A DNA stretch of 42,425 nucleotides from a virus. The stretch lies in IMG/VR virus record IMGVR_UViG_3300005663_000797, positions 1 through 42,425 of that record. The stretch is one strand, 5' to 3'. Positions within the stretch are counted from its first letter, which is position 1. Every line of letters starts with the position of its first letter. The translations under genes were made by a program, and so were the position numbers. Positions 1 through 42,425 of the stretch are shown piece after piece. Under the pieces are notes generated by a model. It was not told where the DNA came from. It saw only the letters and a program-made list of their open reading frames with translations, and searched no databases.

Positions 1-276
1 GCAAGAACAGACTATGAACGAAAAAGAGCAATCAGAACCCTCAAATGGTCTTACAAAGCATTTATTCCGGGAAGCGGGGCGTGGCGGGATTTATCTCGAT
101 ATATGAGAGGAGAAGCGACTCTAAAAGAGTTTTTGTTCCACACTGAAAGAAAAGAAAAACCCTCAGCCGTCTTCAAACCCTATAAGCCAGCAGTCTACAA
201 ACCCACTACATTAAAAAGACCCACTCCGAGTGGGGGCAGAGGATTAAGATTGCTCGAAGGTTATACTGGAGAATGA
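1..276 (+). CDS. C-terminal fragment of a large virion protein (partial)
   Basis: An open frame runs from base 1 to the TGA at 274-276, 91 residues, with no start inside the window. The fragment is basic and ends in a Lys/Pro-rich, poorly ordered tail with the ending RLLEGYTGE. The N-terminus of the giant gene at 38185 contains KLLEGYIPEE, a similar short motif. Since that giant gene runs off the right end, this fragment may be its C-terminus in a circularly permuted genome. Joining the ends directly puts the two frames out by one, so 1 (mod 3) bases would have to be missing. The following lysis cassette fits a position at the end of the late operon. Function is inferred from context only. 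Confidence 0.55.
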   Translation, partial: ARTDYERKRAIRTLKWSYKAFIPGSGAWRDLSRYMRGEATLKEFLFHTERKEKPSAVFKPYKPAVYKPTTLKRPTPSGGRGLRLLEGYTGE

Positions 277-443
277 AGATAAACAAATTCCCCATAATAA
301 AAGAAGCCTATGAAAAAGCGAAGGAGAGAAAAACCTATGAAAATCTGCAAAGAAGGAGGACATTGTGCCAAATAATTCAAACAACGCCTTCAGACCCAAG
401 ACAGCCTTCCAAGGTTGGATCTATTCAGAAATCAAGAATATAA
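273..443 (+). CDS. Possible 56-residue basic protein overlapping the holin start
   Basis: The ATG at 273 overlaps the TGA of the preceding frame (ATGA), a common coupling in this genome. The frame encodes a Lys/Arg-rich peptide starting MKINKFPIIKEAYEKAKERK and runs 79 bases into the holin-like gene in another frame. Its second half has low coding character. It may be real only as a coupling leader for the GTG start at 365. Confidence 0.25.
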   Translation: MKINKFPIIKEAYEKAKERKTYENLQRRRTLCQIIQTTPSDPRQPSKVGSIQKSRI

Positions 444-562
444 AAGCGTTGTTCAACAACCATTTGACAGAACATAAAGTCTTGTCTGGGCGGATATTTG
501 CTTTTTTAGTTGCTATTTTATTGGGTATTTTAGGAATTTTGGGAAGGATGTTGTTTAAATGA
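365..562 (+). CDS. Holin-like small membrane protein (XhlA-like)
   Basis: Encodes 65 residues from a GTG start preceded by AAGGAGGA at good spacing. A polar N-terminal half containing IKNIKALFNNHLTEH is followed by one hydrophobic segment at about residues 42-62 (FAFLVAILLGILGILG) and a basic tail. This layout resembles XhlA-type holins and related one-pass lysis proteins, which permeabilise or depolarise the cytoplasmic membrane so that an endolysin can act. The next gene, an M15 peptidase, overlaps its stop by 4 bases, supporting a lysis role. The family is assigned from layout and wording, not from a search. Confidence 0.6.
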   Translation: MPNNSNNAFRPKTAFQGWIYSEIKNIKALFNNHLTEHKVLSGRIFAFLVAILLGILGILGRMLFK

Positions 563-921
563 TAAATGACATTAAGGTTAGCCGAAACTTCAAACTTTAC
601 GAACTCGAATCACCAGATACCCACGAAGTCAAAATAGACAAAAGAATGCTCAGTATAATCCAAACGATACGGGACTACTTTCAAAAACCAGTAATTATCA
701 CGAGTGGCTATCGCACAAAAGAACATAATCGAGCAGTCGGCGGAGTTGATAATAGTTACCACACGCAAGGCAAAGCAGTGGATTTCTTCATCAAGGGAAT
801 TAAACCAAAAGAACTTTTGAGAGTATCGGAATACTGCGGGGCAACAGGTCTGGGATTTTATCGGGGTCGCCACTTCATCCACATAGATATCGGAAAAAGA
901 AGGAGTTGGGTTAAAGGTTAA
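559..921 (+). CDS. Peptidase M15-family endolysin
   Basis: Encodes 120 residues of the M15A (D-Ala-D-Ala carboxypeptidase / VanY-like) zinc peptidase fold. Visible motifs are SGYRT (49-53), YHTQGKAVDF with H68 and D75, and HFIHID with H108 and D110. The H-x6-D plus H set is the zinc-binding signature of the family. These enzymes cut peptide cross-links of peptidoglycan. The protein has no signal peptide and no separate wall-binding domain, which fits a holin-dependent endolysin. It overlaps the holin-like gene (ATGA) and is followed 5 bases later by a lipoprotein gene. The ATG at 559 is the only start that keeps the whole domain. Confidence 0.85.
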   Translation: MINDIKVSRNFKLYELESPDTHEVKIDKRMLSIIQTIRDYFQKPVIITSGYRTKEHNRAVGGVDNSYHTQGKAVDFFIKGIKPKELLRVSEYCGATGLGFYRGRHFIHIDIGKRRSWVKG

Positions 922-926
922 ATAAA

Positions 927-1160
927 ATGGGTAGAATAATCATTATTATATTACTGGTATTCCTTATTAGTGGGTGCGCCTACCGAGGAACGATAGTCAA
1001 TACTGAAGACGGAATGACAGCAGAAAGCAATCGCCCGATGGAACTTTCAAAGACCATAGATAAAGACGGGAATATTACTATTGCATATTCCAGCAGGAAA
1101 TCAAGAGGGTGGCTGGAAAACATTCTGACCATAATCGGATTAAGGGCAGTGAGGGAGTGA
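927..1160 (+). CDS. Small lipoprotein in the lysis cassette (possible o-spanin)
   Basis: Encodes 77 residues. The N-terminus is a lipoprotein signal: a short basic start, a hydrophobic stretch at residues 4-14 and the lipobox ISGC with the acylated Cys at 17. The mature part has about 60 polar residues and no clear domain. Its place directly after a holin and endolysin would suit an outer-membrane spanin subunit. It lacks the usual proline-rich Rz1 composition and no partner with an N-terminal membrane anchor overlaps it, so the spanin role is only a suggestion. Confidence 0.7.
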   Translation: MGRIIIIILLVFLISGCAYRGTIVNTEDGMTAESNRPMELSKTIDKDGNITIAYSSRKSRGWLENILTIIGLRAVRE

Positions 1161-1181
1161 ACAGATAAAAAAGGAATTTAA

Positions 1182-1562
1182 ATGTCAAATATAAATAAAT
1201 ATTTTCCCCTTCCGCTTGTAGTACAATTTTTAAATGGCCGGATGTGGAAACTTATAGCACCCTTTGAATATCATCCTGACAAAGGTGATGTGATTAAAAT
1301 CTTTGTTAATTTCACCTTCGATTTCGCCAGTATCCCTAAACTGTTCTGGTCTTTCATAGGTCACCCTGCTGGGAAATACGGCCCCGCTGCTTTACTACAC
1401 GATTTTCTTTACTACAAAAAAATCTACGCCCGCAGGAAAGCAGATAAAATATTTCTTGTGGCTATGAAAGCATTAAAAGTTAGTTTTTGGAAACGACAAA
1501 TAATGTATTATGCAGTGCGGTTAGGTGGTAGAAAAGCGTGGAATAAGCACAGAAAGATTTAA
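1182..1562 (+). CDS. DUF1353 family phage protein
   Basis: Encodes 126 residues with the DUF1353 signature: FTFDFASIPKLFWSFIG (about 44-60), then a short GKYGPAALLHDFLYY block (64-78). This family is common in tailed phages close to lysis or tail genes, and its biochemical role is unknown. The conserved Asp, His-Asp and Tyr residues suggest metal binding or a hydrolase-like site, but this is speculation. It is the last gene of the lysis cassette and is followed by a new promoter at 1614. The start is preceded by AAAAAAGGAATTTAA. Confidence 0.75.
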   Translation: MSNINKYFPLPLVVQFLNGRMWKLIAPFEYHPDKGDVIKIFVNFTFDFASIPKLFWSFIGHPAGKYGPAALLHDFLYYKKIYARRKADKIFLVAMKALKVSFWKRQIMYYAVRLGGRKAWNKHRKI

Positions 1563-1613
1563 AGGAAGATATATGCTATTTCTTATATAGACAAAAATAA
1601 TTTAAAATAATGC

Positions 1614-1642
1614 TTGACAAATGGGTTTTTGTGTGTTATGCT
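1614..1642 (+). promoter_or_regulatory. Sigma70-type promoter with extended -10
   Basis: The -35 box TTGACA is at 1614-1619 and the -10 box TATGCT at 1637-1642, separated by exactly 17 bases, with TG one base upstream of the -10 (extended -10). Transcription should start near 1648-1651, just at the first arm of the structured leader. Confidence 0.8.
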
Positions 1643-1652
1643 GTAAATAGGT

Positions 1653-1702
1653 GACCGAGCCATCGAATAACATATGGCCCAAGAGGCTCGGTCTCTTGGG
1701 CC
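1653..1702 (+). promoter_or_regulatory. RNA leader with two mutually exclusive helices
   Basis: Arm A (GACCGAGCC, 1653-1661) is fully complementary to GGCTCGGTC at 1685-1693. Arm B (GGCCCAAGAG, 1676-1685) is fully complementary to CTCTTGGGCC at 1693-1702, forming a 10-bp hairpin whose 7-base loop is the target of arm A. The two helices share bases, so they compete or form a pseudoknot. The B hairpin is followed by TGTTTGTT, a weak U-tract, so it may be a terminator and A an antiterminator. The element sits between the promoter and the ribosome site of the gene at 1726. Confidence 0.65.
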
Positions 1703-1725
1703 TGTTTGTTAAAGGGGTGAGAAAA

Positions 1726-2796
1726 ATGAAAAAGTTAATATTTTTAATCTCTTTATTACTGATTGCATATTCTTCTTATGGTGCTATAGTCCCAGTTGAG
1801 AACGATAGTTTTGAAACTGCCACCAATCCTCCTCTCGATAGCAGTTTTGACAGTTGGTATGAGGAGGGGACTCCGAGTGGTATTACAAGTTCTACTACTC
1901 AAAAACATAGCGGAGGCAGGTCTTGTAGATTTACAAACCCGACAACTTCTTATAGTGCAAGAGGGGTCAAGTCATTTCAGATAAATGTTACTGGTGGTGA
2001 AATTTATAAAGTGGGGGTGTGGGGCTACCTCAAGGATGAGAATGCTTTGGCTTATGATCCTAACATATCTTGGTTGTGGGTTTCTATAGAATGGTTTAAC
2101 AGTGAGGGAAATCCTTCTACCCCATCACAAAATCCCTCTTCTGGCACAGCATTTAGTTCCTTTGCCATTTGGACGGAATTTTCAACCAGCAATATTACTG
2201 CTCCATCAGATGCAGTTTACGCAACAGTATATATTCGTTGTAAAGAAACTTCAAATGCAAATAACGATATTTTTGTGGACGCTGTTTTTCTGGAAGATAG
2301 CCAGCAACCTACACAACCGGGGGATGTAGTAATCAACGAAATCGCTTGGATGGGGACAACTACCTCTGCTACTGATGAGTGGATAGAGTTATATAATACT
2401 ACTGATGAAGAAATAAATTTGACTGGTTGGACTTTAAATGCAACTGATGGCATGCCTGAAATAAATCTTATTGGAATAATAGTCGCTAATGGCTATTTTT
2501 TATTAGAAAGACCTGATGATGACACTTTGCCTACTATTCCTGCTGACCAAATTTATACTGGGGCTTTGGGTAATGAGGGAGAAAATTTAGAATTAAGAGA
2601 CACCAGTAGCACTTTAATTGATTCTGTTGACCACTTTCCTGAGGGTTGGGGGGCTGGTGATAACGAGACCAAACAAACTATGGAAAGAATAGATAGTAGT
2701 TGGAAAAACAGTATAGAAGTTGGTGGCACACCCAGACAGCAGAATGGTAGTGTTACTACAATTATTACTATCACAAATTGGCGAGAAATATACTAA
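1726..2796 (+). CDS. Secreted lamin-tail-domain (LTD) protein
   Basis: Encodes 356 residues from the ATG at 1726, chosen because AAAGGGGTGAG precedes it and it opens with a signal peptide (KK, then a hydrophobic core, cleavage near residue 20). An in-frame GTG at 1651 lies inside the RNA leader and is unlikely. Residues about 21-195 are beta-rich and Ser/Thr-rich, resembling a carbohydrate-binding module. Residues about 199-330 are a lamin-tail domain, recognised by VINEIAWMG, EWIELYN and LTGWTL. LTD domains occur in secreted bacterial proteins and nucleases, but no nuclease is fused here. It has its own promoter and leader and no partner gene, so it looks like an independently transcribed accessory gene (a moron). 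Confidence 0.75.
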   Translation: MKKLIFLISLLLIAYSSYGAIVPVENDSFETATNPPLDSSFDSWYEEGTPSGITSSTTQKHSGGRSCRFTNPTTSYSARGVKSFQINVTGGEIYKVGVWGYLKDENALAYDPNISWLWVSIEWFNSEGNPSTPSQNPSSGTAFSSFAIWTEFSTSNITAPSDAVYATVYIRCKETSNANNDIFVDAVFLEDSQQPTQPGDVVINEIAWMGTTTSATDEWIELYNTTDEEINLTGWTLNATDGMPEINLIGIIVANGYFLLERPDDDTLPTIPADQIYTGALGNEGENLELRDTSSTLIDSVDHFPEGWGAGDNETKQTMERIDSSWKNSIEVGGTPRQQNGSVTTIITITNWREIY

Positions 2797-2819
2797 TTTA
2801 AAAAAAATAAAAAAAACAT

Positions 2820-2848
2820 TTGACTTTCCCTTAGAAGTATGGTATAAT
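2820..2848 (+). promoter_or_regulatory. Near-consensus sigma70 promoter for the early region
   Basis: TTGACT (2820-2825), a 17-base spacer and a perfect TATAAT (2843-2848), with TG one base upstream of the -10. An A-rich stretch just upstream could act as an UP element. The regulator gene starts only 16 bases after the -10 box. Confidence 0.88.
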
Positions 2849-2864
2849 ATAATAGAGGTAGAAA

Positions 2865-3059
2865 ATGGGACGACCTAAAGGAAGAAATTTTAAGGTCTTA
2901 TTATCAATAAAGATTCCCGCAAAGTTAGACGGGGAATTGGCTAAAGAAGCGAAAAGGATTGGAATGGGCAGTAAGGCTGGTTGGGCAAGATTTATTCTTA
3001 TGAACAGAAAAGATGACACTACGAAAAAAATGTTAAGGCGTTTAGAGGAGCAAAAATGA
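2865..3059 (+). CDS. Ribbon-helix-helix-type DNA-binding regulator
   Basis: Encodes 64 residues. The pattern is basic N-terminus, a beta strand (VLLSIKIPAKLDGEL) and two helices (AKEAKRIGM, then KAGWARFILMNR). This is the CopG/Arc-like ribbon-helix-helix layout, which dimerises and inserts the strand into the DNA major groove. It is the first gene after the strongest promoter in the window and is followed by a terminator before the early operon, so it probably represses its own promoter. The palindrome at 3099-3108 is a candidate site. The short AGAGGTAG ribosome site implies modest translation. Confidence 0.6.
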   Translation: MGRPKGRNFKVLLSIKIPAKLDGELAKEAKRIGMGSKAGWARFILMNRKDDTTKKMLRRLEEQK

Positions 3060-3134
3060 CTCCTTTTATTGACCTCTCTCTAATGTCCGATAACATATAT
3101 TACGTAATTAAAAAACATACAAAAACATACTCAA
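3060..3134 (+). promoter_or_regulatory. AT-rich intergenic region with a palindrome, possible operator
   Basis: Contains the perfect palindrome ATTACGTAAT (3099-3108) and two near-copies of AAAACATAC just downstream. A weak promoter match (TTGACC at 3069-3074, TAACAT at 3091-3096, 16-base spacer) overlaps it. This could be a binding site for the ribbon-helix-helix protein encoded just upstream. Confidence 0.25.
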
Positions 3135-3135
3135 G

Positions 3136-3177
3136 CCTCACAGTAACAAGGCGTCCCTCCGTTGCTGTGGGGTTTTT
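3136..3177 (+). terminator. Intrinsic terminator before the early operon
   Basis: A 12-bp stem (3136-3147 with 3161-3172, two G-U pairs) with a 13-base loop is followed by TTTTT at 3173-3177. It separates the regulator gene from the long early operon, so transcripts from the promoter at 2820 must read through it. Confidence 0.8.
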
Positions 3178-3197
3178 CTATTCTGGGGGGTGAAAGT

Positions 3198-3323
3198 ATG
3201 AAGTGCTGGAATTGCAATCGCTGGGTATCCAGAGTAGATAAAAAAGCTAAAGCAGTTTTATGTCATATCTGTGCTACCGATCCCGAAGCATACATAAAAT
3301 TTCACTCGAGCCAGTTATCTTGA
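3198..3323 (+). CDS. 41-residue zinc-ribbon-like protein
   Basis: A short frame preceded by GGGGGGTGAAAG. It carries two Cys pairs, CWNC (residues 3-6) and CHIC (22-25), a minimal zinc-ribbon layout. It is the first gene after the terminator at 3136-3177. Function unknown; such small zinc proteins often bind host proteins or nucleic acid. Confidence 0.6.
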   Translation: MKCWNCNRWVSRVDKKAKAVLCHICATDPEAYIKFHSSQLS

Positions 3324-3396
3324 TAGATTAGGGGTCTCAGAGGCACGAGGATTGCGTAGGATAAACGATAATTTTCAACCCAGAAAGGAGGGTAAG

Positions 3397-3936
3397 ATGA
3401 AGTTTAAAAAAGGGGATAGGGTAAGGCATTTGATGTGTAACCAAGATGAAATAATAGAAGGATTCAATGCACGGGGTTGGATAAAGGGGCGCTACTGCGA
3501 GACAGGAGATTTATCATCAATCTTCGCTCCGCCCGAATCATATAGACTAATCAAGGAGGGAAAAGGAATGCCTATCAAAGAAAAGATTGAGAACATCAAC
3601 GAAGACACTACTATAAAGGAATTGGATGATTTGATTGTAGAGATATTGCCTGAGTTACCTTCTAACTGTATCCCGCACATTAAAATTAGAATGAACCAAT
3701 CTGCTCCCGATGCAGGTTATATCGAAGCCAGCGTCAATGGTAGAAACGAACAATTTGGTTATTGTGACCAATGCGATAAACTCCAAGCCCTCAAAAATGC
3801 TTTAATGTGGCTCGCCGAAAAATCAGGAAAGTTAAAGGACAATAAAAAGGAGGTAGAAGAACTAAAGAAAGAATTTAATCTCTATGAAGCCCGAATGCAA
3901 AAAATATCTGTGAAAATAGAAAGATTGGAGGAGTAA
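3397..3936 (+). CDS. Conserved-looking phage protein with SH3-like start and coiled-coil end
   Basis: Encodes 179 residues from the ATG at 3397, which follows AAAGGAGGGTAAG; an upstream TTG at 3352 has no ribosome site. Residues 2-12 (KFKKGDRVRHL) look like a small SH3-like barrel start. A middle segment, APDAGYIEASVNGRNE, is followed by a CDQC pair, and the last 40 residues are a Lys/Glu-rich coiled coil. I do not recognise the family. It overlaps the next gene by one base-pair step (TAATG), so the two are probably translated together. Confidence 0.65.
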   Translation: MKFKKGDRVRHLMCNQDEIIEGFNARGWIKGRYCETGDLSSIFAPPESYRLIKEGKGMPIKEKIENINEDTTIKELDDLIVEILPELPSNCIPHIKIRMNQSAPDAGYIEASVNGRNEQFGYCDQCDKLQALKNALMWLAEKSGKLKDNKKEVEELKKEFNLYEARMQKISVKIERLEE

Positions 3937-4028
3937 TGAACCCTTATTTGATATTCTTGGTAGGTATCGTGATAGGGCTTGCGATGATGGTGGCGGTAAT
4001 ACTTTGGACTTGGTATTTAGGGAGGTAG
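3936..4028 (+). CDS. 30-residue single-pass membrane peptide
   Basis: Starts at the TAATG overlap with the preceding gene and ends inside the ribosome site of the next. It consists almost entirely of one hydrophobic helix (LIFLVGIVIGLAMMVAVILW) followed by a basic end. Tight coupling on both sides supports it as a real gene despite its size. Confidence 0.6.
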   Translation: MNPYLIFLVGIVIGLAMMVAVILWTWYLGR

Positions 4029-4030
4029 GG

Positions 4031-4669
4031 ATGAAAACCAAAGCACACATTAGATACCGATTAAAAGACAATACCATCGTTCCAGGGGTAACAACGATTA
4101 CTGGCATATTGGCAAAGCCCGCTCTTAAGTTTTGGGCGAATAAAATCGGGCTACAAGGCATAGAGATAAGAAAGTATGTAGATGATAAGGCAGACATTGG
4201 AACTTTAGCCCACGCTATGGTGACAGACTATCTAAAAGGAGATAAGACCAATACAGATGACTATACTAAAAATCAAATAGGGCAGGCAGAAAATGCTGCC
4301 CTTTCTTTTTTTGAATGGGAGAAAAAATACAAGATAGAGCCAATCCTGATTGAGAAACCTTTAATAAGTGAGAAGTATGGCTTTGGGGGAACGGCTGATA
4401 TTTATGCAAAGGTCGATGGAGTGTTGGAATTAGTAGATCTAAAAACAGGTAAAGGAATTTTTGACGAGATGCGATACCAAGTGAGTGCTTATAAGGAGTT
4501 ATTAATAGAGAATGGTTATCCAGTAGATAGAGTAAGGATATTAAATATACCGCGAACCGAGAACGAGTCTTTTGTAGATGAGATAGTAAGAAATTGTAAT
4601 ATAGGATTTAAGATTATTCTTAGTTGTTTGAGTATTTACAATCTGAAAAAAGAAATGAAAAGGGGGTAA
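4031..4669 (+). CDS. RecB/Cas4-like PD-(D/E)XK nuclease
   Basis: Encodes 212 residues from the ATG at 4031, which follows GGGAGGTAGG; an upstream TTG at 4004 lacks a ribosome site. The RecB-type active site is visible: H61 in GTLAHAM, D123 in GGTAD, D136 and K138 in VDLKTGK, and the Q150-x3-Y154 motif. This family contains phage exonucleases and Cas4-like enzymes that resect DNA ends, usually with a recombinase. No recombinase or Cas gene is next to it, so a role in phage recombination, replication or host DNA degradation is more likely than CRISPR adaptation. The domain is complete and of normal length. Confidence 0.8.
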   Translation: MKTKAHIRYRLKDNTIVPGVTTITGILAKPALKFWANKIGLQGIEIRKYVDDKADIGTLAHAMVTDYLKGDKTNTDDYTKNQIGQAENAALSFFEWEKKYKIEPILIEKPLISEKYGFGGTADIYAKVDGVLELVDLKTGKGIFDEMRYQVSAYKELLIENGYPVDRVRILNIPRTENESFVDEIVRNCNIGFKIILSCLSIYNLKKEMKRG

Positions 4670-4675
4670 GAAGAA

Positions 4676-4999
4676 ATGATTTGTGAACAATGTGGCGGAG
4701 AGATGGAAAAAGGAAAGTCCTGGGACTTTAAGGGCAAAACATTCAACAGAGAGGTTTGCTCGCAATGTGGGTGGAAAGCCAAAGCATTTTTGGTGAAAAG
4801 CGGAGATGAAACACCCAGTGGCGGAGGGATGAAGATGGGGAAGCCCAAAGAGAAAGTAAATTGGGATAAGATTTCGGAAGGAAAGGTAAGACATCACTTC
4901 GCTTTAGAGGCCTTCAAAATGGGTAAACCACTCAACGAAGGCCTTGTCATAGAGATTGACTGTTGGGTTAACTATGTAATGACCGGGAAGTTAGAATGA
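4676..4999 (+). CDS. Zinc-ribbon protein, 107 residues
   Basis: Two CxxC pairs (CEQC at 3-6 and CSQC at 28-31) form an N-terminal zinc ribbon. A Gly/Lys-rich linker follows, then a helical C-terminal part with EALEAF-like helices that I do not recognise. GGGGTAAGAAG precedes the start. It overlaps the next frame by ATGA. Confidence 0.6.
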   Translation: MICEQCGGEMEKGKSWDFKGKTFNREVCSQCGWKAKAFLVKSGDETPSGGGMKMGKPKEKVNWDKISEGKVRHHFALEAFKMGKPLNEGLVIEIDCWVNYVMTGKLE

Positions 5000-5109
5000 A
5001 GCATATTGAAATCACCAAAGAAGAACATCAACACTATCTTGATGAAATAGCATATTGCGATATGTTAAGACATTGGATGGAAGGTGAGGTAAATAATGGA
5101 ACTTATTAA
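4996..5109 (+). CDS. Small acidic protein, 37 residues
   Basis: Starts at the ATGA overlap with the preceding gene and ends 14 bases inside the next one. It encodes a single Glu/His-rich helix and its last codons carry the ribosome site of the next gene. Function unknown; it may act mainly as a coupling frame. Confidence 0.45.
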   Translation: MKHIEITKEEHQHYLDEIAYCDMLRHWMEGEVNNGTY

Positions 5110-5455
5110 AGTCGCTGACAAGATAGAACATAGAATTAACCTGTTAGCCAAAGGTCGTGAAGTAATCCAAGAACGAGCGGAAAACAAAGCACGAAAGATA
5201 GCCGATTACGAAAAAGAACTTGCTTTAACCCTAATCAAAATGAAAGAAGGCGTGGAAATGGAACTGGAAGGACATAGTATAAAAGCCCTTCCCGTGAGCA
5301 TAATGGAAAAAGTGGCCAAAGGGATGTGTTGGAAAGAAAAACTTGATATGGAACAAGCCGATGCTGAATATCGCAACGCCATCGCAGGAATGCACGCACT
5401 TGAAGCAGAATTGAACGGGTGGCAAAGCATATTTAGGCACCTTGAAGAAAGATAA
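5096..5455 (+). CDS. Helical phage protein of unknown function
   Basis: Encodes 119 residues, all helical, with heptad-like patterns and the endings AKGMCWKEKLDMEQA and LNGWQSIFRHLEE, wording I associate with a family widespread in phage early regions. The composition suggests a soluble coiled coil, possibly an accessory of the neighbouring recombination/replication genes. The start follows GGTGAGGTAAATA. It is linked to the next frame by TAATG. Confidence 0.6.
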   Translation: MELIKVADKIEHRINLLAKGREVIQERAENKARKIADYEKELALTLIKMKEGVEMELEGHSIKALPVSIMEKVAKGMCWKEKLDMEQADAEYRNAIAGMHALEAELNGWQSIFRHLEER

Positions 5456-5577
5456 TGGAAAATTGCTACGCAAGCGCACGATACTTCGGCGATTGCAAAG
5501 AGTGTAACAAGGTAGACAAATGCCCCCAGGCGAGACTTCCGAAGGGGAAGAAGGAGGAAGAAGATGAAGCATACTAA
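5455..5577 (+). CDS. 40-residue cysteine-rich protein
   Basis: Begins at a TAATG overlap. Four cysteines (C4, C14, C17, C23) in the first half could hold one zinc ion; the second half is Lys/Glu-rich. It overlaps the next gene by 14 bases and carries that gene's GGAGGAAG ribosome site. Function unknown. Confidence 0.5.
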   Translation: MENCYASARYFGDCKECNKVDKCPQARLPKGKKEEEDEAY

Positions 5578-5851
5578 AGGAGAGTGGTTAATAGAGGGAA
5601 ATGAAATAGTGACTGACGATTGGAGAATGATTGTAAAGTTGCCTGATGATTATAGAACTCTAACTGATGAGGATAGAACCAATGCCCAACTAATCGCCTC
5701 TGCTCCTGAATTGTTGGGGGCGTGTAAAAGGGTTGTTAATTGCAAAGAGATAGTGGGGGGGATGGGAAAGGCGATACTGATTAGTTATGAAACACTTAGT
5801 ATTATAGAACAAGCAATCGCCAAAGCAGAAGGTAAGAAAGAAAGGAGGTAA
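5564..5851 (+). CDS. Phage protein with the NAQLIASAPELL motif
   Basis: Encodes 95 residues. The segment NAQLIASAPELLGACK (about 46-61) is a hallmark of a very common family of small tailed-phage early proteins of unknown function. The rest is two or three helices. The start follows GAAGGAGGAAGAAG, and it is followed after 3 bases by the next gene. Confidence 0.65.
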   Translation: MKHTKGEWLIEGNEIVTDDWRMIVKLPDDYRTLTDEDRTNAQLIASAPELLGACKRVVNCKEIVGGMGKAILISYETLSIIEQAIAKAEGKKERR

Positions 5852-5854
5852 CTA

Positions 5855-6256
5855 ATGGGAATATCATCAACACTATTTGAGGCGGCGAGGGGAAGGAAGC
5901 CCCGAGATCTAAAAAGGGAAGTCTGGGACTGCTTGCAGAGATACGCTGCGGGCCACTTAAATCCTAAGACTGAGGATCAGATAGCCCGCACCTTGATCTT
6001 CAATGGTTCTGGGGAGATATCTACCCGGGCAGTAAGAAGGATAATAAGGAATTTACGGTTGGGGGGAAAGTTGATAGTCTCTGATACTCACGGCTACTGG
6101 ATCCCGGTGGGACCAGAGGATAAGGAACTGGCAAGAGAATACATAGGGAAGTTGCACGACAGGGGCACTAAGATTTTTAGCCTCATAAAACCACAAGAGA
6201 TGGCTTTTGATAGGCAGTTCACCGAGCATCTGCCTTTAGAAGGGATAAATATATAA
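5855..6256 (+). CDS. Winged-helix DNA-binding-like phage protein
   Basis: Encodes 133 residues. Helices at about 40-67 followed by LRLGGKLIVSDTHGYWIP (67-84) read as a winged helix-turn-helix with its beta wing. A helical C-terminal part (YIGKLHDRGTKIF) follows. Proteins of this size and wording occur near phage replication initiators, so a regulatory or replication role is likely. Base composition is more GC-rich than the genes around it. It ends directly at the structured element beginning at 6258, and the start follows AGGAGGTAACTA. Confidence 0.55.
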   Translation: MGISSTLFEAARGRKPRDLKREVWDCLQRYAAGHLNPKTEDQIARTLIFNGSGEISTRAVRRIIRNLRLGGKLIVSDTHGYWIPVGPEDKELAREYIGKLHDRGTKIFSLIKPQEMAFDRQFTEHLPLEGINI

Positions 6257-6257
6257 T

Positions 6258-6476
6258 GGGCCTACGGGGGCTGGTGGCGTGAAAAACACGCTGGTTAGTG
6301 GGGGCGACCTCAACAAAGAAGTAGAGGTGCTTGCGCAATGAGCGATCGTTGGTCACTGTTTGGCGAGTATGATATCTTAGTCAAACACACAGTCACAACC
6401 CGTCGGTGATGATTCCGACCTAAGCCTACAAAGAAAGACGCAGGCAGTTAATCCTGCCCAGCCCCCAGGTCCACCA
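6258..6476 (+). ncRNA. Candidate structured RNA with tRNA-like 3' end
   Basis: A GC-rich 219-base region between genes. GGGCCT (6258-6263) pairs with AGGTCC (6467-6472), and after a two-base AC bulge GGGGGCTG (6266-6273) pairs with CAGCCCCC (6459-6466). The closing helix is thus 14 bp, ending in 3' ACCA. The third pair is G-U and the base before CCA is A, both tRNA-Ala identity features. A hairpin GGCAG/CTGCC with loop TTAATC (6443-6458) abuts the helix like a T-arm. Other hairpins are 6277-6291, 6307-6328, 6357-6387 and 6402-6419. No U-tract follows. Two overlapping tiny frames (6279-6341, 6338-6409) also lie inside, so a degraded coding region is the main alternative. Confidence 0.5.
6338..6409 (+). 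CDS. Possible 23-residue peptide inside the structured element
   Basis: ATG preceded at 8 bases by AGAGGTG, encoding MSDRWSLFGEYDILVK plus seven more residues. A GTG-started 20-residue frame (6279-6341) overlaps it by ATGA. The ribosome site lies in the 3' arm of a hairpin (6307-6328). It could be a regulatory peptide, a remnant of a decayed gene, or chance. Confidence 0.2.
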   Translation: MSDRWSLFGEYDILVKHTVTTRR

Positions 6477-6492
6477 ATGAGGAGGTGAAATA

Positions 6493-6687
6493 ATGCAGGA
6501 AGCAGAAATACAGGAATGGAAGAAGAGAATTGATGTGATGTCTCACGAAGAGATGGCGAGACTATGGAGGTTCGCACCATCAGGGCATCCAGTATTCAAA
6601 AGAGATCTACCACTATTTGACTATTTTGATGAAAGGTTTAAGAAGTTCGGTCGTTTCACTCCAGACATAAGTAAAAAAATAGGTTGA
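6493..6687 (+). CDS. Small phage protein with the SHEEMARLWRFAPSGHP motif
   Basis: Encodes 64 residues. The block MSHEEMARLWRFAPSGHPVF followed by an acidic/aromatic middle and FTPDISKKIG matches a short protein family I recognise from many tailed-phage early regions. Its function is unknown. A very strong GAGGAGGTGAAATA ribosome site lies directly after the structured RNA, so that RNA could control its translation. Confidence 0.65.
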   Translation: MQEAEIQEWKKRIDVMSHEEMARLWRFAPSGHPVFKRDLPLFDYFDERFKKFGRFTPDISKKIG

Positions 6688-6702
6688 TAAATAATGGTTA
6701 AT

Positions 6703-6765
6703 GAGGAGGATAGAGTTAATGGTTAAAAGAATTTCCCGTTCCTTTCACCGCGCTCTGTCCTCCTC
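6703..6765 (+). promoter_or_regulatory. 13-bp stem-loop masking a ribosome site
   Basis: GAGGAGGATAGAG (6703-6715) pairs along its full length with CTCTGTCCTCCTC (6753-6765, one G-U), loop 37 bases. The 5' arm is a near-perfect ribosome site for an ATG at 6719 that opens a 21-residue frame (6719-6784) ending just before the replication gene. The stem would hide this site. No U-tract follows. Confidence 0.5.
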
Positions 6766-6787
6766 TTCAGATAAGGAGATATAAGAG

Positions 6788-7549
6788 ATGCCAGAAGGAA
6801 GAATGTTAAAAAAGACGATAAGTAAAAACAAATATCTTGGGATATTAAACGATATTGATTGTTGTGTAGTTTTTACTTGGATTATTCCCTTTTTAGATAT
6901 AGAAGGACGATATTATGGTGAACCTCAAATTATAAAAGGAGAGATCTTTGTAAGACTTAAAAAGATGACAGAATATCGTATTGAAAAAGCACTTCAAAAG
7001 TTATCCACAACCCCACTGGTGCTTTGGTATAAGGTTGCTAATGGAGAAAGATATGTATATTTTCCTGATTTTAAACAAAACCAGAAACTACGAGAGGGAA
7101 GAGAGGCTAAGTCCCATATTCCTGCACCTACTCCTGACCAACTCCAGAGTAAGTCCCGACCTACTCCAGAGTTGCCCCGCACAAGTAAAGTAAAGGAAAG
7201 TAAAGTAAAGATAAGTAAAGACAGCAAAGCAGGCAAGCCTGTCCTTTCCAAAACCACTAAAGACCTTTTAGACAATGTGTATAAACAGGGTTTTAATATC
7301 TATGCCTTATTAGGACGGTTCAAAAAGAAAAGTAAGATTAACCTACCAGAGGCCGTAATTGAGAAAGTCTGTTTGTCTTACCTTAAAAACCACGAAAAAA
7401 TTCAAAATGACTGGCCGTGGTTCATTACCGCAGTTAAGAAAGCAAGCAGAGAGTATTTTGCCGAGCAGAGCATCAGGGAAGGACAGGGATACAAAAACCA
7501 TCCTGTGGCTTTGAGTATCAAAGAAATTATGAAGAAGATGGGGGGATAA
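6788..7549 (+). CDS. Replication initiator / replisome organiser (DnaD-like)
   Basis: Encodes 253 residues. The N-terminal third (about 8-110) reads as the winged-helix domain of phage replisome organisers: a NKYLGIL start, DIEGRYYGEPQIIKGEIF and a wing ending YVYFPDFKQNQKLREGR. A Lys/Ser/Pro-rich linker (110-155) leads to a helical C-terminal domain with a W-containing NDWPWFITAVKKA block, as in proteins that load the host helicase. Such proteins bind the phage origin and recruit host DnaB/DnaC. No phage helicase or polymerase is visible, which fits dependence on the host replisome. Start follows AAGGAGATATAAG. Confidence 0.7.
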   Translation: MPEGRMLKKTISKNKYLGILNDIDCCVVFTWIIPFLDIEGRYYGEPQIIKGEIFVRLKKMTEYRIEKALQKLSTTPLVLWYKVANGERYVYFPDFKQNQKLREGREAKSHIPAPTPDQLQSKSRPTPELPRTSKVKESKVKISKDSKAGKPVLSKTTKDLLDNVYKQGFNIYALLGRFKKKSKINLPEAVIEKVCLSYLKNHEKIQNDWPWFITAVKKASREYFAEQSIREGQGYKNHPVALSIKEIMKKMGG

Positions 7550-7579
7550 AATGAAGAAGTTTTGTGAGGTATTTCCACT

Positions 7580-7789
7580 ATGATCACCCTAAAATCCTGC
7601 GTGAGTCATAACACTATGGTCATCTCAGAAAAAGACCATCTCCCACTCAAAAAACTCTACACCCAAGCCGTAGAGTTAGGTCGCCAGAGAGTCATCTATA
7701 AAAGATTCGGCGAAACCATTGTAGCCGATATGGAAAGTGTGTTTAATGTCTTAACTCAACTCGATAAAATCGTTTATGGAGGTAAATAA
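7580..7789 (+). CDS. Small phage protein, paralogue of the gene at 10037
   Basis: Encodes 69 residues. The stretch ISEKDHLPLKKLYTQAVELG, a VIYKRF strand and TIVADMESVFNVL align with the product of the gene at 10037 (same order, similar spacing). The family is unknown to me. A 10-codon frame at 7551-7583 overlaps its start by ATGA and may couple translation. The TAATG at its end couples it to the next gene. Confidence 0.6.
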   Translation: MITLKSCVSHNTMVISEKDHLPLKKLYTQAVELGRQRVIYKRFGETIVADMESVFNVLTQLDKIVYGGK

Positions 7790-7959
7790 TGGGCGTTGGT
7801 GAATCAGGATCCACTATTAAGTTTGCTCTGGCGAATGAGAAGGGGCCTGGCCAAGTGTGGTGTGAGCCAGGGGAGCATTGGGTTCATGAGGACGACTACG
7901 ACAAGGAATACGAGATGTGTGTGCATTGTTTGGAGAGAAAAACGAAGGAGGGGGAATGA
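7789..7959 (+). CDS. 56-residue cysteine-containing protein
   Basis: Starts at a TAATG overlap with GGAGGTAAATA as ribosome site. It has C25 and a CVHC pair near residues 44-47, with acidic and aromatic residues between (GEHWVHEDDYDKEYEMC), which may form a small zinc-binding fold. Function unknown. Confidence 0.55.
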   Translation: MGVGESGSTIKFALANEKGPGQVWCEPGEHWVHEDDYDKEYEMCVHCLERKTKEGE

Positions 7960-7960
7960 T

Positions 7961-8356
7961 ATGAGTGAACAGAATTGTATCCATGGGGAAGTATGCAAGT
8001 ATAAACAGGGGGGGGGTGGAATATGTACCCTTAAAGAGATATGTAAGTTCTCTGAAGGGGCAAAATTCAGCCCTGCCTATTTGAAGGAAGAGCCAGTCAA
8101 ACCAAGACGCAAGGAGAAGAGAAAGTATAAGAAAAGGGCAGAAAAACCTAAGAATTTAACAGCCAGCAAAGAGGAGATCAAGAGAGTGAGAAATCTACTG
8201 AGGATGAGAAGAGTTAATGATCTCTTAACAGAGGATGAGATGAAGGCCTTAGATATGCACGCCGGCAAGCATTATGAGGAGTTGTCAGAAACAGCAAGAC
8301 AGCAGATCCTGGATATCGAGAAGGAATCTAAAAATCGTATGGAGGAGGTAGAGTGA
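7961..8356 (+). CDS. Cys-rich N-terminus plus basic helical protein
   Basis: Encodes 131 residues from the ATG at 7961, one base after the preceding stop. Four cysteines in the first 30 residues (C6, C12, C22, C28) suggest a zinc site. A strongly basic Lys/Arg stretch (about 46-66) and a helical C-terminal domain follow. The basic part implies nucleic-acid binding. It overlaps the ParB-like gene by one base (TGATG), which suggests the two work together. I do not recognise the family. Confidence 0.55.
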   Translation: MSEQNCIHGEVCKYKQGGGGICTLKEICKFSEGAKFSPAYLKEEPVKPRRKEKRKYKKRAEKPKNLTASKEEIKRVRNLLRMRRVNDLLTEDEMKALDMHAGKHYEELSETARQQILDIEKESKNRMEEVE

Positions 8357-10032
8357 TGAATCAGTACCAAGAAGTAGAGATCAAGGAGATTAAGGTAGGA
8401 GTGCAGCCAAGGAAGTTCTTCGATGAAAAGAAGATGGAAGAGCTCACTAAGTCCGTCAAGGAGAAAGGGATCCTGCAGCCTATTCTGGTCCGGAAGAGCG
8501 GGAAGAAGTTTGATCTGGCCTGCGGAGAAAGAAGATTGCGAGCTGCCAAAGCGGCTGGATTGAGCAAGATCCCCAGCATTATCCGGAAGCTCACCGATGC
8601 CCAGATAATGGAGATCCAATTCGTGGAGAACCTGCAGCGTGAGGACCTTAACCCCATCGATGAGGCCCAGGGCCTTCAGGGGTTGATCAAGAAGTGTGGC
8701 TATACCCAGGCGGACTTAGCCGACCGAGTAGGCAAGAGCCAGGCCTATATCGCTAAGCGCATCCGGCTACTGACCTTGCCGGAGAAGATCCAGAGGGCTA
8801 TTTCACGTGAAATAATCACCCCGGGACATGGAGTGGTGATCCTGCGGTTGGGTGATGTTGAGGATCAGCTGCGGATATTTAAAGAAATGGTGGAAAAAAA
8901 ATTATCTATCAGGAATGCCGAGAATTACCTTGGTATGCAATTTGGAAACCGCCTACAGGACGCTCCCTTCGATAAGAAGGATTGCGTGAAGTGTCTTTAT
9001 AACGGTGACCGGCAGCTCGACCTCTTTGACAAGGACACCCACCTGAAGAGCAAATGCCTCAACGGGGAATGCTACAAGAAAAAGGTTGGCCAGGTTGTCA
9101 AGGCCCGGATAGACAAGCTAAAGAAGAAAGGGTATAAGGTGATAACCAACGATGAGTTCCGCAAGAAGTATGGGACGGCTGAGAAAGACTGTACGGATCT
9201 GCGGACCTATTACAGCTCCGGATATACGAACCTTGGAGAGAAGTATAAAACAGAATGCCTGGGGGGATGTAAAGATTATCTTGTAGTGGCCGATGACGAT
9301 GGATCGGTTAATAAGGAAATTTGCACCAAGAAGGAGTGTTACCGGTCCTTGGTTGCAGGCGCGAAAAGGCAAAAAGCAAAGGAGGCTGGTCCGGAAGGAA
9401 ACCTCACGGATAAGCACCAGGAGCAGATTTATGAGAACAGGACCATTGAAATTAAGCGTGCCGAATGGATGAAGCAGATCTCTACCCGGGCAACCAAGAA
9501 GGTGGCCAACACTATGATGCTTTACTTCTTGAGGTATGCCAGCGGTCCGGACTGGTGGTCTGGCCGGCCTATACTTGACTTATTCAAGAGGCTCGGTATT
9601 GCTACCAAGACGGACCAGGCCAAGGCGCTCAAGAATGCCTCGTCCGATACCATCCTTAAGCGACTCTATACTGCACCGGAGAAGAAAACCGAGAAAGAAA
9701 TAACCCTGCTGATCCTTAAGAAGGAGCTTTACGATTATGAAGATAAAGCACTCGACTTCTTTGCCCAGGAGCTGGGTTATGACATCCGGAAAGACTACAT
9801 CATCAGCGAAGCCTACCTTAATACCCGGACCAAGGACCAGCTGGCGAAACTGGCCAAGGAGATCGGGTTGGTTGAATTTCTCAAGAAGGGAACGGTAATA
9901 AAGAACGCAAAGGTTTTCGACCCCGAGAGAATAGCTGATTTGAAGAAGGGGGAAATTATAAAACTCTTCCTGAAGAAGGGCTTCAATCTTAAAGGAAAGG
10001 TGCCGGCGGACATAAAAAAGAAAGGAGATTAA
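8356..10032 (+). CDS. ParB/Spo0J-like nuclease-domain protein, large form
   Basis: Encodes 558 residues from the ATG at 8356 (ribosome site GGAGGAGGTAGAG; a GTG one codon upstream is too close). Residues about 5-95 are the ParB N-terminal domain with GERRLRAAKAAGL and ENLQREDLNPIDEA. A helix-turn-helix follows (GYTQADLADRVGKSQAYIAKRI, about 115-136). The remaining two thirds hold two Cys-rich zinc-like clusters (near residues 212-245 and 300-330) and helical regions. ParB proteins bind centromere-like sites and hydrolyse CTP; phage versions act in plasmid-prophage partition, regulation or as nucleases. No ParA partner is present. GC content is clearly higher than in its neighbours, suggesting recent transfer. 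Confidence 0.8.
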   Translation: MNQYQEVEIKEIKVGVQPRKFFDEKKMEELTKSVKEKGILQPILVRKSGKKFDLACGERRLRAAKAAGLSKIPSIIRKLTDAQIMEIQFVENLQREDLNPIDEAQGLQGLIKKCGYTQADLADRVGKSQAYIAKRIRLLTLPEKIQRAISREIITPGHGVVILRLGDVEDQLRIFKEMVEKKLSIRNAENYLGMQFGNRLQDAPFDKKDCVKCLYNGDRQLDLFDKDTHLKSKCLNGECYKKKVGQVVKARIDKLKKKGYKVITNDEFRKKYGTAEKDCTDLRTYYSSGYTNLGEKYKTECLGGCKDYLVVADDDGSVNKEICTKKECYRSLVAGAKRQKAKEAGPEGNLTDKHQEQIYENRTIEIKRAEWMKQISTRATKKVANTMMLYFLRYASGPDWWSGRPILDLFKRLGIATKTDQAKALKNASSDTILKRLYTAPEKKTEKEITLLILKKELYDYEDKALDFFAQELGYDIRKDYIISEAYLNTRTKDQLAKLAKEIGLVEFLKKGTVIKNAKVFDPERIADLKKGEIIKLFLKKGFNLKGKVPADIKKKGD

Positions 10033-10036
10033 CTAA

Positions 10037-10297
10037 ATGCCTTGGCTTCAAAGCGACGTAAATGTAGGATATAGAATACACATCATAGAAGAGGACCGAA
10101 AACCATTAGAGAAACTCCTGGCCCAGGCGACCGAGTATAACAGCCCCAGAATTATTTACCACCAGCAAAGAAAATTCAGCACGGAGACTATTGTGGCCAC
10201 GACCAAAGAAGTGCATAGGGTTTTGAAAGAAATGGCTGAGGAGGAAGAATGGGCGCAGAAGCAAAAGATGGCAAGAGAAGCGGAGGAGATATTATGA
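10037..10297 (+). CDS. Small phage protein, paralogue of the gene at 7580
   Basis: Encodes 86 residues. IIEEDRKPLEKLLAQATEY, RIIYH and TIVATTKEVHRVL match, in order, the corresponding parts of the product at 7580. An extra acidic/basic helical tail makes it longer. The two copies flank the block containing the ParB-like gene. AAAGGAGATTAACTAA precedes the start. Confidence 0.6.
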   Translation: MPWLQSDVNVGYRIHIIEEDRKPLEKLLAQATEYNSPRIIYHQQRKFSTETIVATTKEVHRVLKEMAEEEEWAQKQKMAREAEEIL

Positions 10298-10431
10298 AGA
10301 AAAAAAGGAGACCAATGATCAACCGTAGCGCTGGTTGGGTCAACTTCGCCTTCTGGTTCTTCCACCCAAAACTCAAAAGAGAGGACAGGGAGATTGAGGA
10401 GTTGACAAATAAGGCAGGGGCGAGGGAGTGA
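10294..10431 (+). CDS. 45-residue basic protein
   Basis: Starts at an ATGA overlap with GGAGGAGA as ribosome site. Basic N-terminus, an aromatic segment WVNFAFWFFHPK that might touch a membrane, and a charged end. Function unknown. Confidence 0.5.
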   Translation: MKKKRRPMINRSAGWVNFAFWFFHPKLKREDREIEELTNKAGARE

Positions 10432-10607
10432 AGAAACGAAAAAAATGGTATCAATGCAAACGATGTAACCGAATAGTGCTCTTTGAGGATATTATGCTTC
10501 TTGGTTGTAAGCAATGTGGTGGCAGTAATGGCTCATCAAATTATGGTTTATTGGAAGCTAAGTTTAGTCGAGGTCGCAGAAGAGACAGATTCAGAGGCAC
10601 TTATTAA
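10428..10607 (+). CDS. 59-residue zinc-ribbon protein
   Basis: GTG start overlapping the preceding stop. Cys pairs CKRC (10-13) and CKQC (27-30) form a rubredoxin-like zinc ribbon, followed by an Arg-rich tail (RGRRRDRFRG) likely to bind nucleic acid. It is one of several small zinc proteins in the early operon. Confidence 0.6.
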   Translation: MKKRKKWYQCKRCNRIVLFEDIMLLGCKQCGGSNGSSNYGLLEAKFSRGRRRDRFRGTY

Positions 10608-10620
10608 AAGGAGGTAAGAG

Positions 10621-10782
10621 ATGAAGAAGAAAAGTTTAGAACTAAGTGAATTACAAGCATTCAGATTGTGGAGCCATTTAGAAGGAATTTTTTGGGGAAG
10701 AACGGTATTGATGGAAAAACTGTGGGATTTCTTTGGCGGTGAAAAGTCTAAGTATTATCAAAGTGATAGGAGGAAGAAATGA
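10621..10782 (+). CDS. 53-residue protein of unknown function
   Basis: AAAGGAGGTAAGAG precedes the ATG. A helical, aromatic-rich peptide (LQAFRLWSHLEGIFWG) with basic ends. It overlaps the next gene by ATGA. Not recognised. Confidence 0.55.
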   Translation: MKKKSLELSELQAFRLWSHLEGIFWGRTVLMEKLWDFFGGEKSKYYQSDRRKK

Positions 10783-10955
10783 AGGAGAAAAAGAGTTTGG
10801 TAATGTGGACATCAGAGAATTGGAAACGAGATTTTGTTTATTCTAAATATGGTGGAATATGTTTGCCTGATTGGAACAAACGAAAATCAGAGGCTGTGTC
10901 CTTACTTGATGGAAAACTCGTCAAAGTCAGCGTAACCATAAAAGAAAGAAAATAA
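10779..10955 (+). CDS. 58-residue protein of unknown function
   Basis: Starts at an ATGA overlap with GGAGGAAGAA as ribosome site. Mixed strand/helix pattern with a KVSVTIKERK ending. No family recognised. Confidence 0.55.
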   Translation: MKEKKSLVMWTSENWKRDFVYSKYGGICLPDWNKRKSEAVSLLDGKLVKVSVTIKERK

Positions 10956-10971
10956 CAAGGAGGCGAAGCAA

Positions 10972-11121
10972 ATGGAAATCTATTTTATTCCGATAATGCC
11001 AAGAACTTGGCAAGAGTTTCCAACAGCAGAAAAAACTGTTAATGACCAAAGATTTGAAGATATGGTAGATAAACACATTAAAAAATACTTAAAAGCGTGG
11101 AAAGATTTAGCCAATTTATAG
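10972..11121 (+). CDS. 49-residue protein of unknown function
   Basis: AAGGAGGCGAAGCAA precedes the ATG. A short hydrophobic start (MEIYFIPIMPRTW) is followed by a charged helix. Not recognised. Confidence 0.5.
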   Translation: MEIYFIPIMPRTWQEFPTAEKTVNDQRFEDMVDKHIKKYLKAWKDLANL

Positions 11122-11147
11122 GAGTCGCTTTTGGAGAATACAATAAA

Positions 11148-11222
11148 ATGGAAACTTGTAATCTTTCAAGAAATCAATACATAGCCAAAGCAATCTCAAA
11201 ACGAATAAGAGAAGGGAGGTAA
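11148..11222 (+). CDS. Possible 24-residue peptide
   Basis: A short basic frame with only a weak, distant ribosome site (GGAG). Its end forms the GGGAGGTAA site of the next gene. It may not be translated. Confidence 0.25.
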   Translation: METCNLSRNQYIAKAISKRIREGR

Positions 11223-11225
11223 ATA

Positions 11226-11321
11226 ATGGAATGGAGATTCCCAGTTTTTGTGGTGGGATTTGCCTTAAACGGCTTGGGTTGGATTTTAATGGCAGTAACT
11301 TTTCTGTATGATAAGAGGTGA
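11226..11321 (+). CDS. 31-residue single-pass membrane peptide
   Basis: Strong GGGAGGTAAATA ribosome site. Nearly the whole peptide is one hydrophobic helix (FPVFVVGFALNGLGWILMAV) ending YDKR. Similar in size and layout to the peptide at 3936, though not in sequence. Confidence 0.55.
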   Translation: MEWRFPVFVVGFALNGLGWILMAVTFLYDKR

Positions 11322-11324
11322 GAA

Positions 11325-11708
11325 ATGAAGAAGTGTTGCAAGAAGTGGAAAGAGGCTAAGGAGATAAGGATTATATATCCAGGGGGATTTACTTATAATA
11401 TAGTGCGGGGATGTATCGTGAATAAAAATGATATTCATCTCTGCCCCGAATGCGGCTCATCATTGAAAGAAGAAGTGAGTCTTGAGTCTATGATTATTAA
11501 GTATTTTAATACTACACCAAAACAAGAAAGCAAAAGGGAAATAGATAAAGAATTATTGGAGATATTGAGATGGTTTGCTGGAAAGATTAGATATTTATCA
11601 GCCGATGTAGATATAGGTGAGAGTATAACAGAAAAGGAGTTTTGGGAAGCAGTTACGAAATATAGTGAGGAAGTAAATATAACAATGCAGAAACGCAAAA
11701 GCAAATGA
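11325..11708 (+). CDS. Zinc-ribbon protein with helical C-terminus
   Basis: Encodes 127 residues. CCKKW at the start and CPEC (40-43) may form one zinc site around a small beta domain. A helical C-terminal half (EIDKELLEILRWFAGKIR) follows. I do not recognise the family. AT-rich and typical of the surrounding operon. The start follows AAGAGGTGAGAA. Confidence 0.55.
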   Translation: MKKCCKKWKEAKEIRIIYPGGFTYNIVRGCIVNKNDIHLCPECGSSLKEEVSLESMIIKYFNTTPKQESKREIDKELLEILRWFAGKIRYLSADVDIGESITEKEFWEAVTKYSEEVNITMQKRKSK

Positions 11709-11738
11709 GGAGATAGACCAACTTGAGAGGAGAGAGCC

Positions 11739-11945
11739 TTGAGCAAAATCGGCCCGATTCTCCATACCTTGTTAGGTAAACTTCAGGCCTTTTGGCGTGA
11801 GAACGTGCAAGTCTATGAAACAGATACTCCTAAATGGTTAATAAGGCAATGGAAAAGCAAGGCCGAGGCAAAGAGGGGGGAACTGGAGAAACAAATCAAG
11901 GAGTTAGAAGTGGTTTTGTTGACTAAACAAAAAAGGTTAACATAG
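11739..11945 (+). CDS. 68-residue coiled-coil protein (TTG start)
   Basis: No ATG fits; the TTG at 11739 is preceded by GAGAGGAGAGAGCC. The first half has an aromatic helix, the second (KSKAEAKRGELEKQIKELEV) is a clear coiled coil. One base separates it from the HNH gene. Function unknown. Confidence 0.55.
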   Translation: MSKIGPILHTLLGKLQAFWRENVQVYETDTPKWLIRQWKSKAEAKRGELEKQIKELEVVLLTKQKRLT

Positions 11946-11946
11946 A

Positions 11947-12447
11947 ATGAGTAAGAAAGAGATTACTAAAAAAGGATTAGAGCAACTTCGTAAAAAGATA
12001 GATTATAAAGATTTTGCTTTGTCAAAACCCCGAAGAAAGAAAAGGAAAAAGAAGTCTAATCTACAGAAACGGAAGGAGAACGACAATAGCAAATACTGGC
12101 GTAATAGGGCAGATAAGGAATGGTACCGGGTCCAGCATGAGATCTGGGAAAGCCGGTGTGCTATCTGTGGGAAGCTTGGGGAGATACACCACTTGATACC
12201 TAAGTCAACAAGGACTTATTCTGTCAGGCATGCCAAAAAGAATGGAATGTGCCTCTGCGCGGATCACCACAAGTGGAATCCGGTCATCTCTGCCCATGGA
12301 AGCCCGATAAGTTTTAGTTTATGGTTGCAAGAGACTTATCCGGAACTGCATGATTGGGTATTGGAAAATAGGTGGAAACTGAAGCAACCCTATAATTTTA
12401 GGGAAGCATACTTGAGACTTATAAAAAAGAAAGAGTTGGAAAAATGA
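11947..12447 (+). CDS. HNH-type nuclease
   Basis: Encodes 166 residues. A basic N-terminal region (Lys/Arg-rich, about 27-45) precedes a Cys-supported HNH core: CAIC (71-74), HH at 81-82, then CLC (102-104) and HH (107-108) as zinc ligands and the catalytic histidine region. Such stand-alone HNH proteins in phage early regions cut or resolve DNA, including recombination intermediates or ends for packaging. Its place between replication and packaging modules fits either. There is no NUMOD domain, unlike the homing endonuclease at 32378. The core is a little more GC-rich than the ends. Confidence 0.75.
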   Translation: MSKKEITKKGLEQLRKKIDYKDFALSKPRRKKRKKKSNLQKRKENDNSKYWRNRADKEWYRVQHEIWESRCAICGKLGEIHHLIPKSTRTYSVRHAKKNGMCLCADHHKWNPVISAHGSPISFSLWLQETYPELHDWVLENRWKLKQPYNFREAYLRLIKKKELEK

Positions 12448-12620
12448 CCGAGGATGCCCTTGATGTATTAAGGAAGCACTGCAAGAAGATAAAGCACGGC
12501 TCGATAAAGCCCTTCGTTATACTCAAGGACGGGGTTGCGGTAGAGGTAAGGGTGCAGATGGGCGATGTGATGATAAAATTGAGACCAGAAAAAAAAGACT
12601 TGACAAATACGAAAAAATAG
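12444..12620 (+). CDS. 58-residue protein of unknown function, last of the early operon
   Basis: ATGA overlap with the HNH gene. Strands such as KPFVILKDGVAVEVRVQ suggest a small beta fold. Its 3' end overlaps the -35 region of the promoter at 12600. Not recognised. Confidence 0.6.
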   Translation: MTEDALDVLRKHCKKIKHGSIKPFVILKDGVAVEVRVQMGDVMIKLRPEKKDLTNTKK

Positions 12621-12628
12621 TATATTCT
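12600..12628 (+). promoter_or_regulatory. Sigma70-type promoter for the packaging module
   Basis: TTGACA (12600-12605), 17-base spacer, TATTCT (12623-12628). A TATATT two bases upstream would give a 15-base spacer. It lies in the end of the preceding gene and drives the leader RNA and terminator that follow. Confidence 0.7.
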
Positions 12629-12637
12629 ACTATAAAC

Positions 12638-12704
12638 AATAGAGACTGAGCCTAATAAAGGCAGGTTGTAGTTCGCTGACTAACTGACTCAAGAACTGAG
12701 AGGT
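12638..12704 (+). ncRNA. Leader RNA between promoter and terminator
   Basis: Begins with AATAGAGACTGAGCC, nearly identical to the start of the leader at 1646-1661. It also contains the 23-base block 12655-12677 (ATAAAGG ... GTTGTAGTTCGCT), shared with the structured element at 18201-18222. Small local helices are possible (GCC/GGC, CTC/GAG). With its terminator it could be a free small RNA of about 100 bases or an attenuator controlling the genes from 12752. Confidence 0.5.
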
Positions 12705-12738
12705 GGCCAGCATTCCGAAAGGAGTGTTGGCCTTTTTT
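12705..12738 (+). terminator. Perfect intrinsic terminator with GAAA tetraloop
   Basis: A 12-bp stem (12705-12716 with 12721-12732, including two G-U pairs) capped by GAAA (12717-12720) and followed by six T. It lies only 13 bases before the start of the packaging module and just after its promoter, so downstream expression requires read-through. Confidence 0.88.
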
Positions 12739-12751
12739 ATTAGGAGGAATT

Positions 12752-13015
12752 ATGAAACTAAAAGATTGGGAAGCATTTCAAAAGTATAGAGATAAGAGGT
12801 TAAAGAAAGTAATTGATTCAAAAGAATATAAAGAGATATACAAGCGAAGAAATGAAGCATTAAAAGTAGATACTGCTCATTTGGACTATTATCGTTTTGT
12901 TTATCCATTAACAGAAACATTATTAGATGCCCAAGAAAACCTTTTGATGATGGAAGTCCCCGAAAATACAGTAGAGGGTTGTTTAAATTGGTTGGTTGGG
13001 AGAAAGAAACAATGA
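12752..13015 (+). CDS. 87-residue helical protein upstream of TerS
   Basis: Strong TTAGGAGGAATT ribosome site. The protein is helical and charged (DWEAFQKYRDKRLKKVI) with a less polar C-terminal half. It overlaps the small terminase gene by ATGA. Function unknown; context suggests a packaging accessory. Confidence 0.6.
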   Translation: MKLKDWEAFQKYRDKRLKKVIDSKEYKEIYKRRNEALKVDTAHLDYYRFVYPLTETLLDAQENLLMMEVPENTVEGCLNWLVGRKKQ

Positions 13016-13419
13016 CTGAGAACTTGCCCGCTAAAAAAGAAAAAATAATAAAGAAAAGAAGATTAAATCCTAAACAAGAACTCTTCTGTCAACTCTATGC
13101 GAGTGACGAGGAGTTTTTTGGTAATGGGGTTAAAAGTTATAAGAAAGCATATAAAATGGATGATTATAAAAGTGCTATGGTTTTAGCCTCAAATCTGTTA
13201 AGAAATATTAAGATATTAGATAGAATAAATGTTTTGATGGATATAGTGATAAATAATGTGGTGGTGGACAAAGAACTCGCTTTTGTAATCAAACAAAAAG
13301 AAAATCTTCCGGCAAAAGTCTCGGCGATCAAAGAATACAATGTACTGAAAGGCAGAATAATCCAGAAGATAGAAAAAGAAGAAAGAATACTGATAATCAA
13401 TCTTCATAAGGATGCGTGA
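13012..13419 (+). CDS. Small terminase subunit
   Basis: Encodes 135 residues from the ATG at 13012 (ATGA overlap); a TTG at 12979 is less likely. The segment LNPKQELFCQLYASDEEFF followed by VKSYKKAYKMDDYKSAMVLASNLL is the N-terminal DNA-binding region of Terminase_2-type small subunits, and the later helices would form the oligomer ring. TerS recognises the phage packaging site and brings the large subunit to the DNA. The large subunit gene lies three genes downstream. At 135 residues it is near the usual length, with a basic, hydrophobic C-terminus. Confidence 0.75.
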   Translation: MTENLPAKKEKIIKKRRLNPKQELFCQLYASDEEFFGNGVKSYKKAYKMDDYKSAMVLASNLLRNIKILDRINVLMDIVINNVVVDKELAFVIKQKENLPAKVSAIKEYNVLKGRIIQKIEKEERILIINLHKDA

Positions 13420-13643
13420 TGAGAGATAGACAAACTATTTTAAGGCATCGGTCTTTGCACTATGAAAACCCACAAGTATCTTTATTAAATATTTGTGTGG
13501 AAGTTTTGCTTGACATTAGAGACTTGCTCATAATGAATCAAGTAGTCTTTACTATTCCCAGTAATCCAAAGCGTGACGAGGAAATAGCCAAAATCCTCTC
13601 GACAATCGCCTCTAATACCCCTAAAAAGAGAAAGGAAGGGTAA
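13419..13643 (+). CDS. 74-residue protein between terminase genes
   Basis: ATG at 13419, overlapping the TerS stop by one base. A helical middle (VSLLNICVEVLLDIRDLLIM) could be amphipathic or membrane-facing, and the end is basic. Not recognised. Confidence 0.5.
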   Translation: MRDRQTILRHRSLHYENPQVSLLNICVEVLLDIRDLLIMNQVVFTIPSNPKRDEEIAKILSTIASNTPKKRKEG

Positions 13644-13646
13644 GGT

Positions 13647-13847
13647 ATGGCTAAGATTTCGAGGGTAAGACGATTACGACAAATTGTTAGAGACGATGAA
13701 TTATATCTAAAAAAGTATGGTTCAGGACTCTCCAAAATGGGCCGACTGCAATGTCGTTACTGGTATTATCTTGCACTAATCAAACTCCAAATCGGATATG
13801 ACTATGATATAGAGAGTGGTAAGTGGAGCAGAAAAAATGGCCTTTGA
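13647..13847 (+). CDS. 66-residue basic protein between terminase genes
   Basis: Preceded by GGAAGGGTAAGGT. Basic helices (ISRVRRLRQIVRDDELYLKK) with an aromatic RYWYYLALIKLQIGYDY block. Not recognised. A further 28-codon frame (13854-13940) without a ribosome site follows and is probably not a gene. Confidence 0.5.
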   Translation: MAKISRVRRLRQIVRDDELYLKKYGSGLSKMGRLQCRYWYYLALIKLQIGYDYDIESGKWSRKNGL

Positions 13848-13963
13848 TTATTTATGAACAAACGAGCATCTTTTATTAAGTATTTACAAGGTTTTAAGAC
13901 AAATGAGCAACAAATCAGACTATTCTTAATCATTCAATAATAGACTTTCGAGGGTGAGGGTCA

Positions 13964-14308
13964 ATGTCCGATAACGTGTCATCTGTCAACTTGGAGGAGA
14001 AAATGGGTAAGGTTTTGAGGGAAGAAGACAATTATAGCAAATTCTATGACCAAGTTTATGGTCGTGATAATCCAAAAGGCAAAGCATCGGGTTGGATACA
14101 ATGGAAAGGGACTGATGTCTGTATAGATTTAGTTTGTGAGTGTGGTGAAAGAAACCACTTTGATGGTGACTTTTTCTACTTTTATCAATGTCAGAAGTGC
14201 TTAAGAATATATGCAGTAGGGCAAAACATTAAATTGATTAAGTTATCTGCAGAAGAAATCAAACTTGGTGATCTTGAAAATTGGCAATATAAAGTGGGAC
14301 AGGATTAA
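13964..14308 (+). CDS. Zinc-ribbon protein upstream of TerL
   Basis: Encodes 114 residues. CECG and CQKC (in the last half, within a beta-rich DLVCECGERNHFDGDFFYF ... YQCQKC block) form a zinc ribbon. Its stop directly abuts the TerL start. The family is seen, to my knowledge, next to phage terminases, but its role is unknown. GAGGGTGAGGGTCA precedes the start. Confidence 0.6.
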   Translation: MSDNVSSVNLEEKMGKVLREEDNYSKFYDQVYGRDNPKGKASGWIQWKGTDVCIDLVCECGERNHFDGDFFYFYQCQKCLRIYAVGQNIKLIKLSAEEIKLGDLENWQYKVGQD

Positions 14309-15751
14309 ATGGACTGGAAAGACCTCTGGCACCCGACAGACAGACAGATAGAAGCCCACAAGGCGGTGAAGAAGTATAAGTTTTTACTATATGGCGGAGC
14401 AGTAGGTGGTGGCAAGTCATACTTCTTGAGATGGGAGACGCTTTATTTACTGCTATACTTCTTTAACAAATACAAAATCACGGATATCGTGGCCGGGTTG
14501 TTTTGCGAGGATTACCCAAGCCTTAAAGACCGCCAGTTATCTAAAATAAGAAAGGAGTTTCCTTTGGAGATAGGAAGGCATCACGCAGATCACAAGGAAT
14601 ACGGGAACTGCTTCTTGCTTAACCCGGGATATGGTAGTGGAGTAGTGGCCTTTAGAAACCTCGATGACCCTTCAAAGTATGTGTCAGCCGAGTTTGCTGT
14701 GGTTGCCATTGATGAACTCACCAAGAACAAGAAGCAGGTCTTTGATGAACTAAGACACAGATTAAGATGGCCGGGGATACCTGATGTCAAGTTTATATCA
14801 GGTTCTAACCCAGGAAGCATAGGCCACGGCTGGGTCAAGAAGATGTGGTTCGACGGGACATTTGAACCTGGCGAGGAAGAAGCTCATCTCTTCCACTTCG
14901 TCAGGGCGTTGGCAACTGACAATCCTCATTTAGACCCAAGTTACTATGCCACATTAAGCGGTCTTCCCCCGGATTTGAAAGCGGCCTTAAAAGACGGTAA
15001 TTGGGACAGGTTCGCAGGCCAGTTCTTCAATGAATGGGACCGAACCATACACGGAGAATGTCCTTTGATTAAAGGCCAATGCAACGAGATAATAGGCATA
15101 GACTACGGATACGAGAAACCTTCAAGCGTGGGTTGGTATAAGATAGGAATAGATGGGAAACTTACCAGATACAACGAACTTTACCAAACAGGACTGACCT
15201 ACACTATGCTGGCTAAGAAGATTATAGAGATGACAGAGGTTGACGATGAACTTAAATACCCAATCAATCTTGAATACATAGTAGCCGACCCTTCAATATG
15301 GAATGACAGAGCACATCATAAAGATGCCTTGATAGGAGAGTCCGGCGCCGAGACGATGCAGAGGATATTCAATGAGGCCTGGGGGGTCAGCAGAATTGTT
15401 CTGGTGCAGGGGGATAATAACAGAGTGGTGGGATGGGGCAGGTGCAGGGAATACTTGAAACCCTACAAAGACCAGCACGACCAAAAGACAGCCAAGTTCG
15501 GAGTAACGAGGAATTGCACCGAGTTCAATAGGTCTTTCCCAGATTTGGTATTCTCCAAGACAAGGCAAGGAGATGTGGACACAACAGGCGAGGATCACGC
15601 AGGTGACGAGTTCAGGTATGTGGTGATGTCCCGCCCTGAAACTCCCACTCCTCCGTCTAAACACCATATACCCACCACAGAAGAACTGATACGAAAGAGG
15701 GTCAGGGACAGTCTGACAAAGAAGAAAGAGCCGAAGATAATAGGGATGTAA
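14309..15751 (+). CDS. terL: Large terminase subunit (packaging ATPase and nuclease)
   Basis: Encodes 480 residues. The ATPase domain has Walker A GGAVGGGKS (29-37) and Walker B VVAIDE with D135 and E136. The SGSNPGS block (164-170) fits the coupling motif. The C-terminal RNase H-fold nuclease has D265 in GIDYG, D327 in VADPS and D433 in GDEFRYVV as metal ligands. TerL drives DNA into the procapsid and cuts the concatemer. Length and motif order are normal for the family. Base use is somewhat more GC-rich than the genes just before it. Which packaging type it belongs to cannot be read by eye. Confidence 0.93.
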   Translation: MDWKDLWHPTDRQIEAHKAVKKYKFLLYGGAVGGGKSYFLRWETLYLLLYFFNKYKITDIVAGLFCEDYPSLKDRQLSKIRKEFPLEIGRHHADHKEYGNCFLLNPGYGSGVVAFRNLDDPSKYVSAEFAVVAIDELTKNKKQVFDELRHRLRWPGIPDVKFISGSNPGSIGHGWVKKMWFDGTFEPGEEEAHLFHFVRALATDNPHLDPSYYATLSGLPPDLKAALKDGNWDRFAGQFFNEWDRTIHGECPLIKGQCNEIIGIDYGYEKPSSVGWYKIGIDGKLTRYNELYQTGLTYTMLAKKIIEMTEVDDELKYPINLEYIVADPSIWNDRAHHKDALIGESGAETMQRIFNEAWGVSRIVLVQGDNNRVVGWGRCREYLKPYKDQHDQKTAKFGVTRNCTEFNRSFPDLVFSKTRQGDVDTTGEDHAGDEFRYVVMSRPETPTPPSKHHIPTTEELIRKRVRDSLTKKKEPKIIGM

Positions 15752-15754
15752 AAG

Positions 15755-16006
15755 ATGCTACGAAAACAGATAAAAGAAAGTGATTGTTTGGAATATGGTT
15801 ACCCCAAATATTACGGGTTTGTATATCAAATTTACGAAGATAAGCATAAACCTTCTTGGGCACAAAAGCCAACTGGCGTTCTCGTTTTTTATCTTATACC
15901 CTTTGACTATCTTGTAAGATTCTTTATTCATTGTCAATTGAATATTCTAATAATGATTACTCGGATTCCAGTAAAAATAAAAAGAAAGTGCCGACCGTAT
16001 CTTTGA
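15755..16006 (+). CDS. 83-residue membrane protein
   Basis: One or two hydrophobic segments in the second half (VLVFYLIPFDYLVRFFIHC, then LNILIMITRI), ending in basic residues. The N-terminal half is soluble and Tyr-rich. The ribosome site is weak. Function unknown; possibly a superinfection-exclusion or lysis accessory given the lipoprotein gene that follows. Confidence 0.5.
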   Translation: MLRKQIKESDCLEYGYPKYYGFVYQIYEDKHKPSWAQKPTGVLVFYLIPFDYLVRFFIHCQLNILIMITRIPVKIKRKCRPYL

Positions 16007-16031
16007 AAGATAATAAGGAGGTGATTAACAA

Positions 16032-16250
16032 ATGAAGAAGTTAGTAATCGTGTTACTGGCCTTGATGCTGGCTGGCTGTGTTTCAACCAAGAAATACAAG
16101 CAACTTGACAGAGTAACTTTAAGCCACATCCAGTTAAGAAATCAGATTATATCTGAACTGGTGAACGCCAAGACCGAAGAAGAAAAGCAGAAAGTGATTA
16201 AGAAGTATGGTATCAAGATAACACAACCCGACCTTGATGACCGAGGTTAA
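16032..16250 (+). CDS. Small lipoprotein
   Basis: Encodes 72 residues. The signal MKKLVIVLLALMLAGC has a textbook lipobox with the acylated Cys at 16. The mature part is helical and charged (QLRNQIISELVNAKTEEEKQ). Strong AAGGAGGTGATTAAC ribosome site. With the neighbouring coiled-coil and membrane proteins it might form an envelope complex. Roles in exclusion or as a spanin are possible but unproven. Confidence 0.7.
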   Translation: MKKLVIVLLALMLAGCVSTKKYKQLDRVTLSHIQLRNQIISELVNAKTEEEKQKVIKKYGIKITQPDLDDRG

Positions 16251-16261
16251 GGAGGAGACCA

Positions 16262-16402
16262 ATGGATAAGTTAGTAGAACTAAAGGCTCAGATTTACGAC
16301 ATCATCGTGGAGAAAGAGAAACTGATGAAAGATTATCGGCAACTGAATGAAAAGCAAGCATTGTTGCAGAAACAGATACAAGTAGGAGAGAAACCAAATT
16401 AA
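16262..16402 (+). CDS. 46-residue coiled-coil protein
   Basis: AAGGAGGAGACCA precedes the ATG. The whole peptide is one heptad-patterned helix (DKLVELKAQIYDIIVEKEKL). Function unknown; follows the lipoprotein gene and precedes another small gene by one base. Confidence 0.55.
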   Translation: MDKLVELKAQIYDIIVEKEKLMKDYRQLNEKQALLQKQIQVGEKPN

Positions 16403-16403
16403 A

Positions 16404-16697
16404 ATGAAAGAACTGCGAAACACCTTTGAGAACATACTTGAGATGCAAACTGCGATATACAGAAAATTGCTTGATATGGAAGAAGGTCGCACAAGAAGAA
16501 CACTCAAGCATTTCTGGTGGAAGTTCGAAGAGGCTTTCAAGGTTGAATATCCCAGAAAACCTCGTGGCCTTTGTTATTCTTGGGAATACGAAGGTCGGTG
16601 GTGGCAATTCGGGAAAAAGTTGACAATTTACTTATTCAGACTTGCCATCCAGTTTACTAAGCCACCCAAGATATACATTAGGAGGGAGGAGAAATGA
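16404..16697 (+). CDS. 97-residue protein of unknown function
   Basis: A helical N-terminus (TFENILEMQTAIYRKLLDME), then Trp/Tyr-rich strands (WWKFEEAF, CYSWEYEGRWWQFG) and a basic end. No ribosome site of note, so it probably depends on coupling to the preceding gene. Not recognised. Confidence 0.5.
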   Translation: MKELRNTFENILEMQTAIYRKLLDMEEGRTRRTLKHFWWKFEEAFKVEYPRKPRGLCYSWEYEGRWWQFGKKLTIYLFRLAIQFTKPPKIYIRREEK

Positions 16698-16750
16698 AAA
16701 ACATAATAAAAAGGTGGCTTGGCATAAACACCAGGGAATCCCTATATTAA
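16694..16750 (+). CDS. Possible 18-residue peptide
   Basis: A very strong ribosome site (GGAGGGAGGAGAA) and ATGA overlap with the preceding stop argue for translation, but the product is tiny and basic (MKNIIKRWLGINTRES plus two). Confidence 0.35.
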   Translation: MKNIIKRWLGINTRESLY

Positions 16751-16759
16751 GGAGGCAAA

Positions 16760-17062
16760 ATGATTTACATTAGCGGGGTGCTTTTAACTGGAGGATTATT
16801 CGTGCTGATCGTGGTCCAAGGTCTTCAGTCATTTTTTGAACGCAGGAAGTTCTTGACCCTCATAGACCGACTTACCGACAAAGTAATGAGCCGAGACTAT
16901 CGAGACTATGTCTGGGGTCAAGATATGAAGAAAGGAGTCCCGCCACCTACCTTTAGAGACAGAAGCGATGAGGCGGAGGCGAGGATTGAAGAAGAGAACA
17001 AGAGAGCAACGGAACTGGTCAAGAAAGCGGGGGGATTGAGCAAGCAGTTGGAGGTGAAGTAA
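16760..17062 (+). CDS. 100-residue N-terminally anchored membrane protein
   Basis: A single transmembrane segment at about residues 4-24 (ISGVLLTGGLFVLIVVQGL) is followed by a soluble charged domain with FRDRSDEAEARIEEENKRA as coiled coil. This layout is common in phages between terminase and portal genes and also fits an inner-membrane spanin, but no overlapping lipoprotein frame is present. TAAGGAGGCAAA precedes the start. It overlaps the next gene by TAATG. Confidence 0.6.
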   Translation: MIYISGVLLTGGLFVLIVVQGLQSFFERRKFLTLIDRLTDKVMSRDYRDYVWGQDMKKGVPPPTFRDRSDEAEARIEEENKRATELVKKAGGLSKQLEVK

Positions 17063-17490
17063 TGGACACTTCAAAAGAATATGTAAAGATGTGTGACAAA
17101 GCGGAGGAGATACAGAATAATAAGTGGTTGAAATTGAAATGCTTTTATGGGGGAAAATATCCTTGGAATGAGGGGGATATGTTTTTCTCGAAAGACAAGG
17201 TATATGTGTATAATGATTGTTCGCTTAGTGAAGGTTTTATTGACCCACAGGCTTATGATAGAAAAGGTGTTTGGCTCCCCCGCCAAGACCAGTTGCAAGA
17301 GATGTTACCGAAAAGATATGCCACTATTCATGCCAAGATTGGTCATTTTGGGAAATGGTTAAGAGACAATGACGAATACTTAGAAAATGCTTTTTGTGGA
17401 AACGAGTCAATGGAACAACTCTGGCTCGCTTTCGTGATGAAAGAGAAATACAACAAGATTTGGAACGGTGAGGGATGGATAAAGGAATGA
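17062..17490 (+). CDS. Phage protein with the EQLWLAFVMKEKYNKIW motif
   Basis: Encodes 142 residues. WLPRQDQLQEM in the middle and SMEQLWLAFVMKEKYNKIWN near the end match a family I associate with tailed-phage genomes, function unknown. The protein is soluble and aromatic-rich. Its end overlaps the next frame by 16 bases. Confidence 0.6.
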   Translation: MDTSKEYVKMCDKAEEIQNNKWLKLKCFYGGKYPWNEGDMFFSKDKVYVYNDCSLSEGFIDPQAYDRKGVWLPRQDQLQEMLPKRYATIHAKIGHFGKWLRDNDEYLENAFCGNESMEQLWLAFVMKEKYNKIWNGEGWIKE

Positions 17491-17636
17491 ACAAACCCCT
17501 ACTCTGTAAAAAGTGTGGAAGAGAACTGCCCCACGAAGTCATCTACGGCACTGTGAAGATAAAATGTAAATGTGGATATATGAATGTGTTTCAAGCAGGG
17601 CACTGGTGGCCAGAGAAAGTAATGGGAAGGGAATAA
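17475..17636 (+). CDS. Com-like small zinc-ribbon protein
   Basis: Encodes 53 residues with CKKC (11-14) and CKC (31-33) around a short hairpin, then aromatic residues (GHWWPEKV). This resembles the Mu Com family, small zinc fingers that regulate translation of a modification gene in phage Mu. No such target is next to it here. An in-frame ATG four codons later is an alternative start. GGTGAGGG precedes the first ATG. Confidence 0.5.
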   Translation: MDKGMNKPLLCKKCGRELPHEVIYGTVKIKCKCGYMNVFQAGHWWPEKVMGRE

Positions 17637-17842
17637 TGGCTGACTGCAAATATATGATGGCTCACCCCTTTGACTGGCTGAAACAAATGATGAAGTTCAA
17701 ACACGACAAGAGGCTGACGAACCTAAAAGAAGAGGGTTTCAATGGCTATATCCAGTTGAACTTCTTCAAAGGTCATTTGGTCGATGCCAACCGCTATGAC
17801 ACTATAAAACCGGAAGATATAAAAATAGGGGGGACTGGCTGA
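17636..17842 (+). CDS. 68-residue protein of unknown function
   Basis: TAATG overlap with the preceding gene, ribosome site GGGAAGGGAA. Short His/Met-rich start, a basic middle (KFKHDKRLTNLKEEG) and a beta-like end. Not recognised. Confidence 0.55.
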   Translation: MADCKYMMAHPFDWLKQMMKFKHDKRLTNLKEEGFNGYIQLNFFKGHLVDANRYDTIKPEDIKIGGTG

Positions 17843-17858
17843 ATGGAGGTGATAAGAA

Positions 17859-18134
17859 GTGTATACAGTAAAGATTGACAAAGTGGAAAATGGGTTCATT
17901 GTGAGGGCAGGATGCAAAAACTTCGTCTTTCAAACTTATAAGCGATTGGAAAAGGAACTCAAGAAGTATTTGGAAGACCCCGAGGGTTACATCAAGAAGC
18001 ATAGGTATGGCGAGTGTGCGGAATCACCAGCAGTTATCGGGCCTACTCAGACAGATGTTGTTGTTGGCACTCAAGATTATGTGACTGAGACTACTACTGA
18101 TGGGAGTTCTGTAGTAACTGTTAGCCAAAGATAA
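17859..18134 (+). CDS. 91-residue protein of unknown function (GTG start)
   Basis: The GTG at 17859 follows TGGAGGTGATAAGAA. Residues 1-45 form a small strand/helix domain (YTVKIDKVENGFIVRAG ... YKRLEKELKKYL), then a Thr/Val-rich tail that looks beta-structured or disordered. It is the last gene before the structured RNA at 18140. Not recognised. Confidence 0.55.
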   Translation: MYTVKIDKVENGFIVRAGCKNFVFQTYKRLEKELKKYLEDPEGYIKKHRYGECAESPAVIGPTQTDVVVGTQDYVTETTTDGSSVVTVSQR

Positions 18135-18139
18135 ATAAC

Positions 18140-18252
18140 GGGGGTTGGGGATTAGCCAGGTATCGGGATTGGTATATACCAACGCAGGATTGACCCAACC
18201 ATAAAGGGCGTTGCAGTTCGCTACTGCTGAAATCCAATTCTGTCCAACCCCC
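18140..18252 (+). ncRNA. Structured RNA with alternative closing helices
   Basis: GGGGGTTGG (18140-18148) pairs perfectly with CCAACCCCC (18244-18252). The same 5' segment can instead pair as GGTTGGG (18143-18149) with CCCAACC (18194-18200). Inside are a perfect palindrome TTGGTATATACCAA (18169-18182) and a hairpin GCAG/CTGC with a 7-base loop TTCGCTA (18213-18227). The block 18201-18222 is nearly the same as 12655-12677 in the packaging leader. It precedes a strong terminator at 18294. No convincing promoter is visible just upstream, so it probably acts in cis on read-through transcripts. Confidence 0.55.
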
Positions 18253-18293
18253 TCCAAACTTAATACCTTAACAGGACAATCCTGAATAAGTGA

Positions 18294-18329
18294 AGCCTGT
18301 TGGTTCTAATGAACCAATGGGCTTTTTTT
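18294..18329 (+). terminator. Intrinsic terminator before the late operon
   Basis: A 13-bp stem (18294-18306 with 18311-18323, two G-U pairs), TAAT loop and a run of seven T at 18323-18329. It lies 16 bases before the next start codon, so the morphogenesis genes depend on read-through or on an unseen promoter. Confidence 0.87.
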
Positions 18330-18345
18330 ATTGGAGGTGACAAGA

Positions 18346-18648
18346 ATGCAGAGAACTTGGGTAGATAGCGAAGGAAACAGAGGAAGGATTATCTTATTTT
18401 CCGAATTGCCCGACGATGCGGTTGACAACCTACAAATAGAACATAAATTATCCCGAATGCCCCAGACCTTTCTGAAAGAGGAACATCTCAAATGCCTGAC
18501 CCTGAAGCAGTTGGAAGTGATAACTATGCGGTTCTGGGGGGATATGGAAGTGAAAGAGATTGCCAAGAGGATAGGGATAACAAGTGACGCAGTATATCGG
18601 AGACTAAGAGGGGCGTATAAAAGACTTAGTATCGAGATAAACCTCTAA
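18346..18648 (+). CDS. Sigma-region-4-like helix-turn-helix regulator
   Basis: Encodes 100 residues from the ATG at 18346 (ribosome site TTGGAGGTGACAAG). Residues 51-95 read as a sigma70 region 4: LTLKQLEVITMRFWGDMEVKEIAKRIGI, then SDAVYRRLRGAYKRL. Region 4 binds -35 DNA and the RNA polymerase flap. Region 2 is absent, so this is not a full sigma factor. It could be a late regulator, like other small phage proteins that touch polymerase at -35 or during antitermination. Its place directly after the terminator and before the portal suits control of late genes. Confidence 0.7.
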   Translation: MQRTWVDSEGNRGRIILFSELPDDAVDNLQIEHKLSRMPQTFLKEEHLKCLTLKQLEVITMRFWGDMEVKEIAKRIGITSDAVYRRLRGAYKRLSIEINL

Positions 18649-18690
18649 TAATTTGCATAAGGTAGGGAAGTGTGTAATTAAGGAGTTCCT

Positions 18691-20844
18691 ATGCCAAAAA
18701 TATGGACAAAAATTTTATCAGGAAAGAAAGAAAGCCAGCAACTCACAGAAGAACAACAAGCCGACCTTAAATTCGTAGATGATTTTTACGATGAAGGAAT
18801 GAAAGCCAGACGCCCCTATGAGAAGCAATGGTATATCAATATGGCCTTCTTTCTTGACCAACACTGGCTTACTTGGAACGATACCAAGAGGAAATTGGAA
18901 AAGCCCGTCGTTCCTTCTTGGAGAAAACACATAACGATTAACAAAATAAAACCCAATGTCTTACATATATTAGCCAAACTCACTAAAAATAAACCAATCT
19001 ATCAAACCATTCCCGCTACTACGGAGGACGATGACCGAAACCGAGCAGAAATCTCTTTGAAAGTTCATAAGTATTTACATCGTATCAACCAGATGGACAT
19101 CCTTAATCAACGCCTTTATCTATGGAAAATAATCTACGGGACGGCATTTAAAGAACCTTATTTTGACGAATCGAAGGGAACGAAAATCCCCAAGAAAATT
19201 AAGACTGAAACAATAGAAGGCCAAGAAGTTCCGATTAAGGTTAAAGGCAAAGAGCAATACTACGATACCGATTATACTGGTGAAGTTAATAACGAAATAT
19301 ACAGTCCTTTTTCTATTCTTCCCGAATCAGGAGCAACCGACTTTGAACATTCGCAACGGATGATGAAAATAGTCACAAAGTCAATCGAATACATCAGAGA
19401 AAAATATGAGGCGGGCAAGTTCGTAAATGCGGAGTCCAGGACTGCTGGTTCTTCGGTGCAAAGCCAACTGCTTAATTTGATGGGTGAGCAATATACCACG
19501 CCCCACATCACCCAGAAAGACAAGAAAGAGAAAACATCGGCAGAGGGATTCGCCATTATCAAAGAACTAAAGGAACTACCGAGCAAGAAACATCCCAAAG
19601 GAAGACTCATTAGGGTTTCTAATGGCGTGTTGCTTGACAGTGGCCCTTTGCCTTATAAATTTATGATAAGACGTAGGACTTTCGGAATAGTCAAATATGA
19701 CTACACTCCAGTAGCCGAGAGGTTCTGGGGGGATACTTCGGTCGTTTCTATGATACCCATTAATGTTGAATTGAACAAGACAGTATCCCAGATTATTGAG
19801 ATTAAAAATTTAACGGCCAAGCCGAAGTGGATTGCCTACACACAGAACAAATTAATTGAAACTGCCATTACTTCGGAATCAGGTGAAATAATAACGATAA
19901 CTCACGTCCCAGGCGTTCCAGACCCCCATCCTATTGACCCACCAAATATACCTGCTTATGTTCCGGGATTATTGGAACGAGGGGATAAGGATTTGGAAGA
20001 TGTATCACTTATCCACGAAGTCTCAAAAGGAGTCACGCCTCCCGGGGTGACTTCTGGAGTAGCCATCCAGTTTTTACAGGAACAAGATCAGACAGTCTTC
20101 GGGCCAGTCGCCAGTCGGTTTGAAACCAAAGAAGGCGAAGCGGGAACTTACGAACTGGAAATCGTTAAAGAAAGATATAGAGAATCAAGGGTAATAAAAA
20201 TAGTCGGAGAAAATAACGAAATAGAAGTTTTTGATTTTATGGCTACAAAGGATATGCCTACCGATGTCATAGTTCAGTCGGGTTCTTCGTTACCCCATAG
20301 TTTAGTAGCCAAGCAGCAGTTGGTCTTGCAGTTCTACGACAAGGGAATGCTGGGCGATCCCCAAGACCCGCAAGTAAGACAGAAAGCGATGAGACTGGCC
20401 GAGATGGGCGGGGTTGACGTTATCTACGAAGAGGCGGCCGCTGACGAAAGAGAGGCAGAAAGAGAACACAAACTCTGGGAGAAAGGTTTACCTGCCGAAG
20501 TCCAATTTTTTGACAACCACAAGACCCATCTCATCAGACATTATCTATTCTGCAAGTCCGACAGATACCGCAACCTTATTAAGGAAAGGCCGCAGTTTGA
20601 GGTAGGAGTAAAGGCTCACATTGACGCACACACCCAGCAAGACCCAGAACGAATAGCGATGCAGAAGCAGGAACAGATGATGCAAGAACAACAGCAAGTC
20701 CAAAGGAAGCAGTTGGAAGTCGACAGTGCGATTAAACTCCAAAAAGCAGATGATGACCGAGCAACGGCAGCGAGTAAAGTATTAACAGAGGTTACTACAC
20801 GGGAAAGGCCTCCAGAAAAATCTCCGCAAGGAAAGAAGAAATGA
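18691..20844 (+). CDS. Portal protein (P22-type size)
   Basis: Encodes 717 residues. The dodecameric portal is the channel for DNA entry and exit. The N-terminal part (RRPYEKQWYINMAFFLDQHW, then a NKIKPNVLHILAKLTKNKP helix) and the middle block RTFGIVKYDYTPVAERFWG with a following long helix fit portals of short-tailed phages. The last 100 residues are a Gln/Lys/Arg-rich coiled coil (AMQKQEQMMQEQQQVQRKQ), as in the P22 barrel or stem extension. Position just after packaging genes and before scaffold and capsid agrees. Start follows TTAAGGAGTTCCT. Confidence 0.85.
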   Translation: MPKIWTKILSGKKESQQLTEEQQADLKFVDDFYDEGMKARRPYEKQWYINMAFFLDQHWLTWNDTKRKLEKPVVPSWRKHITINKIKPNVLHILAKLTKNKPIYQTIPATTEDDDRNRAEISLKVHKYLHRINQMDILNQRLYLWKIIYGTAFKEPYFDESKGTKIPKKIKTETIEGQEVPIKVKGKEQYYDTDYTGEVNNEIYSPFSILPESGATDFEHSQRMMKIVTKSIEYIREKYEAGKFVNAESRTAGSSVQSQLLNLMGEQYTTPHITQKDKKEKTSAEGFAIIKELKELPSKKHPKGRLIRVSNGVLLDSGPLPYKFMIRRRTFGIVKYDYTPVAERFWGDTSVVSMIPINVELNKTVSQIIEIKNLTAKPKWIAYTQNKLIETAITSESGEIITITHVPGVPDPHPIDPPNIPAYVPGLLERGDKDLEDVSLIHEVSKGVTPPGVTSGVAIQFLQEQDQTVFGPVASRFETKEGEAGTYELEIVKERYRESRVIKIVGENNEIEVFDFMATKDMPTDVIVQSGSSLPHSLVAKQQLVLQFYDKGMLGDPQDPQVRQKAMRLAEMGGVDVIYEEAAADEREAEREHKLWEKGLPAEVQFFDNHKTHLIRHYLFCKSDRYRNLIKERPQFEVGVKAHIDAHTQQDPERIAMQKQEQMMQEQQQVQRKQLEVDSAIKLQKADDDRATAASKVLTEVTTRERPPEKSPQGKKK

Positions 20845-20948
20845 CAGGACAAACTTTAGCCACATATGCAGGAGCATTAAAACGAGATTACAAAGACTTG
20901 CATATGAGAATTGCTAAAGCGAGATTAAAACGGAAGAAAAGGAGATAG
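20841..20948 (+). CDS. 35-residue protein resembling the capsid N-terminus
   Basis: ATGA overlap with the portal stop. The sequence GQTLATYAGALKRDYKDL closely follows the start of the major capsid protein, GQDLSNFAGALKRDYHGP, then ends in a Lys/Arg-rich helix. Codons differ, so it is not a recent DNA copy. It may bind the same partner as the capsid N-arm, such as the scaffold. Confidence 0.55.
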   Translation: MTGQTLATYAGALKRDYKDLHMRIAKARLKRKKRR

Positions 20949-20950
20949 TT

Positions 20951-21142
20951 ATGCCTTATCCTAACATTCCAAAACATTTACAATCCAAGATGGAAAGATG
21001 CGTTGCTAAAGTTAAAGCAAAAGGCGGAGTTAAAAATGCCTATGCTGTTTGCTATCGAAGTTTGATGGGAAGTAAGGGTGGTGAAAACCCTAACTCAATA
21101 CACGAAAAAATAGCCCAAGCAAGATTAAGGAGGAAGAAGTGA
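20951..21142 (+). CDS. 63-residue basic phage protein
   Basis: CVAKVKAKGGVKNAYAVCYRSL (about 17-38) has two cysteines and a pattern I have seen in small phage proteins near head genes. Basic C-terminus. Preceded by AAAGGAGATAGTT. It overlaps the next start. Function unknown. Confidence 0.55.
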   Translation: MPYPNIPKHLQSKMERCVAKVKAKGGVKNAYAVCYRSLMGSKGGENPNSIHEKIAQARLRRKK

Positions 21143-21408
21143 AAAAGGCAACTAAAAAGGTAGTTAAGAAAGTAATTGAGAAAGAAAAAACCCTTGAAGA
21201 ATTAAACCGAGAAATTAAATGGTTACGCACAGAGTGGCGCAACGATTACAGTTCGTGCAGGACATTAGTTCGGAGAGACAGAAGAAACACCCCTGGCAGA
21301 CTTTATAAGGTATTGAAAATTTCTGACAAGGGATTTTGCATATTGATATATGGGAGAGAAAAGAAAGACTACGAAAATATCTCCTTGGGTAAGGAGTGGG
21401 CGATATAG
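21139..21408 (+). CDS. 89-residue protein of unknown function (GTG start)
   Basis: GTG overlapping the preceding stop, with AAGGAGGAAGAA as ribosome site. A Lys-rich helical N-terminus (KKATKKVVKKVIEKEKTL) and a beta-like end (YKVLKISDKGFCILIYG). Not recognised; lies between portal and scaffold. The 63 bases after it hold only a weak hairpin (GCGGA/TCCGC). Confidence 0.5.
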   Translation: MKKATKKVVKKVIEKEKTLEELNREIKWLRTEWRNDYSSCRTLVRRDRRNTPGRLYKVLKISDKGFCILIYGREKKDYENISLGKEWAI

Positions 21409-21471
21409 AAGACCAAGCGGAACAAAGTCTATTAGGACTAATCTAAAATCCGCAGTCTAAGGAGGAGTAGG

Positions 21472-22308
21472 ATGCCTATCGTAGAAAAAGAAGAGAAGAA
21501 GGGTGACCAAGTAGTCTTAGAGGAAAAAGGAACTCCAGAGAAAGAAACGGAGCAACCCAAACCCGAAGGTGACACAGTCAAACCCGAAGAAGTAAAGATG
21601 GTGGAGATTGAGGGGAAGAAAATGCCACTCTCTCAAATTCAGGAGGCTTTGAAAGATTCTGAAAACAAGAGCAAGTGGCAGAGAGAACTAACCCAGAAAG
21701 GCCAGAGTATTGCCGATGACACCAAATTGATTGAGCGACTCAAACCGATGGCCGCTTTTCTTGACGACCCTGCTAATGAGGAAAAACGTAAGAAAATTGA
21801 GGCTATCGCCGAGGGGATTGAAGAAGCAAGAGAAGAACTGCCTCCAGAGGATGAACTCGAAGACCCTGCTATTGCCAAGTTAAGAAAGAAGTATGACATA
21901 GCACTTGCCAAAATTGATAAGACGCTAACAACCATACAGCGTGGTTCATCTGAAAAAGAACTGGCAGACACTGCACGAGAAGTTGCTCAAGAAAGGAAAG
22001 AAGTCAAGGTAAAATACAAAGACCTGGACGAGAGTGAACTTGCTTTTATCGAAGAAATTGCTCTTGGAAGACAAGGCGAAAATCTTGTCAAGGTCGCCGA
22101 TGAGTATGTTAAATACCTACAGGGAAGGGACAAAGGCACTATCAAGACATACTTGGAGGACAAGGAAAAAGACGGCAAGAAATTCGCTGAAATTGGGGGT
22201 TTACCATCTGCTTCACCTGAAAGAAAATTATCCCTCTGGGGAGAGGGAAAGGATTCACCAAGAAAAGCACTTGAAAACACATTAAATAGATTGAAAAAGG
22301 AGGAATAA
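21472..22308 (+). CDS. Scaffolding protein
   Basis: Encodes 278 residues, highly charged and helical, with an acidic Pro/Glu/Lys-rich N-terminus and long coiled coils, ending in a basic helix (SPRKALENTLNRLKKEE). This composition and the position directly before the capsid gene (one base apart) are typical of scaffolds, which guide capsid assembly and then leave or are degraded. The basic C-terminal helix is the part that usually binds coat protein. AAGGAGGAGTAGG precedes the start. No protease motif is visible. Confidence 0.75.
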   Translation: MPIVEKEEKKGDQVVLEEKGTPEKETEQPKPEGDTVKPEEVKMVEIEGKKMPLSQIQEALKDSENKSKWQRELTQKGQSIADDTKLIERLKPMAAFLDDPANEEKRKKIEAIAEGIEEAREELPPEDELEDPAIAKLRKKYDIALAKIDKTLTTIQRGSSEKELADTAREVAQERKEVKVKYKDLDESELAFIEEIALGRQGENLVKVADEYVKYLQGRDKGTIKTYLEDKEKDGKKFAEIGGLPSASPERKLSLWGEGKDSPRKALENTLNRLKKEE

Positions 22309-22309
22309 A

Positions 22310-23641
22310 ATGGGACAAGACCTTTCGAATTTTGCTGGTGCCTTAAAGAGGGATTATCACGGCCCGATTGTAGACGCTCTTAACAACCTCAGCATCCTCT
22401 ATTCGCAGTTGGACAAAAACGAGGAAGATGTTCAGGTTTCAGGAGAGGGTTTTTCGGCCTACATTCCCATCAAGGTCAAGCGAAATGTAAGAGGCGTTGC
22501 CGTCCGTGCAGAGGGCGGAGTTTTACCCACTGCTGGCCATACGACAGTTAAGCAGTTAGTTATACCTTTGATGTATAACTACGGCGGAATTAACTTTACT
22601 GGCCAAGTAATCAAAGCATCTGCAAAGTCTGCGACTTCGTTCGCCAAAGTGGCGGATTTAGAAGTCAAGGATATGGTTACCAATTTCAGGATTGGGACCA
22701 ACAGGCAGATGTTTGCACCTGCCTCTGGCTATTTATGCCAGACCAATGGAGCCGACCAAAGTGGTTCCAATTCTACGGTAACCGTAAACAATCCAGGAAC
22801 ACAGTGGTTCGAAGTGGGAATGACAGTTCAGTCGTTCCCCGACACTACTTCTGGAGCGGCCTCTGGTGATAGTGACATCAGTCAAGGATTGACAGAACCA
22901 ACCTCGCATATGGTTGGGAACATTCTGTCTTCCACGACCTTCCAATTGAACGATTACACTGATGCCGAGATTACCACTGAAAAGTGGGCTACTGACAGGT
23001 TCATCTTCAACTGGGGAGCCAGAACTTTGGAGATGAACGGATTGATGGACATAATCGATAATTATAGCCTTCAGTCAACTTCATCTTGGTTCGGACTTCA
23101 GTTAGGACTCCAGACCATTCACGGTTTGAGCAGGTCAACTTATCCTATACTGGAATCTAACATCGAGCACGGTAGCAACAGTAACAGGGACATTTCCGAG
23201 GGTTTGCTACAGGACTTGCTGGACGCCATTGAAAAGTCAGCGGGGAAACAGCAAGACAACAGGACGCTTCACTTCATTACTACTTATGGTGTGAGGAAAA
23301 TGTATGCCGACTTGCTACAGGCAGACAGGAGATATATGAAACCTGTCGATTTGAAGGGTGGATGGAAAACCCTTGCTTATCAGTCAGGGAATGACTTAAT
23401 TCCTTTCATTGTTGATAAGCATTGCACACCTAACACTGTCTTCTGTTTTGACACCCGATACTTGAAAATCTACCGGGCGGGCAACTTTGACTGGATGGAT
23501 TTTGACGGGCATATGTTCAGGCAGAAGGTTGATACCAGTGGAAGATACGATGTATGGGAAGCAATGATGTACTGTTACATGAATCTTGGCTGCTCCAGCT
23601 TTCGTAACCAGGGCGCTTTGAGGGATATCAGCGAGAGTTAA
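22310..23641 (+). CDS. Major capsid protein (HK97-fold family)
   Basis: Encodes 443 residues. Order and features fit a major capsid protein: an N-arm (MGQDLSNFAGALKRDYHGPI), an E-loop-like Gly-rich region (VRAEGGVLPTAG), a long helix region, a Ser/Thr-rich insert at about 140-220 (possibly an I-domain or surface domain) and a conserved-looking C-terminal block with GRYDVWEAMMYCYMNLGC. It directly follows the scaffold gene with AAGGAGGAATAAA as ribosome site. A 35-residue protein at 20841 copies its N-arm motif. Fold assignment is from context and pattern. Confidence 0.85.
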   Translation: MGQDLSNFAGALKRDYHGPIVDALNNLSILYSQLDKNEEDVQVSGEGFSAYIPIKVKRNVRGVAVRAEGGVLPTAGHTTVKQLVIPLMYNYGGINFTGQVIKASAKSATSFAKVADLEVKDMVTNFRIGTNRQMFAPASGYLCQTNGADQSGSNSTVTVNNPGTQWFEVGMTVQSFPDTTSGAASGDSDISQGLTEPTSHMVGNILSSTTFQLNDYTDAEITTEKWATDRFIFNWGARTLEMNGLMDIIDNYSLQSTSSWFGLQLGLQTIHGLSRSTYPILESNIEHGSNSNRDISEGLLQDLLDAIEKSAGKQQDNRTLHFITTYGVRKMYADLLQADRRYMKPVDLKGGWKTLAYQSGNDLIPFIVDKHCTPNTVFCFDTRYLKIYRAGNFDWMDFDGHMFRQKVDTSGRYDVWEAMMYCYMNLGCSSFRNQGALRDISES

Positions 23642-23669
23642 GAGTGATTGACGAAATGAGAGGATTTCT

Positions 23670-24152
23670 ATGGAAGACAACATTTTCATTTTGAACTATG
23701 TTGCAGGATTGTTTGACGGTGAGGGCTGTATTGTTGTTGCCCTTCAGAAACCAACCCCCAAAAACCAACTTCAATCTACCATCCATTGGCTTCAGGTAGC
23801 CATAGCCATGTCTCACCAGCCAACGATGGAGTGGTTGAAAGGTTGTTTTGGAGGTTGTATTGTGACCGATAAAAAAGGAAAAAGTAGGGGAGACAGAAGG
23901 CCTCACTATTCTTGGAGAGTCCAAGGCAATCAAGCCAAAGATTTCCTTCTCAAAATAATCCCATTCTTGAGATACAAAAAAGAACAAGCACTTCTGGCCA
24001 TTGATTTTCAGACCAAGAAACAAGAACAGAAAGGGAAGCCATATGTTAAACTTCCCGATATCATTGTTCAAGAAAGAGAGGAATACAGAAACAGACTTCG
24101 ACGAATGACAAACGGAAAAATGTCTGTTACTGGATACCAAAACAGTTTTTAG
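23670..24152 (+). CDS. LAGLIDADG homing endonuclease (single-motif)
   Basis: Encodes 160 residues with one LAGLIDADG motif, YVAGLFDGEGC (10-20), where D16 and E18 lie at the catalytic positions. Single-motif members act as homodimers that cut long DNA sites. The rest has the usual GNQAKDFLLKIIPFL and KKEQALLAIDFQ helices. It stands alone between the capsid and a structural gene, with no intron boundary visible. It is thus a free-standing homing gene likely targeting this locus in related phages. The ribosome site is weak (AGAGG), typical of such selfish genes. Confidence 0.85.
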   Translation: MEDNIFILNYVAGLFDGEGCIVVALQKPTPKNQLQSTIHWLQVAIAMSHQPTMEWLKGCFGGCIVTDKKGKSRGDRRPHYSWRVQGNQAKDFLLKIIPFLRYKKEQALLAIDFQTKKQEQKGKPYVKLPDIIVQEREEYRNRLRRMTNGKMSVTGYQNSF

Positions 24153-24164
24153 TTTTTAATCTAT

Positions 24165-24196
24165 CTTGCGGGGGAGTTCCATAACTTCTCCGCAGG
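24165..24196 (+). promoter_or_regulatory. 14-bp hairpin without U-tract
   Basis: CTTGCGGGGGAGTT (24165-24178) pairs along its full length (three G-U) with AACTTCTCCGCAGG (24183-24196), loop CCAT. No T-run follows. It lies 20 bases before the start of the structural gene at 24216 and may stabilise its mRNA 5' end or mark an RNA processing site. Confidence 0.65.
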
Positions 24197-24215
24197 TAGA
24201 ACAAGGAGGAATGAA

Positions 24216-26735
24216 ATGGGAAAGAAACGATTTATAGGGATGGCTCTGGTGGCTGTCTTGCTGTTGGTGGCTTCGGTTTCAGATGCAACAATCAAGAACC
24301 GTGGTGTCCACAAGAAGGCCGACATCGATTTGGGCAAGATCAATATTGAGGATAGCCCAAACGAACATAGGGCTTTGGCAGACGGCTACAACAGGTATCT
24401 ACAACTACCCAAACCGACCAACGCCCAACAGATTACACCTGCTTCTGGTTACAACGGGGCGATTTACTACGACTCCTCTGATGACATTCTTTATGCTGTT
24501 ATCGGAGGGTCAGCGGTTGACTTGGGTGCGGCTGCTTCTACCGAGACTTTGGACGCTGCCTACACAGCAGGAGCAACTATCCTGCTTGATGCGACTGGTA
24601 ATCTATCAATCACGACCAACCCTGATAGTAACCCTGCGTATCTTCTTTTAGATACCGTAACAGGTTCGGGGGCTGCGGCTGAAATGATAAAGATTACCAC
24701 GACATCTGGCACGATTACTGATGCCATTGATTTGTCTGATGCTGGGATTGTCAATGCTATCAACATTGGGGCGAATGTCATCTTGGGTGGTGAGGCGACA
24801 ATCGACTTCACCGACTTTGATGTGTCGGCTGATGGTTTGATTATTGTTGCTAACGATGCTGACGGGGTTGCGCTAACGGTTAGTCCGTCGATTGCCACTA
24901 CTACGGCTATTGATGTGACTGACGCCAACATCACCAATTCAATATCGGTTGCTGCTAACAAAATCTTGCTCACTACTGGAACTATTGAAGGTGGTGCGGC
25001 AGTGATTGACTTCACTAACTTTGATGTTAGTGGTGCTGGTGCGATTGTTGGAACGTCTTTAGACGTTGGCTCTGGAAATATTACTACCACAGGCAATTTA
25101 GATGTGGGGAATGTTCTGGAGAGTGCAATTCAGCCCGCAAGTGGTAATTTGACCATAGATGGTGCTACTGGTGCTTCTACGATTACCATAGGTAATCTTT
25201 CAACTGCTGGTATTACGATAAGTGATAATGTTACCTTTGGTGTAACTTCGTTGTTTTCTGGAGCAACTGGGTTAGGTTTTAGACAAGCATCAGAAGTTAT
25301 CAGTTCATCTATTGCTGACCAATTAGACATCGATGCGGTTGGAGAAGTGGAAATCGCTACGGCAATTCTTGATGTGAATGTAACCGATAGTTCGTCTATT
25401 CAAGTTACAGGCACGTCTAAGAATTTTGACATTGCCACAAGTGATGGCGATATTACTTTGACTGCTGTTGGTGGAACTCCTGGTGACATTATTCTCAATG
25501 CTGGGGATGATGTTACTATTGACGCAGTGGGATTGCTTGAGTTAAATTCGTCTGCTGGCGTTATCAGTATCGGAAACGATGCCGTCACGCAGAACATTAA
25601 CTTGGGAACTGGTGCTGCAGCAAGAATAGTTACCCTCGGTGAGATAACCACTCTTACTGAAGTCCAGATTGATGGACTTTTGGTTGACATCAATGCTGGC
25701 AGTTCTGGTCTTACAATGGACGCAGGAGCCGCTTCTAACTTAACGACTTCTGCTGGCGACTTGACGCTTGAGTCTGCGGCTGCTTCAGTCAACATTAACG
25801 CTAATGAGACTGTGGCTGATCAGATTAAACTGAATGCTCAGGGAACTGTAGCAAGCACGAGTGCCATCAATATCACTACCACTAATGGTGGGATAATGAT
25901 TGACGCTAATGGTGCTACCAATGGCGACATTACGATTGATGCCGCAAACGACATCGATATGAATGCCGCCTATCTTGGTGTCATTACCCTGGATACAGCC
26001 GATGATGCGACTGCCGATGCTACCGCAATAGCCGACATCACGATTACTGCGGGTGCTAAAGGCGCTGGAACTGGAGATGGTGGAGATGTAATCCTTGTTG
26101 CTGGTGATACTACTGGCGGAGTGCAGGGATACATCAAACTTCAGGATGATGTTCTGGTTCAGACCACTGAGAAAATCTACTTCCAAGACACAGGAACATT
26201 CATCAATTCTCCTGCAAACGGGAAGATTGAGATTGAAGCCGATGGTGCTGGTAACGATGACATCACTCTTGATGGTGGAGTCACCATTCCAACAGGTCAC
26301 ATTTTGACGATAGCTGACGCTGGGTCTATCACTTTGAATGCCGAGAAAGTTACGGCTCACAAGGAAGTATCGGTCGCTGTTTACGCTACGGCCAACACAG
26401 CCAACAGTTTCGGTATTCTACCGATAATTGCTAACTCCAAGATTACCCACATCTCTGTAGGCTTTGTGGCTATTCCTGCCTCTGGGGGTGGGACGGTTCT
26501 GTTAGAAGTCTACAACAGAGACGGCGGAGCGGCTTCGGATAACTTGTTAAATGCTGCTACTTATGACCTTGAGGGAATGACCGATATGGTTGCTGCTGAT
26601 ATGACTCTTACTGGGACTGGTGGAGACTTACAGCCCGATGATGGCGATTTTGTGTATGTCGTCATTACCTCCAACAACGGTGATATGACTGGTGGAACTG
26701 GCGGAGTGATTAACATCAAATACACCATTGATTAA
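24216..26735 (+). CDS. Large beta-repeat structural protein with signal peptide
   Basis: Encodes 839 residues. Residues 1-24 look like a Sec signal (KKRFIGMALVAVLLLVASVSDA). The rest is Thr/Ala/Gly/Asp/Ile-rich, nearly free of aromatic residues, with repeated short strands such as IDFTDFDVS and IDFTNFDVS and ending modules like SGDITLTAVGG and GDIILNAGDD. This suggests a beta-helix or fibre-like stack. The last 130 residues (from VSVAVYATANTA) look like a separate jelly-roll-type domain. Position after the capsid suggests a decoration, spike or fibre protein. A signal peptide is unusual for a virion protein. GGAGGAATGAA precedes the start. Confidence 0.7.
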   Translation: MGKKRFIGMALVAVLLLVASVSDATIKNRGVHKKADIDLGKINIEDSPNEHRALADGYNRYLQLPKPTNAQQITPASGYNGAIYYDSSDDILYAVIGGSAVDLGAAASTETLDAAYTAGATILLDATGNLSITTNPDSNPAYLLLDTVTGSGAAAEMIKITTTSGTITDAIDLSDAGIVNAINIGANVILGGEATIDFTDFDVSADGLIIVANDADGVALTVSPSIATTTAIDVTDANITNSISVAANKILLTTGTIEGGAAVIDFTNFDVSGAGAIVGTSLDVGSGNITTTGNLDVGNVLESAIQPASGNLTIDGATGASTITIGNLSTAGITISDNVTFGVTSLFSGATGLGFRQASEVISSSIADQLDIDAVGEVEIATAILDVNVTDSSSIQVTGTSKNFDIATSDGDITLTAVGGTPGDIILNAGDDVTIDAVGLLELNSSAGVISIGNDAVTQNINLGTGAAARIVTLGEITTLTEVQIDGLLVDINAGSSGLTMDAGAASNLTTSAGDLTLESAAASVNINANETVADQIKLNAQGTVASTSAINITTTNGGIMIDANGATNGDITIDAANDIDMNAAYLGVITLDTADDATADATAIADITITAGAKGAGTGDGGDVILVAGDTTGGVQGYIKLQDDVLVQTTEKIYFQDTGTFINSPANGKIEIEADGAGNDDITLDGGVTIPTGHILTIADAGSITLNAEKVTAHKEVSVAVYATANTANSFGILPIIANSKITHISVGFVAIPASGGGTVLLEVYNRDGGAASDNLLNAATYDLEGMTDMVAADMTLTGTGGDLQPDDGDFVYVVITSNNGDMTGGTGGVINIKYTID

Positions 26736-26745
26736 CTGAATTTGT

Positions 26746-26833
26746 GGAGGGGCAGGATTTTATACTTGTGGTATTCAGTCGCACTGTGGTAACACAAAGG
26801 ACTGACCACTTTTCATAGACCTCCTGCCCCTCC
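26746..26833 (+). ncRNA. Structured RNA element between structural genes
   Basis: A perfect 12-bp helix, GGAGGGGCAGGA (26746-26757) with TCCTGCCCCTCC (26822-26833), encloses three stacked helices: GTGGT/ACCAC (26768-26772, 26805-26809), CAGTC/GACTG (26776-26780, 26800-26804) and TGTG/CACA (26785-26788, 26793-26796) capped by GTAA. No U-tract follows, so it is not a normal terminator. It lies between two genes 10 and 13 bases away. Possible roles are mRNA stabilisation, processing or translation control. Confidence 0.7.
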
Positions 26834-26846
26834 GTGAGAGAGAATT

Positions 26847-27278
26847 ATGCCTACTATGTTGAAAGAAGTTTTGAAATACAGCAAGGGACAAAAGGGTCTT
26901 TACAAGAATTGGCGAGCCCAAAAGATGCTTCAGAGTTACGACAAGGATTTAGTAGTCAGGTGGCTCTATGACAAGCACCGTTGGTCAATTTGGACTAAAG
27001 ACCGAAAGGGAAAAGAATATCTCATCTGTGTGGTAGAGAATCTTGATGGCAGTTACCGAAACATTGACCGTAGAGACCTCATATCTCTTATTAGAGCCGA
27101 CTTATACCGCAGAACAAGGGCAGATACCCTTCTAAAGGAAATCGAGACACACAACGCAACCTTAGAAGAGAGCAAAAGAAAGAAATTGAGTGACGATGTG
27201 CGGGCGATAAGTCGGGAACGTTGGAGATACACTTTCGGGCATCCTGTGGTAAATGTTCCATTCAACTTGAAAGGATAG
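26847..27278 (+). CDS. 143-residue virion-region protein of unknown function
   Basis: Basic, helical and aromatic: WRAQKMLQSYDKDLVVRWLYD at about 23-43 and WRYTFGHPVVNVP near the end. This wording occurs in hypothetical proteins of the head-neck region of podovirus-like genomes as far as I can recall. Lies just after the structured element. Function unknown; a neck or connector role is possible. Confidence 0.6.
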   Translation: MPTMLKEVLKYSKGQKGLYKNWRAQKMLQSYDKDLVVRWLYDKHRWSIWTKDRKGKEYLICVVENLDGSYRNIDRRDLISLIRADLYRRTRADTLLKEIETHNATLEESKRKKLSDDVRAISRERWRYTFGHPVVNVPFNLKG

Positions 27279-27282
27279 AAGT

Positions 27283-27633
27283 GTGAAATCTATCTTGAAT
27301 TTAGGGAAAAAATCGTGTCAACGTTGTGGATTGTGCTGTTATTTACAAACTAATGTAGCGGTAGAAGGCAAGCAGTTCATCCCCGTTCCCTTGATGGTGG
27401 ACGGTTTCAGCGAAAGCGAAAAGAAGTATTTGTCTCTTCAAGTGTGTGCATCTTTTGACCGAGCAACAAGGAGATGCAAAGATTACGAGAACAGACCTCC
27501 TGCGTGTAAGAGATTTTTCTGTAATGGGAAACCCCGACCACAAGTTCTGAACATAACTGGATTGCCAACAAAAACCATACAACCAAAAAGAATTTTAATG
27601 CCAAATAGAGAGATGAGAAGGAGGATGAAATGA
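27283..27633 (+). CDS. CxxCxxCC metal-binding protein (YkgJ-like)
   Basis: Encodes 116 residues from a GTG with AAGGATAG upstream. CQRCGLCC (12-19) and a later CASF ... RRCKDYENRPPACKRFFC block match the CxxCxxCC family (zinc/iron-chelating, YkgJ-like). Bacterial members are poorly characterised metal-binding proteins. It is unusual inside a phage morphogenesis operon. A 4-base overlap couples it to the next structural gene, so it may be needed for folding or assembly of a metal-containing virion part, or be a misplaced accessory gene. Confidence 0.7.
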   Translation: MKSILNLGKKSCQRCGLCCYLQTNVAVEGKQFIPVPLMVDGFSESEKKYLSLQVCASFDRATRRCKDYENRPPACKRFFCNGKPRPQVLNITGLPTKTIQPKRILMPNREMRRRMK

Positions 27634-28307
27634 GTCTTGTAAAAATAACCAAAATTTTGAGTGCAGAAACATTGTCTGATACATCGCCCGGACTGACCCA
27701 GACTAAATACACCGAGTTTCAGGATATATCAAAGCACAATTTCGCTTTAGATATAGGAATAGTGCTGGTTAATGCGGGAACTTCTACCGATATTGATGTT
27801 TATTATGAGTTCGGTATGCCGACTTTAGATAAGAATGTTGCTATCGGTTCTGGAACTTTGGTAGGTTCGGGACTTGATGACATTACTGTTGCAGGGACTT
27901 TCAATGCCCCGCTGCCTACTTTGTGGCGCCCATTCCAAAGACGCTACCGGGTTCAGGTTGACGCTACCGGTTCTCCTGATACTTACAAGTATTCTTCAAA
28001 TGACGGAGAAAGTTGGGACGAAGAGGGTATCAGTATGACTACTTCGGCGGTGGAACTTGGAAACTCCGGGATTACCGTATTGTGGGCGGCCAATACAGGA
28101 CACGTCCTAAACGAACACTGGGACTTTGATGTTACTAATTTAGTTTGGTTCAACTCCACTAAGAACATTGATGCTGCGAGCATTGCTTCAAGTCGGACAC
28201 TTGACTCTGAGACCTTGAAACCCGGCAAGTATATAAGGTTTTTGGTAGACAACCAATCTGGTAGTGCCACAGCCATAGTTTCGATGTATCTGATAACGCA
28301 AATGTAA
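27630..28307 (+). CDS. Virion structural protein
   Basis: Encodes 225 residues, beta-rich and Thr/Ser/Gly-rich (GIVLVNAGTSTDIDVYYEFG, LKPGKYIRFLVDN). It resembles jelly-roll-like head-decoration or tail proteins in composition. ATGA overlap with the preceding gene. The exact role cannot be told. Confidence 0.55.
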   Translation: MSLVKITKILSAETLSDTSPGLTQTKYTEFQDISKHNFALDIGIVLVNAGTSTDIDVYYEFGMPTLDKNVAIGSGTLVGSGLDDITVAGTFNAPLPTLWRPFQRRYRVQVDATGSPDTYKYSSNDGESWDEEGISMTTSAVELGNSGITVLWAANTGHVLNEHWDFDVTNLVWFNSTKNIDAASIASSRTLDSETLKPGKYIRFLVDNQSGSATAIVSMYLITQM

Positions 28308-28338
28308 GGAAAGCCTATGATATAAAAAGGAGTAAATT

Positions 28339-29238
28339 ATGCACTTGCTCGAAATGATACAGCAAGCAAAAACCGATCACGGACACTCAGCACTGTTAGA
28401 TACAAGTGCTCTCACTACAGAGGTGGACGACAAACTGACTATTGCAAGTTGGGTAAGGTGGATAAATAATTCTCAACAATACCATCAGGGCATCGTGCTT
28501 GAAGCAGCCCAAGATTACTTCGGAACACAACAGACCATTTCTTATGTCTCTGGAACTAATGAATACTCTCTACAGGGAAATGAACTCCGTATAAGATTGA
28601 TAGAAAGAACCGATACCGACCCCGACAGAATTATTAGGCCGATTATTATAAATGACAGACTATTAGCCACTCCTAAATATGCCGCTTGGAATGTCTTCCG
28701 TTCACGGGAGTATTCCTACCTCTGGGGCAATATGATTGGGTTTGTGGCAGGCGAGGCAGGCACTGCTGATGTTCTTTACATTAGACGCCTGCCCGATTTG
28801 TCTTACGGGACTGCCTCTGCCGCAGACGCCACATCCATAACCCTCTCCACAACTCCTACCTTTGGAACTACCGCAATCACAGACGATTACTATAATGGTG
28901 CTACAGTCAGGATAGTCTCTGGAACTAACTCAGGTCAACAGGCAGTAGTTACTGATTATGTCGCAAGCACTAAAGTCATTACGGTTGCTTCGTGGCTTTC
29001 TGGAACTCCGTCAGGAACTATCGTATATGACATAGTCTGCGACATTCCTGTTCAGCACCACGAGGCAATTTGTATCTATGCCGCCATTAAAGCAAAGATG
29101 TCCGATAAGGATGATACGAGACAACTTCAAGCCCATCACAAAGGACTTATAGAACGAATGGTGGCGGGTTTATCAATAAGAAGTTCCCAAGAGCCTCGCT
29201 ACATCAGATATTTAGAGGACCCTGGATATGATTGGTAA
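28339..29238 (+). CDS. Head-tail connector / adaptor-like protein
   Basis: Encodes 299 residues. Helical N-terminus (LEMIQQAKTDHG), central WVRWINNSQQYHQ helix, and a C-terminal helical pair (DIPVQHHEAICIYAAIKAKMSDKD) are typical of tail adaptor proteins such as P22 gp4 or T7 gp11-like proteins. A Thr/Ser-rich insert (about 165-235) looks like a beta domain. Such proteins bind below the portal. It is followed by tail genes, as expected. AAAAGGAGTAAATT precedes the start. Confidence 0.6.
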   Translation: MHLLEMIQQAKTDHGHSALLDTSALTTEVDDKLTIASWVRWINNSQQYHQGIVLEAAQDYFGTQQTISYVSGTNEYSLQGNELRIRLIERTDTDPDRIIRPIIINDRLLATPKYAAWNVFRSREYSYLWGNMIGFVAGEAGTADVLYIRRLPDLSYGTASAADATSITLSTTPTFGTTAITDDYYNGATVRIVSGTNSGQQAVVTDYVASTKVITVASWLSGTPSGTIVYDIVCDIPVQHHEAICIYAAIKAKMSDKDDTRQLQAHHKGLIERMVAGLSIRSSQEPRYIRYLEDPGYDW

Positions 29239-29248
29239 GGAAAAATAA

Positions 29249-29509
29249 ATGCCTAAACTATTATCAATCAAACGATTTAGAGGAATGATAACCACGGGAG
29301 ATGTTAAAGATATACCTCCTGACCACTGTTATATACAACAAGATATGACCAATATCTTATTAGATAGTATCAGCACCCGCCCCGGAACTACCAAGTCCAA
29401 TACGAGTGCTTATGCGGGGGGGTTGTTAGGGCTTTTTCAGTATAGAAAAAAGAGCGGACAATACAAGACGCTTTCTGCTAATTCTAATGGGGAACTTCGG
29501 GGAGACTGA
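29249..29509 (+). CDS. Truncated tail-protein N-terminal module (duplicate)
   Basis: Encodes 86 residues. It opens MPKLLSIKRFRGMITT and continues RPGTT ... LLGLFQYRKKSGQ, the same order as in the next gene (MPKLLSIKNFLGMNTT, RPGFG, ILGIFDYRRKNGQ). It therefore looks like a duplicated N-terminal segment of the tail protein that ends early. It is joined to the next gene by TGATG. It may be an assembly competitor or a relic. Confidence 0.6.
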   Translation: MPKLLSIKRFRGMITTGDVKDIPPDHCYIQQDMTNILLDSISTRPGTTKSNTSAYAGGLLGLFQYRKKSGQYKTLSANSNGELRGD

Positions 29510-30330
29510 TGCCTAAATTACTTTCAATAAAAAACTTTTTAGGAATGAATACAACGAAGCGGAAATTACCCCCCCAGCAGGCAAGAGAAATATCTGATAT
29601 GGTTTCTGAGAGGGGATTAACGAGGACTCGACCAGGCTTCGGAAAATACAATGTCTTGGCTCAAAGTGGGGCTATTTTAGGTATATTTGATTACAGAAGA
29701 AAGAATGGACAGAAAGGTTATTTGTTCGCTGATGCTAATGGGGACTGGTGGGAGTGGGAGCAGTTTCATTTTGGCCCAGAGGAAGATGGTGGAGACAATT
29801 TCTGGTGGACAGTAATGTATGAAGCGAATGAGATGCCCGATGTAGCATATCCTGTATGGATTCTATATGATCAACTAAATAAATGTTCAGTATCTAATGG
29901 AATATTGACAATACCGTTTACTGCTGAAGTTAGTAATGAAATAGTGGTTTATCAAGAAGATGTTATGGCCAACAATGCAACTGGGAATATTTTAGAAATA
30001 AGAGCAAAAGGGGTTGGGCTTGAATCCAGTGGCCCAAATGCACAATTCAGTATCCGAGATGGCACTAAGCAGAGTTCGATGGCAATTAGGTCTGATAAGA
30101 TTCTCGGCGGTGCTTCTGAGTATGTTATGGATACTATGGATGATTATCATATTTATCGACTTACGGCTAAAGGGACTAATTCTAAAGTCTATGTCGACGG
30201 TGTTTTAAGAATAACATTTACTCCCTCTTCAAACGCACTTAACAAAGTTTATTTTGGCCTTTATAGTCCAAGTGGTTTATCTTGTTCTCTTCTTATAGAT
30301 TATGTCCGCTACTACACAGGAGGCTTTTAG
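29509..30330 (+). CDS. Tail protein N-terminal part with LamG-like insertion
   Basis: Encodes 273 residues. Residues 1-75 are the tail-module start shared with the preceding gene. Residues about 85-273 read as a concanavalin A/LamG-like lectin domain: ILEIRAKGVGLESSG, TMDDYHIYRLTAKG and SKVYVDGVLRITF. The next gene starts directly after the stop and continues with a tail-type sequence. The likely history is one tail gene split by insertion of a sugar-binding domain. This could help receptor binding. Confidence 0.6.
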   Translation: MPKLLSIKNFLGMNTTKRKLPPQQAREISDMVSERGLTRTRPGFGKYNVLAQSGAILGIFDYRRKNGQKGYLFADANGDWWEWEQFHFGPEEDGGDNFWWTVMYEANEMPDVAYPVWILYDQLNKCSVSNGILTIPFTAEVSNEIVVYQEDVMANNATGNILEIRAKGVGLESSGPNAQFSIRDGTKQSSMAIRSDKILGGASEYVMDTMDDYHIYRLTAKGTNSKVYVDGVLRITFTPSSNALNKVYFGLYSPSGLSCSLLIDYVRYYTGGF

Positions 30331-32376
30331 ATGGCTATCATAAAGTCGGGGATGCAAACTGCTTATAATTGGAATGGAAATGAGTTAAACGATTTATTTT
30401 ATATGAGCAACGGCATCGATAGGATGTTAGTTTACGACCTCGTCACCGTAACAAATATGGGAATAAGACCCCCTCCCTCCGCAGCCACAGACGAGGGAAC
30501 TAATTTAGCAGGTTCTCTGACAGTAGGCGGAGTGTATAAGTGCAGATTTGAGTATTACAACATCAATAAGAAACGCTCTTCAGGTTTCAGTCCCGCATCA
30601 GCAAATATCACCTGCCAATCAAACGGGGGGATAAGGGTTGATATCCCTACCCATACAGGCATAGATGCACAGGTTACGCATATAAGGGCTTATTTAACTG
30701 CTGATGGGGCGAACATTTATCGCTATGACGGGATAAAGGCTTATACTGGCACGGCCATTGAATACGACTTCACCATAGCAGAATCTGCCCGAATTACCGT
30801 AATGGGTGAACTCAACTCTGCGGGAACTGCCAATATAGATGTTCATGGAGTTCCTTTTACTTGTCCTTACTTGATGCCTCACGATAATAGAATGTGGCTT
30901 TTCGGAACGAGGATTTACTCAACAGGAACAGTAACTATGGCCGCTGACCCCACAGTTGAGGGTTCAAGCACAGTTTGGACAGATGGAATGCAGGGAATGT
31001 ATTTTCAGATAGATGGAGAGGCAAGAATTTACACCATAGAAAGTGTAACGGATTCCGATACTCTTGAATTGACCGAAACATTTGCAGGGACTACGGGAGC
31101 AGGGAAGTCTTACTATATTTACGGAGAAGATTCTATACTTTATTATTCTTACATTACTACAACAGGCGTGGTTTGTCCCGAAAGTCTCCCGCAGGATGTG
31201 GTTCAGCACTGGATACCCGTTTCTAAAGATGACGGGTTCAGGGGAACAGGCCTGAAAAAAGTGGGCAGGAACGCCTATGTGTCAAAAGAGAACGCACTCT
31301 ATCTTTTGAGCGGAGACAGACCTGCGAACTATCGTGTCACCCGCATACCTTTATCTGACGGGGCATACCACAGAACTATGTCTGAAGACGAAAGCGGAAA
31401 CCTTATCTATGGTTCAAGGTCTGGAGTTTATGTATCAAATGGGAATGAAACCTTTAGCCTTACAAAAGAGTCTATCCAAAACATCTTCACGGGAGAGGGA
31501 AACCCACCTTGGTATATCAACAAAGCAAGATTAGAGTATATGCACGGGGTTTACGACATATTAAATAAAAGATACCTTTTGTGGGTGGCTTCTTCAAGTT
31601 CCAGCAAGGAAGATAAGTGCTTGGTTTACGATTTCAATAAGATAGACGGACAGCCCATAGGTTGGTATTGGTGGAACATAGAAGCGACCTGCTCGGCGAT
31701 CGTCAGAGACGCAGACAGCAAACCCTGGGTCTATTGGGGAGACGAAAATGGGTTTGTCTATTACTTGAACCCTGATGCCACCAACGATGCGGCGGGAATG
31801 AGTGGAGCGGAGACAAGAAGGGGAACGGCGACTGCTGGGGCAAGCACTACCTTGACCGATAGTGGAGCGACTTTTAACACCACAGGAGATGGACTAAAGG
31901 CCTGCAAGATAAAGATACTTTCGGGAACGGGAATAGGACAGGAAAGGATTATATCTTCCAATACTGGAACTATTATTACTGTTACTGCCAGTTGGGATAC
32001 TAACCCTGATAATACCTCGGTTTATGCCATCGGTTACATAGACGCTTACAGAAAGACTGGATGGATTGACTTCGGGGTATTGCTTGATAAATTTATAAGA
32101 CGAATTAAAATGGTTTTTAAACCTCAATCAAGCACCTACTCCGCTTATTTGAAGCATTATGCAGACTTCATTAGCACTCAGATTGGCAACACCCAGTATT
32201 TCAATATGGCAGAGATCAAAGGATACCATTCTGCTAATTTTGCCGCCAATCGTGCTAAACATCACCAGATAGAATTTGGGATTTGCGACACCGACCGAGT
32301 TATAGAAGTGCGAGAATTGGAATTGGAAGGCGGAGTATTCGGAACTCCCGAGGAGACAAAAGAGGCGGAGAGTTAA
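30331..32376 (+). CDS. Tail hub / stabilisation-like protein
   Basis: Encodes 681 residues, starting right after the preceding stop. It contains [19 protein letters not shown] at the beginning, HDNRMWLFG in the middle and beta-propeller-like repeats ([30 protein letters not shown]). This wording occurs in podovirus tail hub or stabilisation proteins (T7 gp12-like or P22 gp10-like groups). It carries no own long leader and has a ribosome site inside the previous gene. With the 29509 gene it probably forms one functional tail unit. Confidence 0.65.
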
Positions 32377-32377
32377 A

Positions 32378-32962
32378 ATGCCATTTCCAAAAGGGGGAAT
32401 TCCTTGGAACAAAGGTATTCCTCGGACAAAAAAAACAAAGGAAAAAATGTCTGAAACGAGAAAGCAAAGAATAGCAAGTGGTATGATAGTAATTTGGAAT
32501 ATAGGTATTCCTTGTTCTAAAAAGATTAAAGAAAACTTAAGAATTGCAAATTTAGGCAAACAACATTCTGAGAAATCCAAACAACTTAGAAGAGAATGGA
32601 ATCTAAAACATAATTGGAAACCACCTGTAAACTGGGGGGCTGATAATTATAATTGGAAAGATGGAAGAAAAAAACATAAGGCTGGCTATATTTTAATTCT
32701 TCAACCTGATCACCCGAAGGCGAGTTATAACTATGTTATGGAACATCGGTTAGTTATGGAGAAAAAGATAGGCAGATATTTAGAAAGGTGGGAGATAGTT
32801 CACCACATCAATGGAATAAAAGACGATAACAGACCAGAAAATTTGGATTTATGTCCAAACCAAACAGAACATTTAGCAGTTACTAAATTAGTAGAAGAAA
32901 ATAAACAATTAAAGAAAAAGATTAAAGAATTAGAAAAGAGGTTACAAGATGTTAGGAAATAG
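32378..32962 (+). CDS. HNH homing endonuclease with NUMOD3-like repeats
   Basis: Encodes 194 residues. The first 75 residues have short GIPWNKGIP-type and [12 protein letters not shown]-type motifs, matching NUMOD3-like DNA-binding repeats of homing endonucleases. The HNH core is at about 120-160: [15 protein letters not shown] at 142-143, then [12 protein letters not shown] coiled-coil tail follows. It starts one base after the tail gene and overlaps the fibre gene by 14 bases. It is a free-standing homing gene inserted between tail and fibre. Confidence 0.85.
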
Positions 32963-35825
32963 GTGGTCATTTCCAAAAATTACGGGGTTAGATGACTTTG
33001 TTAGGGCAGTAATATCTGAGATAAACGATACTCAAACAGGAGGCACTATAGGCTTAACTACTCTTGTAGAAAAACTTTACTTTAAAGATTTATCTACCCC
33101 TCCTATTGGAAATATCCTCTTAAAGGTTTTAGACCAAGTCCTCTATTTCAAAGACTCTGGAGATACCTCCGCCATTCAGATTATCACTTCTTTGATAGAC
33201 GAGGTGGTGGGGACTTTTGACGGAAGGGATTTAAGCGTTGACGGAACAAAACTTGACGGGATTGAAAGTGGGGCAACCGCCGACCAGACAGAAGCGGAAA
33301 TACTTACTCTTTTGGGGTTAACATCGGTAGAAGTAGACCAGTTAGGGAATATAGGAGCAACAACTATAAGTGCCACTCAATGGGGCTATCTTGGGGCATT
33401 AGACCAAAGTTTAACCCAAGCAAGCAGTCCCACTTTTGCTGGATTAACTCTTGCTGACGGTGGAAGTTTGTCACTCCAAGAAGATATTACCTTCACTGGT
33501 GCCACAACTGAAAATCTTATTAAAATGCCCGATAATCTTCTTGACGCATTGAGTATACAGGAGGGGTCAAATAAGTATGTTACATTTGATACCGTAAATG
33601 ACGAAGAGGATATACTATTTTATAAGTCCGTAGATATTTTACATACCTCTACACACGCAGACGACCACGCCCTTGAAATAGACACAGACGCAGCAGGTTA
33701 TGGGGATGTAAAAGCACTGGACATTGATTACATAACAGGAAATATTACAGCAGGGGAAGATGAGGGTATTTTACTTATAAATATTGATAGAACCCTTGCT
33801 ATTGGTGGAGATATATTTGCTTTAGAAGTCCTGGCGACTGACCAAGTAACAGGGAGCACAGGTATATATGGGTTAAAGATTGGTGCTGAGATTGGCCCAG
33901 TTCATCAAGATTCAGGAACTTTTGCCAATCCTACGAAGGGAACGGATAATACAATAGGTTCCAGCGTCACTAAAACGTCTATCGGATTCACACAAAGCCC
34001 TGATACTATTACTGATTCAAGTAATGGATTCGGCAACTTTGTCGTAGGGGAGATTGTCGTTGTGACAGGGGCAACTACACCAGCAAATAACACTACTTAT
34101 ACAATTACAGTAGCTACAGTTGGTGCCCTAACTGTAACACCACAGCCTGATACGGTAGAGGACGATAGTGCATCGATTACAGTCGAAGGCAATGTGGCCA
34201 TTATGCTTGACGGTAGTTTAGGGACTACTACAGACATCTTTGAAGCGAATGGTGAATACATACTTATAGGTGCTGCGGCAGCCTTTGAGGAAATAGAATT
34301 CATTGTCGCTACAGGTGCAAGTGGGGCAGGGATAAAACCGACATTCTGGTATTCAACAGCAGGTTCGCATACATTTACGCAATTCACCCCCGTTGACGGC
34401 ACGGATGGCTTTAAGCACACGGGAGTAGTTGCTTGGGATCAGAGTGATTTATCTTCCCACGCTATTAATACTGATACTGGCACTTACGACATTAAGGTCA
34501 TAAGAACAAGAAATAGTTTAACAACTTCGCCTGTCTTGGGATATGCCAAAACTGCTGCTACTACAGAATATATCTGGGATGAAAATGGTGATGTTAATAT
34601 TAGAAATTTAATCATATCTGATGCTGGCAACATAGGCTCTGCATCTGATACCGATGCTATAGCCATAGCCTCTGGTGGGGAAGTAACTCTTTCTCAAACA
34701 TTGATACTATCTGACGTTGTAGACGCAGCAACAGATACAGATAAGTTTTTAGTTTTAGATGGTTCTAATAATGTAGATTTTAGGACTGGGGCAAGTGTAT
34801 TATCTGATATAGGTGCTCAATCTTCCGAGGAAGCAAATGTAATCCGAGACAACATCACCCTAAACGCTTGGCGGATTGCTACCCAGCACGCCCTTTCTGT
34901 CCTGAAAATGGAAGACGGGATAATAGATGTCTTCACAGACGAGACAGGAATAGATACTGCGAATTGTATCAATCAGAGTTACAATTCCACTGGTGATTAT
35001 TACGAACCAGTTGGAACAGGCGGGGATATTTTTAGTTATGTCCTTGACGTCGATAGCACTCGTGATAACACCGCAATGAGAACCATAATCCCTGCCAAAG
35101 ATATAAGTGCCAGTGCCTCTATAGTAAAAGTTACTTTCGAGGCTCGGTCAGACATAGCCTTGGAGGTAATAAAGGCATATATCGGGCATCCAGCAGGAGC
35201 AGGAGACCCCTACGATTTTGACGGGAATCAAGTTGAACTTAAATTTGGTGGGGGTAGTGGTTTCAGTATCGGGGTAGGCGAGACAATAGTTTCCGATCAA
35301 ACCACATTTGCTTTAGATAATTCCAAAAATATCATTATTTCTTTTGATACTGATACAGAAGGTAATATGCGACTAAAGATAACTGGTGATGGCGATTACA
35401 AAGGTTATTATAAATCAGCTACAGCAGAAGCCGAAGTAACTAATGTTACTGGATATACACTTAATAGTGGATGGCTCTCTTCCGTAAATAACATAGAAAG
35501 TATTACAGCGTTAGAAAATATGACCCTCATTTCTGAATCTTGGGAAGCAGAAGCAGAACCTACTGAATCGAGACTACAATTTCTGATGGAGGATGTGGAT
35601 GCGGCGACAATCAACACAGATATTTTGGGTTATGTAAGTCTGGATGACGGGGCTAATTGGGAAACAGTAACTCTTGTGGACGAGGGTGATTTCGAAACAG
35701 GTAAGAAAATAATCGCAGGAACGAAAACTTTGACGGACAGAAACGACCAGACAATGGTCTATAAGATAGTCACCGCCAATAACAAACATATCAAAATTCA
35801 CAGAACAGGGCAGTTCGTAAAGTAG
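32949..35825 (+). CDS. Tail fibre protein
   Basis: Encodes 958 residues. [19 protein letters not shown] followed by [10 protein letters not shown] (about 89-117) and [16 protein letters not shown] (near 155) are typical fibre-repeat motifs. Later parts are Thr/Asp/Gly-rich beta repeats. The last 300 residues (from [17 protein letters not shown]) look like a receptor-binding or carbohydrate-binding head. Fibres recognise host surface sugars or proteins. The start overlaps the homing endonuclease gene and its ribosome site is weak, so expression may depend on read-through. Confidence 0.75.
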
Positions 35826-35833
35826 GAGATAAG

Positions 35834-35950
35834 ATGAGGGAAAGGATACTTAGTGAAAAAGAACGAGCAAAGTTAAAAGAAACCAAAGAACTCAAAGAAA
35901 AGGTCAAAGAACTGGAGAAAAGAATAGAGAAATTAAAAGGAGGTAAATGA
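35834..35950 (+). CDS. 38-residue coiled-coil protein
   Basis: Preceded by TAGGAGATAAG. One long charged coiled coil (KLKETKELKEKVKELEKRIE). Its end carries the ribosome site of the next gene and overlaps its start. Possibly a chaperone or scaffold for the ejection proteins. Confidence 0.55.
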   Translation: MRERILSEKERAKLKETKELKEKVKELEKRIEKLKGGK

Positions 35951-36825
35951 TGAATTTTATTAAACGAGTAAGAAAGGAAATGATAAGTTTTATTAAATTA
36001 GCATTAACTTATCTTGATGGTGAGAGTGGGATAATAAATCCCTATACCACTGGGGGTGGGGCCAGAATTGGCTATACTTGGACTGGAACAGGGTGGAAGA
36101 AAAAACCGACAGCACCAACAGCACCAACCCCAAAACCAGTAAGTGCCATCCCCGAAGCCACCGCAGCAATGCAAGTAACTCAGCAGAGAGCGGCAGAGGA
36201 CAGGGCAAAGGCATTAGCAGAAATAAGAATGGGACAACAGCAAGCCCAACAGGCTATGCAATCTCAACAACAGCAAGCAACGGCGGCTTGGCAGACCCAA
36301 CAGCAGCAAGCAATGGCCGCTATGCAGCCCTGGCAACAGCAAGTCCAAGCCCTGCAAGCCGCACCAGAAGCCATCGGAGCACCAGAAGCCGCACAGATAT
36401 TTGAAGCAGGCAGAACACCTGTTGAGGCAGGAACGCAAGCAATGATGAGGGGAATGCAGGAGCAATATGCTCCCGGGGGATTTCGACGTGGAGCGATGCA
36501 ACAAGCTATGCAGTCCCAAATAGGGCAATTGGGCGGAATGAGACAGCAGATCGCATTAGAAAGAACTTTAAGACGAAGGCAGGACTTAATGTCACTTATG
36601 GGTCAACAGGCTGGATATGGACAAGCAATGGCAGGATTAGGCGTTCAAAGAGCAGCAGGTCTTAGTGGGATTTTTGGACGAACAGGAGCAGGAATGGCTG
36701 ACATCTTCGGAACAGGAGCAAGGAGTCTCGCTCAGATTTACGGCCAAACAATCACCGCAGTTCCTCAAATGCAAGGGTATGCGACTACCCCCTTCCAATC
36801 ACCATATCCCTACCGACAAGGATAA
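35947..36825 (+). CDS. Ejection-type internal virion protein (Gln/Ala/Met-rich)
   Basis: Encodes 292 residues (start at 35947, or 35950). A short hydrophobic N-terminus is followed by a Thr/Pro linker, a long Gln/Ala helix (QQQATAAWQTQQQQAMAAM) and a Gly/Ala/Met-rich, amphipathic C-terminal half. This matches internal virion proteins released with DNA that form a channel through the envelope, such as P22 gp7/gp20 or T7 gp14-15 analogues. Placement before a second internal protein and the giant protein agrees. Confidence 0.65.
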   Translation: MMNFIKRVRKEMISFIKLALTYLDGESGIINPYTTGGGARIGYTWTGTGWKKKPTAPTAPTPKPVSAIPEATAAMQVTQQRAAEDRAKALAEIRMGQQQAQQAMQSQQQQATAAWQTQQQQAMAAMQPWQQQVQALQAAPEAIGAPEAAQIFEAGRTPVEAGTQAMMRGMQEQYAPGGFRRGAMQQAMQSQIGQLGGMRQQIALERTLRRRQDLMSLMGQQAGYGQAMAGLGVQRAAGLSGIFGRTGAGMADIFGTGARSLAQIYGQTITAVPQMQGYATTPFQSPYPYRQG

Positions 36826-36830
36826 ATCAA

Positions 36831-37382
36831 ATGCCTAAAGGAATGCAAGGTTTTCAAAAAGGACATCCAGTTTTTAAGGGTGCAGAAAAAGGATGGTTTA
36901 AGAAAGGTCATATGCCTTGGTGTAATGGAACAAAAATAGATAAAGACAAATATCCAAATACTGGATTTCAAGAAGGGCATCCTGATTATCTTTCCTCTGA
37001 AACTCGCAAAAGAGTGGGTGAAAAACAAAAGGGAAAGGGTAATCCTATGTATGGAAAGAAGCCGGGGCATAAAAAAAGAGTCTACTACAAGGGAATTTGT
37101 ATGCGTTCTACTTGGGAAGTGAACATTGCCAAATGGTTAGATAAACAAGGTTGGCCTTGGGAATACGAAAATAAGAGATTTATTCTCAAAAACAGAACTT
37201 ATTGCCCTGACTTTTACCTTCCCAGTAAAAACATTTATTGGGAACTCAAGGGATGGTTTTGTGAAGAAGACCAAGAGACAATTAAACAGTTCAGAGAGTT
37301 ATATCCTAAAGAACATTTAATAGTTATTACAGAATTTATTTATAAAATGATTACGGAGGTGCAATTATGCCATTTGGAATAG
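36831..37382 (+). CDS. PD-(D/E)xK homing endonuclease with NUMOD3-like repeats
   Basis: Encodes 183 residues. The first 80 residues have repeated FQKGHPVFKG, FKKGHMPW, FQEGHPDY and RKRVGEKQKGKGNPMYGK motifs (NUMOD3-like). The nuclease domain follows: RSTWEVNIAKWL (E96), CPDFYLP (P126-D127) and WELKGW (E138, K140), a clear PD-(D/E)xK site. Such fused enzymes are known as homing endonucleases of the I-Ssp6803I or EDxHD-like kind. It is free-standing between two ejection genes, overlapping the next by 16 bases. Confidence 0.8.
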   Translation: MPKGMQGFQKGHPVFKGAEKGWFKKGHMPWCNGTKIDKDKYPNTGFQEGHPDYLSSETRKRVGEKQKGKGNPMYGKKPGHKKRVYYKGICMRSTWEVNIAKWLDKQGWPWEYENKRFILKNRTYCPDFYLPSKNIYWELKGWFCEEDQETIKQFRELYPKEHLIVITEFIYKMITEVQLCHLE

Positions 37383-38185
37383 ACCCCAATACTTTAGCCC
37401 TATCGCCCGGGCAAGTCTTAACAGACGAAGCCCGCCGCCGACAGGAAACCCTACAACGAGAACAGATGCAAAAGCAATTCGCCATCGCCCAAAGAAGGAT
37501 AACAGCACAGCAAAGAGCCACCGAGATGCAGAGACAAGCAAGAACCCAGCAGTATGGACTTCAGAGGAACATAGCAGAGGCGAGAATCAGAGAACAGCAA
37601 GCGGGCAGGACCTCAAAGGAAAAGATGTTTGGCGAAGCAATGGAAGCAGAAAGAACAGGTAAAATGACAAAGTTCAGCAGGGATGTTTATTTAAGAGCCT
37701 TGAGTGAGGGCTTTATGCCTGAAGCAGAATCACCTTCAATGATGCCAGGAGTAGAGGGGATGCCTTCCTTAGTTGCACCACCTACAATAACCGAAGAACA
37801 AAGAGCAGGGTTGGCTGGAAAGGCAGGGCTTGAACCATCTGGATTAACAGAAAAGGCAAGACTAAGATATGCGAGACCACTAAAAACACGAATTGAAATG
37901 ACCCCCAGAGAAATAAAAATATGGGAGTCTAAAGGATGGATGCAGGGGCCGGGCAAAAGATGGATATCACCAGTAAAACTAAAAGAGACCTTTTTAGACA
38001 CATTGCCCCCCAAAGAACGCCCAAAGACCTTTTTCGGAAAACTTGAAACCAATGATGTAACTTGGTTCATTATGCAGAAAATGAGCACTTATGAAGATTT
38101 ACAAGATTTGATGCGTAATCGAAAAGCCTACGAAAAGCAAGGTGTAAATGTTCGCTACATTCTAAATTATTTTAGGAAAGAATAA
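37367..38185 (+). CDS. Second ejection-type internal virion protein
   Basis: Encodes 272 residues. Gln/Arg-rich coiled coils (RRRQETLQREQMQKQFAIAQ) fill the first 100 residues, then a Pro/Ala/Glu linker and a basic C-terminal domain (TPREIKIWESKGWMQGPGKRW). Composition and position suggest an internal virion or ejection protein. ACGGAGGTGCAATT is the ribosome site inside the homing gene. TAATG links it to the giant protein. Confidence 0.6.
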   Translation: MPFGIDPNTLALSPGQVLTDEARRRQETLQREQMQKQFAIAQRRITAQQRATEMQRQARTQQYGLQRNIAEARIREQQAGRTSKEKMFGEAMEAERTGKMTKFSRDVYLRALSEGFMPEAESPSMMPGVEGMPSLVAPPTITEEQRAGLAGKAGLEPSGLTEKARLRYARPLKTRIEMTPREIKIWESKGWMQGPGKRWISPVKLKETFLDTLPPKERPKTFFGKLETNDVTWFIMQKMSTYEDLQDLMRNRKAYEKQGVNVRYILNYFRKE

Positions 38186-41100
38186 TGGCTCTAAAACTGC
38201 TGGAAGGCTATATCCCGGAAGAAGAAAAGAAGAAGTTACGGCTTCTTAGCGACTATGAACCGACTATGCCTATTCGACCACCCATAGAAGAACCCACCCA
38301 ACCCTTTACTCCTACCGAACCATCCCCCTTTGCCAGAGTCAAAGAATTATTCCAGAGACCAGAAATAATGCAAGCAATCAAAGCACCATTGGAGTTAAGA
38401 TTGGGTGTTGGCCCAAGCGTGGAACTTGTAGGTAGAAAGGCATTGGAATATTGGCATCGTGCCTCAACAGCAACATTGAGTGCCTTAGAAGCACAAGCAG
38501 TAAGCACTACAAAACCTTGGGCCAAGAAACCTATTTTACCTGCTCTTAGAAGTGGCTGGAGATTAGAAGTTCCAGAAGAAGAGTTAAGTGAATCATTGGT
38601 TACTGCTATGGGATTATCCCCCACAGAAGCAATAGGATTTAAGCCTACTGCCCAGCGAGTAGGCAGGGAATTTTTAAAGGCTTGGTATCAAACTTACGGA
38701 ACTGACCCTGTAATATTCGCTTTGAATGTAAAAGCGTTGCCTGCTGCCAGAAAAATAGCACTATTTAATAAAGCGGTTAACATAGCAGGCAAAAAAGGAG
38801 CGGAAGTTTTGGCTACAGTTCGGCCTGATATATCTCCCAAAATAGCAGAACGATTCTTTAAAACTTTAGCCCGAAACACTATGGGAAGGCAGATGGCTAT
38901 TGCCAAAGTCAACCTAAAAGGCGTTAAGACAAGTGAATTAAAAAGACTAATAAGAACCCTTAAAACTATAAAACCCATACCGCCTGCTCCCAAAATAGCA
39001 CCACCCATTCCACCCACCAAAGCAATAGTTCCTGTTAGACCTCCTGTAACCCCACCTGCTCCACCCGTCACTCCACCGATTACTCCAGTAGCAAGACCCC
39101 CAGTAACTCCCCCAGCAGTCCCACCAGTTGCACCTGAAGTAATAAGAAATGCTAAACAAGAAATAAATAGATTAACCTTGCGGGAAAATTTATCAAAAGA
39201 GAATATAGTAAAAGCAGAAAAACTACTAACACAAATACCTCGTGGAAAGGCATATCAATACGGAGATTTTGCACGAGTTATTAGGGATGCCAAAAAAGAC
39301 TTGCTCATCAAACCCACCCCACCACCAATCCCCAAAGAACTTGAACCATTGGCAGTAGAAGCGAGGAAGTATAAGAGTGCGGAGGAATTTTATTCCAAGA
39401 TTAAAGATACTCTAACGAGAGAAAATTTCAAAAACTTATCAAGAGGTGGATTTGGAAGCATATGGGGGGTTCGGGAGCAAAGAATGCCATCAGAAGTTCT
39501 CAAATCCTTCTACCAACAAGCAATAAAGGGTATGCCTACCCCTAAAGAACCATTTAAACCCGCTGTGGCTAAACCTGGTGAGGCTGTGAGGGTGTTTGAG
39601 GCAGGATTACCAGAGGAACAAAAACTATTAGAATTTAAAAAGATGCTAAAAGGAGAGGGTTTTGTCACATATCCCGCCTCTCCCGCATTGAAACGGTTTA
39701 TTCGGGGTCTTCCTGAAAATGTAGTTAAAAGAGAAGCGATAGCAGAATACGAAAGAGTCTTTAAAGTTTTTGCCAAGAAGCCATCTCCTGCTGTATTTAA
39801 AAAACGTATTCGTTCTGTAACAGGCTTAGAACCAAGTCCCTTTGTTCCAGTTAGAAAAGATATTTTATTAAAAGAACGAGTGCGAGCAGAAGCAAGGGGC
39901 GCAAGGTTTGGAGAACTTGAAGGTAGAAGGCAAAAACAGGTTGTTATAAATGACATCCGTGCTAAACAAAGAGGTATTCAAGAAATTAAAACCGATGCGA
40001 TTACTTATCTCAATCAAAACCTTGGACTAAAAGATAGGGGCAAATTCTTAGTCGCTGTCAGAGATGTTAAAAAATCAGAAGAATTGGTTACTATTATAAA
40101 CAGGGCAGAAGCAGTAAGCGCACAAACAGGACGACGTTTTGCTATTGATGCCCTTAAAAGAGAATCCAAACGAACCAGAAAAATACTTGCTATTGGAAGA
40201 AGAAAAAAAGGAAAACCGAGGATATCCGTAGAAGCTCAAGATAGATTAAGGGGCATTATTGACAATTTAACCCAGTTCAAGCCCGGCGGAGAAAAGCAAA
40301 GAGCCATAGAAATGGCCTCCACTTTTTACGCCACCCATCCCGATCAAGCAATGCCACCCGAGTTAAAGAAAAAGGTTTACGATTTAAGCAGGGCGAATAT
40401 CTCTGAAATGTCCACCGAGGAAATTAAACAACTTACTAAAGACATCCGATCAATAAGAGAATCGGGAAGAACGGCATTAGAAGTAAAAGAAGAGGCCCGA
40501 TTACAGATATTGGAGCGCAATAAGTCGGGGCTTATTACCAGTATAAATAGGCATAGCATAAAAAAGCCCGAAGTAGTAGAACCGGGAAAGGTTCTTACTC
40601 CCGCAGAACGCAGAAAGAGTAAATTTGTCCGGTTGAAAGAGAGTCTCAATAGGGCTACCTTTGAACTAAAAATACCTTCCTTTATTACTGACGCTTTGGA
40701 TGGATATAAAATGTTTCCAGTTTTGGGTAAAGCCCACCAGTTAATATCGGCCCCGATAAATAAAGCATCAGATTTAGAAGAAAGCGGAATATCCCAAATA
40801 AATAAAAAGGTGGCCCAAATTCTTTCTCCTCTGGGTAAGAAAGCAAGTTGGTATTTAGGCCAAGAAGAGACTATTTTGGGACGGGAGTTCACTAAAGAAA
40901 ATATGTGGGCAATATATGCAAACAGTAAAAATGCTTCTAATAGAGCCACTTTAACTGAAGATTGGGGATACAATTTTTCTGAGGAATTAGTTAATGAGAT
41001 TGTATCAAAAGTAAACCCCAGAGATAAACGAATGGTAGATAGGATAATGAAAGAGGTCGTCGAGGACATCTACCCGGAAACGGTCAGAGTAACGCAGGAG

Positions 41101-42425
41101 TATAGTGGATTTACCCCTAAGACGGTGAAAGATTATTGGATGATTATGGGGGACAAAGAACTTTCTGATAGAGTTCTTATGCGGGAAAAAGAAAAAGATT
41201 TACTTGCTGATGTTTGGAAAAAGACCTCTATGGACTTGGGTTCAGTAAAAGAGCGAGTAGGGCGCTCGGGAGCACCAGACCTTAGTTTCTTCAGGGTATT
41301 AAAAAGGCATACAACCGAAACTATCCATTTTAATACTCACGCTTTAGCAGTAAGGAATGTTCAAGAAGTTATTAATGATCCAACAGTAAAAGAAGCAATG
41401 ATTAACTCTATAGGAAAAGGCGGATATAATGCCCTTAAATCTTCTCTTTCAGATGTGGCCAATCCCAAGAAAACCCCGGCAAGTTGGCTTGAGTCAAGGG
41501 CGAAGGGGTTAAGGAGGAACTCCACTGCTGTAATGCTTGGAATAAAAGTTTCCGTTTCTCTTCTTCAAGGTGGCTCTATCTTCCAGACTATTTACCGGAC
41601 AGGATTGCCAAATACTCTTTGGGGAATAAAAACCTATTGGAAAAATCCCAGAGTGGCGGATAGATTCATTTATGAACATTCCCCAGCACAGAAATATAGA
41701 AGACGTAGTTTTGACAGAGAACTTAAAGAGTTAATAGACGGGATGGATTGGCTGGGTAAATTGCCCGGAGCAAGAAATTTGGTTTTTTCTATGATACAGG
41801 GAGTTGACCATATTACTACGATGCCTTCTTGGCTATCGGCATATCATCAAGCAGAAAAAAGAAGGTTATCTCTTGAAAATATCATTGCTCACGCTGACGA
41901 CATAGTGGAAAAAACCCAGCCTACGGGAAGAATAAAAGCCCTTGCAAAAATAATGAGGGGTAGTGAGTTCCAGCATTGGTTTACGATGTTTTACACTTTT
42001 TTCAGTAATGCTTATAACAATATGTCTCACGCAGGGGGAAAATTCAGATACCGAGTTGCAAAAGGGGAGATAAAGGAAAGAGTGTTGTCCTTTGCGGAAT
42101 TTTCAAGGGCTTATTTCTGGTTGCTTATTATGACAGGTCTTTATGCAGCGATGGTTAGAAAGCCTCGCAAGTTTTTTACCAGAGATTGGGGTAGAGAAAA
42201 AATGACTTATCTGGCAAAGTCTATCGGTTCTTATGCTTTGGGAACAATTCCTTTTGTTAGAGACATTGGCAATGTGATTATCAATCCTCAATTTGATTTT
42301 ACTGGTTCTCCAGTATTTGGGGTCGGGAAAGAAGCCAAAATTTTAGCCCAAAAAAGAGCCAAGACCATCGAGGGGATACAGAAACAAAAGGAACGAAAAC
42401 TCAAGGCTGGAACTATGATTGGCGG
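38185..42425 (+). CDS. Giant polyvalent internal virion protein (LPD38-like), truncated by window end
   Basis: At least 1413 residues with no stop before the window edge, starting by TAATG overlap. The N-terminal part is helical; residues about 262-316 form a Pro-rich linker of repeated PVTPP-type units. Long basic and helical regions follow. From about residue 1030 the sequence (FFRVLKRHTTETIHFNTHAL, STAVMLGIKVSVSLLQGG, QHWFTMFYTFFSNAYNNMSH) resembles the LPD38 region of large polyvalent phage proteins. A hydrophobic segment is near 1309-1324. Such proteins are packaged and ejected with DNA. The C-terminus may lie at 1-276. Confidence 0.7.
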   Translation, partial: MALKLLEGYIPEEEKKKLRLLSDYEPTMPIRPPIEEPTQPFTPTEPSPFARVKELFQRPEIMQAIKAPLELRLGVGPSVELVGRKALEYWHRASTATLSALEAQAVSTTKPWAKKPILPALRSGWRLEVPEEELSESLVTAMGLSPTEAIGFKPTAQRVGREFLKAWYQTYGTDPVIFALNVKALPAARKIALFNKAVNIAGKKGAEVLATVRPDISPKIAERFFKTLARNTMGRQMAIAKVNLKGVKTSELKRLIRTLKTIKPIPPAPKIAPPIPPTKAIVPVRPPVTPPAPPVTPPITPVARPPVTPPAVPPVAPEVIRNAKQEINRLTLRENLSKENIVKAEKLLTQIPRGKAYQYGDFARVIRDAKKDLLIKPTPPPIPKELEPLAVEARKYKSAEEFYSKIKDTLTRENFKNLSRGGFGSIWGVREQRMPSEVLKSFYQQAIKGMPTPKEPFKPAVAKPGEAVRVFEAGLPEEQKLLEFKKMLKGEGFVTYPASPALKRFIRGLPENVVKREAIAEYERVFKVFAKKPSPAVFKKRIRSVTGLEPSPFVPVRKDILLKERVRAEARGARFGELEGRRQKQVVINDIRAKQRGIQEIKTDAITYLNQNLGLKDRGKFLVAVRDVKKSEELVTIINRAEAVSAQTGRRFAIDALKRESKRTRKILAIGRRKKGKPRISVEAQDRLRGIIDNLTQFKPGGEKQRAIEMASTFYATHPDQAMPPELKKKVYDLSRANISEMSTEEIKQLTKDIRSIRESGRTALEVKEEARLQILERNKSGLITSINRHSIKKPEVVEPGKVLTPAERRKSKFVRLKESLNRATFELKIPSFITDALDGYKMFPVLGKAHQLISAPINKASDLEESGISQINKKVAQILSPLGKKASWYLGQEETILGREFTKENMWAIYANSKNASNRATLTEDWGYNFSEELVNEIVSKVNPRDKRMVDRIMKEVVEDIYPETVRVTQEYSGFTPKTVKDYWMIMGDKELSDRVLMREKEKDLLADVWKKTSMDLGSVKERVGRSGAPDLSFFRVLKRHTTETIHFNTHALAVRNVQEVINDPTVKEAMINSIGKGGYNALKSSLSDVANPKKTPASWLESRAKGLRRNSTAVMLGIKVSVSLLQGGSIFQTIYRTGLPNTLWGIKTYWKNPRVADRFIYEHSPAQKYRRRSFDRELKELIDGMDWLGKLPGARNLVFSMIQGVDHITTMPSWLSAYHQAEKRRLSLENIIAHADDIVEKTQPTGRIKALAKIMRGSEFQHWFTMFYTFFSNAYNNMSHAGGKFRYRVAKGEIKERVLSFAEFSRAYFWLLIMTGLYAAMVRKPRKFFTRDWGREKMTYLAKSIGSYALGTIPFVRDIGNVIINPQFDFTGSPVFGVGKEAKILAQKRAKTIEGIQKQKERKLKAGTMIG

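Follow-up and report, generated by a model that had tools for sequence, protein, structure and literature searches.

A large structured RNA between two genes of a podophage-like virus, possibly an intergenic punctuation element with a tRNA-Ala-like end

Introduction

What is the 219-nt stretch that fills the space from a stop codon at 6254–6256 to a ribosome site at 6480–6487 in this phage genome? The window, by which we mean the whole stretch of DNA analyzed, is the 42,425-base virus record IMGVR_UViG_3300005663_000797. Its genes matched phage families for terminase, portal, major head protein, ParB, exonuclease, and replication initiation. Because the nearest head proteins came from two records titled Podoviridae sp. 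(Manatee Spring), and also from Arthrobacter, Microbacterium, and Cellulosimicrobium phages, the virus is best described as podophage-like. In the mapped parts of the contig, the + strand carries nearly all of the genes, densely packed; 38185–42425 looks coding as well, with a frame open past the contig end. The stretch in question, here called element A, is followed by a gene at 6493–6687 for a 64-aa protein (LWRFAPSGHPVF), which had no match in PHROGs or Pfam, has no assigned function, and is 51 to 59% conserved in nine viral contigs (L096–L104).

Results

Element A is a strongly structured, non-coding RNA

The features of element A and of the ribosome site behind it are as follows.

6258–6476, + strand: element A, the whole structured non-coding RNA, 219 nt (folding z-score, lowest-energy window, no clear coding signal or protein match)
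6258–6274, + strand: closing helix, 5' strand, GGGCCU-AC-GGGGGCUGG (folding, helix-energy test)
6279–6356, + strand: long imperfect arm P2 (pair probabilities over 0.9)
6357–6387, + strand: hairpin P3 (pair probabilities)
6402–6419, + strand: hairpin P4, GUCGG-UGAUGAUU-CCGAC, with tandem stop codons in its loop (folding, motif check)
6440–6458, + strand: hairpin P5, in T-arm position next to the closing helix, with the loop UUAAUC and not UUCRANY (folding, motif check)
6458–6472, + strand: closing helix, 3' strand, CCAGCCCCC-AGGUCC (folding, helix-energy test)
6473–6476, + strand: ACCA directly 3' of the helix, a tRNA-like or RNase P RCCA-like tail (sequence; significance from helix energy)
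6480–6487, + strand: Shine-Dalgarno sequence (AGGAGGUG) of the 64-aa gene, which starts at 6493 (sequence, folding)

Element A had a minimum free energy of −90.8 kcal/mol (z −5.1) that 0 of 200 shuffles equaled, and its region had the lowest folding energy among all 220-nt windows of the contig; the z-score alone is not exceptional, since some coding windows reach −6. No long open frame overlaps the element, and by codon use it is not coding overall, although its first frame, of 20 codons, is coding-like. Element A is a real, non-coding, strongly structured element, and the earlier proposal of a structured non-coding phage RNA was supported, as neither a clear coding signal nor homologous proteins were found.

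The closing helix, which is GC-rich, pairs 6258–6263 with 6467–6472 and 6266–6274 with 6458–6466 around a bulge of A6264 and C6265. The 14-bp helix of the earlier note (6 + 8 bp with an AC bulge) was therefore found, at an extent of 6 + 9 bp, and a rival fold competes for the ninth pair of the inner part. Sequence and folding also gave the G-U at the third pair, the single-stranded ACCA at 6473–6476, and the hairpin that abuts the helix, all as the note had them. This hairpin, P5, occurs in two registers, 6440–6457 or 6443–6458. Among the other internal hairpins that the note had drawn, two small ones gave way to the long imperfect arm at 6279–6356, and GGCGUG-AAAAA-CACGCU was disfavored, its bases lying in that arm with over 90% pairing probability.

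How unusual a helix flanked by ACCA is depends on how it is measured. By pair count alone, about two ACCA-flanked helices of at least 14 bp are expected per shuffled contig. In energy, the closing helix (−29 kcal/mol) exceeded the best ACCA-flanked helix in 1499 contig shuffles (−26.6) and the best in 2000 local shuffles (−21.0). The ACCA-flanked helix is thus significant by energy and not by pair count. Related loci totaling 2.2 Mb were also scanned for NCCA-flanked helices, and among the 60 strongest, only that of element A lies outside any long open frame.

We found no promoter or terminator of element A's own on the + strand at 6258–6476, and within the contig no antisense targets or repeats of at least 13 nt. 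The suggestion that the element controls translation from the ribosome site at 6480–6489 found no backing in the shorter folds, which did not strongly sequester the Shine-Dalgarno sequence: its mean unpaired probability was 0.59 to 0.63 in folds of 260 to 400 nt and 0.30 in a 600-nt fold.

Element A has a tRNA-Ala-like acceptor end but fails the tRNA and tmRNA tests

The pairs G1-C72, G2-C71, and G3-U70 and the base A73 are conserved in nearly all tRNA-Ala, with G4-C69 as a minor determinant (PMC9976931). Element A has all four of the former features, followed by CCA; its fourth pair is C-G (C4-G69), so the minor determinant is absent. Given that U6257 can pair with A6473, A73 would be unpaired only if the RNA were cut after U6257. 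RNase P cuts 4.5S RNA and tmRNA precursors, phage RNAs, and model hairpins, and it needed a 3' RCCA on the pseudoknot substrates of one study (PMC12710915); the sequence and fold of element A contain such a helix followed by a 3' RCCA.

ARAGORN found no credible tRNA cloverleaf in element A (relaxed thresholds gave only implausible intron-containing hits) and no tmRNA on the + strand, and Rfam returned no family at its gathering threshold and no tmRNA match even at E 10. The T-loop motif, whether UUCRANY or UUCRA, and the tmRNA D-loop motif GGAUUCGAC are both absent from the element. A tRNA acceptor has 7 bp where the closing helix has 6 + 9, and the candidate tag frame ends in KHTVTTRR followed by UGA UGA, with no hydrophobic degradation tag. 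With the ARAGORN, Rfam, T-loop, and D-loop tests all failed, we rejected element A as a tRNA or tmRNA, and the mimicry proposed earlier does not extend to membership in either class.

No relative of element A was found in other genomes

DNA searches found no homologue of element A in phages or plasmids. Exact-pattern searches gave matches that share the pattern only in viral contigs, and only short stretches around it in genomes. The routes through neighboring genes (ParB, TerL, and the upstream gene) led to no close relative, and none of the relatives in the TerL alignment, at up to 50% identity, has the element. A covariance model of element A run against 1,832 bacterial genomes gave one weak partial match and no homologue; that match (L320), from a GC-rich genome, falls within an open frame of 490 aa and was set aside as chance, as was another candidate (L064) whose alignment was poor and gapped. 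These searches were built on a single sequence, which would miss diverged relatives, and the collections searched may omit records very close to the window.

The element is also absent upstream of the homologues of the 64-aa gene in the nine other viral contigs, which marks it as an insertion between genes and not as a leader of that gene. In one of these contigs, a structured stretch rich in GC (CCTGGGGCCG...CGGCTCCAGG, followed by T6) lies a short way upstream of the homologue (L103, ~3580–3720), and another carries the Rfam Proteo-phage-1 RNA (L101:998–1081, 71.6 bits). Strongly structured intergenic gaps, with z-scores of −5 to −8 and some of them terminator-like, occur in related phages too (L230:19083–19183 and 13872–14158; L282:16615–16886).

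Structured gaps recur in the genome, and one shares a helical core with element A

When the intergenic gaps were folded, five had z-scores of −3.8 or lower: that of element A, and those of elements E (6688–6787), B (18135–18345), F (24153–24215), and D (26736–26846), the latter four at −3.8 to −5.9. With 5 structured gaps out of 21, the binomial probability is 3e-4 to 3e-6, a rough estimate. The gap set comes from a hand-made gene map, and short gaps give noisy z-scores, which coding windows can match. The features in these gaps are as follows.

6703–6765, + strand: element E, a 14-bp closing helix in the gap next after that of A (z −3.8)
18138–18252, + strand: element B, with the closing helix GGGGGYUGG/CCARCCCCC and the abutting arm ACGCAGG in common with A, then UCCA (A/B comparison)
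18292–18325, + strand: intrinsic terminator downstream of B
24160–24200, + strand: element F, a long hairpin (z −4.9)
26742–26837, + strand: element D, whose 16-bp closing helix takes up the gap from a stop codon to the following gene (z −5.9)

The placement of these structures is recurrent. The closing helix of A lies 1 nt behind the stop codon and 20 nt ahead of the next start; the corresponding distances are 8 and 12 nt for D (helix counted from 26744 to 26834), 15 and 22 nt for E, and 7 and 15 nt for F. These four structures thus start 1 to 15 nt after a stop and end 12 to 22 nt before a start, leaving just the ribosome site. For element B the distance from a stop codon is 5 nt, and the intrinsic terminator follows it. 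The repeated placement of structures in the space from a stop codon to a ribosome site favors a function in cis within a polycistronic transcript.

Elements A and B share three blocks in the same order, ACGGGGG(C/U)UGG, ACGCAGG, and AAU(C/U)CUG(C/U)CCA(G/A)CCCCC. They are identical at 31 of 35 positions in order (the best of 5000 shuffles reached 26), for a motif picked after seeing both elements. In a comparison that covers these two copies in one genome, their differences keep 14 of 14 pairs: one change in the closing helix is compensatory (C-G to U-A), and two turn G-C into G-U. A less post hoc test took the nine strong 9-bp helices of the + strand, among which those of A and B were the most alike (10/11), a likeness matched in 1 of 315 shuffled contigs. 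A covariance model built from B alone misses A, probably since the two carry different inserted domains, and kinship between the two is therefore probable but not proven.

What the two share is the inner helix and the abutting arm, while the outer helix, the G-U, and the ACCA occur in A only. The acceptor-like part is thus not the conserved part, which argues against the idea that the common function is selected mimicry of tRNA-Ala. Of the acceptor end described in the earlier note, then, G3-U70, A73, and CCA stand, and the resemblance to alanine tRNA is limited to one copy and may be due to chance.

Another stretch, element C (12600–12738), has a promoter-like TTGACA-17-TATTCT, a leader of ~75 nt, and a strong terminator (12705–12732, T6), and directly precedes the operon with the terminase small subunit; it resembles a small RNA or else a late leader with attenuation. 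The hairpin GTTGYAGTTCGCT, with the loop UUCGCU, occurs in both C (12665–12677) and B (18210–18222), and a stretch of D, CAGU-CGC-ACUG (~26775–26785), resembles it.

Discussion

We give about an even chance to the explanation that element A acts in cis, as an RNA structure between genes that punctuates a polycistronic mRNA, the largest of about five in this genome, and possibly excised from the transcript. Its structure is confined to the space between stop codon and ribosome site, as in an intergenic mRNA processing element, and such structures recur in the genome. The spacing, the core common to A and B, the failure to find a promoter or terminator of A's own on the + strand, and the absence of the element from the nine contigs with homologues of the downstream gene argue for this explanation. 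Against it, element A, at 219 nt and multi-branched, is far larger than punctuation needs, and the kinship of A and B carries the post hoc motif and the covariance model that misses A. In addition, terminators close both B and C, and a promoter-like site is present in C, so that these two may instead be small RNAs or leaders of a different kind.

As punctuation, element A would fold immediately on transcription, hold the end of the upstream cistron and the downstream ribosome site apart, and block or guide nucleases. These could be RNase III-type enzymes cutting in the long helices, or RNase P cutting 5' of G6258, directed by the helix and ACCA. The upstream mRNA would gain a stable structured end and the downstream gene a short open leader, and an excised stable RNA might be a product of the processing. 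RNase P action on A is plausible, since the enzyme accepts substrates with a helix and RCCA (PMC12710915), and RNase III action is plausible for all of the elements by analogy with T7.

Alternatively, element A may be a free non-coding 219-nt phage RNA, cut from the operon transcript at its tRNA-like end by RNase P acting before G6258, and perhaps charged with alanine or serving as a decoy. We regard this as possible though rather unlikely. The helix energy that beat 1499 shuffles, the major alanine determinants (PMC9976931), the hairpin placed like a T-arm, and the RCCA rule and substrate range of RNase P, which includes phage RNAs (PMC12710915), all argue for it. Yet the paralogue B is without the outer helix and ACCA, T-loop and D-loop motifs are absent, the acceptor is 14 to 15 bp long, and we found neither a promoter on the + strand at A nor a homologue. 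Improbable in our estimate is the bolder form in which A and B make up a new phage RNA family with a common helical core, neither tRNA nor tmRNA, and A, bearing a genuine alanine-type acceptor end, is excised by RNase P and aminoacylated with alanine. A highly divergent tmRNA, with tRNA-like ends around a short tag frame and its stops in the P4 loop, is the least probable reading of all. Such RNAs do exist in phages (402 of 18,146 genomes; PMC9004378), and the architecture of a closing tRNA-like helix, a T-arm-like hairpin, and a hairpin loop holding tandem UGA (expected ~0.03 times in 219 nt) recalls them, but this reading founders on the failed Rfam and ARAGORN searches, the missing GGAUUCGAC and UUCRA, and a frame end unlike a degradation tag.

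Decayed or tiny genes could account for the frames 6279–6341 and 6338–6409, which touch, joined by ATGA, and the first of which (20 codons) is coding-like in codon use at 0.24 bits per codon. However, codon use in the second is that of non-coding sequence (−0.15), neither frame has a match in PHROGs nor the second in phage genomes, and decay leaves the folding signal and the A/B pairing unexplained; we consider this quite improbable. Slightly more improbable still is a DNA-level site for replication origin, recombination, or attachment. It would suit the strong inverted repeat of element A, which lies ~310 nt upstream of a gene (6788–7549) that matches phage replication initiation proteins. 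Nevertheless, the region is GC-rich with no change in GC skew there, no iterons or long repeats were found, the copies B, D, E, and F are located between other pairs of genes, and bulges and non-palindromic arms fit RNA better.

How would a punctuating element compare with known systems? In T7-like phages, RNase III or intergenic processing elements place stable RNA between a stop and the next ribosome site of a polycistronic mRNA. Element A has the same layout on a far larger scale, with several branches and a long closing helix, a likeness of arrangement; RNase III sites are annotated in T3 and T7 (PMC3276506). RNAs matured by RNase P, such as the precursors of 4.5S RNA and tmRNA and phage RNAs (PMC12710915), share with A a helix followed by RCCA on the 3' side, whereas element B has U-CCA and no outer helix, and A itself is a candidate substrate. 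The likeness to the acceptor end of tRNA-Ala and tmRNA (PMC9976931) comprises G1-C72, G2-C71, G3-U70, A73, and CCA; element A differs in its bulged helix of 14 to 15 bp and C4-G69, and in having no T-loop, D-loop, anticodon, or tag. Like the large ornate phage RNAs GOLLD and ROOL, it is an unexplained structured RNA in phage DNA, but it has no Rfam match and, at 219 nt, falls far short of their size.

Annotations seldom include structured RNA at the junctions of phage genes. With several such elements, two of them related, in one genome, this virus offers a testable case of how a phage might partition a long transcript by RNA structure, and if the tRNA-like end of element A is functional, a phage RNA would be exploiting the tRNA machinery of its host in a new manner.
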